DNA from: a virus
Strand: one strand, 5' to 3'
Virus record (IMG/VR): IMGVR_UViG_3300033388_005701
Location: 1-41,522 of that record
Length of the DNA: 41,522 bases
Below are positions 1-41,522 of this stretch, in pieces; within the stretch, counting starts at the first letter, position 1, and each line of letters opens with the position of its first letter. The position numbers and the translations under genes were made by a program. Below the pieces are notes generated by a model. The model was not told the DNA's origin. It saw only the letters and a list, made by a program, of their open reading frames with translations, and made no database searches.

Positions 1-53
1 TACTTGTATTGATTGTTTGCGTATTGCTTATGCTTGTAAGAGAGTGTCAAAAG
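1..53. repeat. Left copy of 53-bp terminal direct repeat
   Basis: Bases 1-53 are identical to 41470-41522. An exact overlap of this length at the two ends is what an assembler leaves when a circular or circularly permuted molecule is written as a line, so the unit length is probably 41,469 bp. A true short terminal repeat is less likely because a coding frame runs through the join without interruption. Confidence 0.95.
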
Positions 54-130
54 CTAGCGCACTGAATCATAGTCCGAATACAGCAATTAAACACCTTATT
101 AGAGATATAGACGATACATCAGATGCTTAA
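2..130 (+). CDS. C-terminal part of a small zinc-ribbon protein crossing the contig join
   Basis: This is the continuation of the frame that opens at 41423. Read across the join it gives a protein of about 70 residues with CxxC (CIKC) followed by CIDC and a further Cys, which is a zinc-ribbon arrangement, and a polar tail ending IRDIDDTSDA. The stop is TAA at 128-130. It is the last gene of the overlapping plus-strand cluster that starts at 40433 and precedes the parS region. Function is unknown; DNA or RNA binding would fit the zinc ribbon but is only inferred. Confidence 0.6.
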   Translation, partial: TCIDCLRIAYACKRVSKASALNHSPNTAIKHLIRDIDDTSDA

Positions 131-231
131 ATTAGACCAAATTAACCAAAGTGTATTGCCTCCCTGCAACTTTTCTCTCAACTCCAAAACTTTACAACCT
201 TAAAACCCTGCAACAAATGTCGTATCCAAAT

Positions 232-247
232 TGTTTCACGTGAAACA
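232..247. promoter_or_regulatory. parS: Perfect parS centromere site
   Basis: The sequence TGTTTCACGTGAAACA is a perfect 16-bp palindrome identical to the canonical chromosomal parS bound by ParB (Spo0J) in most bacteria. No other copy was seen in the window, and no ParA or ParB gene was recognised. Binding would therefore have to be by host ParB. It lies 100 bp after the zinc-ribbon gene in the non-coding region, where an origin could also lie. Confidence 0.9.
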
Positions 248-346
248 TAATGTCGAATATCGAATACCAAACCAACTTATCGACTAAAACAACCAAATGA
301 CGTTTATTTGAAGCTATGCGACTAAACAAGACACCTATCAACTATT

Positions 347-382
347 GACTCAACCTGCGACAATTAGACTCAAGGTGCGACA
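347..382 (+). repeat. Two direct 16-mers spaced by 20 bp
   Basis: GACTCAACCTGCGACA (347-362) and GACTCAAGGTGCGACA (367-382) match at 14 of 16 positions and are offset by 20 bp, about two helical turns. A partial copy of the TGCGAC core occurs near 317-322. Such phased repeats suit a DNA-binding protein, for example an initiator at an origin, but two copies alone do not establish that. Confidence 0.5.
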
Positions 383-824
383 AAACGACTTACCCCTAAG
401 CGATACCTGGGGCAACATATCAATTATACGAATGGAAGGTGTGTATACACGCTCAACATCCATTATAAAATAAAATATAATTTTGAAAAACAACTTGAAT
501 CTAAACTGAATTGTTAAAAGCTTATCTGTATAGTAAGAAGTTTAACCATATTGCGGATGTCTGAAAAACCTTAACTACGTAACCGACTTATGTTAGATAA
601 CTATAAACTAGGATTATCTTAGTTCCCGAAGGGGGCAAAAGACGTTAATCTAGAACGGAACGGTACCCTACCTACTGTAATGTTAGGTAAGATATAGAAT
701 CTAATATTTGTATTACACAATTTTTAACACGCCTCATTTGCACTGTTACGTTATTCTACACCCTATATTATAGCCTTAATATTTAGTTATGGATTTGCGC
801 CCCTAAGTCTTTGATGAAATTAGA

Positions 825-893
825 AGAAAGAGGAATATCGAAATACCATTTCCACTCGAAAGCTGGCGTTCTACCAATTGAACTACCCTTCTT
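825..893 (-). ncRNA. tRNA-like element A
   Basis: On the minus strand a 7-bp acceptor-like helix (AGAAGGG with TCTTTCT, with wobble pairs) encloses TA, a D-arm GTTC-AATTGGTA-GAAC and a T-arm-like segment with TTCGAT in its loop. The anticodon region CCAG-CTTTCGA-GTGG would give anticodon UUC, but its closing pair is G-G, and the T-arm is one base short with a mismatch. A degenerate tRNA-Glu or a tRNA-shaped domain of the larger RNA are both possible. The 14-base segment AAAGGTGAGATTAA lies just upstream and is shared with element B. Confidence 0.4.
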
Positions 894-912
894 TTAATCT
901 CACCTTTCGATA

Positions 913-1004
913 AGATTATGGTGGGAAGATATTTCTCGAATATATATCATCTCTAGGACTTCATGAATCGGCCTAGTGTTTTTACCGATTAAACTATTCC
1001 CGCC
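913..1004 (-). ncRNA. tRNA-like element B with enlarged loops
   Basis: The minus strand gives an acceptor-like GCGGGAA/TTCCCAC helix (one C-A mismatch), TA, D-arm GTTT/AAAC around AATCGGTAA, a perfect five-pair CTAGG/CCTAG anticodon-type stem and a GATAT/ATATC T-type stem containing TTCGAGA. The anticodon loop has 14 bases instead of 7 and the T loop 11 instead of 7, so it cannot be a standard tRNA. It is preceded by the same 14-base segment (1005-1018) that precedes element A. Confidence 0.4.
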
Positions 1005-1033
1005 TTAATCTCACCTTTAAATAAAATTACAGT

Positions 1034-1178
1034 GTGGGTGTGGGACCTAGGTCTCCAGTTGTTCCCTTCCTTGGGAGACTCCACGCGACCTTTCGGTTTC
1101 GAGGCGTTACTCTCTCGTCAGGCGTTTGGTTTGGAAGGCAAGATGTTCTAATGTCATTCCCACTGTAGAACCCACGCT
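1034..1178 (-). ncRNA. Structured element C with nested closing helices and pseudoknot
   Basis: Two nested helices close this segment: GTGGGT/ACCCAC (1170-1175 with 1034-1039) and GTGGGA/TCCCAC (1158-1163 with 1040-1045). Inside are GTTC...GAAC, a GAAA tetraloop hairpin and the GTCTCC/GGAGAC hairpin with its possible pseudoknot to CCTTCC. The upstream segment AAGGTGAAATTAT (1179-1191) is a variant of the repeat before elements A and B. A Gly-like CTTCCAA string is present, but the whole does not fold as a tRNA. It is probably a domain of the larger RNA. Confidence 0.4.
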
Positions 1179-1462
1179 ATAATTTCACCTTGATATTACG
1201 ATAATATCGCTATAATTGCAAAGGTAATGTGATAAACTAAAGGGAGGTTAAGGCCCCCCAAAGTTCATCTGATGGGTATAAATGAAGATACTATTATCAT
1301 ATCCTCAATTAAACTCATCGTGAGTATCGGCTATGCCAGAATTACCAGTCTCAAAGCCTTGAGCAGAATTAACTACCCCGAAACTTTCCCATTTTGAATA
1401 TCCTGAAGACTTCAAGTACTAAGTTTCGTCGCCTCCAATCTATCCCGATTTTCAGCTCCCCT

Positions 1463-1492
1463 ATAATATACACATCTACAGGAGTCTATCAA
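1463..1492 (-). promoter_or_regulatory. Promoter for the structured RNA
   Basis: On the minus strand TTGATA (1492-1487) is followed after 16 bases by TATATT (1470-1465), or after 18 bases by TATTAT (1468-1463). The next bases are AGGGGAGCTG, a plausible start. The -35 element lies in a series of TTGATA/TTAATA repeats (1486-1522), AATGTTGATA-type elements also found at 13269 and 16193. Confidence 0.5.
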
Positions 1493-1597
1493 CAATTTAT
1501 TAACATTTTATCAACATAAATAGTGTGCCTTGGTAAGCAAGTTATGGGCAGCGTAACCGTCCTCCCTCAGGGTACCACCCCAACACTGTAAACTAAA

Positions 1598-1737
1598 ATA
1601 GGTGGGCAGGGATTTGGCTAATCGAGAAGGTTGTAATAACCTAAATTAGTATAGTCACCCTGCAGGAGTGTGGAACTAAAACTATTGACACTCTCTAGTT
1701 TTTCATTCCTAGCGTCTACCTATTCCGCCACCACCTA
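1598..1737 (-). ncRNA. tRNA-Leu-like element with long insertions
   Basis: The minus strand begins like a leucine tRNA: acceptor TAGGTGG (1737-1731), TG, then the D-arm GCGGAATAGGTAGACGC (1728-1712). It ends with a matching CCACCTA (1605-1599) preceded by a T-type stem GCAGG/CCTGC. The distance is about 140 bases instead of about 85. The T loop is expanded by about 40 bases holding its own AGGTT/AACCT hairpin, and the anticodon/variable region is about 17 bases too long. No anticodon can be assigned safely. Decayed tRNA, intron-bearing tRNA or tRNA mimic are all possible. Confidence 0.45.
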
Positions 1738-1845
1738 TTCTTAAACTAACGGGCTGCCCAATGCTGAAATTCAGTACAAAAGAGCCTAACCATCCTTTAA
1801 GAATAACTCTCCCTTCCTTAGAACATCAGGCAAACCGAAGAACCT

Positions 1846-2001
1846 CTACTTATTTTCCTTATCTAAATCAATCTCTGATATTAATTTGGCAATCTCTCCA
1901 AATCTGTTTAAATCATCCAAATACTGTTGAATCTGTGGTTGCTTTTCTTCCAATAAGGAATAATCTTTCTCAGTATTATATTTCTTACTTCTTTTATTCA
2001 A
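1846..2001 (-). CDS. Small hypothetical protein, last gene of the left minus-strand operon
   Basis: A 51-residue, charged, probably helical protein with a TTG start. That start overlaps the stop of the upstream gene as TTGA, an arrangement used repeatedly in this phage and typical of translational coupling. It contains the acidic/leucine stretch QQYLDDLNRFGEIAKL and ends in EIDLDKENK. No family was recognised. It is the last coding frame before the structured-RNA region. Confidence 0.55.
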   Translation of the reverse strand: MNKRSKKYNTEKDYSLLEEKQPQIQQYLDDLNRFGEIAKLISEIDLDKENK

Positions 2002-2381
2002 ATCAACCCCGCATCACTAAGCTTTATAATTTCATCAACCGTAAATATATTCTTTAATCTTTCTAGGTCCTCTATCAATTTCTTTTCCGAATTCTCTGGG
2101 AATAATACATTTGTGGCGGCTTTATCTAAATCATCACCAGTGATTTCAGCTATAATACTTTCCCTTTCATTATAAGGGTTTTTAGCATTAATTATCCTTT
2201 TAGATATCTCATCATCTGATTCATTTGATTTAAATGCATCTGGATTATAGTATATGCTATGCTCCTCATGGTCATCTTTTAACTCATGGTCTTCTAATTC
2301 GGCTGTAACATAACAGATTAAGGTTCCATCCTTTTTCCTCAATGCTTTAGACTCAGGGTCATACTGTAATAATATATTCAT
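1998..2381 (-). CDS. Acidic hypothetical protein
   Basis: A 127-residue, strongly acidic protein without signal peptide or membrane segment. The middle is rich in Asp, Glu and His (ELEDHELKDDHEEH) and the C-terminus is a likely helix (KKLIEDLERLKNIF followed by TVDEIIKLSDAGLI). Its ATG overlaps the stop of the preceding gene as ATGA. Function is unknown. Its place in a run of small early-type genes suggests a host-takeover or accessory role, which is inference only. Confidence 0.8.
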   Translation of the reverse strand: MNILLQYDPESKALRKKDGTLICYVTAELEDHELKDDHEEHSIYYNPDAFKSNESDDEISKRIINAKNPYNERESIIAEITGDDLDKAATNVLFPENSEKKLIEDLERLKNIFTVDEIIKLSDAGLI

Positions 2382-2641
2382 TTGTTTCTCACAATTCCTT
2401 TAAGGTAATCATAAAGGTCCCTAAATATTATGCTTGTTGCATTATGTCTTTTGAGTTCTGAAAACATTTCTAAAACAGTTTCCTGGAACTTCTGCTCTCT
2501 ACTCTTATTGTGCTTTACACGTTCCGCTTCAGCTCGTATCTCTATATTCTTATAGTAATCTGTCATTTGTTCTGACCAGTTCTTAGCTAAGTTAGTTTCA
2601 GGCATAGTTCCTTCTAGTTTTTCAATAGTTTTCATATCCAT
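2378..2641 (-). CDS. Hypothetical helical protein
   Basis: An 87-residue charged protein predicted to be mostly helical (AEAERVKHNKSREQKFQETV, then FRDLYDYLKGIVRNK). The start follows AGG with five bases of spacing, and the stop overlaps the next gene as ATGA. No domain was recognised. Confidence 0.75.
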   Translation of the reverse strand: MDMKTIEKLEGTMPETNLAKNWSEQMTDYYKNIEIRAEAERVKHNKSREQKFQETVLEMFSELKRHNATSIIFRDLYDYLKGIVRNK

Positions 2642-2643
2642 AA

Positions 2644-2859
2644 TTACCTAAAAAATATATCGTACATGTGTAAGACAAGGACAATCTGTGAGAAATTATA
2701 CAGCTTATCTAATATTACTTCTACTATTCGATGTTTCGTTTTCATATTTATCCTAAAGTTGTGAGGGGGACCCCAATTAAGGGGCCGATTTTTAAAGCTG
2801 GCCACTATGATAAGACACCAATCAAAACATAGCAACACTAGTCCCACCCGTTTACTCAT
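2644..2859 (-). CDS. Possible small membrane protein
   Basis: A 71-residue frame starting MSKRVGLVLL directly after the stop of the upstream gene, with one hydrophobic segment at about residues 5-22. The ribosome site at this start is weak. A second start (MKTKHR, 33 residues, from 2745) has AGGA five bases upstream and could be the real gene. Either way the product would be short and of unknown function. Confidence 0.4.
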   Translation of the reverse strand: MSKRVGLVLLCFDWCLIIVASFKNRPLNWGPPHNFRINMKTKHRIVEVILDKLYNFSQIVLVLHMYDIFFR

Positions 2860-2860
2860 C

Positions 2861-3217
2861 TTAAAACTTAGTATTTTTACCAATAAACTCATTTAATCCA
2901 TCTTGAAGCTCTTGAGGTAGTTTCACTGTATTATTACTTGGATAAATACGCTTGTCTTCTTTTTTCCATTGGTCCCAATCGCATTTTATAATCTCTATAA
3001 ACCCACTCTCACTAGTATATTGAAACCAATCGCCTAGCTTTATCTCATTCTCTTTGGCTTCATTGAATGCAGCATAAACTTTTGTTGCAATCATAGATGG
3101 TGTAAAGCTTTCGATTTCACCTTCATTAAAATCTATTTCTATTTTAGTCACGTTTCCCTCATTATTAAATCCAATTAATGTTCCATTGCAGATAACCGCT
3201 AAAGATGTGGAACACAC
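2861..3217 (-). CDS. Hypothetical protein
   Basis: A 118-residue protein that begins with GTG. The N-terminal half has beta-strand character (AVICNGTLIGFNNEGNVTKI) and the C-terminal half holds WFQYTSESGF and an acidic/lysine region. No signal peptide or known family was recognised. Conventional codon pattern and position in the operon support a real gene. Confidence 0.7.
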   Translation of the reverse strand: MCSTSLAVICNGTLIGFNNEGNVTKIEIDFNEGEIESFTPSMIATKVYAAFNEAKENEIKLGDWFQYTSESGFIEIIKCDWDQWKKEDKRIYPSNNTVKLPQELQDGLNEFIGKNTKF

Positions 3218-3226
3218 CTATCAAGA

Positions 3227-3379
3227 CTAACCGTTTTTTTTCTTTGCGGTCTTCTTTTTCTTTGCTGCGGTTTTAGTCTTTTTAAATCCTGCAGGAGCTT
3301 TCCCTAAGATTCTTTTATCTCTTGATTTCTTATCTTTCTCTGCTACTGAACTGTATTTTACTTTTTTCTTTGCTGCCAC
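3227..3379 (-). CDS. Lysine-rich histone-like small protein
   Basis: A 50-residue protein beginning with GTG (MAAKKKVKYSS) behind a strong AAAGGAGG site. Nearly 40% of residues are lysine, with Ala/Lys runs near both ends (TAAKKKKTAKKK). The composition resembles the tails of bacterial histone H1-like proteins. It lies directly downstream of a second, larger Lys/Ala-rich gene (3436-3819). DNA binding or compaction is inferred from composition. Confidence 0.7.
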   Translation of the reverse strand: MAAKKKVKYSSVAEKDKKSRDKRILGKAPAGFKKTKTAAKKKKTAKKKNG

Positions 3380-3435
3380 GTCTGGCCTCCTTTAATTGTT
3401 TGTTTAGTTGTTTTTGTTTCTTCTTAAACTAGAAT

Positions 3436-3819
3436 TTATTTTTTCTTTTTAGTTGTTTTCTTTAGGCTCATTGCACGTTTTTTTGCTCCAGCCTTTCTTT
3501 TGTCTGTAGGTGATTTTTTAAGACTCATTGCACGTTTTTTTGCTTCAGCTTTTCGTTCGTCTTTTGTTAGGTTATATGCTGCTTTATCAAACACAACACT
3601 TCTCATGTTGGCGCTAATTGGAACTCTAGACGCCTTCATGCCCATAAGCATTTTTTTTGTTAGTTGGTCCCTTCTTCTGTGTTCGGTTTGCCAGTCCTTC
3701 AATGTCATTTTATCAAAAGGTTTTGCGGGCTTTGATAAAAAATCAACCGCTGCCTTCTTTGCTGCCTTTTTGACGGTCTTCTTTGCCGCTTTTTTGGCTA
3801 CTTTCTTCCTTGCTGCCAT
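3436..3819 (-). CDS. Histone H1-like Lys/Ala-rich protein
   Basis: A 127-residue basic protein. The chosen ATG has AGGAGG eight bases upstream; a longer frame from 3906 overlaps the lipoprotein gene and lacks such a site. Residues 1-20 are a KKAAKK-type tail, the middle (about 28-90) is less biased and may fold, and the C-terminus carries a tandem repeat in which KKRAMSLKK occurs twice before a final lysine run. This resembles H1-like proteins of the Hc1 or AlgP type in composition. A role in condensing phage or host DNA is plausible but unproven. Confidence 0.75.
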   Translation of the reverse strand: MAARKKVAKKAAKKTVKKAAKKAAVDFLSKPAKPFDKMTLKDWQTEHRRRDQLTKKMLMGMKASRVPISANMRSVVFDKAAYNLTKDERKAEAKKRAMSLKKSPTDKRKAGAKKRAMSLKKTTKKKK

Positions 3820-3869
3820 GATTACAGCCTCCTTTAGGTTTGTGTTTGTCTTTAATATAACCTTTTTCA

Positions 3870-4061
3870 CTATATTCCCATGATATTTAAATCTATATCT
3901 TGACATTTAGTTTCGAGTATCTTGTATTGAGTGCACATCTCTTCACTATCATTGCACTTGATTTCTTCTTTTTCTACTCTTGAAGATTCTTTGCAATTGT
4001 ATTTAAGATTGCCGTATTCACTAGAGCAACCTAAGAATGCTAATAATATTAAGTATTTCAT
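3870..4061 (-). CDS. Small lipoprotein
   Basis: A 63-residue protein with a lipobox: MKYLILLAFLGC places the cysteine at residue 12 after a short hydrophobic signal. The remaining 51 residues are charged with several more cysteines. The start overlaps the preceding stop as ATGA and has GGAGG upstream. A lipoprotein of this size in a phage could be an outer-membrane spanin or a superinfection-exclusion factor. A partner inner-membrane spanin was not identified, so the role is open. Confidence 0.7.
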   Translation of the reverse strand: MKYLILLAFLGCSSEYGNLKYNCKESSRVEKEEIKCNDSEEMCTQYKILETKCQDIDLNIMGI

Positions 4062-4381
4062 TTGATTACCTCCATGAGTTTTTCAAAGCAAAGTTCTGAA
4101 GGGGCTACTCTCACAAGATGTTCTGCTATTGGCCATTTTTCTTCAGTCAAAACCCCATTCCTCACTAACTGCTCTTCTATTAATTCTATATAAGAGTCAA
4201 ATTGTTCGAATGTTAATTTCCTCTCTATCTCAACCAACCAGTGACGACCCAACTCTTCATATGGTTTATAGTCTTCTATGGGTATAATTTCTTTATCCGA
4301 TAGCTCATAATATTCAAACCCTTGTAGAATAACCACAGGGTATCCCATGAACTTTGCGGCTCTTTTTGTTTTATCAAGCAT
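4058..4381 (-). CDS. Hypothetical protein
   Basis: A 107-residue soluble protein (MLDKTKRAAKFMGYP...), acidic overall, with no recognised domain. Its ATG overlaps the stop of the ribbon-helix-helix gene by one base (TAATG), so the two are probably translated together. Confidence 0.75.
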   Translation of the reverse strand: MLDKTKRAAKFMGYPVVILQGFEYYELSDKEIIPIEDYKPYEELGRHWLVEIERKLTFEQFDSYIELIEEQLVRNGVLTEEKWPIAEHLVRVAPSELCFEKLMEVIK

Positions 4382-4548
4382 TATAAACCCCTCTTCATTT
4401 TCTTATGATGCTTAGGGATATTCTTTCTTAGTATCTCATTAACCAAGTCTTTAACTGAGCTATACCCTCTGAAGGCAGCCTCTACTTTAAGGTCTATGTT
4501 TAGACTTCTTGGTATGTCTATATTTAAACGAACTGTTTTCTTTATCAT
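4381..4548 (-). CDS. Ribbon-helix-helix DNA-binding regulator
   Basis: A 55-residue protein, KKTVRLNIDIP at the N-terminus followed by helix (LNIDLKVEAAFRG), turn (YSS) and helix (VKDLVNEILRKN). This is the MetJ/Arc/CopG fold: a beta strand that pairs in the dimer and contacts DNA, then two helices. It is the first gene after a TTGACA promoter at 4560-4604. A role in switching the phage's repeated promoters is a reasonable inference. It is the only clear DNA-binding regulator in this operon. Confidence 0.75.
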   Translation of the reverse strand: MIKKTVRLNIDIPRSLNIDLKVEAAFRGYSSVKDLVNEILRKNIPKHHKKMKRGL

Positions 4549-4559
4549 TATACTTCCAC

Positions 4560-4604
4560 TGTTAAATCCATAATTAAGATACGCTTATTAGAGTACAATG
4601 TCAA
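4560..4604 (-). promoter_or_regulatory. Minus-strand promoter cassette, copy at 4.6 kb
   Basis: TTGACA (4604-4599), 17-base spacer, TATCTT (4581-4576), then GGATTTAACA (4569-4560). The same arrangement recurs at five other minus-strand sites. It drives the ribbon-helix-helix gene and those after it. Confidence 0.8.
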
Positions 4605-4617
4605 CACATATTATTAT

Positions 4618-4734
4618 TTATAATTCAACTCTTTTTAGTCTACCAGCTTTAACATCTTCCAAGCCTCTTTTAATAGATTCTAAATCCTTTGCAGGTAAGT
4701 CTTCACTTCTTTTTCTAGGTTCTCTTTTACTCAA
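4618..4734 (-). CDS. Small antitoxin-like protein
   Basis: A 38-residue basic protein whose TTG start overlaps the upstream stop as TTGA and has GGAGG nine bases upstream; an ATG three codons earlier lies too close to GGAGG. The C-terminal half, SIKRGLEDVKAGRLKRVEL, resembles the C-termini of small antitoxins (helix followed by a short basic strand). No toxin was recognised next to it, so this is only a resemblance. Confidence 0.5.
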   Translation of the reverse strand: MSKREPRKRSEDLPAKDLESIKRGLEDVKAGRLKRVEL

Positions 4735-4952
4735 AACGTCCATCCTCCAGTATCTCTATTTAAAATTAAATAACTTGGGCATTTGCCCCTTACTGGAATT
4801 TCCAGCTTCTCTTTAAAAGCCCTATACTTACAAAATATCCAATCATCCCACATGGGCTTCTGGTTATAAAGTATAAGGTACACGTTAGCGCCCATATTCT
4901 TAGGAATAACTATTTCTAACAGAACAAGAACAACAAACAACACTTTCTTCAT
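4731..4952 (-). CDS. Small exported protein
   Basis: A 73-residue protein with an N-terminal signal or anchor, MKKVLFVVLVLLEIVI, followed by a polar region with two cysteines. An AT-rich promoter-like sequence (TTGAAA, 17 bases, TAATTA) lies upstream at about 4970-5005. Function is unknown; it is one of several small envelope-directed products in this operon. Confidence 0.65.
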   Translation of the reverse strand: MKKVLFVVLVLLEIVIPKNMGANVYLILYNQKPMWDDWIFCKYRAFKEKLEIPVRGKCPSYLILNRDTGGWTF

Positions 4953-5031
4953 TTAACTACTTTTGTTAATTATTAATTACGTATAAAATAATTAATTTTC
5001 AACTGATAATTATATCTTTTTACCTATAACG

Positions 5032-5280
5032 CTAGACATTTTTGTCCACTTCCATGTTGGAGATGAATTCTCTCATTTCAGATTCAGTGAAAAAGAAACC
5101 ACTAATTGAAACTTTAAGCATACCAAAACTTTCTTTTGATTCTGAATGCTCATCTACTAAGTTTTTAGCTAAGGCATATTTGATTTTTTCTAAAGCCATA
5201 TTTTTCACATAGCCTGAGTTGATTTTATTAGTCTGATAAGTCATAGATATGCTTTTGTGAAATTTACTTAAATCTTGCAT
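5032..5280 (-). CDS. Hypothetical protein
   Basis: An 82-residue soluble protein, Lys- and Ser-rich in the middle, with C-terminal SGFFFTESEMREFISNMEV. GGATG precedes the start. No family was recognised. Confidence 0.7.
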   Translation of the reverse strand: MQDLSKFHKSISMTYQTNKINSGYVKNMALEKIKYALAKNLVDEHSESKESFGMLKVSISGFFFTESEMREFISNMEVDKNV

Positions 5281-5299
5281 TTTACATCCTTTTCTTGTA

Positions 5300-5346
5300 G
5301 TGCTGGTGGCTTCTGCCGAAACTTATTATGCTTTCACCACCAACAC
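5300..5346. other. Inverted repeat between two minus-strand genes
   Basis: GTGCTGGTGG at the left and CCACCAACAC at the right form a stem with one mismatch around a loop of about 27 bases. It lies downstream of the DUF1353 gene on the minus strand. There is no T-tract, so it may act as an RNA-stabilising hairpin or weak terminator rather than a full terminator. Confidence 0.4.
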
Positions 5347-5360
5347 CGACCTTAGAAACC

Positions 5361-5747
5361 TTACTTCTTATATTTTCTCTTACCGAACATTCTTAGTGCT
5401 CTATATTCTTTCCCAGCCGTATAACCAGATTTTCCACAAGCCAAAAGTATTAGTTTATAGATTTTATCTATTAATTTCCTGGCCCATCCAAGCATTTTTC
5501 CAAATAAATATAAAAAATCGTGAATTAGACTAGCCCTCAAATGAGCTGGACTAGAACCAGCCCCAGTACTACCCGTTGCAATCCATGGTATACTTGCGCC
5601 ATCCCAAATAAACCCAGCGGGTATATCGAAGCTTCTTCCTTCATAAGCAAACCTTACCTCATCCCTTAGTTTAAATCTCTTGCCTTCAACTATAGGGCTA
5701 TTCCACATATCGGCAGTTGCAATATTATCCATTGTTAAAACTAACAT
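5361..5747 (-). CDS. DUF1353 family protein
   Basis: A 128-residue protein with the hallmarks of DUF1353: FDIPAGFIWDGASIPW at about residues 40-55 and SLIHDFLY at about 72-79. The family is common in phages and prophages, often near lysis or tail genes, but has no settled function. A following segment (LGWARKLIDKIYKLILLACG) is amphipathic or hydrophobic. The start has GGAG four bases upstream. Confidence 0.8.
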   Translation of the reverse strand: MLVLTMDNIATADMWNSPIVEGKRFKLRDEVRFAYEGRSFDIPAGFIWDGASIPWIATGSTGAGSSPAHLRASLIHDFLYLFGKMLGWARKLIDKIYKLILLACGKSGYTAGKEYRALRMFGKRKYKK

Positions 5748-5755
5748 AACGCTCC

Positions 5756-5908
5756 TTATTCGTACACCACGCCAGCGGGGAATACTAGTTTAAAATTTGT
5801 TTCTCTTTTATGAAAATCATTTACACTACTTATACACATTCCAGTAGTTAGCATAAGCCCAAAAGCTGAAATCAACATTAACCATGAAGTAAGTTTATCT
5901 ACACTCAT
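5756..5908 (-). CDS. Small single-span membrane protein
   Basis: A 50-residue protein with one hydrophobic segment (WLMLISAFGLMLTTGMCI, about residues 9-26) and a short C-terminal domain. Its start overlaps the upstream stop as ATGA. It could take part in lysis with its DUF1353 neighbour, but no holin or spanin motif is seen. Confidence 0.6.
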   Translation of the reverse strand: MSVDKLTSWLMLISAFGLMLTTGMCISSVNDFHKRETNFKLVFPAGVVYE

Positions 5909-6153
5909 ATCTTGAACTTGTAAACGTCATTTGGGTTTTTGGGAATTGCGTAATTTTCAGGTTTAAATTTAGCAAGTTGTTTTGCATACCTAACTATTTC
6001 TCTACACCTGTTAGAACACCATAATACAATAGCAGGATTTTCACAATCTGTATTTTTGCACTTTCTACCCGAAGTAGTCGGTGTCATCTTGGAATTTGGT
6101 AATATAGACTTTGCTGTATTTCTTGGATTTGCTTGGACTACTGTTTTTTGCAT
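5905..6153 (-). CDS. Small zinc-finger-like protein
   Basis: An 82-residue basic protein with CKNTDC followed by WCSNRC, giving Cys pairs about 14 residues apart that could bind zinc, then a Lys-rich C-terminus. The start MQKTV is chosen because AAGGAAG lies upstream. It overlaps the preceding gene by 89 bases in another frame; a later start, MTPTTSG, would shorten the overlap but has no good ribosome site. Confidence 0.65.
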   Translation of the reverse strand: MQKTVVQANPRNTAKSILPNSKMTPTTSGRKCKNTDCENPAIVLWCSNRCREIVRYAKQLAKFKPENYAIPKNPNDVYKFKI

Positions 6154-6232
6154 CTTCCGCTTCCTTCTTAGCTAACCATTTAATTGAACTATCTCTTTGT
6201 TGTTTATCAAAGTCCTCGAATACGTTTCCCAT
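6065..6232 (-). CDS. Small hypothetical protein
   Basis: A 55-residue charged protein (MGNVFEDFDKQQRD...) with GGAG seven bases before the ATG. It overlaps the preceding coiled-coil gene by 26 bases and the following zinc-finger gene by 89 bases. The good ribosome site is the main support; function is unknown. Confidence 0.55.
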   Translation of the reverse strand: MGNVFEDFDKQQRDSSIKWLAKKEAEDAKNSSPSKSKKYSKVYITKFQDDTDYFG

Positions 6233-6380
6233 TTTCTAACTCCAAATAAATTATTCTATTTCTACTGTTTTTAACTATTAACGATAGGCTCTTATTGTCT
6301 TCTCTTAGCTCTTCAAGGGAGTGGCTTATTCTTTCCATAGCCTCCACTACGAGTTCCAGTACTTTCTTAGTATCACTCAT
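6207..6380 (-). CDS. Short coiled-coil protein, first gene of the left operon
   Basis: A 57-residue protein with heptad-like leucines and isoleucines (LELVVEAMERISHSLEEL...). The ATG at 6380 has AGGAAA upstream. A longer TTG frame would start at the predicted transcription start of the 6396-6440 promoter and is rejected. Function is unknown. Confidence 0.65.
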   Translation of the reverse strand: MSDTKKVLELVVEAMERISHSLEELREDNKSLSLIVKNSRNRIIYLELENGKRIRGL

Positions 6381-6395
6381 ATGTTTCCTGCTCAC

Positions 6396-6440
6396 TGTTA
6401 AATCCAATATTAAGATACGTCTTAGTGTTTACGTTGTCAA
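6396..6440 (-). promoter_or_regulatory. Minus-strand promoter cassette, copy at 6.4 kb
   Basis: TTGACA (6440-6435), 17 bases, TATCTT (6417-6412), then GGATTTAACA (6405-6396), only 15 bases before the ATG of the first operon gene. It is one of six copies of this cassette and presumably the main promoter of the 1846-6380 operon. Confidence 0.85.
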
Positions 6441-6933
6441 CAATTATTATTATTTAGTTTAGGCTAATGGTTATATGATTACCGCTTTGCTTCGCTCGCT
6501 TATTCAGTAGTAGTTCTATTGTAGTCTTTTTAATGTTTCTCAGAATCATGGGTTGTGTGTTCTAAGATGCAGCTCACCCCCAAACCCCCTCACGGAGATT
6601 TAGAGATGAACCACACGATATTTCTCGTCAAAATTGGGAGTTTAGTAATCGAAGTGCCCTAGACATAGCTGTTACCTTAATGCCTAAGTCTATTAAAATC
6701 CCCTGAGTCATCGTGTACAGTCTCGTCAGGTAATTAGTCAGTTAATAGACTACCACGCAGAACACACCCTGCGTATACGGTTTACTTTAATTTGAGTCGG
6801 ATTGTTGAAAACTGACTCTGTTGAGAATGGCCCGAAGGCCTCAGTCCTCAACACTTTTAAAACTAGGTAATAAAATCTCAATGTCAAGTGTTTTTTTAGT
6901 TTCTTTAGTGCGAAAAGAACTTATATTAAATAA
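6441..6933 (-). ncRNA. Second structured, gene-free segment; candidate RNA
   Basis: There is no gene between the divergent early and fibre genes. Complementary arms are frequent: GTTGAG/CTCAAC (6820-6852) enclosing GGCC-GGCC, GAGTC/GACTC (6794-6818), ACGCAG/CTGCGT (6755-6774), TAGTC/GACTA (6735-6752) and ACACGAT/ATCGTGT (6613-6619 with 6710-6716). Read on the minus strand the inner loop at 6833-6836 becomes C(UUCG)G, which favours that strand. A perfect TTGACA lies at 6887-6882 on the minus strand, though its -10 is poor. It could instead be the 5' leader of the plus-strand fibre gene. Confidence 0.5.
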
Positions 6934-8370
6934 ATGGCATTAGATAAAGATAATAATCCGTTTACCAACTACAGACTAGGTTTCCATCGTGGAGTACCTG
7001 GTGATAATCCTCTCAGTGAAGGTTTAGTTGCATACTATAAAGAAGATGAAAGTTCTGGGACAAGAATGGACTGTGGACCCAATGGAATTGACCTTGCAGA
7101 ATTTGGAACGGTTGGTGGCACATCCAATGGAGTGATTGGTCGGGCTACAAGATTCACAGGAGCAGGAAGATTGACTTCTGTGACCAATACAATACTTGAT
7201 GATATGGTTGGGGAAGATTACACCATCACGGGCTGGTTTACTGTAACAGATTTGTTATCCAGTGGAACAATGATTTCTATTGGGAATGGTGGCCTTGGTG
7301 TGGGTAATGAAAACTTAATGTCCTGCTTTTATGAATCGGGTGGAAACTCGATAGTAGTAGCCACTGGACTTGGAGCTTCATATAATTTTGCAGGCTCTAC
7401 TATTAACGGTGGTGTTCCCGAAGGTGCGTATATATTTGTAGCTGTTAAGTATGTAAAATCAACAAATTCAATACATATTAGGCTAAATAACGGTACTTTT
7501 AGTACTAATAATCTACCGAGCGCTGTTACTGTTAATGCTGGGGCTGTAGTTTCATTAGGCTCTTTAGCTCCTCTAAGTATAAACCAAAACGGTAAAAATG
7601 ATGAAGTATCTATTTATAATAGGCTCCTAACCGATTCGGAAGTGGATTTCTTACAAAGAGGTGGGGGAATAATTGATGATGTTGTGGCTGGATACTTTTT
7701 TGATAGCGCTACAATCGGTCAAGATGCTACTAAAAACGCCATAACCCTAACAGGATTTGGTGGATTCAGCTCTGCACCTGGAATACAAGGTGATTCAATG
7801 GCATTTGATGGGATAGATGCGGGAGCACTTTCAATTACTCACTCAGAATTAGATGATTTAATAAGTCACTCCTTTGGAATTACAATGTGGGCCTATATTG
7901 ACTCCACTTTAACTGATAATGTCACGATATTTGGCCTTATGGGTGGTCTTAACACTGGTGATGTGTTGTTGAACGTCACTTATTATCACCCCACGCCTGG
8001 AATAGCTGCAACAATTTATTACGCTGGCGGAACAAGTACCTCCTTTGTTTATCAACAAATTGGTGGAACTTTACCCAAAGACGAGTGGTTTTCTATTCAA
8101 TTATCATTTAGTCACTCCTCTTTGACCTTGAGCATGTCTTTAAATGATAATGCATCTACCTCAGTCACCATACCAAGTACAACCAATGTTAATACGGGTT
8201 TAAAAGTATCACTAGGTAGCTATATGGGCGTAGCTGACTACCTAAAAGGTAGAGTTGATGAAGTTTATATATATGATGGGTCCCTAACACTTGAAGAAAG
8301 AAGAACAAGATATATGAATGGGGTTGGGAATAGACCAATTGCACCTGGAAGACCTCCTTGTGCTGTGTAA
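6934..8370 (+). CDS. LamG/concanavalin-type tail fibre protein 1
   Basis: A 478-residue protein with two consecutive LamG-like (concanavalin-fold) repeats, about residues 28-240 and 245-465. Each contains an AYYKEDESSG or AGYFFDSA opening, an ITGWF or ITMWAY strand, and a closing DEVSIYNRLL or DEVYIYDGSL strand. Such domains bind glycans and often form phage receptor-binding modules. The first 20 residues (DKDNNPFTNYRLGFHRG) are shared with the next gene and may be the attachment peptide. The ribosome site is weak (AAAGAACTT). Confidence 0.75.
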   Translation: MALDKDNNPFTNYRLGFHRGVPGDNPLSEGLVAYYKEDESSGTRMDCGPNGIDLAEFGTVGGTSNGVIGRATRFTGAGRLTSVTNTILDDMVGEDYTITGWFTVTDLLSSGTMISIGNGGLGVGNENLMSCFYESGGNSIVVATGLGASYNFAGSTINGGVPEGAYIFVAVKYVKSTNSIHIRLNNGTFSTNNLPSAVTVNAGAVVSLGSLAPLSINQNGKNDEVSIYNRLLTDSEVDFLQRGGGIIDDVVAGYFFDSATIGQDATKNAITLTGFGGFSSAPGIQGDSMAFDGIDAGALSITHSELDDLISHSFGITMWAYIDSTLTDNVTIFGLMGGLNTGDVLLNVTYYHPTPGIAATIYYAGGTSTSFVYQQIGGTLPKDEWFSIQLSFSHSSLTLSMSLNDNASTSVTIPSTTNVNTGLKVSLGSYMGVADYLKGRVDEVYIYDGSLTLEERRTRYMNGVGNRPIAPGRPPCAV

Positions 8371-8417
8371 TGGAGATATTTAGTTTTTTTAACGAAAATA
8401 AATTATATTAGGAACTT

Positions 8418-9884
8418 ATGACTTTAGATAAATTCAATAATCCGTTTTCAAACTTCAGATTGGGCTTTCATAATGGCGGTGGAGGCAGCCCACTTGATGT
8501 TGATTTAGTAGCCTACTATACTCTAGATGAAGTTTCGGGAGATAGGATAGATTGTAGTCCAAACGGTTTGGATGCAAGTATAGTTGGTGGAACGGTAGGA
8601 TTCACTAATGATGGAATTATTTCTGGAGCCGCTGACTTTACACTTTCTGGAGGTTTAATATCTGCCACTGACTCAGTGATTGATGATATTGTAGGTGGTA
8701 GTTTTACAATTACTACTTGGGTGAAACTTAGAAGTGATACTAGTGGGAACGTGGTTTCTATCAGTAACGGTGGCCTTAATACTAATTCACTAACGTCTTT
8801 ATTTTATGATTTTAATTCAAAATCTTTTGTTGGTTTTGTAAGTGATGGGGTTTCAGGTGATTTTTTTGGTTCAAATGTGGGCGGCTCTATCCCGTTTGAT
8901 ACTTGGGTATTTGCAGTACTGAAATTTGATGCTGACACGGAAAACTACTCACTGCAATTAAATAACCAGACACCAGCTGAAAATAATTTGGGTGCGCAAA
9001 CATCTACCATTCCTTCACAAAAGTTAGCAATCGGTAAGTCAGTCGATGGTGGACTTCCTTTTGACGGTTGTATTGATGAAACATCTTTTTACAGTAGGCT
9101 TTTGACTGACGACGAGATTACCCATTATCGTATAGGTGGTGGACTTAAAACTAACATAGTTGCTGCCTACTTTTTTGAAAGTAACCCAAATGATGAGGGA
9201 CCTAATGAAATAAACTTAGGCCCAAGTGGTGGTTTGGGCTATGCTACAGGTGTAATAGATACGGCTGCTAATTTCAATGGTACTTTTGCTCGCCTAGAGT
9301 CAAGCTCAAGTTCAGCTCTTGATGCCCTTAGAGAAAACTCATTTACTGTTACTTTCTTTGGTTATGTGAACTCCGCTCATACTGGAAACGGGACAATGTT
9401 AAATATCATGGACAGTTTAGCTCTGGGTGAATTCCTATTACTCACAGAATATAATGAAACTAATGACAGGATAGAAACCACCATTGCCAGTAATGGGGGA
9501 GCAGTTACCACTATTCTATCTCAGCAAATTGGAACGGGAATACCAAGAGATACATTTTTCTCTGTACAAATAACTTTTGATGCATCTACTTTAGAGTTTA
9601 GCCTAAGATTAAATCAACAAGCTTTCACACAAACAACTTTAGCAAATACCACCGATGTTAATTCTGGGCTTAGAATTAGGATGGGTACTTATGCTGGAAA
9701 TGCAGATGCTTTAGCTGGCAGAGTTGATGAAGCAACCATATACAATGAAGTACTAACCGAGATAGATTTAAATACAGTATACATGAACGGCCTTGCCACT
9801 AGACCTTATAGAGCAGGGAGAGCAGGTTGCGCTCCAGAAGTGACCGATGATTTCAATAATGATTTCAACAATGACTTTAATTAA
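8418..9884 (+). CDS. LamG/concanavalin-type tail fibre protein 2 (paralogue)
   Basis: A 488-residue paralogue of the preceding gene. It has the same N-terminus (DKFNNPFSNFRLGFHNG), two LamG-like repeats closing with DETSFYSRLL and DEATIYNEVL, and the same C-terminal pattern (VYMNGLATRPYRAGR). A repeat-like tail DDFNNDFNNDFN follows. The pair looks like a tandem duplication followed by divergence, as expected for receptor-binding proteins. AGGAACTT precedes the ATG. Confidence 0.75.
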   Translation: MTLDKFNNPFSNFRLGFHNGGGGSPLDVDLVAYYTLDEVSGDRIDCSPNGLDASIVGGTVGFTNDGIISGAADFTLSGGLISATDSVIDDIVGGSFTITTWVKLRSDTSGNVVSISNGGLNTNSLTSLFYDFNSKSFVGFVSDGVSGDFFGSNVGGSIPFDTWVFAVLKFDADTENYSLQLNNQTPAENNLGAQTSTIPSQKLAIGKSVDGGLPFDGCIDETSFYSRLLTDDEITHYRIGGGLKTNIVAAYFFESNPNDEGPNEINLGPSGGLGYATGVIDTAANFNGTFARLESSSSSALDALRENSFTVTFFGYVNSAHTGNGTMLNIMDSLALGEFLLLTEYNETNDRIETTIASNGGAVTTILSQQIGTGIPRDTFFSVQITFDASTLEFSLRLNQQAFTQTTLANTTDVNSGLRIRMGTYAGNADALAGRVDEATIYNEVLTEIDLNTVYMNGLATRPYRAGRAGCAPEVTDDFNNDFNNDFN

Positions 9885-9892
9885 GGAATATT

Positions 9893-10768
9893 ATGACAGC
9901 TAAAAATAGAGCCGCTTTAAAAACAGACGTATCAACAAATTTCCCTACTAATGCCGCTGGTGCAATTACGGCAGCTATACTCAGGCCATTCTTAGATGAT
10001 ACAATTGATTCAGCTAGAAACGTAGTTGATGATTTAGGTGTTTCCAAGAAAACAGATATAACCACAAGCACCGTTCTTGTAAATGAAAACTTTATCGTTA
10101 ATACTTTTGAAATTGATTGTACCTCTGGCCCTATAACAATGACACTACCTTTGCTTTCAACCGTACAGAATCAAAAATGGGTGTTTATAAAAACAGACTC
10201 TACCAACAATAAATTAACCTTAGATGGCTCTGGAGCAGAAGAGATTGCAGGGGAGTTAACAAAAAGGATAATTTCTCAGTATGACTCTGCCGAGATTGTT
10301 CCCAATACCACTCAATGGTTTGTATCATCCGAGCAGGTAAATGGAAAAGTGTTGGTTGTAGATAGGGCCAGCTCTGGAGCACAGTCAATACCTACAGGGG
10401 TTGCCACAGTAGTTCAATTTGACAATGAGATTGTTGACTCAGGTGATTTTTATGACAACGCAACAAATTATACTTATACTCCAGGAAATGCAATATTCCA
10501 ATTTTCTATAGGTGTAGAATTATTGCAATTAGATGCAAACAATTTTGTAGAAGTATGCATAAGAAAAGGCGGGGCAGCTATAGCATGTACTCGCCAATAT
10601 TCCACATTTAATAATCAAGATATTACGGTTAATATAAATATACTTGACTCTAATGTGGACCCATTCCCTGGCGTTTATGATGTAACCATAGAGCATGACC
10701 AAGGGGCCAATTTAAACTTATCCGATAGCGTTATAAAAACTTATTGGAAAGCTGTGAGGATTGCTTAA
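9893..10768 (+). CDS. Tail fibre or spike-associated protein
   Basis: A 291-residue protein. Residues 1-45 (NRAALKTDVSTNFPTNAAGA...) match the kind of N-terminal adaptor seen on many phage fibres. Residues 60-150 form a beta-rich domain, and the C-terminal 130 residues (TPGNAIFQFSIGVELLQLD...) resemble a C1q/TNF-like jelly roll. It probably belongs to the host-recognition apparatus with its neighbours. The exact role is not known. Confidence 0.6.
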   Translation: MTAKNRAALKTDVSTNFPTNAAGAITAAILRPFLDDTIDSARNVVDDLGVSKKTDITTSTVLVNENFIVNTFEIDCTSGPITMTLPLLSTVQNQKWVFIKTDSTNNKLTLDGSGAEEIAGELTKRIISQYDSAEIVPNTTQWFVSSEQVNGKVLVVDRASSGAQSIPTGVATVVQFDNEIVDSGDFYDNATNYTYTPGNAIFQFSIGVELLQLDANNFVEVCIRKGGAAIACTRQYSTFNNQDITVNINILDSNVDPFPGVYDVTIEHDQGANLNLSDSVIKTYWKAVRIA

Positions 10769-11370
10769 TGCCACCAAGAGAAAATGAAGACCCTACACCT
10801 GAGCAAGCGGCCAAAAGAGCGGCTTACTTAGCTAAGAAAAGGGCGCATATTGTTAAACGTAAGGCAAAGAATAGAGTCAAAAGAAATATTTTGCTTAAAG
10901 CTGAATACGGAAATGATACGGATAAGACAGAATTTGACACCACTAAAACTAGTGCAACCTGTATGTCTGAGGATATTTCTGATGGCGGCACGAAACTGAG
11001 TTACAAAATAGACCCATGCCCACCAGGAAAATACGTGGTTGAATGGTATGTAGATGTTGAGGATGATGGCGCTGGTAGACCGATGGGCAGACTTAGACTT
11101 AATCGAGATAAAAAGCACAATGCAAGAGCTAAAAAGAATGGGGGTCCTAATTATTATTACAATGGGATTGAAGAAATAACCATTCTAGAGAGATTCCAAC
11201 CACAATTATTCGAAATAGATGTAGAAAAAGTTAGTGGAGGCAAAGCTAAAATACAAGAGGGTAGTATTTATGTTTGTAGAAGAAAACCTTATACCCCACC
11301 ACAAAGAGAACCAAATCCAGAAGACCCAGTTCTTCCACCTTTTCCAATAGACAACCAAGGAGCAAGTTAA
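10768..11370 (+). CDS. Hypothetical virion-associated protein
   Basis: A 200-residue protein. The ATG at 10768 overlaps the upstream stop (TAATG) and gives MPPRENED. The N-terminal 45 residues are a basic helix (KRAAYLAKKRAHIVKRKAKN), the middle is beta-rich (PPGKYVVEWYVDVEDDG), and the C-terminus is proline-rich. No family was recognised. Location among fibre genes suggests a virion role. Confidence 0.65.
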   Translation: MPPRENEDPTPEQAAKRAAYLAKKRAHIVKRKAKNRVKRNILLKAEYGNDTDKTEFDTTKTSATCMSEDISDGGTKLSYKIDPCPPGKYVVEWYVDVEDDGAGRPMGRLRLNRDKKHNARAKKNGGPNYYYNGIEEITILERFQPQLFEIDVEKVSGGKAKIQEGSIYVCRRKPYTPPQREPNPEDPVLPPFPIDNQGAS

Positions 11371-11371
11371 A

Positions 11372-11641
11372 ATGGCACAACCAAACACAAAAAATGTAGT
11401 AGTAGGCATATCCAGTCAATTACTATCTGCAAAAAGAAGTAGAAAATATATTCTAATCCAAAACAAAGAGCCTATAGGTGGAAATAATGTTTATATCCAT
11501 TGGGGTGATGACGTTGCTACAACTAGTAATGGAGTCGTTCTAGGACCTACAGAAGTTCACGATGTTCAGGTTTTTAATCAAGGACAATTAAGTGCTATAG
11601 CAGATGTGGCACCTGTTAATGTTCTTCTTTTGGAATTTTAG
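11372..11641 (+). CDS. Small beta-rich structural protein
   Basis: An 89-residue protein dominated by predicted beta strands (RKYILIQNKEPIGGNNVYIHWGDD, interrupted here only for length). This layout, with an aligned IQN..N.VYI..G pattern, is common in small phage virion proteins that decorate heads or tails. It is placed just before the terminase gene. Function is inferred from context only. Confidence 0.6.
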   Translation: MAQPNTKNVVVGISSQLLSAKRSRKYILIQNKEPIGGNNVYIHWGDDVATTSNGVVLGPTEVHDVQVFNQGQLSAIADVAPVNVLLLEF

Positions 11642-11655
11642 CTTAAAATCGCAAG

Positions 11656-11672
11656 AAAGGGGTTTCCCCCTC
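11656..11672 (+). terminator. Possible terminator hairpin
   Basis: GGGG-TTT-CCCC forms a short stable hairpin 15 bases after the stop of the preceding gene. There is no T-tract after it, so it may slow transcription or protect RNA rather than terminate fully. Confidence 0.35.
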
Positions 11673-11746
11673 CCAAGCTTGGATTTAACAATAAATCTTA
11701 TAAAGGAAATATTGTAGAACTCTAAGATACTATTTATTTAATCCAG

Positions 11747-13261
11747 ATGGCAATATACTTGGAAGAAAATAACAAATCAATCAACGATATATTAAGGGAA
11801 ATGTCCCTTAATAAATTTATTAGCCTATTTTGCAGCGTTTATGACTATGATGTTGAAAAATGGTGTCCAATAGTCCTATGGCCTAAGCAGGTTGAGCTTA
11901 CTGACCTTTTAGAGGTTACTACAAAGATATTCTGGCCCAAAGCTAGACAAGTGGGTGGTTCAATGGTTGCAGGCTGCCTTGCAGCTAAGGTTGCAATCTC
12001 AGAACCTAACTCTGACATCTACGTTATCTCTAAAACAGAGGGGGATGCTCAATATTTCCTGAAGGATAAAGTAAAAAGTATCCTAGAACACCTTCCAAAG
12101 GTTGAGGGTATTGACTGGCCCAAAAGTACACCCTATAAAGATAGAATTGAATTCTCGAATGGTTCTACAATCACCTCCCTAACAAGTTCCGAGGATGCAG
12201 GTCGTGGGCGCTCATCTGTTAGATTATTTATAATGGATGAAGCTGGTGCGATTGAGCATGCTAGAGCTATTTGGAAAGGTGCTTCTCCCGCCATCGAGAA
12301 ACACCCCAGGGGCCAAATGATTGTGATTTCAAACTCAAAATCTGGCTCTTGGTTTAATATTATGCTCAAAAAGATAGATGAAGGTGATGTTGATGGAATA
12401 GATTTGCATTTTATGTCATCATGGACCGACCCAGCTAGAGATGAAGCCTGGAAACGGGTATCTATAACTCAATATGACAATGAGATAGATTTCTATACCG
12501 AGTATCCCGAAAAAGTGGAACATATGTTTCTCAAAAGAGAGGGTTACGCTTATCCTACCTTTAAATCTAAAGAGGGTGGACCCCACGTTAATTCTTTTGA
12601 ACCAGACTTTGAACATAATAGGCTTATCTTTGGATATGACCACGGTTTTGAGCATTATTCTGTATTTCTAATGATGGTTTGGGATATGTATAATGACCAC
12701 CTTTATGTTTTCGATGAATTATTCAGTCATCAACAAGGTGTCCCAGAGATAGCAGTTTCAATGCTAAATAAGATTGAGAAGTGGGAACGGGAGCTTATGC
12801 CTGTTAAATCATGGCTTAATATTGCCGATTCAGCCATTTTCTCTAAGCATGGAACAAAACCAGTTTCAGAACTTATTCATGCCTATACAGGATTACATTT
12901 TAGTAAATCTCTCAAATATAATGAAGCCGCTTCTACTGATATGCTCAGAAGTAGGTTCACATTAAATAAAATTACGATTCATCCCAGATGCTATAACACA
13001 ATAGGTCAAATTAGAGACTTAATGTATGGAAAAAATGGGAAGATTAAAGATGCTAATAATGATTCTGTGGATATTTTACGTTATATTTGTACAGAGTTAA
13101 GACAACAAACCAGGCCAGCGGAAGTAAAAGTACCAAAAGCATACGATAGAAGATTTGGTAAATACCAAAGAAATATGAGTATCTTACATAAAATGGGGCA
13201 AGATGATGGTAGTGAAAGGGAATTTTCAGCCCAAGAGCTAGGAAATTGGCAAGCTTTTTAA
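11747..13261 (+). CDS. terL: Terminase large subunit
   Basis: A 504-residue packaging motor ATPase and nuclease. The Walker A-like segment is KARQVGGSMVAG near residue 65, and Walker B is LFIMDEAG near residue 160 with the catalytic glutamate. The C-terminal RNase H-like nuclease shows FGYDHG near residue 295 and a late acidic NDSVDILRY near residue 440. Length and motif order fit TerL. It docks on the portal (14182-16185) during DNA packaging. No small subunit is recognised next to it. Confidence 0.9.
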   Translation: MAIYLEENNKSINDILREMSLNKFISLFCSVYDYDVEKWCPIVLWPKQVELTDLLEVTTKIFWPKARQVGGSMVAGCLAAKVAISEPNSDIYVISKTEGDAQYFLKDKVKSILEHLPKVEGIDWPKSTPYKDRIEFSNGSTITSLTSSEDAGRGRSSVRLFIMDEAGAIEHARAIWKGASPAIEKHPRGQMIVISNSKSGSWFNIMLKKIDEGDVDGIDLHFMSSWTDPARDEAWKRVSITQYDNEIDFYTEYPEKVEHMFLKREGYAYPTFKSKEGGPHVNSFEPDFEHNRLIFGYDHGFEHYSVFLMMVWDMYNDHLYVFDELFSHQQGVPEIAVSMLNKIEKWERELMPVKSWLNIADSAIFSKHGTKPVSELIHAYTGLHFSKSLKYNEAASTDMLRSRFTLNKITIHPRCYNTIGQIRDLMYGKNGKIKDANNDSVDILRYICTELRQQTRPAEVKVPKAYDRRFGKYQRNMSILHKMGQDDGSEREFSAQELGNWQAF

Positions 13262-13268
13262 AAAAATG

Positions 13269-13298
13269 TTGATACTTTGTTGATAAAATCACTATTTT
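13269..13298 (+). promoter_or_regulatory. Putative plus-strand promoter with TGTTGATA elements
   Basis: TTGATA (13269-13274), 18-base spacer, TATTTT (13293-13298), with a second TTGATA at 13280-13285. The AATGTTGATA element matches repeats at 1486-1522 and 16193-16254. It would drive the portal and capsid genes. Confidence 0.45.
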
Positions 13299-13337
13299 AA
13301 TAGATGAAAACCTAAAGCCTATAAAATCGAAGGTAAA

Positions 13338-13580
13338 ATGGGAAAAAATATAAAAGAGGAATGCAGATGTTCCAATAAGGTGAAAACAAAAAACCAAAGG
13401 ACTGCAACTTGTGGGTCATTTTTATTTGAGAAGAGTTCTAATAGAATCCTAATCATCTGTAGAAATTGTTCACAAAAGTATGCAATAGATTTTGCTGAGG
13501 GGACTGATATTTCAGTTAAAAAATTAGTAGAGTCTAACATAAAAATTCCTATAAAAACAAGGATTAATCATGGCAGTTAA
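13338..13580 (+). CDS. Small zinc-ribbon protein
   Basis: An 80-residue basic protein with CRC, a single Cys near residue 25, and ICRNC near residue 43, consistent with one zinc site, followed by a helical C-terminus. It lies between terminase and portal. Similar Com-like translational regulators occur in phages, but the match is too loose to assign. Confidence 0.6.
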   Translation: MGKNIKEECRCSNKVKTKNQRTATCGSFLFEKSSNRILIICRNCSQKYAIDFAEGTDISVKKLVESNIKIPIKTRINHGS

Positions 13581-13770
13581 ACAACTAGCAACTCAAGCAA
13601 AAGTCTATACTAAAATTGAAGACGAATTAGATATACCTGCAAACCTAGATTTACCATCTGGCGCTGCAACCGTGGCAAACTTTAAATTATTAGCCAATAT
13701 GTCTACTTCAGGCATGGCATTACTAGAAATAGACGGTGTTGAATACAACATCCCTCTTTTATTGTCCTAA
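13570..13770 (+). CDS. Small hypothetical structural protein
   Basis: A 66-residue protein (MAVKQLATQAKVYTK...) with a beta-strand C-terminal half (GMALLEIDGVEYNIPLLLS). It overlaps the preceding gene by 11 bases and has AAGGA upstream. Function is unknown. Confidence 0.65.
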   Translation: MAVKQLATQAKVYTKIEDELDIPANLDLPSGAATVANFKLLANMSTSGMALLEIDGVEYNIPLLLS

Positions 13771-13919
13771 TGACTAAGATTACTTTAAATAAACTGCTTG
13801 AGATTGTTAGAAAAGCAAACCCAGGCAAGAAAGTAATCTTAAAAGAGTTCAGGCATGCCCCCAATGCTGGTGGGCATGTCATTAAAGGTAAAGAGTTAGA
13901 AAACTTATTAAAGGATTAA
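13770..13919 (+). CDS. Small hypothetical protein
   Basis: A 49-residue basic protein starting MTKITLNKLLEIV. The ATG overlaps the upstream stop as TAATG. It includes HAPNAGGH and ends KELENLLKD. Tight packing between two other genes supports expression; function is unknown. Confidence 0.55.
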   Translation: MTKITLNKLLEIVRKANPGKKVILKEFRHAPNAGGHVIKGKELENLLKD

Positions 13920-13923
13920 TATT

Positions 13924-14178
13924 ATGGCTGGAAATGAAAGCTTCTTTTTTAGTAAACCAGTAGGGATTCTGGAAGAAATGGGTTCAAACGAACAAAAAGT
14001 ATCCTCTTCTTATAGCAGACCTGTGAGAGCAGAAATCAAAATGGTTCAAAATGGTTATGAACTAGATTATGAGAATAAAAGTTTCATTGCAAAAACATTA
14101 CCCGAAGCATTAGAAATGATTAAGAGCTGGATGGAAATGAACGAAAAAGAAATGTCTAAGGGCGAAAAAGAGGCTTAA
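13924..14178 (+). CDS. Hypothetical protein upstream of portal
   Basis: An 84-residue protein. The first half is polar, the second is strand-like (RAEIKMVQNGYELDYENKSF) followed by an acidic/Lys helix. It ends four bases before the portal ATG, so it is probably co-translated with the portal gene. No family was recognised. Confidence 0.65.
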   Translation: MAGNESFFFSKPVGILEEMGSNEQKVSSSYSRPVRAEIKMVQNGYELDYENKSFIAKTLPEALEMIKSWMEMNEKEMSKGEKEA

Positions 14179-14181
14179 TCT

Positions 14182-16185
14182 ATGACTACAGAAGTACCTA
14201 GCGGATATAATACTGTTCAATTTTACACTGATTTGTTTAGAAGCTATAAAAGGCGAAACAAAAACGATTTATACAGACAGGCCCGAAATTGGGGCATGTT
14301 CTCTGGTGTAAATGGTAAACAATGGGACCCAGCGGCTCTAGCACAATTGTTAGACGAAAGCCGAGCGCCCCATCAAGTGAATTTTATTCAGAAGCACGTT
14401 ATATCGCTTGCAGGTAACTTCATTCAAAACGGGTTTGAGCCTGATTTTGAACCTAACATGGGTGCATCCAATGATGACACCCTTCTACTTAATGACCTTT
14501 ATTCTATAGATAGAAATAGGGGTGATTGGAAGAAAACACTAAGGGCCAATATCCTTGCTGGCCTTGTTCATCGTGGTAGCTTTGAAATGTACGTAGACTA
14601 TAAAACGGACCCCCAGGGAAGTATTAGTTTAAGGACGATAAGCAAAGACCGCATATTGTATGACCCTGATTGGACCTCTGCAAATATGAGTGATAATAAG
14701 CATTTGATAGAATTCGCATGGATGGCCCCAGATGAAATAAAAAGACGCTATAACAAAAGTAATGGTGAACTTGACGTTGCAATTGAGCTGTGGAAAAACG
14801 GCATGGCAGTGAGAGATGAAGATGAAGATGAAGAAAGCTTAAAAAACGGAAACTATAATCTATTTAATGACTCTGCCGATTTATTGGATACCGTAAATAA
14901 CAGATATTTGGTTATTCAGGTCAAAAGGCTTGAACGTGGCTTCAAAAGAGGTCTAATTGACAAAAAGACTGGTAAGAAATTAAAAGACATGAACGAAATG
15001 GATATGGAATCCATGATGATGCTTAGGGGTGAATCTCTTAAAGTTTATACTAATGAATATGCTAAACAAAGAGTCACTACTATCATTCCTGGATTATCTA
15101 ACACACTTCTTTTGGAAGATGATGCATTAACAGAAATGCAAATTGGAAGATACACTAATTTCTCATGGTCTTCTCTAAATATTGATGGTGAAGTACAGGG
15201 AGTAGTAGAGGTATTAAAAGACCTTCAGGAAATCTATAATAAAAGAGAATCTACGTTTACACATGCCCAAACTACGGCAGCTAATGGTGTTGAAATAGTT
15301 GAAGAGGATTTCTTTGCCGATGATACTGAGTTACAAAGCTATAGAGATAATAAAAACAAGCCTGGAGAAATCTTCATAGCCAAAGCTGGAAGGATTTCTG
15401 CTCAAAGAGCTGGGATTATGAATAAACAGAGGGATAATCTCCCTAATGACCTTCATACATCGGCTGACAGAGCTTTTAACATGACTACAGAGGTTGGTTA
15501 CAATGTTCCCCCGTTATCGGGTGGAGAAGGTAAATCAGGAGAGTCTAACGCCCTATTTGAATCAAAAAGAGCCAGTGCTTTAGTTGCTCTAGAGTTTACG
15601 ACCCAAACATTGAAAGATATGGATGAAGAGGTTGGAGAGGCCTATTTATACGCCTGTAAAAGCCTTTATTCTGGCTCTCCAAGAGTAAGGACCTCTACAG
15701 ATAAGAAAAGACAGATATTATTGAATATCCCTAATGAAGATGGAAGTATTACGGGTGATGTCAGTAAAATAAGACGGCATAGCGTAACAATCACAGCTTC
15801 TAGAAAAGGTGAGACTCTAAGAAGAGAAATTCTAACCAAATACACTCAAATATTACAAGTTGTTCAAAATCCCATCTACAGGTCTATTATTGAAAAGAAT
15901 ATGATTCAGTATGTTCCAAATATTCCAGAGAGTGAGATTGAAGACGGTAAAAAAGCGGCTGACTTGTTTATTGAATTACAAGAATCTAGAATGGTTACGG
16001 AAATTGCAACAAATGAAGCTCAAGTTAAGAAATTGCAACAACCACCACCACCCCCCCAAGCTCCAGGTGGAATCGCTCCAGGTGGAGAAGAGCCTGGAAA
16101 TACTCCCGTTTCTGTAGAAGGTGCACCCGTTGAACCTGGAAACACGCCCACAGTTGACGTAAATAATGTAAATCAGATGCGATAA
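14182..16185 (+). CDS. Portal protein
   Basis: A 667-residue protein, near the length of P22 gp1 (725 residues). It shows the usual portal order: an N-terminal helical region, a central core with DRILYDPDWT near 155-165, the long-helix region, and a C-terminal tail. The last 60 residues carry a proline run (QQPPPPPQAPGG) and Gly/Pro repeats. Twelve copies would form the ring through which TerL pumps DNA and to which the tail adaptor binds. The position just before scaffold and coat genes agrees. Confidence 0.85.
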   Translation: MTTEVPSGYNTVQFYTDLFRSYKRRNKNDLYRQARNWGMFSGVNGKQWDPAALAQLLDESRAPHQVNFIQKHVISLAGNFIQNGFEPDFEPNMGASNDDTLLLNDLYSIDRNRGDWKKTLRANILAGLVHRGSFEMYVDYKTDPQGSISLRTISKDRILYDPDWTSANMSDNKHLIEFAWMAPDEIKRRYNKSNGELDVAIELWKNGMAVRDEDEDEESLKNGNYNLFNDSADLLDTVNNRYLVIQVKRLERGFKRGLIDKKTGKKLKDMNEMDMESMMMLRGESLKVYTNEYAKQRVTTIIPGLSNTLLLEDDALTEMQIGRYTNFSWSSLNIDGEVQGVVEVLKDLQEIYNKRESTFTHAQTTAANGVEIVEEDFFADDTELQSYRDNKNKPGEIFIAKAGRISAQRAGIMNKQRDNLPNDLHTSADRAFNMTTEVGYNVPPLSGGEGKSGESNALFESKRASALVALEFTTQTLKDMDEEVGEAYLYACKSLYSGSPRVRTSTDKKRQILLNIPNEDGSITGDVSKIRRHSVTITASRKGETLRREILTKYTQILQVVQNPIYRSIIEKNMIQYVPNIPESEIEDGKKAADLFIELQESRMVTEIATNEAQVKKLQQPPPPPQAPGGIAPGGEEPGNTPVSVEGAPVEPGNTPTVDVNNVNQMR

Positions 16186-16428
16186 TCGCAATCTATCAAC
16201 ATTTTATCAACATTTTATTAACTATAAACAATTAATCAACAATTAATCAACATTTTAGTTGTTTAAGACTCTAATTTCTAATTATTTTATAGTTAAGTTT
16301 TTTGAGCAGTAATAAAAACTGTTATCGAAATCTTGAAAACTAAACACAGGGGCAGTAATTAACTGTAACTCAATTAAAATCCAACATAGGGCAGAGACTT
16401 TCTGTAACCAAAAACAAGGATAGAATAA
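16186..16428 (+). promoter_or_regulatory. Portal-scaffold intergenic region with two kinds of repeats
   Basis: The first part (16193-16254) is made of tandem TATCAACATTTTA and ATTAATCAACA units related to those at 1486-1522. The second part has two hairpins with a shared frame: GGGGCAGT-AATTA-ACTGTAAC (16349-16369) and GGGCAGA-GACT-TTCTGTAAC (16388-16407). The scaffold ATG follows 22 bases after the second. The layout suggests a regulated promoter followed by a structured leader. Confidence 0.5.
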
Positions 16429-17502
16429 ATGAACGTACTAAATCCAAATACTACGGATAAGAACAATACAGATGAAAAAGAGGTATTAGGGCCAGATATA
16501 GCCATGGAAAAAGCCAGAGAACTTCAAGAAGGAAAAATCACCTTTGATGATATTAAAGATGAAAAGCTTCTAGATGAAATCCACGAAAGGTTTATGATTA
16601 AGGAAGAGGAAATTTCAGAAGCAATTCAGGAAGCACCCGAAACCAAAGTTGCAGACACAGAAGAGGATGAAACTCCAAGCACTGAAGAGAAACCTTCACA
16701 GGAATATTTACAGGAACGGAAAAAAGAACTGGATGAACTAAACACAATCAAGCAGAGAATTGAAAGCAGTAACAAGGAACTTGAGAGATTAGGCAAATTA
16801 AAAACAGAATCCAAGAGAATTAATATAGATGACCCACTTTCAGAAGAAGCAATTACGAATATCAACGATAGAGTTAATCAACTCGAAGATAGTCAGAATA
16901 CTTTCTATGAAGAGAAATCTACAGAGGTTCAAGGAGAAGCCAAAAAGCTTAAACAAGAGCGTTTGCTTTTGGAGCTACAGGTTTTTCAAGGTGATGCTGG
17001 TTACAAAATGTCAAAACCACTCAAAACAATTGATGCTCAATATAAAGCTTTTCTTAAAAATATTGATGGTGTTGAAAATGCAAGTAAATTTCTTAATGAT
17101 GAAAAATTCAGAGCGCAAAAGGAAGGCGAAGGCATTTCTATTGGAATTTCTGATGATGATTTTAAGAAATATCAAACAATTTCAGATGTTCATAATTTCA
17201 AGCTTAATGGTAATTACCCAACTTTAAATTCTGCATTTGCCGACTATGCGAAGGAAAAAGGTATTGTACACGACAAAGTTAAACAAGCTGTAATAAATGC
17301 AACTATAGAAACCGTTGAACAAATGACAAACGGTCAAGATGCAGCTACAACGCTCAGTCCAAGTGATGGAGGCGGTGTACATTCGGTACCAGAGATGACA
17401 GATGCACAAAAAGCTCATTTCATTGAAAACATGCCGAGTAATCCAACGGCTGCCCAAGAAAAGCAGCTGGACGAAATACACAAGTCTTTATTTCCAAGCT
17501 GA
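16429..17502 (+). CDS. Capsid scaffolding protein
   Basis: A 357-residue, highly acidic and helical protein with a long coiled-coil region at about residues 95-180 (ERKKELDELNTIKQRIE...). Lack of known catalytic motifs, high Glu/Lys/Gln content and position between portal and coat genes identify it as the likely scaffold. It would guide coat assembly and then leave the procapsid. Confidence 0.75.
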   Translation: MNVLNPNTTDKNNTDEKEVLGPDIAMEKARELQEGKITFDDIKDEKLLDEIHERFMIKEEEISEAIQEAPETKVADTEEDETPSTEEKPSQEYLQERKKELDELNTIKQRIESSNKELERLGKLKTESKRINIDDPLSEEAITNINDRVNQLEDSQNTFYEEKSTEVQGEAKKLKQERLLLELQVFQGDAGYKMSKPLKTIDAQYKAFLKNIDGVENASKFLNDEKFRAQKEGEGISIGISDDDFKKYQTISDVHNFKLNGNYPTLNSAFADYAKEKGIVHDKVKQAVINATIETVEQMTNGQDAATTLSPSDGGGVHSVPEMTDAQKAHFIENMPSNPTAAQEKQLDEIHKSLFPS

Positions 17503-17520
17503 CAAAAGGATTAAATAATT

Positions 17521-18693
17521 ATGCTTACTATAGCAGGAACACCCCTAGAACAAACGTCATGGAACAATCAATTGATAATGAAGTCCAAGACGAGAGATGT
17601 TTATCAAGATTTCGCTGGTACATTTTCTGATAATAAGAAAATGCTTCCAAATGGTATTCAAACTACCGTCAACTTAGGTCCCTCTAAACATAGCCATGTA
17701 GTCGGCTTGTTATTAGACATCGAAGGTGATGGAGTTATGGGAAGAGAAAGTCAGATTGGCAAAGAAAAAGACCAAGAGCTTAAAGAACTCATCGTCTATT
17801 CTAATGACCTTTCTCAGGCCGTTAATACTCAAAGATACGGTATTGATGCACATGACAAAAAAGCTTATAGAGTACTTGAGATGGTTAATCCTCAATTATC
17901 TTTATGGCACAAAGAAATCGAAGGTAAAGCCACTCGTGAAGGTCTATTACAAAGATATTCATCTAACTTACTTGTAGCTCCAACTAATTTAGTACAAAGA
18001 TGGAATGAAAATATCTTTATTAAAGGTGTAACTTTCGCTAACCAACCTGTATATGATTCTACTAATGCCTCTTACGAGACTAACATTAGTGGTGCTACAA
18101 CTGGTGGTTCTGGTGGACAATGGGACGTAACTTTCCTAAATGCTCTTATTCACGAAATTACAGTGATTAAAGCTATTCAACCATTAGATAACGAAAGATA
18201 TGTTGTGACTGTTCCAAGTCGTCAAGCAATGTTCTTGAAAGACCCAGGGTCCGCAAACTCTATTGCAGGTCTATTTAAAGATTCTCACGTTAGAGAGGCT
18301 GGTGAAAATGCATACAAATATTATCTTGGCTCTTATGGTCCTATGGATTTATATGAAGACCCAAGAGCAGCAGTGGTAAACATCACCGCTGGAGCTTTAG
18401 TAGCTCAGTATAAAGGTGCTGGAACGGATGATACTCGATATTCTATCGGTACTGGAACTGACTTTGATGTTAGTTTTGTACATGGTAAGGGTTCATACAT
18501 GAAAGCAATCCACGAGGCTTTGCATTTTGAAGAAGAAATTCAAAACTACAAAAAAATCGTTGGTGTTGGTGCATTCACTGGTTATGGTATTAATAGAACA
18601 GTATTTGATGATGTTGATTCACCATCAGACACTTCCCAAATTAACCAAAACTCAATTGCTATCTTTGCTGAAACAAGCTTAGCGGCAGTATAA
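17521..18693 (+). CDS. Major capsid protein (N4-gp56 family)
   Basis: A 390-residue protein resembling N4-gp56 family coat proteins of the HK97 fold: GLLLDIEGDGVMGRE near residue 65, a following regular helix (KDQELKELIVYSNDLSQAV) and RYGIDAHDKKAY near 105. The C-terminal half carries alternating strands and the SGATTGGSGG loop. It lies directly after the scaffold gene. Pairing of a P22-like gene order with an N4-type coat is noteworthy. Confidence 0.8.
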   Translation: MLTIAGTPLEQTSWNNQLIMKSKTRDVYQDFAGTFSDNKKMLPNGIQTTVNLGPSKHSHVVGLLLDIEGDGVMGRESQIGKEKDQELKELIVYSNDLSQAVNTQRYGIDAHDKKAYRVLEMVNPQLSLWHKEIEGKATREGLLQRYSSNLLVAPTNLVQRWNENIFIKGVTFANQPVYDSTNASYETNISGATTGGSGGQWDVTFLNALIHEITVIKAIQPLDNERYVVTVPSRQAMFLKDPGSANSIAGLFKDSHVREAGENAYKYYLGSYGPMDLYEDPRAAVVNITAGALVAQYKGAGTDDTRYSIGTGTDFDVSFVHGKGSYMKAIHEALHFEEEIQNYKKIVGVGAFTGYGINRTVFDDVDSPSDTSQINQNSIAIFAETSLAAV

Positions 18694-18701
18694 ATAATCG
18701 G

Positions 18702-18727
18702 GGGAGCTGGTGTAAAAACTAGCTCTC
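18702..18727 (+). terminator. Hairpin after the coat gene
   Basis: GGGAGCTGGT and ACTAGCTCTC form a ten-pair stem with two wobble pairs and a small A-rich loop, nine bases after the coat stop. The following sequence has only a short T run, so it may attenuate rather than end transcription, lowering expression of downstream genes relative to coat. Confidence 0.45.
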
Positions 18728-18762
18728 TCATTTCACAAACCTAAAACCCGAAAGGTAAATTT

Positions 18763-19281
18763 ATGAACATGTTAAAATTAAAGTACAAACAACATCATAT
18801 GTCTAAAAAAAGAGTTAGAGATATGACTCTTGGTGGTTTTGAATTAGAAGCCCCACATGCCTATAAGTTTGTAGGAGAAAGTTCTATTCCTGTTAGAGCT
18901 GGACAATTATCTACTCAGTTTAGATTGACTATTATCCCAAGTGGAGAGTGTTCAATTCCAGACACTGAGTATAACAGAGAAAAATTAAGAAATATGTTTG
19001 AGATTGTAGATGGACTCAAGAACTTTATATTCGAAATCTTGTCTAATATCGACTTAAACGAAGAGGCTCCACACGCTGGAGGCGGTTCTATCTCTAAAGA
19101 AGAGGAAAGAACATTAAAACAAAAAATTAAAGACCTTGAAGACAAAAACAAAAAACTTAATGCAGATTTAGAAGTTAAGAAAGTAGTTAAAAGAACAGTC
19201 AAAAAAACTGGAGGAAAAGCTAAAAAGGACGTAGAGAAAAAAGTGGTAACACCTTTAAATCTTGCACCTGATTTAGCTTAG
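18763..19281 (+). CDS. Hypothetical head protein with basic coiled-coil tail
   Basis: A 172-residue protein. Residues 1-110 are mixed (MTLGGFELEAPHAYKFVGES...), residues 112-140 form a coiled coil (EEERTLKQKIKDLEDKNKK), and the C-terminus is Lys-rich (KRTVKKTGGKAKK). It sits between coat and tail adaptor, where a decoration or head-completion protein is common. The role is inferred. Confidence 0.6.
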   Translation: MNMLKLKYKQHHMSKKRVRDMTLGGFELEAPHAYKFVGESSIPVRAGQLSTQFRLTIIPSGECSIPDTEYNREKLRNMFEIVDGLKNFIFEILSNIDLNEEAPHAGGGSISKEEERTLKQKIKDLEDKNKKLNADLEVKKVVKRTVKKTGGKAKKDVEKKVVTPLNLAPDLA

Positions 19282-19285
19282 TATT

Positions 19286-20248
19286 ATGAATACATCGGCT
19301 TACGTTACATATATAGCAGAAAGGGTCCAGGGGAGTCTTACTCGTGAAAATATCTTAGATATGATTAACAAGGCTCAAAATGAAATCCTTTCTAATGACA
19401 ATAGAATTACACAAATAACTCCAGACCCCTTTATTCATAGTGGTTCTGAGGTGTTCAATGGTGTGACTTCAAACCCAATTAACAGTTTTACATTTACTGT
19501 TACTCAGGATATAAGTGTTGATTTCCCAGATACCCCGACTAGAGGTAATCTAATTGTAACCGAAGCCGATGGTACATTGACAAAACTACCCTATCAGTCA
19601 TATTCTGGAAGCGTTTTTAATCTAGAGGATGATGAATTCCTTGCTAAAAACTTTGATGGTACGGCAACTTGCCAGGTGGACCAATTCGACCTTGTTTCAT
19701 CTGGTGCTTTGTACTCTTCTATTAGGAATGAAACCAGAAGGACTCAATTTGATGTTAGAAGGGTGAGTAGAGTTTATTCATTTACTAATAATATCCCTGG
19801 AAACAACCTATATAATTATAACTATGGAAGCTATGGAGCATCTGGAAACGGAGCTTCTAGAAGACAAGACCAAAAGAAAAACATTAATACCCCTGAAATT
19901 GATATATCTTGTGATACTATTGATTCTTTAGAGCCTTTAAGTGGTGATGCTAGAATTATAATATGGGAAGATAATACCCCACCTAGTAACCCTAAAAACA
20001 ACGCTTATTATGCAAGGGCTTACAGATGGCCAGCTCAATTAACTAGTGAAGATGTACCACTTACAATACCTGCAAGATGGCAGACAACGCTTCTTAAATT
20101 TGCAATATTTAAAGATGAAGAGTATAGAGAGTACGGAAAAGCCGACAATCCTCAATTCTTATTTGATAGATATTTAAAAGAGTTTTTATCCGATGCACTA
20201 AGTGGTGCTCAAAGTTCAAAAAGAACCTACACCACACCGAGGTTTTAG
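19286..20248 (+). CDS. Head-to-tail adaptor (gp4-like)
   Basis: A 320-residue protein. Its N-terminal helices (MNTSAYVTYIAERVQGSLTR...) and C-terminal helical segment (RWQTTLLKFAIFKDEEYREY) bracket a beta-rich middle. This shape and its position between coat and the gp10-like gene fit the tail accessory protein that binds the portal ring in P22-like phages. Family assignment rests mainly on order. Confidence 0.6.
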   Translation: MNTSAYVTYIAERVQGSLTRENILDMINKAQNEILSNDNRITQITPDPFIHSGSEVFNGVTSNPINSFTFTVTQDISVDFPDTPTRGNLIVTEADGTLTKLPYQSYSGSVFNLEDDEFLAKNFDGTATCQVDQFDLVSSGALYSSIRNETRRTQFDVRRVSRVYSFTNNIPGNNLYNYNYGSYGASGNGASRRQDQKKNINTPEIDISCDTIDSLEPLSGDARIIIWEDNTPPSNPKNNAYYARAYRWPAQLTSEDVPLTIPARWQTTLLKFAIFKDEEYREYGKADNPQFLFDRYLKEFLSDALSGAQSSKRTYTTPRF

Positions 20249-22897
20249 TTGTCATATATAAGAAAAAGAACCAGGTCCCAAGGTGATAGGGCGATAAAGC
20301 ACACACAAGATAATTTTGGTGAAGGGTTAAATGTAGATTTACCAGCAACCGATATTAACACAAATGCAAACCCAGTGCTTGATAATTATATCGCCTATGA
20401 AAGATATGCAGAAGGAAGAACGGGTTCAACCTTGGCTAATGATGACCTTCCAGGCTCTGGAACCATTCATTCTATTGCTATACACCCAGAGAATGGGCAA
20501 CTTGTTATGCATAGAGGGGCAAAGTTATATTCCGTTACCTCTAGTTTTGTAGAAATTCAAAACTTGGGGCATACCGAATCTTTTACTTTTGATGAAGACT
20601 CTAATCTTGTGGTCTTTGGGGATGATTTTTTACTGTACACTGCCTCTGGTTTATTTAGACTTTATATCACTCTCAGTATTAAATCATTTATACCTATCAA
20701 CGCCCAAAAACCACTGGAAATAGCAAGTGTAGTGGCTGCAACCGATAAGGGTCCTTTTAAATACAAATACATATATACATTTTCCGTTATAATTGCCAAT
20801 ATTGGTTTCCCAGCTAATTCAGGACATAGGGGCACCCCTGGTAATGTGCTAGTACACGAAACACCCCCCATTAGACCTACGGGAGAGGTTGGCTCAGAAG
20901 CTTATTTTCTCCAGGTTAGCAGGGAAGAAGAAATTGGAATCTCACAACAAATAGTCTCTATTCTAGAAACTATTCCAGACCACGTAACACATATTAGCTG
21001 GTATAGGACACCCGATTTAGGTCAGAATGGATTGGATAATCTCGCCTTTGACCAGTACGCGTGGATTGATGATAGGGAAGTTAGTTTTCCTAATGCTGCC
21101 GACCTTACCTTTGATGATACAATAAATTATCGACTCACTCATGCTCCAAATTTAAGATTAAAAAATATTGGGTGGGAGGCGTTGCCAAATGGAGTTTTAG
21201 GAGAGGTAACTCCAGGATTTATTTTTACAGCTGCCTTAAACGGGAAAATGTTAAGCTATAGCCAAAGAGTGCCAGACGATACAAGAGCAGGTTTTCACGA
21301 TGCTGGAACACAATTTCAAGAGTTTGATGATGGTATAAATGTTATAGCAAAACTACCCGATTCATTAGCTGTTATTGAGAATAGCACATCTTCTATTATA
21401 ACACTTACTTCAATTATAGACACTGGAGTAAATCAGTATGTAGCCACCATTGACCACATTATCACTATTGATGATGATATTGGTGTGATAGATGGAAAAA
21501 GCTTTTCGAATGCCGATGGCGGTACTTACGTATCTATATGTTCAGACAAATCAGTGAGAACTTTTGACCAATCTGGGTGGGGTCGTGACCTTGCTCTTGA
21601 CCATGTTGGGGGTATTATTGATGGAATTAAGGTTGGAGCCACTGTAGCTAAATACTATAAAGGAGCTTACTATATTTGGTACACCTTGGATAATGATGCA
21701 ACAAAACCAGATAGCTGTATTAGGTTTTCATTAAAAAGAAGCTCTGGAAAGGGTTGGAATACTGTAACTGGTGTTGATTGGGTTTTACCTCCTATTAATA
21801 CTGGCCTTATGGTTGGTAGTAATTTTAATGCCCCTTCAGATACCAAGCTGAGTTATTTCTTTGTTCTGAATGAATCGGATAATAAAATTTACTGGATTGA
21901 CTCTTTTAATGGACCTGAAAACATTACTATAAATGATTTTCCCGTTGTAAAGCATTATTCAGATAAGAAAATATTCTTTTATGCCGATGGAACTCAAATA
22001 CCATGTAAAATTAGAACTAGGGATGTGACAGGTTCACAAAGAAGTTTTAATATAAAACATAGTGAATCACACATTTATTATAATAATAGCACTCCAGAAG
22101 ACCCGCTTGCATTAACAATAAGTGCCTCAGCATTTGTTGATGATTCAGACACCCCTACCGATACTGTAACAGAAGTTCCTCCAGGCGATGATATTCAATT
22201 TTTTAGAAAGGTTGAAGGGAGTCGGATTAGTGTTGAATTTACTTCTAATAGAAGTGGCCACAGAGTAATATCCATTGATGGAAGGTTTCGTGTTCAAGAT
22301 ATTAACAGGCCAAATGCAGGCCCTAGTAAATCTCTTGAAGGGACAATGCAAGCAGACCTACAGGGTAAGATTAATCTTTGGACTTTTACAAGGCCCGCAC
22401 CTCTTTTGAGTAGGATAGATAATAAGAAATTCCCTCTTGGAAACATCCAAACACAATTAGGCCCAGACGGAAGAACGAAAGCGGTTCAAGTCGGTGTAGG
22501 CTCCAATGAAGTAAACCCATTTTTATTCCCAGATAGGTCTAGTTATAATACTGAAGAGGGTTCTTTTTCAGCATTATTTTGGGTTGGGGGGCTTGATTTT
22601 TCTGGACCCCCAGTAGTGTTATTCACCGTCTATAATTTAGATGGAACAATAGGGCTTCAGTTATATGCAACAAACGCAACCACGTTAATACTTTTTAACA
22701 CATCTCTTGGTATTGTGGGAACATTTACTGTAGATGATTTAAATGCTGGACCTACAAACGGGTATCATCAAATATTTGTATATAGCCCAGCTCTGGGAAC
22801 ATTAGATATAAAACAAAATGGAGTCTCAAAAGGACTTACTTTCGCATTTATTACTTTTGGTGGTGGTGGAATTGAACTTGGAGGGGTAGCAATATGA
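20249..22897 (+). CDS. gp10-like packaged-DNA stabilisation protein with C-terminal LamG-like domain
   Basis: An 882-residue protein, TTG start immediately after the upstream stop. Residues 1-600 are beta-rich and resemble P22 gp10 in opening style (DNFGEGLNVDLPATDI...) and in the likely beta-propeller region. The last 170 residues (GSFSALFWVGGLDFSG..., ending with a DIKQNGVSKG strand) look like a LamG/concanavalin domain. P22 gp10 is 472 residues, so this protein carries an added domain. It would plug the tail and perhaps contact surface sugars. Confidence 0.65.
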   Translation: MSYIRKRTRSQGDRAIKHTQDNFGEGLNVDLPATDINTNANPVLDNYIAYERYAEGRTGSTLANDDLPGSGTIHSIAIHPENGQLVMHRGAKLYSVTSSFVEIQNLGHTESFTFDEDSNLVVFGDDFLLYTASGLFRLYITLSIKSFIPINAQKPLEIASVVAATDKGPFKYKYIYTFSVIIANIGFPANSGHRGTPGNVLVHETPPIRPTGEVGSEAYFLQVSREEEIGISQQIVSILETIPDHVTHISWYRTPDLGQNGLDNLAFDQYAWIDDREVSFPNAADLTFDDTINYRLTHAPNLRLKNIGWEALPNGVLGEVTPGFIFTAALNGKMLSYSQRVPDDTRAGFHDAGTQFQEFDDGINVIAKLPDSLAVIENSTSSIITLTSIIDTGVNQYVATIDHIITIDDDIGVIDGKSFSNADGGTYVSICSDKSVRTFDQSGWGRDLALDHVGGIIDGIKVGATVAKYYKGAYYIWYTLDNDATKPDSCIRFSLKRSSGKGWNTVTGVDWVLPPINTGLMVGSNFNAPSDTKLSYFFVLNESDNKIYWIDSFNGPENITINDFPVVKHYSDKKIFFYADGTQIPCKIRTRDVTGSQRSFNIKHSESHIYYNNSTPEDPLALTISASAFVDDSDTPTDTVTEVPPGDDIQFFRKVEGSRISVEFTSNRSGHRVISIDGRFRVQDINRPNAGPSKSLEGTMQADLQGKINLWTFTRPAPLLSRIDNKKFPLGNIQTQLGPDGRTKAVQVGVGSNEVNPFLFPDRSSYNTEEGSFSALFWVGGLDFSGPPVVLFTVYNLDGTIGLQLYATNATTLILFNTSLGIVGTFTVDDLNAGPTNGYHQIFVYSPALGTLDIKQNGVSKGLTFAFITFGGGGIELGGVAI

Positions 22898-23112
22898 CCT
22901 ATAGTCCTACAGGAATAGAAGTATTTAACCTTGAAGAGGGTGAGAAAGTTCTCAATTCTAAGCTAATAAAACGTAACTTAGATTTGATAGGACAGGAAAC
23001 AAAGAAACTGGATGATAAAATAACAAGAAATAATGAGAAGTCCACGGAAACTAGAACTAGATTCGAACAAGATGAAGTAAGTTTTAGACACAACTTTTTA
23101 GCCCAGTGGTAA
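22894..23112 (+). CDS. Short coiled-coil tail protein
   Basis: A 72-residue protein overlapping the preceding gene by four bases (ATGA). It has a clear heptad region (LNSKLIKRNLDLIGQETKKL). Its position after the gp10-like gene is where P22 has the gp26 tail needle, also a coiled coil but much longer. A short needle or adaptor is possible. Confidence 0.6.
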   Translation: MTYSPTGIEVFNLEEGEKVLNSKLIKRNLDLIGQETKKLDDKITRNNEKSTETRTRFEQDEVSFRHNFLAQW

Positions 23113-23113
23113 T

Positions 23114-23452
23114 ATGCCAAAAGAAATAATAAAAATATTAGGACAGCTTTATCCCGCAGCTGGAGCGACAGAACTTTTATATGTAGTCCCTGATAATAGA
23201 AGGGCCATTGTAAAGATAACCATTTTTGTAAATGGGGGAGCTAATGATAATGTCTCTATTGCAATGCTTCCATTAGGTGAAACCCTTTCAATTAAAAACT
23301 ATCTTATAGCAAACCTTTCTGCCCTGTCAAAACTAGAATCGCAAATGGCATCTGCAACTGGAATAACTTTAAGCGAAGGCGACCAGATTTTAGTAAAAAG
23401 TACAGTTGGAGATACTATCTTTCATTGTTACGGTGTAGAAATAGAACCTTAA
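23114..23452 (+). CDS. Small beta-rich tail protein
   Basis: A 112-residue protein with regular strands (ELLYVVPDNRRAIVKITIFV, later GDQILVKSTVGDTIF). This pattern is common for small phage virion proteins of jelly-roll type. It follows directly on the coiled-coil gene and is probably a tail or fibre subunit. Confidence 0.6.
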   Translation: MPKEIIKILGQLYPAAGATELLYVVPDNRRAIVKITIFVNGGANDNVSIAMLPLGETLSIKNYLIANLSALSKLESQMASATGITLSEGDQILVKSTVGDTIFHCYGVEIEP

Positions 23453-23471
23453 AAACTTAACTTGGTGTATT

Positions 23472-25856
23472 ATGTCAACAGATGATAATGTAATTAGAGA
23501 AGGCGGGATTTTTGAACCAGCGCCCGTTCACGAAAAACCAGCTATCAAAACCATCACCACAGGCGGTACGTTTGGAAGTGGTACTGGAACTGATAACGAA
23601 GTTCAAGGAGTAAAAGATTTCACAAATATTCAAACAAGTGGTATTTTTGAACCTGATGACGCTACTCCACCTCCACCACCAGAGCCAGTAGTTACTCCAC
23701 CTCCACCACCCGCTCCAGAGCCAGTAGTGGCTCCAGCTCCAGTAGTAGTGAATGAAGCTATTACGGCAACTAAGAAAAAGGTCGATAAAAACAAACCAAT
23801 TGCACCCAAAGAGATTGACCCATTAAAACCAATTAGTGATGATTTTCTTACTAGTTCATCTAAGTTCTTTCAGGACCTGCAGGACCCAAATATACCAGAC
23901 CCAATTAAAACCGCCCAAATGAATGAGTTTATTACCTCCTTTGGTTCTCAGAATCAAGCCTTGACTGACAGCATGATGCTTCAATTAAAACAACAAGGTA
24001 AAGAGGGAAGTGGTGCGGGTAATGCCCTCATGTTTAATATGGCTAGGGGCAATAATGCAGATTACTCTAATATGATGGCTAAGTTAAATACTCAGTCAGC
24101 ACAAAGAATATTCGATGCTAACAAATACGGCATGGAAAAAGGAATACAATTAAGACAGCAACTAAATGCAGAGACTCAAGAGAAGTTTAGAACGGATGGA
24201 TTATTATTTGCATCTGCCGTTGAAGCTGGTGATTTTGAAGAGGTGGCTAGACTTGGAAATGAGCTTGGTTTACAAAACCTAGATACAACTAAAATGGAAG
24301 CAATGAGCGATTTAGAGATGGCCAATTTTGCTGCACGTTCTTTGGTTGACCTTGGATTCACTCCAGAAGCCGTAAATCAATTTAGTGGCATAACAGGAAT
24401 TGAGCTTGATGCAAATGATATTGCCGTACTTGACCCAGCTAGACAAGGGTTAATTCAAGCCAGATTATCTTCCATTGAGAAAATAACAAACCCAGAAGAG
24501 AAAGCGGCTGCAATGTCTGAATTAGCAGCTGAATTTCCAGAGGCTTTTGGTTTTGCTGGAGATGCAAGTGCAGCTCAAAACTTTGTTGATAACATTGATT
24601 ATAATGATATTGAGGCAAACGCAAATAACCAATCGGCAGCTAATGACTTTTGGCAATCTGAATCCGTTAAAAGCTCTCCTAATATGAATGGAGTTATCGA
24701 AGTTGGTAGAAAGTTCTTTGAATCTTATACGGATGCAAGTATAGACAGCCAATATAAAACGGTAGCTGACAAGTTTAACTCTCTTGATGCTGAAGGAAAG
24801 GCAGATGCTCTTGCAGGTATGGACCAATTCGGAGTAAATTCTATGAGTGATATTGACACCATAGAAGAGAAAAAAGCGTTCTTATCTGTGAATAAGTTTA
24901 ACAACAAAAAGAAAAATATTGCCTCAGTTGCTACCGAGATGTTTACCTCCTTTGGACAAGTTACGGCTGGAACTAGTATGGCAGATTGGTTTGATGGAAC
25001 TGATGAAACTAAATCAGACGTTGCTAGAGAATGGATTGCCGATATTATAATTGGTGGTAATTATGAAACTGATGCTAACGGAAATATTGTTCCTAATTTA
25101 GGTGATATTATTCCACCATGGAAAGATAATTCAAACCAGTATACTTTTATGACCTGGCCTAGAAAATATGATGCGAATGGGAATGCTTTAACTGGAAGTG
25201 ATGTCTATCAAGGAAAAGAATTCAGAGATGACTTAGGGTCCGATAGTGTTCACTCTGACCCCGCTGCTATTTCAGAAGACCAAGAACTTACTAGAAAATA
25301 TATGCAGTTTAAAAAAGATAACCCAGATAGCGGAAGCTCTTGGTTACAGTGGTATGATGAATCTAAAGGTGGGACTCAAAGAGTTTTCAAAAAAACAAAC
25401 CTTAATAGTTCTTTATCTAGCGAAGAGTTGAATGCGGTTTCATCTTTTGACTCCTCCTTATCAACTGGTGATTTTTCAAGTATGACACCAGAAGAGCAGG
25501 TTCTTGCATTCAAGAGTGACCCATCTTTACTAGAGAGAATGAAGGCATCTAATTCAATTGAGAAGCTTTCACTTAGTGGAGGGGGAATCAAACAACCCAA
25601 AGATAACACATGGAATAGTGTAGAGGGTTCTGGATTTAAGTTTGACACAGTTGCTTTCGCAGAGGGTGGTTCATCAAGAGCAACCACACATGCAGACAAA
25701 GGTGCTGGCGATGGCAAGGGTACTATCGCTATTGTTGATGGTGCTGCATATAGGTTTATTGCATATAGAGGCGACCTTAAAACAGGAGAGGGCAAGATTA
25801 TGGCAAAACCACTTGATGGAGGCAATCCAATTTGGTTAGAATGGATACCCGAATAA
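23472..25856 (+). CDS. Large internal virion protein (putative ejection protein)
   Basis: A 794-residue protein. The N-terminus repeats a GIFEP motif twice, then has a proline hinge (PPPPPEPVV and PAPEPVVAPAPVVV) at about residues 65-95. The rest is helical and Ala/Gln/Glu-rich until a C-terminal beta domain of about 90 residues. Position after tail genes and before three similar Ala-rich proteins fits the ejection proteins (P22 gp7, gp20, gp16) that enter the host with the DNA. No lysozyme motif was found. Confidence 0.55.
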   Translation: MSTDDNVIREGGIFEPAPVHEKPAIKTITTGGTFGSGTGTDNEVQGVKDFTNIQTSGIFEPDDATPPPPPEPVVTPPPPPAPEPVVAPAPVVVNEAITATKKKVDKNKPIAPKEIDPLKPISDDFLTSSSKFFQDLQDPNIPDPIKTAQMNEFITSFGSQNQALTDSMMLQLKQQGKEGSGAGNALMFNMARGNNADYSNMMAKLNTQSAQRIFDANKYGMEKGIQLRQQLNAETQEKFRTDGLLFASAVEAGDFEEVARLGNELGLQNLDTTKMEAMSDLEMANFAARSLVDLGFTPEAVNQFSGITGIELDANDIAVLDPARQGLIQARLSSIEKITNPEEKAAAMSELAAEFPEAFGFAGDASAAQNFVDNIDYNDIEANANNQSAANDFWQSESVKSSPNMNGVIEVGRKFFESYTDASIDSQYKTVADKFNSLDAEGKADALAGMDQFGVNSMSDIDTIEEKKAFLSVNKFNNKKKNIASVATEMFTSFGQVTAGTSMADWFDGTDETKSDVAREWIADIIIGGNYETDANGNIVPNLGDIIPPWKDNSNQYTFMTWPRKYDANGNALTGSDVYQGKEFRDDLGSDSVHSDPAAISEDQELTRKYMQFKKDNPDSGSSWLQWYDESKGGTQRVFKKTNLNSSLSSEELNAVSSFDSSLSTGDFSSMTPEEQVLAFKSDPSLLERMKASNSIEKLSLSGGGIKQPKDNTWNSVEGSGFKFDTVAFAEGGSSRATTHADKGAGDGKGTIAIVDGAAYRFIAYRGDLKTGEGKIMAKPLDGGNPIWLEWIPE

Positions 25857-25878
25857 ACAATAGGATTAGGAGATAATT

Positions 25879-26520
25879 ATGGCAGAAAATATATTTGCAA
25901 GTCAAGGAATATTTGACGATGTAAGAGATGAGGGTGGTGATAAGTTTCAGTCGTTATCTGGTATAGATACTACGCTTGAGGCCCCAGTTAAGCCCACGGC
26001 AAAACCTAAAGCAAGTCCTAGTTTTATGGATTCTCTCACTAAAAGTCCATCTAAAAAAACTACTAGAATAACGGCTGATGCTGCTAGTGGTGCAACGGCT
26101 GGACTTGCTATTGGACAACAACAAACGGGTGAAACTGAACTTGCATCTGCCGATTCATTTATTAAAATATTGGGTGGTGCTGGTACTGGCTTTCTAGCTG
26201 GCGGTCCAATTGGAGCTGTAGCTGGTGGCCTTGCCGCTGGACTTGGAGCATTCCTTTCCACTAAGTCTGCCAAGAGAGCAAGTAAAGCTCAAAAAGCTAA
26301 AGACGTTAGATATGATAAAATGGTCAAAGAGCAAATTGCCAGAGAAGATAAATTCAGGCAAGAAGATAAATTTGCTAGGCTTGAGGAACAGGGCTATGAT
26401 AGAAAACGTCAAAAGATGAATGATAAATGGGCTTTGTATAATAAATTTAGTGATAACTTCACGAGCATGATAAATGACGATGCTGAACTTAAAAAGCGAT
26501 TCGCTTCAACGGGGTTTTAA
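25879..26520 (+). CDS. Putative ejection protein with Gly-rich hydrophobic segment
   Basis: A 213-residue protein. The N-terminus shares an IFASQGIFDD motif with the preceding GIFEP motifs. The middle (about residues 95-135) is a Gly/Ala-rich hydrophobic helix pair (GGAGTGFLAGGPIGAVAG...), suited to membrane insertion. The C-terminal third is highly charged. Such segments occur in phage internal proteins that form a channel in the host envelope. Confidence 0.6.
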   Translation: MAENIFASQGIFDDVRDEGGDKFQSLSGIDTTLEAPVKPTAKPKASPSFMDSLTKSPSKKTTRITADAASGATAGLAIGQQQTGETELASADSFIKILGGAGTGFLAGGPIGAVAGGLAAGLGAFLSTKSAKRASKAQKAKDVRYDKMVKEQIAREDKFRQEDKFARLEEQGYDRKRQKMNDKWALYNKFSDNFTSMINDDAELKKRFASTGF

Positions 26521-26521
26521 A

Positions 26522-27781
26522 ATGGCTACAAATTTAATAGATGCGGAGCTTGCCTCCCCTTTCCAAAATGCACCAACACCTGGCCCAGGATTAAACCTTA
26601 TGGCAGGTATACAAGCGGTTCCAGAGGCTATAGAAGTTGGTCAAGCCGTAGAGAAGAAAGCAGAACAAAGGGCGTTTGAAGACCTACTAGCTACTGGACA
26701 GGAAGGCATGGTTAAAATGTCTGAGTCTTTATTAGCAGAAGGCTCAATCACCCCCCAGGATGCTGCAAAACTGGACCCTAATAACGCTTTGTTTCAAGGT
26801 GAAGAGGGACAGATAAAATGGTATCAAGGAATAGACAGAGCGATAAAAGAAAACCAGGCTACTAAATTAAATAAAAAGAAAGCAACCCTAGAAGGCGAAG
26901 AGCTTGTGGAAGTTGGTGTTGAAGCTGGTGAGATTGGAGTTGAGTCTCAATTAGGGTTACAAAAAGGATTCCGAAGAGAAGAACGGGTTGAAGAGTTTAT
27001 GAAAAACCTTGGTTCAAATGAATCAACAAATCTTTCAGTAGATAAAGATGAAACGGATGCTGTAGTTTTACAAGGTGTCAAAGATTCAATAGATGAAAAA
27101 ATAGAGAATGCAAATCAAACGGGTATAGCTGACGACCCTGGAATTGCCTCTATGATTAAGGGTTGGCAGAAACAAAAAGCAGATTTAGACAAAAGAATTA
27201 GAGAATCAAATACAGAGAGGCGTTCTGCAAGAGGGTTAGCATCTAGAGAAGCGGAAGCCGACACCAAAGCTGGTGAAAAATTTATCAAAGATACGGTTGA
27301 AGCCAGAGCAACCCAAGTTCAAATGGATACTGTTAGTCAGGCCCTTGTTGAAATGGGATTACCAGATGGGGTAAATACCTTTGACCCTGGAATTGTTGAT
27401 ATTCCTGGAGCGGGTAAACTGGGTACCAAATTAACTAGGTTTGTTAAAACCCCAGCGGGTATTAAATTTGTTGCCAATGTTGAAAGATTAATTTCTATGG
27501 AAAGGCATAAATTATATGGTGCCGCCTTAACCGATACGGAAAATGCCAACTTTAAAAGGATGACAGGACAAAACTGGTTAGGTAATGAAATGCAATTCTT
27601 AGCAGCGCTTAGAGCTATTGAGAGGGTTAATAAACTATCTCTTCAAGGTAGTAGAAGACAGGAAGCCGCTGCCGAAGATACTAGGAGAAGAAATGCTCCA
27701 CCACCAAAAAAAGAAAAAGCTAAATCAACAAGCTCTTTAAGTGACGATGATATATTTAATTCTGTTTTTGGAGAAAAATAA
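26522..27781 (+). CDS. Putative internal virion (ejection) protein
   Basis: A 419-residue helical, Ala/Glu/Lys-rich protein. The ATG at 26522 follows the upstream stop and gives MATNLIDAELAS; a longer frame from 26474 would overlap the preceding gene and is rejected. The C-terminus is basic then Ser/Asp-rich (KKEKAKSTSSLSDDDIF). It adjoins the next gene by a TAATG overlap. Confidence 0.6.
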   Translation: MATNLIDAELASPFQNAPTPGPGLNLMAGIQAVPEAIEVGQAVEKKAEQRAFEDLLATGQEGMVKMSESLLAEGSITPQDAAKLDPNNALFQGEEGQIKWYQGIDRAIKENQATKLNKKKATLEGEELVEVGVEAGEIGVESQLGLQKGFRREERVEEFMKNLGSNESTNLSVDKDETDAVVLQGVKDSIDEKIENANQTGIADDPGIASMIKGWQKQKADLDKRIRESNTERRSARGLASREAEADTKAGEKFIKDTVEARATQVQMDTVSQALVEMGLPDGVNTFDPGIVDIPGAGKLGTKLTRFVKTPAGIKFVANVERLISMERHKLYGAALTDTENANFKRMTGQNWLGNEMQFLAALRAIERVNKLSLQGSRRQEAAAEDTRRRNAPPPKKEKAKSTSSLSDDDIFNSVFGEK

Positions 27782-29532
27782 TGTCTACTAAAAAACAATT
27801 TCTTGAAATGTTAAAAGAAAAGGGGGCCACTAGAGAACAGGCCGCCAAAGCATTTAAAATGAAATTAGAGCAAGGCTCCCCATTTGATGAAGAGCCTGTG
27901 GATACTATTGAAGTACTTGAATCGGGTGAAGACTTAGGAGCAGGGTTTCCAGAAACTCCAGAGCGCTCAACTATTTCAAAAGCCATAGCCCCCACAGCTG
28001 GGGCAGATGTACATATTCCAGACAGCCCAGTATTAGAGGGTGCTGCAAAAGTTGGGACTACTGCATTAGAAGTAATGGACTTTCCGAAAAGAGCTTTAGG
28101 GGCGCTAAGGGGTGGAGATATAACAGACCCCAAAACCGCACTATTCGCAAAAGAAGCCGAACCTTTCGAGAACATAGATTTAGCAATTTCCAACCTAGAG
28201 AAAAAACTTTCCGCACTCCCAAAGGAAGATGATGATGGTGCTATAACCTCTATGTTAGGTAGTTTTATTAGAGGTGGAGCATCAAAAAAAGAACTAATTG
28301 AAAATGTTTTAGAAGACCTTCAAAAAAGGAAGGATTCGGGAAAAGGAATGAATGCGGCCAATATAGTAGTGGCTGAATTTATGAAGGAAGCTCCCACAGC
28401 TTTTGTTGGTTCATTGGGTTCGGCTGCCAAGAAAACTATAAAATGGTTAGGCGCTGGCAAATTTGTTATGGCTGAAAGGCTAGGCGAAAATGTATCCAAA
28501 CTAAGTGAAGACGCTTTTAGATTCCTAAGAACAAAAGGAGCTGAGGGAAGAAAGACTTTAGAACAAGCCCAAGGAAAAGCTTTTGAACTTGGAAATGAAA
28601 TAAGGGATATTGTTTTTAATAAGCCTGAAAAGTTTTTCCCTGAAACTAAAGTTATAAATGATATTGTTGAGAAAATGCCTAATATACCTATTGGCCCTAC
28701 AGTAAAGAAACTAAGGGAGCTTGAAAGTCAAGTTGTTGGTAGAAGTGATATAGCTGTGGAAGTAAGAAATGTTATAACGAAACAAATTAATCACCTTGAG
28801 AATGCAACGAAATCCACAGGCCCAGAATTATTTGATGCTAGTGGAAGAGTTATCCCGAAAAAGATTACAAAAGATGTAGAGATTTCTGCTAAAGCTTTTA
28901 AACAAACTAGAGAAGACCTTGACGCTTTTGTTGGTAATTTTGACCAAGTTCCCCCAGACCTTAAGAAAAGAATGAAGTCTATATACAAAAGTGTTGGTGC
29001 TCAAATGAGGGCAGACTTGGTAAAGCATGCACCCAAAGAATTCAAAGAAGATATGAAATCATGGCACAATAAATTATCTGCTATTGATGAACTAAAATTC
29101 AAATTCGGTACAAATGGTGAATCTTTTATTGGCTCAGCTTTTGGGAAAAACAAATCTCAAAGACAAGCCGCCCTTGATGGGATAGAAAAAGCTTTCGAAA
29201 AAGAGGGTTTTAAAATAAAGAATAGAGCTAAACTAACTTCCTTAGCTGATGAATTAGAAACTAGAGATTTTACAACTAAACTAAGAGCGCCTAGAAGAGT
29301 GGGTGAAAACTTCACTTCTGTTAGTGGTTTGCTTGGTTCTGTTATACCTCCATCCACAGCTTTCAAAGTAGTTAATACACTTGAAGCCGCTGGAAAGGGA
29401 TTAAGCAAAGTTGATAAGTTGTCAGAACTTGGAATTGATGCGGCTCAATATTCTGCTTTATTAAATATGATGAAGGGAATAGCTGAAAACGCCCCTGGAC
29501 CTGGCCCAGTTACGGAGCCACCTGGATTATAA
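27781..29532 (+). CDS. Putative internal virion (ejection) protein, last plus-strand late gene
   Basis: A 583-residue, mostly helical protein with N-terminal ATREQAAKAFKMKLE (a short helix-turn-helix-like unit) and amphipathic Ala-rich regions. It has the size and position of the P22 gp16-type ejection protein. Its end overlaps the end of the convergent resolvase gene by 23 bases, with no space for a terminator between them. Confidence 0.6.
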   Translation: MSTKKQFLEMLKEKGATREQAAKAFKMKLEQGSPFDEEPVDTIEVLESGEDLGAGFPETPERSTISKAIAPTAGADVHIPDSPVLEGAAKVGTTALEVMDFPKRALGALRGGDITDPKTALFAKEAEPFENIDLAISNLEKKLSALPKEDDDGAITSMLGSFIRGGASKKELIENVLEDLQKRKDSGKGMNAANIVVAEFMKEAPTAFVGSLGSAAKKTIKWLGAGKFVMAERLGENVSKLSEDAFRFLRTKGAEGRKTLEQAQGKAFELGNEIRDIVFNKPEKFFPETKVINDIVEKMPNIPIGPTVKKLRELESQVVGRSDIAVEVRNVITKQINHLENATKSTGPELFDASGRVIPKKITKDVEISAKAFKQTREDLDAFVGNFDQVPPDLKKRMKSIYKSVGAQMRADLVKHAPKEFKEDMKSWHNKLSAIDELKFKFGTNGESFIGSAFGKNKSQRQAALDGIEKAFEKEGFKIKNRAKLTSLADELETRDFTTKLRAPRRVGENFTSVSGLLGSVIPPSTAFKVVNTLEAAGKGLSKVDKLSELGIDAAQYSALLNMMKGIAENAPGPGPVTEPPGL

Positions 29533-29902
29533 TTTCACATCCTGGCTCACCCTTCCTATACTCTGGTATTTGTTCGGTGGTGCCAGTGACAAACCAATTA
29601 TCATCTTCCAAGATTCCACAATCTACTAGTAGGTCATGTACAGATTCTACCTTGTTTGTATTGTCTGACTTCCTTAAATCCCCATAGAATAATTTAACCG
29701 TGATTTTATCACACTTAATTATAGGTAATTCTTTTCCAGATTTTTGCAGGTTTAATTGTAATGATTGCGCTGCATGCCAGATTTTATAATTCTTTTGAGT
29801 TGTTATAAACGGCTTACCCGTTCTCCTATTCTGAAATATTTGTTTACTGTTTTTCTTAGATGGAATACTACCATCTAAATAAAATGTAATTGTTCTATTC
29901 AT
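29510..29902 (-). CDS. rusA: RusA-like Holliday junction resolvase
   Basis: A 130-residue protein with the RusA pattern: IPSKKNSKQIF near residue 14, a central DLRKSDNTNKVESVHD segment near residues 75-90 and GILEDDNW near 95-102. The conserved aspartates in these blocks bind the metal ion. RusA cleaves four-way junctions as a dimer. In a phage it would resolve recombination intermediates before packaging, acting with the SSB, nuclease and annealing protein genes upstream. Confidence 0.85.
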   Translation of the reverse strand: MNRTITFYLDGSIPSKKNSKQIFQNRRTGKPFITTQKNYKIWHAAQSLQLNLQKSGKELPIIKCDKITVKLFYGDLRKSDNTNKVESVHDLLVDCGILEDDNWFVTGTTEQIPEYRKGEPGCEIIIQVAP

Positions 29903-29904
29903 GG

Positions 29905-30435
29905 TTATCCATACACCATAATTTCTAATTCTTTTCTATAGGCCAGGGCTTCCTCAAAAGTTACAAATCTTTTTTCTGTTAGTTTTTTGTTTGTATATAT
30001 TTTAGAAACCCAGTCTTTTTTGGTGTCATTTCTTTTTGAATAATAAACTCCAGTAACTCCGCTTTTGTTTGAGCCTATTGGATTTTTAGCTATGTCCCGA
30101 TGACTTTTTTTCCAATTTTCCCGCCACTTCATTAGGGTTATATTTTCAAAGAAATAGCCTTTGGAAGAATCCACCCTGTCTACAGAAGGTCTTTGCCATC
30201 TATCAAAATCAGATTTAATCCAATTTTCATACAGCGCATTAAAATTTGGCTGAGAAAAAATCCACAACCGAAACTCTTCTAAGGTGTAGTTTACTTTGTG
30301 TCCTCTTTTTTTTGCCCCATCTTTTTGATGACCGAATATTCTTAGGGATAGGCCTTTTTTTGTTCTGTACCACCCCTTCAAGTAAGTTTTATATTTATTG
30401 TCTTTCATATGGACCTTGATTTTGTTTTTGCTCAA
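29905..30435 (-). CDS. HNH endonuclease-like protein with AP2-type domain
   Basis: A 176-residue basic protein. Residues 85-110 (RPSVDRVDSSKGYFFENI) match the HNH-type block of many phage endonucleases, with Asp and Asn at the usual places. Residues 120-172 (NKSGVTGVYYSKRNDTKKDW...) match an AP2 DNA-binding domain. Such proteins are usually homing endonucleases. It is inserted between resolvase and fibre genes, overlapping the latter by four bases. Confidence 0.7.
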   Translation of the reverse strand: MSKNKIKVHMKDNKYKTYLKGWYRTKKGLSLRIFGHQKDGAKKRGHKVNYTLEEFRLWIFSQPNFNALYENWIKSDFDRWQRPSVDRVDSSKGYFFENITLMKWRENWKKSHRDIAKNPIGSNKSGVTGVYYSKRNDTKKDWVSKIYTNKKLTEKRFVTFEEALAYRKELEIMVYG

Positions 30436-31562
30436 CCGAACGGTAAAGTTGATTTTCCATCATTCTCTATTAAATCTTTACGGGCATAAGAAACTGAATC
30501 ATCTTCATCGGTGTTATTTAATGGTTTGTTATATATTCTAAAATCAAATATAAAAGCGGTGCTTGCTGGTATAACTGTGGTCCATGTTCCCCAGAATGCT
30601 GCATTATCATTGGTTTGTGCGTATTCTTGCGCTATCCAAGCGGGACTTTTTTCATCTGTAAACATCATTACTTCCTGAATGTTTCCATTAAAATAAACCC
30701 CAGACGGTGTATTGATATATCCTATTGAAAGGTTTGTTATTATTGGGTCACCAGGTAGTCCAGGAAAAGACCTGCTTAAGACTCCATTTTGATATATTCC
30801 AAATATTGTGCTTGCAGAAAACACACCCGTATGATGAAACCAAATATCATTCGGTGCGTCATCTAATCCTGATATTCCATAATTACCAACTCCAACCTCT
30901 CCAAAAGTGGAACGGCCAAAATCGCCACCCTTCCCCAGCGCAAAAAAATCATATGTGTTATCGTTTCTGCTCATTCCTGCTATAATCGGGGCAGAAAAAC
31001 CATCCGATTTGTTCCAGGCCATTATAGTCATGGATTGGTTTTGGTCTGGTATAGTGCCGTCCAAAAATTGGTCAACTCCATTAAATGAGGTCGAAGGCCC
31101 AACTTTTCCAGAAGAGCCTCCACTGACCACACCATTGTTTTCTGTAAGTACAAAAGCATTGCTTGACCTGTCACTATTACCTCCATCAGGGGAATAGAAT
31201 AGCGTATTTGCTGGGTCATAACAAGCATCTGAACCAAAAGGGTCTGTTTTAGCTAGGGTGCTATTTGCTGCTTGTGGAGCGTATATTCTAACTTCTTGTA
31301 TTCCTGTAGTCAATTGCTGCCCTATCCAGGCAACTCTTACAAATCCCGTTTTTGCCACATCATTAAACTCATACCAATCAGTAGCTAATTCAACTCCAGA
31401 GCTTTCTACAGATGCTCTTCCTTTTGCGCCTACTGTAGTGTCAACCTTATCCCACCATATATTATCAAGGGTTGAAAGGTCAATAACTAAGATGAAGTCG
31501 TTTAGTATTTCGTCAGGGTTGGTTAAGGGTGCCTTTGCATAAGGTCCAATAGATAAAGCCAT
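30432..31562 (-). CDS. LamG-type fibre protein on the minus strand
   Basis: A 376-residue protein. The N-terminal 120 residues resemble DUF2341 (FILVIDLSTLDNIWWDKV, then DWYEFNDVAKTGFVRVAWIG). Residues 165-330 form a LamG/concanavalin domain (SMTIMAWNKSDG near 180; GNIQEVMMFTDEKSPAWI near 300). It is probably a receptor-binding or glycan-binding fibre like 6934-9884, yet lies in the opposite block. It may be an alternative or accessory adhesin. Confidence 0.7.
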   Translation of the reverse strand: MALSIGPYAKAPLTNPDEILNDFILVIDLSTLDNIWWDKVDTTVGAKGRASVESSGVELATDWYEFNDVAKTGFVRVAWIGQQLTTGIQEVRIYAPQAANSTLAKTDPFGSDACYDPANTLFYSPDGGNSDRSSNAFVLTENNGVVSGGSSGKVGPSTSFNGVDQFLDGTIPDQNQSMTIMAWNKSDGFSAPIIAGMSRNDNTYDFFALGKGGDFGRSTFGEVGVGNYGISGLDDAPNDIWFHHTGVFSASTIFGIYQNGVLSRSFPGLPGDPIITNLSIGYINTPSGVYFNGNIQEVMMFTDEKSPAWIAQEYAQTNDNAAFWGTWTTVIPASTAFIFDFRIYNKPLNNTDEDDSVSYARKDLIENDGKSTLPFG

Positions 31563-31600
31563 TGTTATAGTCCTATAGGTTTTTTAATAAATTAAAACAT

Positions 31601-31984
31601 TTAAGAGCTAAAATGTAACTTTTTTTCAGCTCCACCCCTGAAATAAACATACCAGCTTAATACGCTTTTCAAGTCCAGTTTTTTAAAATCGCCTGAAATA
31701 CCCAAATCTTTAATTTTCTCTTCTTTAGAAGCCTCTCCAAAAGTTGAAATTATGCATACCTCAGCCCCTATTTTTCGTTGGATTGCTTTTGTTAGCTCTG
31801 GAATAGTGGTGTCTAAAATTGTATGGTCTATCACTACACACTTTATTCCCCCTAGTTCATCGGCTGGAGAGTTTATAAAATCTTTGCCACGAGAAAATTG
31901 GTGTACTTGAATATCTAGGTTATCAAAAAACTCTTTGAATACCGATTGATACAAAGAATCATCATCAATTAGCGCTAGTTCCAT
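31601..31984 (-). CDS. Stand-alone response-regulator receiver protein
   Basis: A 127-residue protein matching a CheY-type receiver domain alone. It has the acidic cluster DDD at residues 7-9, the phosphoacceptor position D53 in VVIDHTI, the switch S80/T81 in IISTFG and the lysine K101/K102 in FKKLD. There is no output domain. It overlaps the start-side membrane protein by 20 bases. Phages rarely carry receiver domains. It may draw phosphate from a host histidine kinase or bind a host regulator. Sequence identity with known families was not tested. Confidence 0.7.
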   Translation of the reverse strand: MELALIDDDSLYQSVFKEFFDNLDIQVHQFSRGKDFINSPADELGGIKCVVIDHTILDTTIPELTKAIQRKIGAEVCIISTFGEASKEEKIKDLGISGDFKKLDLKSVLSWYVYFRGGAEKKLHFSS

Positions 31985-32294
31985 TTATTATTCCAAGTTT
32001 TATGAGGGTGTAAGTCACGCCCACTAATAAACAAAATAGTCCAAATAATTTAGAAAGTGCGAATAAAAATTCTTTTTTTGAAACCCTGTAACTATTCATC
32101 ACAGCCTGTTGGGTTTCTAGCTTAACTAATCTTTTAATAATAGACTTTTGCTCTATGGTTAGCTTTTCAATATCTTTTTGTGAACTTTTGTCTACAAATT
32201 CGGCAACCTCCAAATGAGACTGCAACTTAGTAGTCAACGTATTGAGGCTAGAATTTAAAGCATCTATTTTATCTGATAATTCTTTGTTTGTCAT
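31965..32294 (-). CDS. Coiled-coil protein with C-terminal membrane segment
   Basis: A 109-residue protein. Residues 5-70 have heptad periodicity (IDALNSSLNTLTTKLQSHL...), and residues about 76-100 (LFALSKLFGLFCLLVGVTYTLI) span the membrane once. The layout resembles XhlA-type holin-associated proteins. Overlap with the receiver gene suggests paired expression. A holin or signalling-anchor role is possible. Confidence 0.6.
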   Translation of the reverse strand: MTNKELSDKIDALNSSLNTLTTKLQSHLEVAEFVDKSSQKDIEKLTIEQKSIIKRLVKLETQQAVMNSYRVSKKEFLFALSKLFGLFCLLVGVTYTLIKLGIINGTSAN

Positions 32295-32359
32295 ATCTCT
32301 ACTCTATGCAAAATACACAGAATAGAAATAATATAAAGAACTATTTGTAGTTTTTTTAT

Positions 32360-32878
32360 TTAAAACGGCATGATTACTTTAAATCCACATTCGTCTAGAA
32401 GTCTTACTTGTTTAGCTTTGGATAATAATACTCCGTTATTGTTTCTATACCCACCTCTTTCTTGGTCGTATATCATATGTCGGTGTAAATAATAATGTCC
32501 AGATTCCTCAACAATTATCACATCTTTGTGATTATCTGGGTGATATGACCAATGGTGACGGTGAAAACCTTCTGGGCATTCAATTCTTTGGGCAGCGTTC
32601 TTAGCTAGAAACTTTTCTGGATATTTTGCTTTATAGGCTTTATTTGATTTTTCCACAGCATCTTTAAGTGGCTTTTTTTGTTTGTAGTTTAGTCTGTGAT
32701 ACTTTTCTCTAGTTCTTTCTCTTTCTTTTTTTACCCATTCTGGGTCATCTCTAAGTCTTTTTATCCTGTTATCGGCCCTTTCTTTTACGCACTCCCTACA
32801 GGTTCCAGGTGAGTTAAATTTTGTTACAGGAAAATGAATATCTGGTTTTTCAATCTCACAAATTATACATTTTTTCAT
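32360..32878 (-). CDS. HNH nuclease-like protein with N-terminal zinc ribbon
   Basis: A 172-residue protein. The N-terminus has CIIC and CREC about 25 residues apart (zinc knuckle). A basic helical linker follows, and the C-terminal block FHRHHWSYHPDNHKD then HYYLHRH contains the His pairs of an HNH-like fold. Such proteins are typical freestanding phage endonucleases. A hairpin covers its ribosome-binding site (32879-32913). Confidence 0.7.
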   Translation of the reverse strand: MKKCIICEIEKPDIHFPVTKFNSPGTCRECVKERADNRIKRLRDDPEWVKKERERTREKYHRLNYKQKKPLKDAVEKSNKAYKAKYPEKFLAKNAAQRIECPEGFHRHHWSYHPDNHKDVIIVEESGHYYLHRHMIYDQERGGYRNNNGVLLSKAKQVRLLDECGFKVIMPF

Positions 32879-32913
32879 AATTATTACCTCCTTATATAAA
32901 AAAGGTAATAATT
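32879..32913 (-). promoter_or_regulatory. Hairpin over the ribosome-binding site of the HNH gene
   Basis: AATTATTACCT (32879-32889) and AGGTAATAATT (32903-32913) are perfect 11-base arms with a 13-base loop. On the minus strand the arm and loop include AAGGAGGT, the ribosome site of the HNH gene. Pairing would hide part of this site, limiting translation when the hairpin forms. Confidence 0.65.
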
Positions 32914-32935
32914 ATTTAATTAATTACAACCCTCC

Positions 32936-33358
32936 TCAAAAAGGGAGGTCATCTTCAGGTTGTGGAACTGTAGGGTCGAAACCTTTGTTGTCAACACCCT
33001 TGTCATCACCATTGTTTACACCCTTTTTACCACCTAATAAGAGTAATTGGTCACAGATGATTTCTGTCATATATTTATTTTCCCCTGTCTTCTTATCTAC
33101 CCATTTTCGAGTTTTGATTTTACCCTCTATGTAGATTTGATTACCAGTTTTAACGAATCTATCACAAATATCGGCCAAATTACGCCAAAAAACCAATTTA
33201 TGGAATTCTGTATTTTCTACTTTCTTGCCGTCCTTGGTTGTGTAGCTCTCATTTGTAGCCAATGATAAGGATGCAACCTTTGTACCATTGTCAATAGCTC
33301 TTATTTCTGGGTCTTTGCATACGTTCCCAATTAGCATAACTTTATTTAATCCCGCCAT
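32936..33358 (-). CDS. ssb: Single-stranded DNA-binding protein
   Basis: A 140-residue OB-fold SSB: opening MAGLNKVMLIGNVCKDPEIR, then TEFHKLVFWRNLADIC and GNQIYIEGKIKTRKW. After about residue 108 comes an acidic, Gly/Asp-rich tail ending EDDLPF, matching the conserved tip that recruits host replication and repair proteins. It would cover single-stranded phage DNA and link it to the host replisome, since no phage polymerase is recognised. Confidence 0.95.
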   Translation of the reverse strand: MAGLNKVMLIGNVCKDPEIRAIDNGTKVASLSLATNESYTTKDGKKVENTEFHKLVFWRNLADICDRFVKTGNQIYIEGKIKTRKWVDKKTGENKYMTEIICDQLLLLGGKKGVNNGDDKGVDNKGFDPTVPQPEDDLPF

Positions 33359-33380
33359 TATTTTTTCCTTTGTTTATTGT

Positions 33381-33695
33381 TTATTGTTCCCATTTGTCAC
33401 TGTCTTCTCTTAACTCTGACTTTACTTTTTTTGTATAATTTTTTCTATCCTCATATTTTTCACCCCTTAATTCTGGATTCTCTTGCTGCAACTTTCGTCT
33501 AGCCCTTACAATGCTTTCAGTTTTTGGAAGGTCCATTTTAAGAAGCTCCATAGCTGTCATTTTTTCAGGCTCACTACAAGAGAAATACCAAATTAGTTTA
33601 ATCAAATATTCATCATCGTCCCTAGTTTTCGGGTACTTCAGGAGGAAGGTTTTAACCCGTTCAACTAGGGACTTTTCAAAGAAATCTTTATTCAC
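33381..33695 (-). CDS. Hypothetical basic protein, possible DNA binding
   Basis: A 104-residue protein. The GTG at 33695 overlaps the upstream stop region; a longer frame to 33815 lies inside the preceding gene and is less likely. The segment LPKTESIVRARRKLQQENPE resembles the end of a helix-turn-helix in phage proteins. Context among recombination genes suggests DNA work. Confidence 0.6.
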   Translation of the reverse strand: MNKDFFEKSLVERVKTFLLKYPKTRDDDEYLIKLIWYFSCSEPEKMTAMELLKMDLPKTESIVRARRKLQQENPELRGEKYEDRKNYTKKVKSELREDSDKWEQ

Positions 33696-33939
33696 TTTTT
33701 GAAATATCCTTTGTTGGGTTTTCTTCTGCCAATTTGCACACTTTTTCAAAAGCATCCTCAAAACTATTAGATGATGAGCATAGAAATAGTTCTTTAATCT
33801 CTTGCTCATCTTCATCTAAGCTATGCCAAAGTCGTTCACCGTTCTTATCTCTCTTCAGTGTTATAGAACAACTACTAATAATTGAATTATCTACGGAGTA
33901 AAGTCTCCAGCCTTCAGGAACACGTTCTTGTATACTCAT
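33688..33939 (-). CDS. Hypothetical protein
   Basis: An 83-residue soluble protein, acidic C-terminal half (DEDEQEIKELFLCSSS...). The start overlaps the upstream nuclease stop as ATGA. No family was recognised. Overlaps with both neighbours imply co-translation in the recombination cluster. Confidence 0.7.
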   Translation of the reverse strand: MSIQERVPEGWRLYSVDNSIISSCSITLKRDKNGERLWHSLDEDEQEIKELFLCSSSNSFEDAFEKVCKLAEENPTKDISKSE

Positions 33940-34955
33940 TTTTTAGCTCCTTTTTTAAATTCTTGATAGAATGGACAAGCATGAGAAACACTGCAATAAT
34001 CCTCACACCTTTTACGTTCTCCAGGTCTAAATTCTACATAGTGCTTTTTTAAATACATTATTTTTGTCAATCCAGGCTCTTCACTTTTTACACGCTCTCC
34101 AAGACCTTTATCCATAACATAAGCTTGGAGAAGAAATAGTTTAGAGAATAATTTAATAGCTCTTTTCCTGTCATCTCTCATTAAGGCCCATTTATCTTCC
34201 GTTGCCCAAGTCTCCTCATTTGAACAGGGTTCTGTAGACTCTAAAGTGTTTTCTTTTGCGTAATCTCTTATTCTTGCCCGTTCTCTTATTTCGCCTTCTA
34301 TTCTGTCATCATCCCAGATTACAAAATTTCTTATTTGAACTGGATTCTGTGGATACTTCCATTCTCTTTTTGCTTTTGATTTGGCATAATCCCGTAATAA
34401 TCCAATAATTCTAATTTCGTTAATGTGAATAGGTGAAAATGGAACTTTTGAAAAACAGTCATTACCTGGCGCAACTTTTGACATTGGGATTGGTTCCGTA
34501 ACATATCCCCCTTTTCTAAGAATATAAGCCCCAACATTTAACTGAAATTCCCAGTCGGGTGCAGCTGGTAAAGTTTTGCGTTCATCCAACATAAATTTAT
34601 AGACCGTGGAACCTTTGTAATCATCTAAAACCCCTTTCTTTGCATCCAAATAGAGAGAATCAAACATCATAGAAATTGTCCATTTTTCAAACTTCATATA
34701 AATTCGTTCTTCTGAGAAAAAGCTTTTTTCACCCTGTCCAGAAACCTCAATAACTTTATGAATTGCTTTTCCCATCATAGCAAAATACATGTCTGAAACA
34801 TCTAATTCAGCCTCATGCATCGACTCTAATTTTTGCATATAAGCAGGTCTTAAAAGGCTGGAGGGGGTGTAATCGCTATGACCTGCACTATACTCATCAT
34901 ATTTTAAGGCAGCCACTAGTGGTTTTGGTAAGTCTAATTTGTTAGTGTATTTCAT
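33936..34955 (-). CDS. RecB/Cas4-like PD-(D/E)XK exonuclease
   Basis: A 339-residue nuclease. The core shows MGKAIHKVIE near residue 65, LYLDAKKGVLDDYKGST near 105-120 (the D...D-x-K catalytic part), then KFMLDERKTLPAAPDWEFQLNV (given only in part). Near the C-terminus CEDYCSVSHACPF supplies cysteines like those holding the iron-sulfur cluster of Cas4/AddB-type nucleases. It would resect DNA ends to feed the annealing protein. Confidence 0.75.
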   Translation of the reverse strand: MKYTNKLDLPKPLVAALKYDEYSAGHSDYTPSSLLRPAYMQKLESMHEAELDVSDMYFAMMGKAIHKVIEVSGQGEKSFFSEERIYMKFEKWTISMMFDSLYLDAKKGVLDDYKGSTVYKFMLDERKTLPAAPDWEFQLNVGAYILRKGGYVTEPIPMSKVAPGNDCFSKVPFSPIHINEIRIIGLLRDYAKSKAKREWKYPQNPVQIRNFVIWDDDRIEGEIRERARIRDYAKENTLESTEPCSNEETWATEDKWALMRDDRKRAIKLFSKLFLLQAYVMDKGLGERVKSEEPGLTKIMYLKKHYVEFRPGERKRCEDYCSVSHACPFYQEFKKGAKK

Positions 34956-35137
34956 GAGTCAAACTCCTCAAATTCAATGTTCATTACTATAATTTTATTA
35001 TTCTCGGGGGTGTTTGGCATTCTCATTGTCCAAAGCCTTTTGTTTGGAATCTTCATTTTTTCAATATCCCAGGTTTTATATCCCCATTCTTCACTAGCTG
35101 CCCATTCCATAAGCCTATTTAATGTTTCATATTTCAT
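34952..35137 (-). CDS. Small hypothetical protein
   Basis: A 61-residue protein with two predicted strands in its C-terminal half (LWTMRMPNTPENNKIIVMNI). It overlaps the upstream gene by 11 bases and the nuclease start as ATGA, so the three are likely co-translated. No family was recognised. Confidence 0.65.
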   Translation of the reverse strand: MKYETLNRLMEWAASEEWGYKTWDIEKMKIPNKRLWTMRMPNTPENNKIIVMNIEFEEFDS

Positions 35138-35468
35138 TTCTTAAATCCTCTGTTAAAGAATTATCTTCGTCTAAAAATGGCAAGTCTTCATCTGCTATTA
35201 CGGGCAAATCTTTAATTTTATCCATAGGTGGAAATTTTTCTTCATCATATGCGGATAATTTTTGATTTAGCTTTTTATTCTCAGATACTAAGGCAGTGGT
35301 TTTCCTCTTGTAATTTTTCATTGTTAGCTCATAATTTCCGAATACAATATTTCCCATTAATATACGGCTGTTTAGTGCTTTGATGTGGCTTCTTAATTGT
35401 TGGAGGGTTGACGTTGAAGGTAATTCTCCCTCATCCATTTTAATTCTATAAGCTTCGCTTTGTTTCAT
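35127..35468 (-). CDS. Hypothetical coiled-coil protein
   Basis: A 113-residue protein. Residues 15-80 are helical with coiled-coil character (KNYKRKTTALVSENKKLNQK). The C-terminus is acidic and ends LPFLDEDNSLTEDLRNEI. It is the first gene after the promoter cassette at 35487-35532. Confidence 0.7.
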   Translation of the reverse strand: MKQSEAYRIKMDEGELPSTSTLQQLRSHIKALNSRILMGNIVFGNYELTMKNYKRKTTALVSENKKLNQKLSAYDEEKFPPMDKIKDLPVIADEDLPFLDEDNSLTEDLRNEI

Positions 35469-35486
35469 ATATTCCTTAGTTATTAA

Positions 35487-35532
35487 TGTTAAATCCTATA
35501 TTCAATTTAACACTAAACGTGTCCATTGTCAA
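35487..35532 (-). promoter_or_regulatory. Minus-strand promoter cassette, copy at 35.5 kb
   Basis: TTGACA (35532-35527), 17 bases, TAAATT (35509-35504), then GGATTTAACA (35496-35487). It overlaps the end of the annealing-protein gene region and would drive the nuclease, SSB and downstream genes. Confidence 0.85.
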
Positions 35533-35538
35533 CACATA

Positions 35539-35955
35539 TTATTTTTCTTTTTTAAAGTCTTCACTTTCATCTTCCCCAAATACACCTAATTCATAAAATC
35601 CAGTCATCTTTAAAACTGCTCTGCTCATAGCTCTTTTTTCTGCCATCTCCATAACATACCACGTTGTACAATTTCCGAACTCATCCCATTTATTTTTTTC
35701 TTTATTCCAGGTCTTTGAGCCATATTTAGCACTGCCAAAAGTTTCAATTCTAGCCCCTTTTTTACTTGCCACAGCTTTAACTACACAAAATTCAGGTTCA
35801 GATTTTATAGCCTCATACCTTATAAAGATTGTTTCTTTAGCTTGTATTTTGTCCATTCCTTGCCTAGTGACAATCATATAATGTTTATGCTTAAAAACAT
35901 CGTCAGCGGTTAGCTCATATTTTTTGTATAGCTCTGTTAATTTTACTCTATCCAT
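35539..35955 (-). CDS. Probable single-strand annealing or recombination protein
   Basis: A 138-residue protein. The C-terminal block TTWYVMEMAEKRAMSRAVLK followed by TGFYELGVFGEDES resembles the AE(T/K)RAxSRAL-type motif at the end of the core in Rad52/Erf-like annealing proteins. The neighbourhood (SSB, RecB-like nuclease, RusA) supports this. It is shorter than typical annealing proteins, so assignment to a named family is left open. Confidence 0.55.
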   Translation of the reverse strand: MDRVKLTELYKKYELTADDVFKHKHYMIVTRQGMDKIQAKETIFIRYEAIKSEPEFCVVKAVASKKGARIETFGSAKYGSKTWNKEKNKWDEFGNCTTWYVMEMAEKRAMSRAVLKMTGFYELGVFGEDESEDFKKEK

Positions 35956-35965
35956 GATTTAATCC

Positions 35966-36280
35966 TTAATTAAATAAATCGGTTTGGTCCCTGTCTTTTG
36001 ATTTCTCTTTACTTGTATTCTTTTTTGTTTTTTGATGCTCAATTGCAAAATCCATTGAACATTTATGACACCACATCCTAATATTTTCAATGTTTGCGGT
36101 GTCTTTGGTTAGATAATGGGGTATTAAAATTACCTTACCTTTGTATGATTCAGCTTTTTTATTGTGTTCATTGGGGCACCTAATCAACGGCCCCCTAAAT
36201 GAATCTCTCCAATCATTCTCACACCTAAACCCACATAAATTTAAGCGCTTATTTATTGCAGAATCAATTGATTGAACCAT
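35966..36280 (-). CDS. Hypothetical Cys-containing protein
   Basis: A 104-residue basic protein with CGFRC near residue 16, a Cys near 35 and WCHKC near 70, enough for a zinc site, and a Lys/Asp-rich tail ending QTDLFN. This resembles a split zinc-binding domain for nucleic acids. Function is unknown. Confidence 0.65.
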   Translation of the reverse strand: MVQSIDSAINKRLNLCGFRCENDWRDSFRGPLIRCPNEHNKKAESYKGKVILIPHYLTKDTANIENIRMWCHKCSMDFAIEHQKTKKNTSKEKSKDRDQTDLFN

Positions 36281-36584
36281 CGTTTATCCACTCCTCAACA
36301 TATTGATAAACCGATTTTCTGCACCCTGGACAAAGTCTAGTTTTAGTGGGTAATCTATTATTTTTTGTGTTTAGACTAATCCACCTACAAACTAAGCTTC
36401 TATCGGGAATACCTTTTAAATTTAAAATTCCAAATTGTTCTGCTAATTTTGTGAGTGTAAAACTAGGGTCTTTTTCTTGTTCTTTTCTAAATCTAATAAG
36501 CATGTTCTTATTGCTTACTTTGAAACTTATCACAAATTTTTTATTCTTTTTGGCTATTTTCTTTTTTACTATTTTCTTTTTCAT
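36264..36584 (-). CDS. Putative DNA-binding protein with helix-turn-helix and zinc pair
   Basis: A 106-residue protein. A basic N-terminal tail (KKKIVKKKIAKKNKKF) precedes a likely helix-turn-helix (FTLTKLAEQFGILNLKGIPD, then RSLVCRWI) and LCPGC near residue 84. It overlaps the next gene by 17 bases. A regulator or replication accessory factor is possible. Confidence 0.6.
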   Translation of the reverse strand: MKKKIVKKKIAKKNKKFVISFKVSNKNMLIRFRKEQEKDPSFTLTKLAEQFGILNLKGIPDRSLVCRWISLNTKNNRLPTKTRLCPGCRKSVYQYVEEWINDGSIN

Positions 36585-36607
36585 TATTTATCGTTCCTTA
36601 TTGTTTG

Positions 36608-36742
36608 TTATACATCTTGGCAACACTGCTCTTCACAAAATTCACAACACTCACACTTTGTTTCACTATCCCCGTTTATATCTTCTTGGAATGGGCAAGT
36701 ATGGGGCCTTATTGTTTCAGTTTTACAAGTGCAGTGTTCCAT
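36608..36742 (-). CDS. Cysteine-rich small phage protein
   Basis: A 44-residue protein with ten cysteines: HCTC, a central RPHTCPFQEDINGDSETKC and CECCEFC then QCC near the end. This pattern matches a known group of short Cys-rich phage proteins of unknown function, probably metal binding. Its ATG overlaps the upstream stop as TAATG. Confidence 0.75.
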   Translation of the reverse strand: MEHCTCKTETIRPHTCPFQEDINGDSETKCECCEFCEEQCCQDV

Positions 36743-36984
36743 TATTTATCGTTCCTTATTGTTATTGTTCCCTCAAAATCTGCTAAATGGTGAGATTCAA
36801 TCTCTCTAATTTCTGGGTTACGTTCTGAGAGAGAAATATATTTTATTAGTTTCCCCCCTACTTCTAAATGTCTCTCGCTTAGGGCCATGACTAAATCGTC
36901 ACTAGTTAAATCATTCCTCATTATTCTAGGGTATGTTGGATTGAGGCTATAAACTTCATTCACTACTTTATCTATTTTAATCAT
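36742..36984 (-). CDS. Hypothetical protein
   Basis: An 80-residue protein (MIKIDKVVNEVYSLNPTYPR...), with a mixed helix/strand pattern. It starts on the stop of the upstream gene and ends on the start of the Cys-rich gene. No domain was recognised. Confidence 0.7.
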   Translation of the reverse strand: MIKIDKVVNEVYSLNPTYPRIMRNDLTSDDLVMALSERHLEVGGKLIKYISLSERNPEIREIESHHLADFEGTITIRNDK

Positions 36985-37199
36985 TATAAAACCTCTGTTG
37001 CTAATTGTTCGGCTACTACATTTAAAAATTCATCTTTGTAGCTAGTTATTTCTATTTCTCCTGAAAACATTGATAAAATTTCTACTCCAGGCTCTTCCTC
37101 TGGGTCTTCTAAGGTTGCGCTGTGAGACTCTCCAATGATTTCATATTCAACTTCTAAATCTATTCCTGTGTCTTTCCAAGTTACCTCTATATTCATCAT
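36984..37199 (-). CDS. Hypothetical acidic protein
   Basis: A 71-residue acidic protein with beta-strand character (MMNIEVTWKDTGIDLEVEY). Both ends overlap their neighbours by one base. Function is unknown. Confidence 0.7.
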   Translation of the reverse strand: MMNIEVTWKDTGIDLEVEYEIIGESHSATLEDPEEEPGVEILSMFSGEIEITSYKDEFLNVVAEQLATEVL

Positions 37200-37456
37200 T
37201 ATACACCCAACACTTTTAATTGTTCTTCTGTAATTGTTGATGTAAGAGTTAATAATCTCTGTAATTTACTAACGTCTTTCATTGTTCTAAGAGTAGGGAA
37301 AAGGTCTTTAAACGGTTCCAATTGCGTTTTAAGACTTTCAACGTGTGCTTCTAAGTATTCATTATTAGAAAGTAATTTTTTATTAGTCTCTTCAAGTTTT
37401 GAAACCTCAGCTTCTAATATTGCTACACCTAATTTATAATCTTTTGTGTTGCTCAT
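37199..37456 (-). CDS. Coiled-coil protein
   Basis: An 85-residue protein; residues 10-50 form a coiled coil (LEAEVSKLEETNKKLLSNNE). It is the first gene after the promoter cassette at 37485-37530. Function is unknown. Confidence 0.75.
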   Translation of the reverse strand: MSNTKDYKLGVAILEAEVSKLEETNKKLLSNNEYLEAHVESLKTQLEPFKDLFPTLRTMKDVSKLQRLLTLTSTITEEQLKVLGV

Positions 37457-37484
37457 TTTGTATCTCTCTTTTGTTAAGTTTAAT

Positions 37485-37530
37485 TGTTAAATCCTATAAT
37501 CAATATAACACTCTTTGTTTCCATTGTCAA
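37485..37530 (-). promoter_or_regulatory. Minus-strand promoter cassette, copy at 37.5 kb
   Basis: TTGACA (37530-37525), 17 bases, TATATT (37507-37502), then GGATTTAACA (37494-37485). This is the best match to the sigma70 consensus among the copies. Confidence 0.9.
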
Positions 37531-37536
37531 CACATA

Positions 37537-37860
37537 TTATCCATATTGTAATATTTTTTCTTCTTTTAATTTTTTATACCTATTCATTAGTTCTCTATCT
37601 GATATGGTTCTAAGGTATGCTTTGATTTTTTCGGGTGGAATCACCTGTCTTCTCTGTAATAACTGACGTTCCATCCCTCTAATTACATGATATAACTCAA
37701 GCCGCTTTTTTGGACTCATAAATTTATCACGGTGTATAATTTTTGCAAAGCAATGAACACAAATTTTTGTTATATCTGCGTAACATTCACATTTTGTTTG
37801 GTCTACTATTTTTGTAATAAAATCTTGTGGGCTTGTTGCTGCAATAATTTTATTAAACAC
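37537..37860 (-). CDS. Hypothetical Cys-containing protein
   Basis: A 107-residue protein with CECYADITKICVHC near residues 24-37, a compact zinc-type group, then a helical, Lys/Arg-rich C-terminal half (GMERQLLQRRQVIPPEKIKA). The gene occupies the whole space between two promoter cassettes, so it is a separate unit. Confidence 0.7.
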   Translation of the reverse strand: MFNKIIAATSPQDFITKIVDQTKCECYADITKICVHCFAKIIHRDKFMSPKKRLELYHVIRGMERQLLQRRQVIPPEKIKAYLRTISDRELMNRYKKLKEEKILQYG

Positions 37861-37885
37861 GATAATCTCCTTTTTTATTTATTAA

Positions 37886-37931
37886 TGTTAAATCCTGTAA
37901 TCAATTTAATCCTCATTGTTTCCAATGTCAA
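37886..37931 (-). promoter_or_regulatory. Minus-strand promoter cassette, copy at 37.9 kb
   Basis: TTGACA (37931-37926), 17 bases, TAAATT (37908-37903), then GGATTTAACA (37895-37886). It serves the 37537-37860 gene alone before the next cassette. Confidence 0.85.
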
Positions 37932-37936
37932 CCTGT

Positions 37937-38209
37937 TTATATTTTATTTTCGTTAAGCTCTCTCATCCAACCATATACCGCTTTTATACTAATTTCTACA
38001 TTGTTTTCTATAGCAGATTTTACAAAACCTTCCAACATCATCCACTTTCTTTCCGCATCTGGAAGCCTTGCGACTAGGTTTGTCACTGCCTTTTTGAATA
38101 CTGCAATATCCTCTTCAGTGGTTAAAACGTCCTTTGTTTGGCCCTTGTAGTACATGTACGCCATATCCATTTTTTGTTCTAATCTCTCTAATCTTTCGTT
38201 GGGTGTCAT
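37937..38209 (-). CDS. Hypothetical helical protein
   Basis: A 90-residue helical protein (MTPNERLERLEQKMDMAYMY...). The last third (KSAIENNVEISIKAVYGWMR) could be a small DNA-binding unit. No family was recognised. Confidence 0.7.
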   Translation of the reverse strand: MTPNERLERLEQKMDMAYMYYKGQTKDVLTTEEDIAVFKKAVTNLVARLPDAERKWMMLEGFVKSAIENNVEISIKAVYGWMRELNENKI

Positions 38210-38294
38210 GGGTTTGGTGTCCTTTTTTGATTGTCCAGGGGGTCGGTTTTTAAAAACTTGAAAACGGTTTATCTAATACCCCTTTTATTTCTCA

Positions 38295-38426
38295 TTATTT
38301 TGGGGCCTTTGTTTTTCTCACGGCTCTCAATGGGTCCCTGCAAAAATCTTCATATTCTTTTAGTGATTTATCAAATTTATCTAGCCTGGTGTCCAGGTTG
38401 TTTATTTCTTTGTTGTTTGTAATCAT
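38295..38426 (-). CDS. Small hypothetical protein
   Basis: A 43-residue charged helical protein (MITNNKEINNLDTRLDKF...). Its ATG overlaps the stop of a 17-codon frame (38423-38476) as ATGA. That short frame has GGGGGG upstream, so coupled translation from a leader peptide is possible. Function is unknown. Confidence 0.45.
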   Translation of the reverse strand: MITNNKEINNLDTRLDKFDKSLKEYEDFCRDPLRAVRKTKAPK

Positions 38427-38476
38427 AAATTAAGCCCAGTTTTACCAATTTTTGAGGTCGTGGGTTTTTTATTCAT
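38423..38476 (-). CDS. Tiny leader-like reading frame
   Basis: A 17-residue frame (MNKKPTTSKIGKTGLNL) preceded by a G-rich ribosome site and ending in ATGA with the next start. The size is below what can be trusted by coding signals. It may exist to bring ribosomes to the next gene. Confidence 0.3.
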   Translation of the reverse strand: MNKKPTTSKIGKTGLNL

Positions 38477-38504
38477 CTTACCCCCCAGAATTAAGGTCAT
38501 TTCC

Positions 38505-38545
38505 ATTTTATTTTATTTTATTTTGTTTTATTTTATTTTATTATT
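38505..38545. repeat. ATTTT pentanucleotide repeat tract
   Basis: About eight tandem TTTTA units with one G-substituted unit (TTTTG). It lies between two tiny genes on the minus strand. Length changes by slippage could alter the spacing upstream of 38423-38476, though no frame is interrupted. Confidence 0.7.
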
Positions 38546-38628
38546 AAATTCCCCAAAATCATGTAGGGAATCCCCAAAGTTACCCCTAAAATCACTCCTA
38601 AATACATTATATAATCCAATATTTTCAT
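38533..38628 (-). CDS. Tiny single-span membrane protein
   Basis: A 31-residue hydrophobic protein (MKILDYIMYLGVILGVTLGI...) with AAGGAACG upstream of its ATG. Almost the whole sequence can span a membrane. Its function is unknown; small membrane peptides are common in phage early regions. Confidence 0.5.
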   Translation of the reverse strand: MKILDYIMYLGVILGVTLGIPYMILGNLIIK

Positions 38629-38641
38629 TCTTAATCGTTCC

Positions 38642-38899
38642 TTAGTATAATCCACTCATCCAATCATCATTAACAGGCCCTTCACTATCTACTTCCTTTT
38701 TAAATTTTAGATATTGTGCAGTTGCATCCTTTAAATTTGAAAACCTTTCTATAATATCACCGTCAATTTTTTCAACTACAAAATCTACATTATCATTATA
38801 GTCATCGTAGGGGGTAACAGATTTGTAAAGGTGGTGAGAATTACACTCTAATATAAATTCCGTTTTTTCTGTGTCTTTTTTTATTAATTGGTTGCTCAT
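38642..38899 (-). CDS. Hypothetical protein
   Basis: An 85-residue acidic protein with strand-like segments (NVDFVVEKIDGDIIERF) and a C-terminal WMSGLY. GGATAAT precedes the ATG. No family was recognised. Confidence 0.7.
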   Translation of the reverse strand: MSNQLIKKDTEKTEFILECNSHHLYKSVTPYDDYNDNVDFVVEKIDGDIIERFSNLKDATAQYLKFKKEVDSEGPVNDDWMSGLY

Positions 38900-38903
38900 T
38901 ATA

Positions 38904-39125
38904 TTATCCTTTGTTTATTCTTATTTTAAAACCTTGTATTTTCATTAGTTCTAAATATTCATCGTCTGACAATCTATTCATAGTGGAGGGGAATTTTATA
39001 GTTCTTAGTGAGTGCTCAATACAACACGCCTCAATATCAAAAATATCATTGGCGTTTATTATTACGCCTAATTCATCATGTAATAGGGTCCATTTAGTTT
39101 GAGGATTAATTGTTATAATATCCAT
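38904..39125 (-). CDS. Hypothetical protein
   Basis: A 73-residue protein (MDIITINPQTKWTLLHDELGV...) with mixed secondary structure. It is tightly spaced with the genes on either side. Function is unknown. Confidence 0.7.
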   Translation of the reverse strand: MDIITINPQTKWTLLHDELGVIINANDIFDIEACCIEHSLRTIKFPSTMNRLSDDEYLELMKIQGFKIRINKG

Positions 39126-39127
39126 GA

Positions 39128-39277
39128 TTATTTCACCCCTTCAATATTGTCTAAATAAATGTATCCTGGAGTGGGTTGTTTTGCTTTTTCTACATAGGCT
39201 ATTATTTTCTTTTCACTCCAGCCGTAAGAATCTAAAATTGAACATGCCGCCCTTAAATTATACGCTAACTTCTCCAT
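39128..39277 (-). CDS. Small hypothetical protein
   Basis: A 49-residue protein (MEKLAYNLRAACSILDSYGW...) overlapping the end of the upstream gene by 13 bases and ending two bases before the next gene. The clean spacing supports expression; no family was recognised. Confidence 0.6.
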   Translation of the reverse strand: MEKLAYNLRAACSILDSYGWSEKKIIAYVEKAKQPTPGYIYLDNIEGVK

Positions 39278-39531
39278 TTTAAAACCCCTTTTTCATCTGT
39301 ATACATTTTTCTATATAATTTATTTTCAGAAGAAAGACTCATATAACAAACATCTATATTAGGCCAGCATTCACCCTCAAAAGGGTAATCAATATCAATT
39401 CTATCTAGTATTAATTGAGCGTCTTTATCGCTTACAACGATTCCAACCGCCCTCCTTAATCTATAGTCAACATCTGCAAGGGTGAATTTAAAGTCTTTAT
39501 CGAATCTTTCTGCCGTTTCTTGATAGCTCAT
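39265..39531 (-). CDS. Hypothetical protein
   Basis: An 88-residue acidic protein with the helical segment FTLADVDYRLRRAVGIVVSD followed by strands. It follows directly on the 39533-39727 gene with one base between. No known domain was seen. Confidence 0.7.
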   Translation of the reverse strand: MSYQETAERFDKDFKFTLADVDYRLRRAVGIVVSDKDAQLILDRIDIDYPFEGECWPNIDVCYMSLSSENKLYRKMYTDEKGVLKWRS

Positions 39532-39532
39532 T

Positions 39533-39727
39533 TTAATTTTCCTCTTTGTCTGAAATTAAGTCAGCTTTTAAAACTTTCATTTGTTCGGGGGTGTAGGTAA
39601 ATTCCTCATTAATCAAAGCAACTAGGTAATCACTACTATTATTATAATTTCTCTCATTATAAAAGTATTCTTCATTAAATACTCTTAGGCTTAATTCGTT
39701 GTCTGAGTAGTTTGTCAAGTTTTCCAT
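39533..39727 (-). CDS. Small acidic hypothetical protein
   Basis: A 64-residue protein, Asn/Tyr/Glu-rich (YFYNERNYNNSSDYLVALIN), the first gene after the cassette at 39750-39798. The acidic composition resembles phage early inhibitors of host proteins, which is only a loose parallel. Confidence 0.7.
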   Translation of the reverse strand: MENLTNYSDNELSLRVFNEEYFYNERNYNNSSDYLVALINEEFTYTPEQMKVLKADLISDKEEN

Positions 39728-39749
39728 TTTTAATTTCCTTTGTTTAATT

Positions 39750-39798
39750 TGTTAAATCCTATACCTATAATATACTCTATTGTTGTTTACATTGTCAA
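39750..39798 (-). promoter_or_regulatory. Minus-strand promoter cassette, copy at 39.8 kb
   Basis: TTGACA (39798-39793), 18 bases, TATATT (39774-39769), then GGATTTAACA (39759-39750). The spacer is one base longer and the gap to the block slightly shorter than in other copies. Confidence 0.8.
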
Positions 39799-39810
39799 CA
39801 ACTTTATTAA

Positions 39811-40218
39811 TTAAATATATTCTGCATAATCAAAGGAGTTAATTACTTCTGTATTGGTTTTATTGAATACTTTATTTTCTTTAATTTCTTTTTCGTACAT
39901 TTTGTAAATAGAATACCCTGTGAATACTTCTTTTTTAGTGTGCAAGTATTCTTTAACTTCTGGTTTGCTTGTTTTTGCTTCTAATATCCATTTACAGACG
40001 AAATATTGAGCAGCTTGTTTTACTGTTAGTCCGAATTTTCCGCTAATTGTAGAGGGTCTAAAGCTTCTATGTTTTCGTTCGTCTTTTATTACTGCTTTCA
40101 TAAAATCATCCAAATGACTTGCACTTTCCATAATTCTAACTAGTGAGAAGTAAATAGATTCAATTTCTTTTGTGTGAGTAGTTTTTGTTTTTGTAGTAGT
40201 TGTTTTTGTGTTTGTCAT
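39811..40218 (-). CDS. Hypothetical protein, first gene of the right minus-strand block
   Basis: A 135-residue basic protein. The N-terminus is a Thr/Lys run (TNTKTTTTKTKTTHTK), and the centre (SGKFGLTVKQAAQYFVCKWI) could be helix-turn-helix-like. It is expressed from the promoter at 40266-40294 and would be among the first genes transcribed on this strand. A regulatory role is possible. Confidence 0.7.
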   Translation of the reverse strand: MTNTKTTTTKTKTTHTKEIESIYFSLVRIMESASHLDDFMKAVIKDERKHRSFRPSTISGKFGLTVKQAAQYFVCKWILEAKTSKPEVKEYLHTKKEVFTGYSIYKMYEKEIKENKVFNKTNTEVINSFDYAEYI

Positions 40219-40265
40219 TTGGTGCCTTTGGTTGGTTTGTTTAATTTGTTTGTTTCTTCTCTCTT

Positions 40266-40294
40266 AATATATCACTCTTTGTGTACATTGTCAA
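40266..40294 (-). promoter_or_regulatory. Minus-strand promoter without the downstream block
   Basis: TTGACA (40294-40289), 17 bases, TATATT (40271-40266). Unlike the six other copies it lacks GGATTTAACA. The overlapping TTGTGTACA string recurs at about 40343-40351, near the divergent promoter, and may be an operator. Confidence 0.85.
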
Positions 40295-40374
40295 CACAAT
40301 AATAAAGAAAGTTTACTTTTATTTAAAATACCGTTGTCATTGTACATTTTCTTGTGTACACTGTTAATTAGGTG

Positions 40375-40402
40375 TTGACATGAAAGTCTAAAATCGTATA
40401 TT
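40375..40402 (+). promoter_or_regulatory. Plus-strand promoter of the right-end cluster
   Basis: TTGACA (40375-40380), 16 bases, TATATT (40397-40402). It reads away from the minus-strand block and serves the 40433 gene onward across the contig join. Together with 40266-40294 it makes a divergent control region. Confidence 0.8.
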
Positions 40403-40432
40403 TAAGGAACTTATAAGGGATTCAACATAAAT

Positions 40433-40846
40433 ATGGCTAAAAAGCAAATAACCAAGACTCAAGAGAAGATTAACTACTCAAAAAGGCTATTTAAGGAGCT
40501 GACAAACAAGCAAGTAGGGCAAAGCTTTAGCACAATGCATAAACTATTAGATACTATTAATAAAGATATGGATTCGACTGTATTTGAAGATAGGAAGCTA
40601 GCTATGGATTCAGCTTTTAAGATTCTACCCTACATTATGCCTAGAGAAAGCAACGGCTCACAATTTAACCTGCAAATCAATAATAATAACGGTGGAAAGG
40701 TTAAGCCCGAACAAATAGCCAAAAGCCTAGATGATTTTATGAGTGATAGAGTAAAAGAGATAATCGACGTAAAAACCAGAGTCGAAGAGAAGGGAAAGAT
40801 AAGACTCAAAGAAATAGGGGTAGTAGAGGATAAAGAAGATGAATAA
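40433..40846 (+). CDS. Hypothetical protein, possible small terminase-like
   Basis: A 137-residue helical, basic protein. The segment DRKLAMDSAFKILPYIMPRE resembles the helical core seen in some phage small terminases, and the middle carries an Asn-rich linker (QINNNNGGK). No small terminase is present beside TerL, which makes this a candidate by elimination. The alternative is an unrelated early gene. Confidence 0.5.
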   Translation: MAKKQITKTQEKINYSKRLFKELTNKQVGQSFSTMHKLLDTINKDMDSTVFEDRKLAMDSAFKILPYIMPRESNGSQFNLQINNNNGGKVKPEQIAKSLDDFMSDRVKEIIDVKTRVEEKGKIRLKEIGVVEDKEDE

Positions 40847-41132
40847 CGATTTAACAAGTGAACAAAAGGCGATAGAAATAATGGATAAGAATAATAAACA
40901 AGGCTCAGAGAATATTAAAGCTATGCAAAAACATCTAAATGGTATGGCTGAAAGTTTATCAAAAGTCCTTGAAATGATGAATGCTTTAAGACTTACCAAT
41001 ATTAGACTATCTGAGAGAATAGGAAAGGTAGAGAGTAAAGCAATAATATTACCTGGCCAAACAAAAAACACTGGTAGCTTTGGGAGCGGTAGCTTTGGGA
41101 GCGGTAAATTTGGCAACGGTCCTTTAAATTGA
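40839..41132 (+). CDS. Hypothetical protein with Gly-Ser-Phe repeats
   Basis: A 97-residue protein overlapping the previous gene by eight bases. The first 65 residues are helical (coiled-coil-like), and the tail repeats GSFGSGSFGSGKFGNG. Such flexible tails may hold weak interactions. Function is unknown. Confidence 0.7.
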   Translation: MNNDLTSEQKAIEIMDKNNKQGSENIKAMQKHLNGMAESLSKVLEMMNALRLTNIRLSERIGKVESKAIILPGQTKNTGSFGSGSFGSGKFGNGPLN

Positions 41133-41209
41133 AAGACTCTTCAAAAGTAACAGTAGTATTCTATTTAGTAGTGATAGCTTATAGTTTAATTTTGTGGGTT
41201 TCTTTATGA
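41129..41209 (+). CDS. Tiny membrane peptide
   Basis: A 26-residue peptide with a TTG start overlapping the upstream stop as TTGA. Residues 7-26 (VTVVFYLVVIAYSLILWV) are a hydrophobic span. Coupling with both neighbours supports expression. Confidence 0.5.
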   Translation: MKDSSKVTVVFYLVVIAYSLILWVSL

Positions 41210-41304
41210 ATGAATTCTTAGATTTCTTGGCTTTTGCTGGGTTTATTCTTTTTACTCATAAACTGTACTATATCTATAAAAACAAAAAGGATAAGTCTAA
41301 ATGA
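41206..41304 (+). CDS. Tiny membrane protein
   Basis: A 32-residue protein with one hydrophobic span (FLDFLAFAGFILFTH) and a Lys-rich tail. Its ATG overlaps the previous stop as ATGA, and its own stop overlaps the next start as ATGA. Such pairs of tiny membrane proteins may include holin or spanin components, but no motif decides it. Confidence 0.5.
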   Translation: MNEFLDFLAFAGFILFTHKLYYIYKNKKDKSK

Positions 41305-41435
41305 GTAGGTTAAAGTGTGATAAATGTGGATATGTTTTGGCTAATACTATTATGGTTCTTGTTCGTGGTGTTGGTGTAGTTTGTATTAATTGCTATGACA
41401 CAGATAAGAAGGAGAGGTCTAAATTAATTGCATAA
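41301..41435 (+). CDS. Small zinc-ribbon protein
   Basis: A 44-residue protein with CDKCG near residue 6 and CINC near residue 28, forming a zinc-ribbon pair, and a basic tail. It overlaps both its neighbours. The downstream gene has the same Cys pattern, so the two may be duplicated. Confidence 0.6.
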   Translation: MSRLKCDKCGYVLANTIMVLVRGVGVVCINCYDTDKKERSKLIA

Positions 41436-41522
41436 AGTGTAAAGCTGAATTACCTAAAGGATGGTTATCTACTTGTATTGATTGTTTGCGTATTGCTTAT
41501 GCTTGTAAGAGAGTGTCAAAAG
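41423..41522 (+). CDS. N-terminal part of the join-crossing zinc-ribbon protein, unusual start
   Basis: The frame opens after a stop at 41420. GGAGAGG (41411-41417) lies five bases before ATT at 41423, making ATT a possible, rare start codon; ATA at 41432 is the other option, overlapping the upstream stop. No ATG, GTG or TTG is available. The frame continues through the join to position 130. The CIKC and CIDC pairs indicate that the frame is real. Confidence 0.5.
   Translation, partial: MNCIKCKAELPKGWLSTCIDCLRIAYACKRVSK
41470..41522. repeat. Right copy of 53-bp terminal direct repeat
   Basis: Identical to positions 1-53. It lies inside the coding frame that crosses the join, consistent with a circular molecule cut at an arbitrary point. 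Confidence 0.95.

Follow-up and report, generated by a model that had tools for sequence, protein, structure and literature searches.

Does the gene-poor beginning of this phage genome encode a large structured RNA and, if so, of which kind? The first-pass annotation had proposed, at 590-1460, a giant structured non-coding RNA with its own promoter, possibly of the GOLLD or ROOL type. The window, i.e., the whole stretch of 41,522 nt that was analysed, is a complete phage genome. Its positions 1-53 and 41470-41522 are identical (53 bp), which makes the record a circular or terminally redundant genome. The plus strand carries the structural genes, among them those of the large terminase subunit (11747-13261, plus) and of a P22-type portal (14182-16185, plus), and the minus strand carries the early genes. 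The absence of coding potential claimed for 590-1460 was borne out, since no plausible gene was found in a stretch of about 2.1 kb running from 41,133 across the joint of end and start to about 1,760. Another stretch without ORFs of at least 70 aa, 780 bp in length, was seen at 6154-6933.

Strand and extent of the structured array

We observed that the minus strand folds beyond chance. This was seen for the whole array (Table 1), for 590-1460 (z of -3.0 on the minus strand versus -1.6 on the plus strand) and for 1020-1598 (about -3.4 versus -1.9), where none of 150 shuffles folded as well as the minus strand. Twenty-six control windows of 579 nt from elsewhere in the genome had a mean z of -0.24 and a lowest value of -2.9, and the minus strand of 1020-1598 scored -4.5 in that run, which used only 15 shuffles. 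A plus-strand RNA was rejected, since that strand folds more weakly. Read on the minus strand, the array is co-oriented with the early genes, which it precedes, and its helix boundaries follow one another in the order 1741-1595, 1591-1027, 1015-909 and 904-813. A structured, RNA-like region is thus present as proposed, but its boundaries had been misplaced: the array spans approximately 960 nt of the minus strand, from about 1757 to 797, and folding of 590-800 was no better than chance. Pairing of the array ends as extensive as that of its terminal helix was found in 7/60 shuffles. Outside the array, strong local folding was also seen on the minus strand at 361-520 (z of -4.0).

Table 1. Features in and around the array, with positions in the window
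Feature	Position	Strand	Details
Whole structured array	797..1757	-	Fold z -4.6 minus versus -2.8 plus
Terminal helix of array, weak	1757-1743 / 810-797	-	Mean pair probability 0.94
M1, tRNA-Leu-like	1595..1741	-	11-bp outer stem AGAAUAGGUGG/CCACCUAUUUU; D-arm GGCGGAAUAGGUAGACGC; other arms greatly enlarged
M2, candidate ornate core, ~565 nt	1027..1591	-	Closing helix 1591-1571 / 1047-1027 (21 nt)
M2 internal helices	1384-1352 / 1128-1096; 1319-1299 / 1291-1271; 1269-1262 / 1238-1231	-	From pair probabilities
U0, 3' part of M2 in alternative conformation	1020..1189	-	Outer stem 1189-1171 / 1038-1020, 18/19 pairs
M3, tRNA-like	909..1015	-	19-position outer stem; anticodon-position loop 14 nt (971-958); T-position loop 11 nt (943-933)
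M4, tRNA-like	813..904	-	Outer stem as in M3; anticodon-position loop 9 nt (863-855); T-position loop 6 nt
Possible H-type pseudoknot, CCUUCC 1138-1133 with GGAAGG 1070-1065	1065..1138	-	Chance level when taken alone
Promoter-like TTGATA-16-TATATT	1465..1492	- (1492-1465)	Not in excess of chance
DnaA-box-like array	1487..1516	+	TATCAACA, TATTAACA, TATCAACA at 11-nt period; comparable arrays in relatives

The motifs quoted in the first-pass annotation all exist on one strand, the minus strand, including a GAAA loop and a C-UUCG-G loop. The sequence taken for the RNA's own promoter is likewise there, but as a signal it does not exceed chance (10 sigma-70-like sites found versus 10.7 expected from shuffles); its TTGATA hexamer falls inside the DnaA-box-like array. 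The two halves of the suggested pseudoknot are indeed complementary, with GGAAGG lying within the loop of a GUCUCC/GGAGAC hairpin (1079-1074/1056-1051), but a 6-bp match is at chance level. By our estimate, a sequence of 870 nt should contain dozens of perfect 6-bp complements, so that the pseudoknot taken alone is uninformative.

tRNA-like units, a common outer stem and a large core

Scanning with Rfam models (cmscan, to E <= 10) gave two credible matches only, both to tRNA (RF00005) on the minus strand: 892-824 in M4 (33.0 bits, E 7.5e-7 for this genome) and 1003-920 in M3 (31.3 bits). These tRNA-derived units on the minus strand, and the outer stem repeated around them, had been overlooked in the earlier reading. 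Both scores lie above the cut-off of 29, and neither unit has a 7-nt anticodon loop with a readable anticodon. M3 and M4 are clearly related to tRNA, though odd in shape. M1 and U0 fell below the RF00005 covariance-model cut-off, and the standard ARAGORN scan returned no tRNA genes, accepting neither M3 nor M4. M3 retains 20/21 tRNA stem pairs (manual count); its 5' half resembles phage tRNA-Gly and matches a tRNA-Gly gene in contig L057. M4 has an intact D-arm and retains most tRNA stems. Both cloverleafs are about 3 kcal/mol less stable than the predicted minimum-energy fold. The loop sizes of M3 and M4 disfavour decoding. The D-arm of M1 gave weak blastn matches, several of the top ones being annotated as tRNA-Leu, and the fold predicted for M1 from pair probabilities is a four-way junction with long arms.

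U0, M3 and M4 have an outer stem in common, in which GGUGARAUUA is paired with UAAUYUYAUY and the inner stems differ yet are complementary. The genome has exactly three copies of GGTGARATTA, all on the minus strand and each directly before one of the three units (at 1189, 1015 and 904). Together with its next 9 nt, each copy has an ungapped downstream partner, forming 18, 17 and 18 of 19 pairs, respectively; at random genome positions, 17 pairs were reached in 0.165% of trials and 18 pairs in 0.025%. When the three outer stems were compared as paralogues, 53 of 57 cells paired (93%, a value biased upward by the choice of the three rows for pairing) versus 44-54% in slid controls. The better evidence is given by changes on both sides at matching positions, seen for 7 of the 19 pairs. 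Indeed, the inner stem differs throughout between M3 and M4 and pairs in both. The identical 10 nt may reflect recent duplications. These paralogues are the sole stem comparison, and our searches found no homologue of the stretch. Folding energy and paralogous stems support the proposal that one strand encodes a large structured RNA, although neither the extent nor the own promoter given for it was upheld.

The core M2 contains several helices with a pair probability of >0.9 in a region with a z of -3.4. Its long-range closing helix was equalled in 8/150 shuffles and was rejected as stand-alone evidence for that reason. Moreover, this helix competes with the outer stem of U0, a homologue of the M3 and M4 outer stems. 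Since M2 and U0 share a 3' strand, at least one of the two conformations is wrong, or both alternate. We also considered U0 as an intron-bearing tRNA and rejected this, as neither a T-loop nor a D-arm consensus was seen by eye.

Known RNA families and related phages

ROOL is an octameric nanocage and, to our knowledge, no function is known for large phage RNAs beside tRNA clusters. The covariance models of ROOL (RF03087), GOLLD (RF02032, a model of the conserved 3' region with 416 positions), HEARO and tmRNA gave no match in the region up to E = 10, and ARAGORN found no tmRNA there. A positive control, done for the ROOL model only, recovered the known copy in pMP118 (130 bits, E 1.1e-29). Membership in any of these four families, which the first-pass annotation had suggested checking, thus found no support. 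Since neither model matches and the ROOL model detects the pMP118 copy, the region is filed under neither GOLLD nor ROOL, despite a real resemblance in setting. The proximity to tRNA genes that the annotation had mentioned for such RNAs has a counterpart here, since the array is tied to tRNA-like units, as is often the case for GOLLD and ROOL. Both are encoded in phages or prophages, frequently near tRNA islands, with some phage tRNAs sitting in the GOLLD linker (PMC12286853), and in a mycobacterium a pseudo-tRNA gene has been described within a GOLLD gene (PMC6582537). Like GOLLD, the array is phage-borne, large and near tRNAs or pseudo-tRNAs (PMC12286853, PMC6582537), but it lacks a match to the model of the conserved 3' region. 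Like ROOL, it is near tRNAs and has a core comparable in length to the model (574 positions), but it does not match that model. With phage tRNA gene arrays (RF00005) it has in common tandem units on one strand, tRNA D-arms, acceptor stems and the T-arm UUCGA; unlike those arrays, it has overlong anticodon-position loops (14 and 9 nt), odd T loops, a 10-bp outer stem common to its units and, in M1, long arms.

Eight related contigs were found. Two of them, G001 (terminase 82% identical) and G002, miss the region, the former ending at about 41.1 kb of the window and the latter starting at about 2.9 kb. The only complete relative is G003 (43,985 bp, with a 136-bp end repeat). There, the corresponding position immediately ahead of the early genes is occupied by a non-coding stretch of 763 bp (28,068-28,830) that contains two DnaA-box-like arrays. 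This stretch folds modestly (z of -2.1 and -2.4), contains no tRNA-like unit and has no sequence match to the array region beyond the DnaA-box-like arrays. The relatives carry no tRNAs, and a covariance model built from M3 and M4 found nothing in them. Searching phages and plasmids with the stretch by blastn gave short, weak matches only. Among viral contigs, the tandem leader pattern returned 99 stretches and no second region of this kind, with the tRNA-Gly match in L057 as the exception. With leader and D-arm combined, the pattern had no match in viral sequences and four in genomes, all of them outside a tRNA context. Peptides of the flanking genes revealed no relatives, and no prophage relatives were found in genome contigs. 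As far as can be seen from these searches, the array appears to be lineage-specific. Since the relatives found give no homologous sequence at the region, we speak of a new ornate RNA as a candidate.

A processed precursor and its alternatives

The reading that we favour, with a probability of about 0.5, is that of a minus-strand precursor in which a structured core (about 565 nt) is surrounded by tRNA-shaped RNAs that probably do not decode. Positions from about 1757 down to 797 would be transcribed in the same orientation as the early genes, giving a non-coding precursor built as a chain of separately closed modules, M1 and M2 followed by M3 and M4 in their paralogous outer stems. Precursors with a tRNA shape are known substrates of RNase P and RNase Z, and RNase III cleaves long helices, so that these host tRNA-maturation enzymes could cut at the tRNA-shaped units and at the outer stems. 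Such cutting would release stable RNAs, namely the units and the core, the latter ending right at its closing helix. Transcription, processing and a function of the core are inferred in this reading. The units are probably processing signals or tRNA mimics and not decoding tRNAs, because their anticodon loops are unfit for normal decoding and nearly all tRNA stems are kept. An array of this kind, whose tRNA-like units are plainly no ordinary tRNAs but have preserved stems and a common outer stem, would point to an involvement of the tRNA neighbours in the production or use of the large RNA.

The main rival is a decaying tRNA cluster: the phage would formerly have possessed tRNA-Leu, tRNA-Gly and one more tRNA, all reduced to pseudogenes by now, with filler DNA making up the remainder. 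The negative ARAGORN scan, the wrong lengths of the anticodon and T loops, the lack of tRNAs in the relatives and the precedent of the pseudo-tRNA gene inside the mycobacterial GOLLD gene (PMC6582537) all agree with it. Decay should, however, strike stems and loops alike, whereas here almost all of the acceptor, D, anticodon and T stems have been preserved, as have the outer stems beyond the tRNA body, and the changes lie in loops; we regard decay as possible, if somewhat unlikely. A DNA-level replication origin or control region, with hairpins serving initiation and no RNA product, would account for the three-box array at 1487-1516 and for its two counterparts ahead of the early genes of G003. 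We consider an origin unlikely, since similar arrays follow the terminase and portal genes and are thus not specific to this stretch, and since it leaves the tRNA relatedness and the strand bias in folding unexplained. Finally, a GOLLD or ROOL nanocage RNA diverged past detection would fit the phage location, the size, the end-to-end closing helix and the usual tRNA neighbours, which for GOLLD may even sit in the linker (PMC12286853). Such a relative should be very improbable given the lack of any match to E = 10 with a ROOL model that finds pMP118 at 130 bits.

The favoured precursor might also belong to a new phage RNA class, an idea that we rate as distinctly doubtful. Here, tRNA-shaped modules that do not decode and that sit in a common type of outer stem would frame, process or assemble with the large core, possibly via the self-complementary loops UUCAUGAA (M3 loop) and GACCUAGGUC (M2), to give a tRNA-decorated particle unlike ROOL and GOLLD.

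DnaA-box-like TATCAACA repeats with an 11-nt period were also seen at 13267-13285 (minus) and 16194-16212 (plus), directly after the stop codons of the terminase and portal genes, and arrays of the same kind occur in G001, G003, G004, G005 and G007. In addition, an intergenic element of about 60 bp is repeated at 4557-4620, 6393-6456, 35476-35542, 37465-37540, 37866-37932 and 39742-39813. It mostly adjoins early minus-strand genes, is present in G001 too and is perhaps an early promoter or operator.
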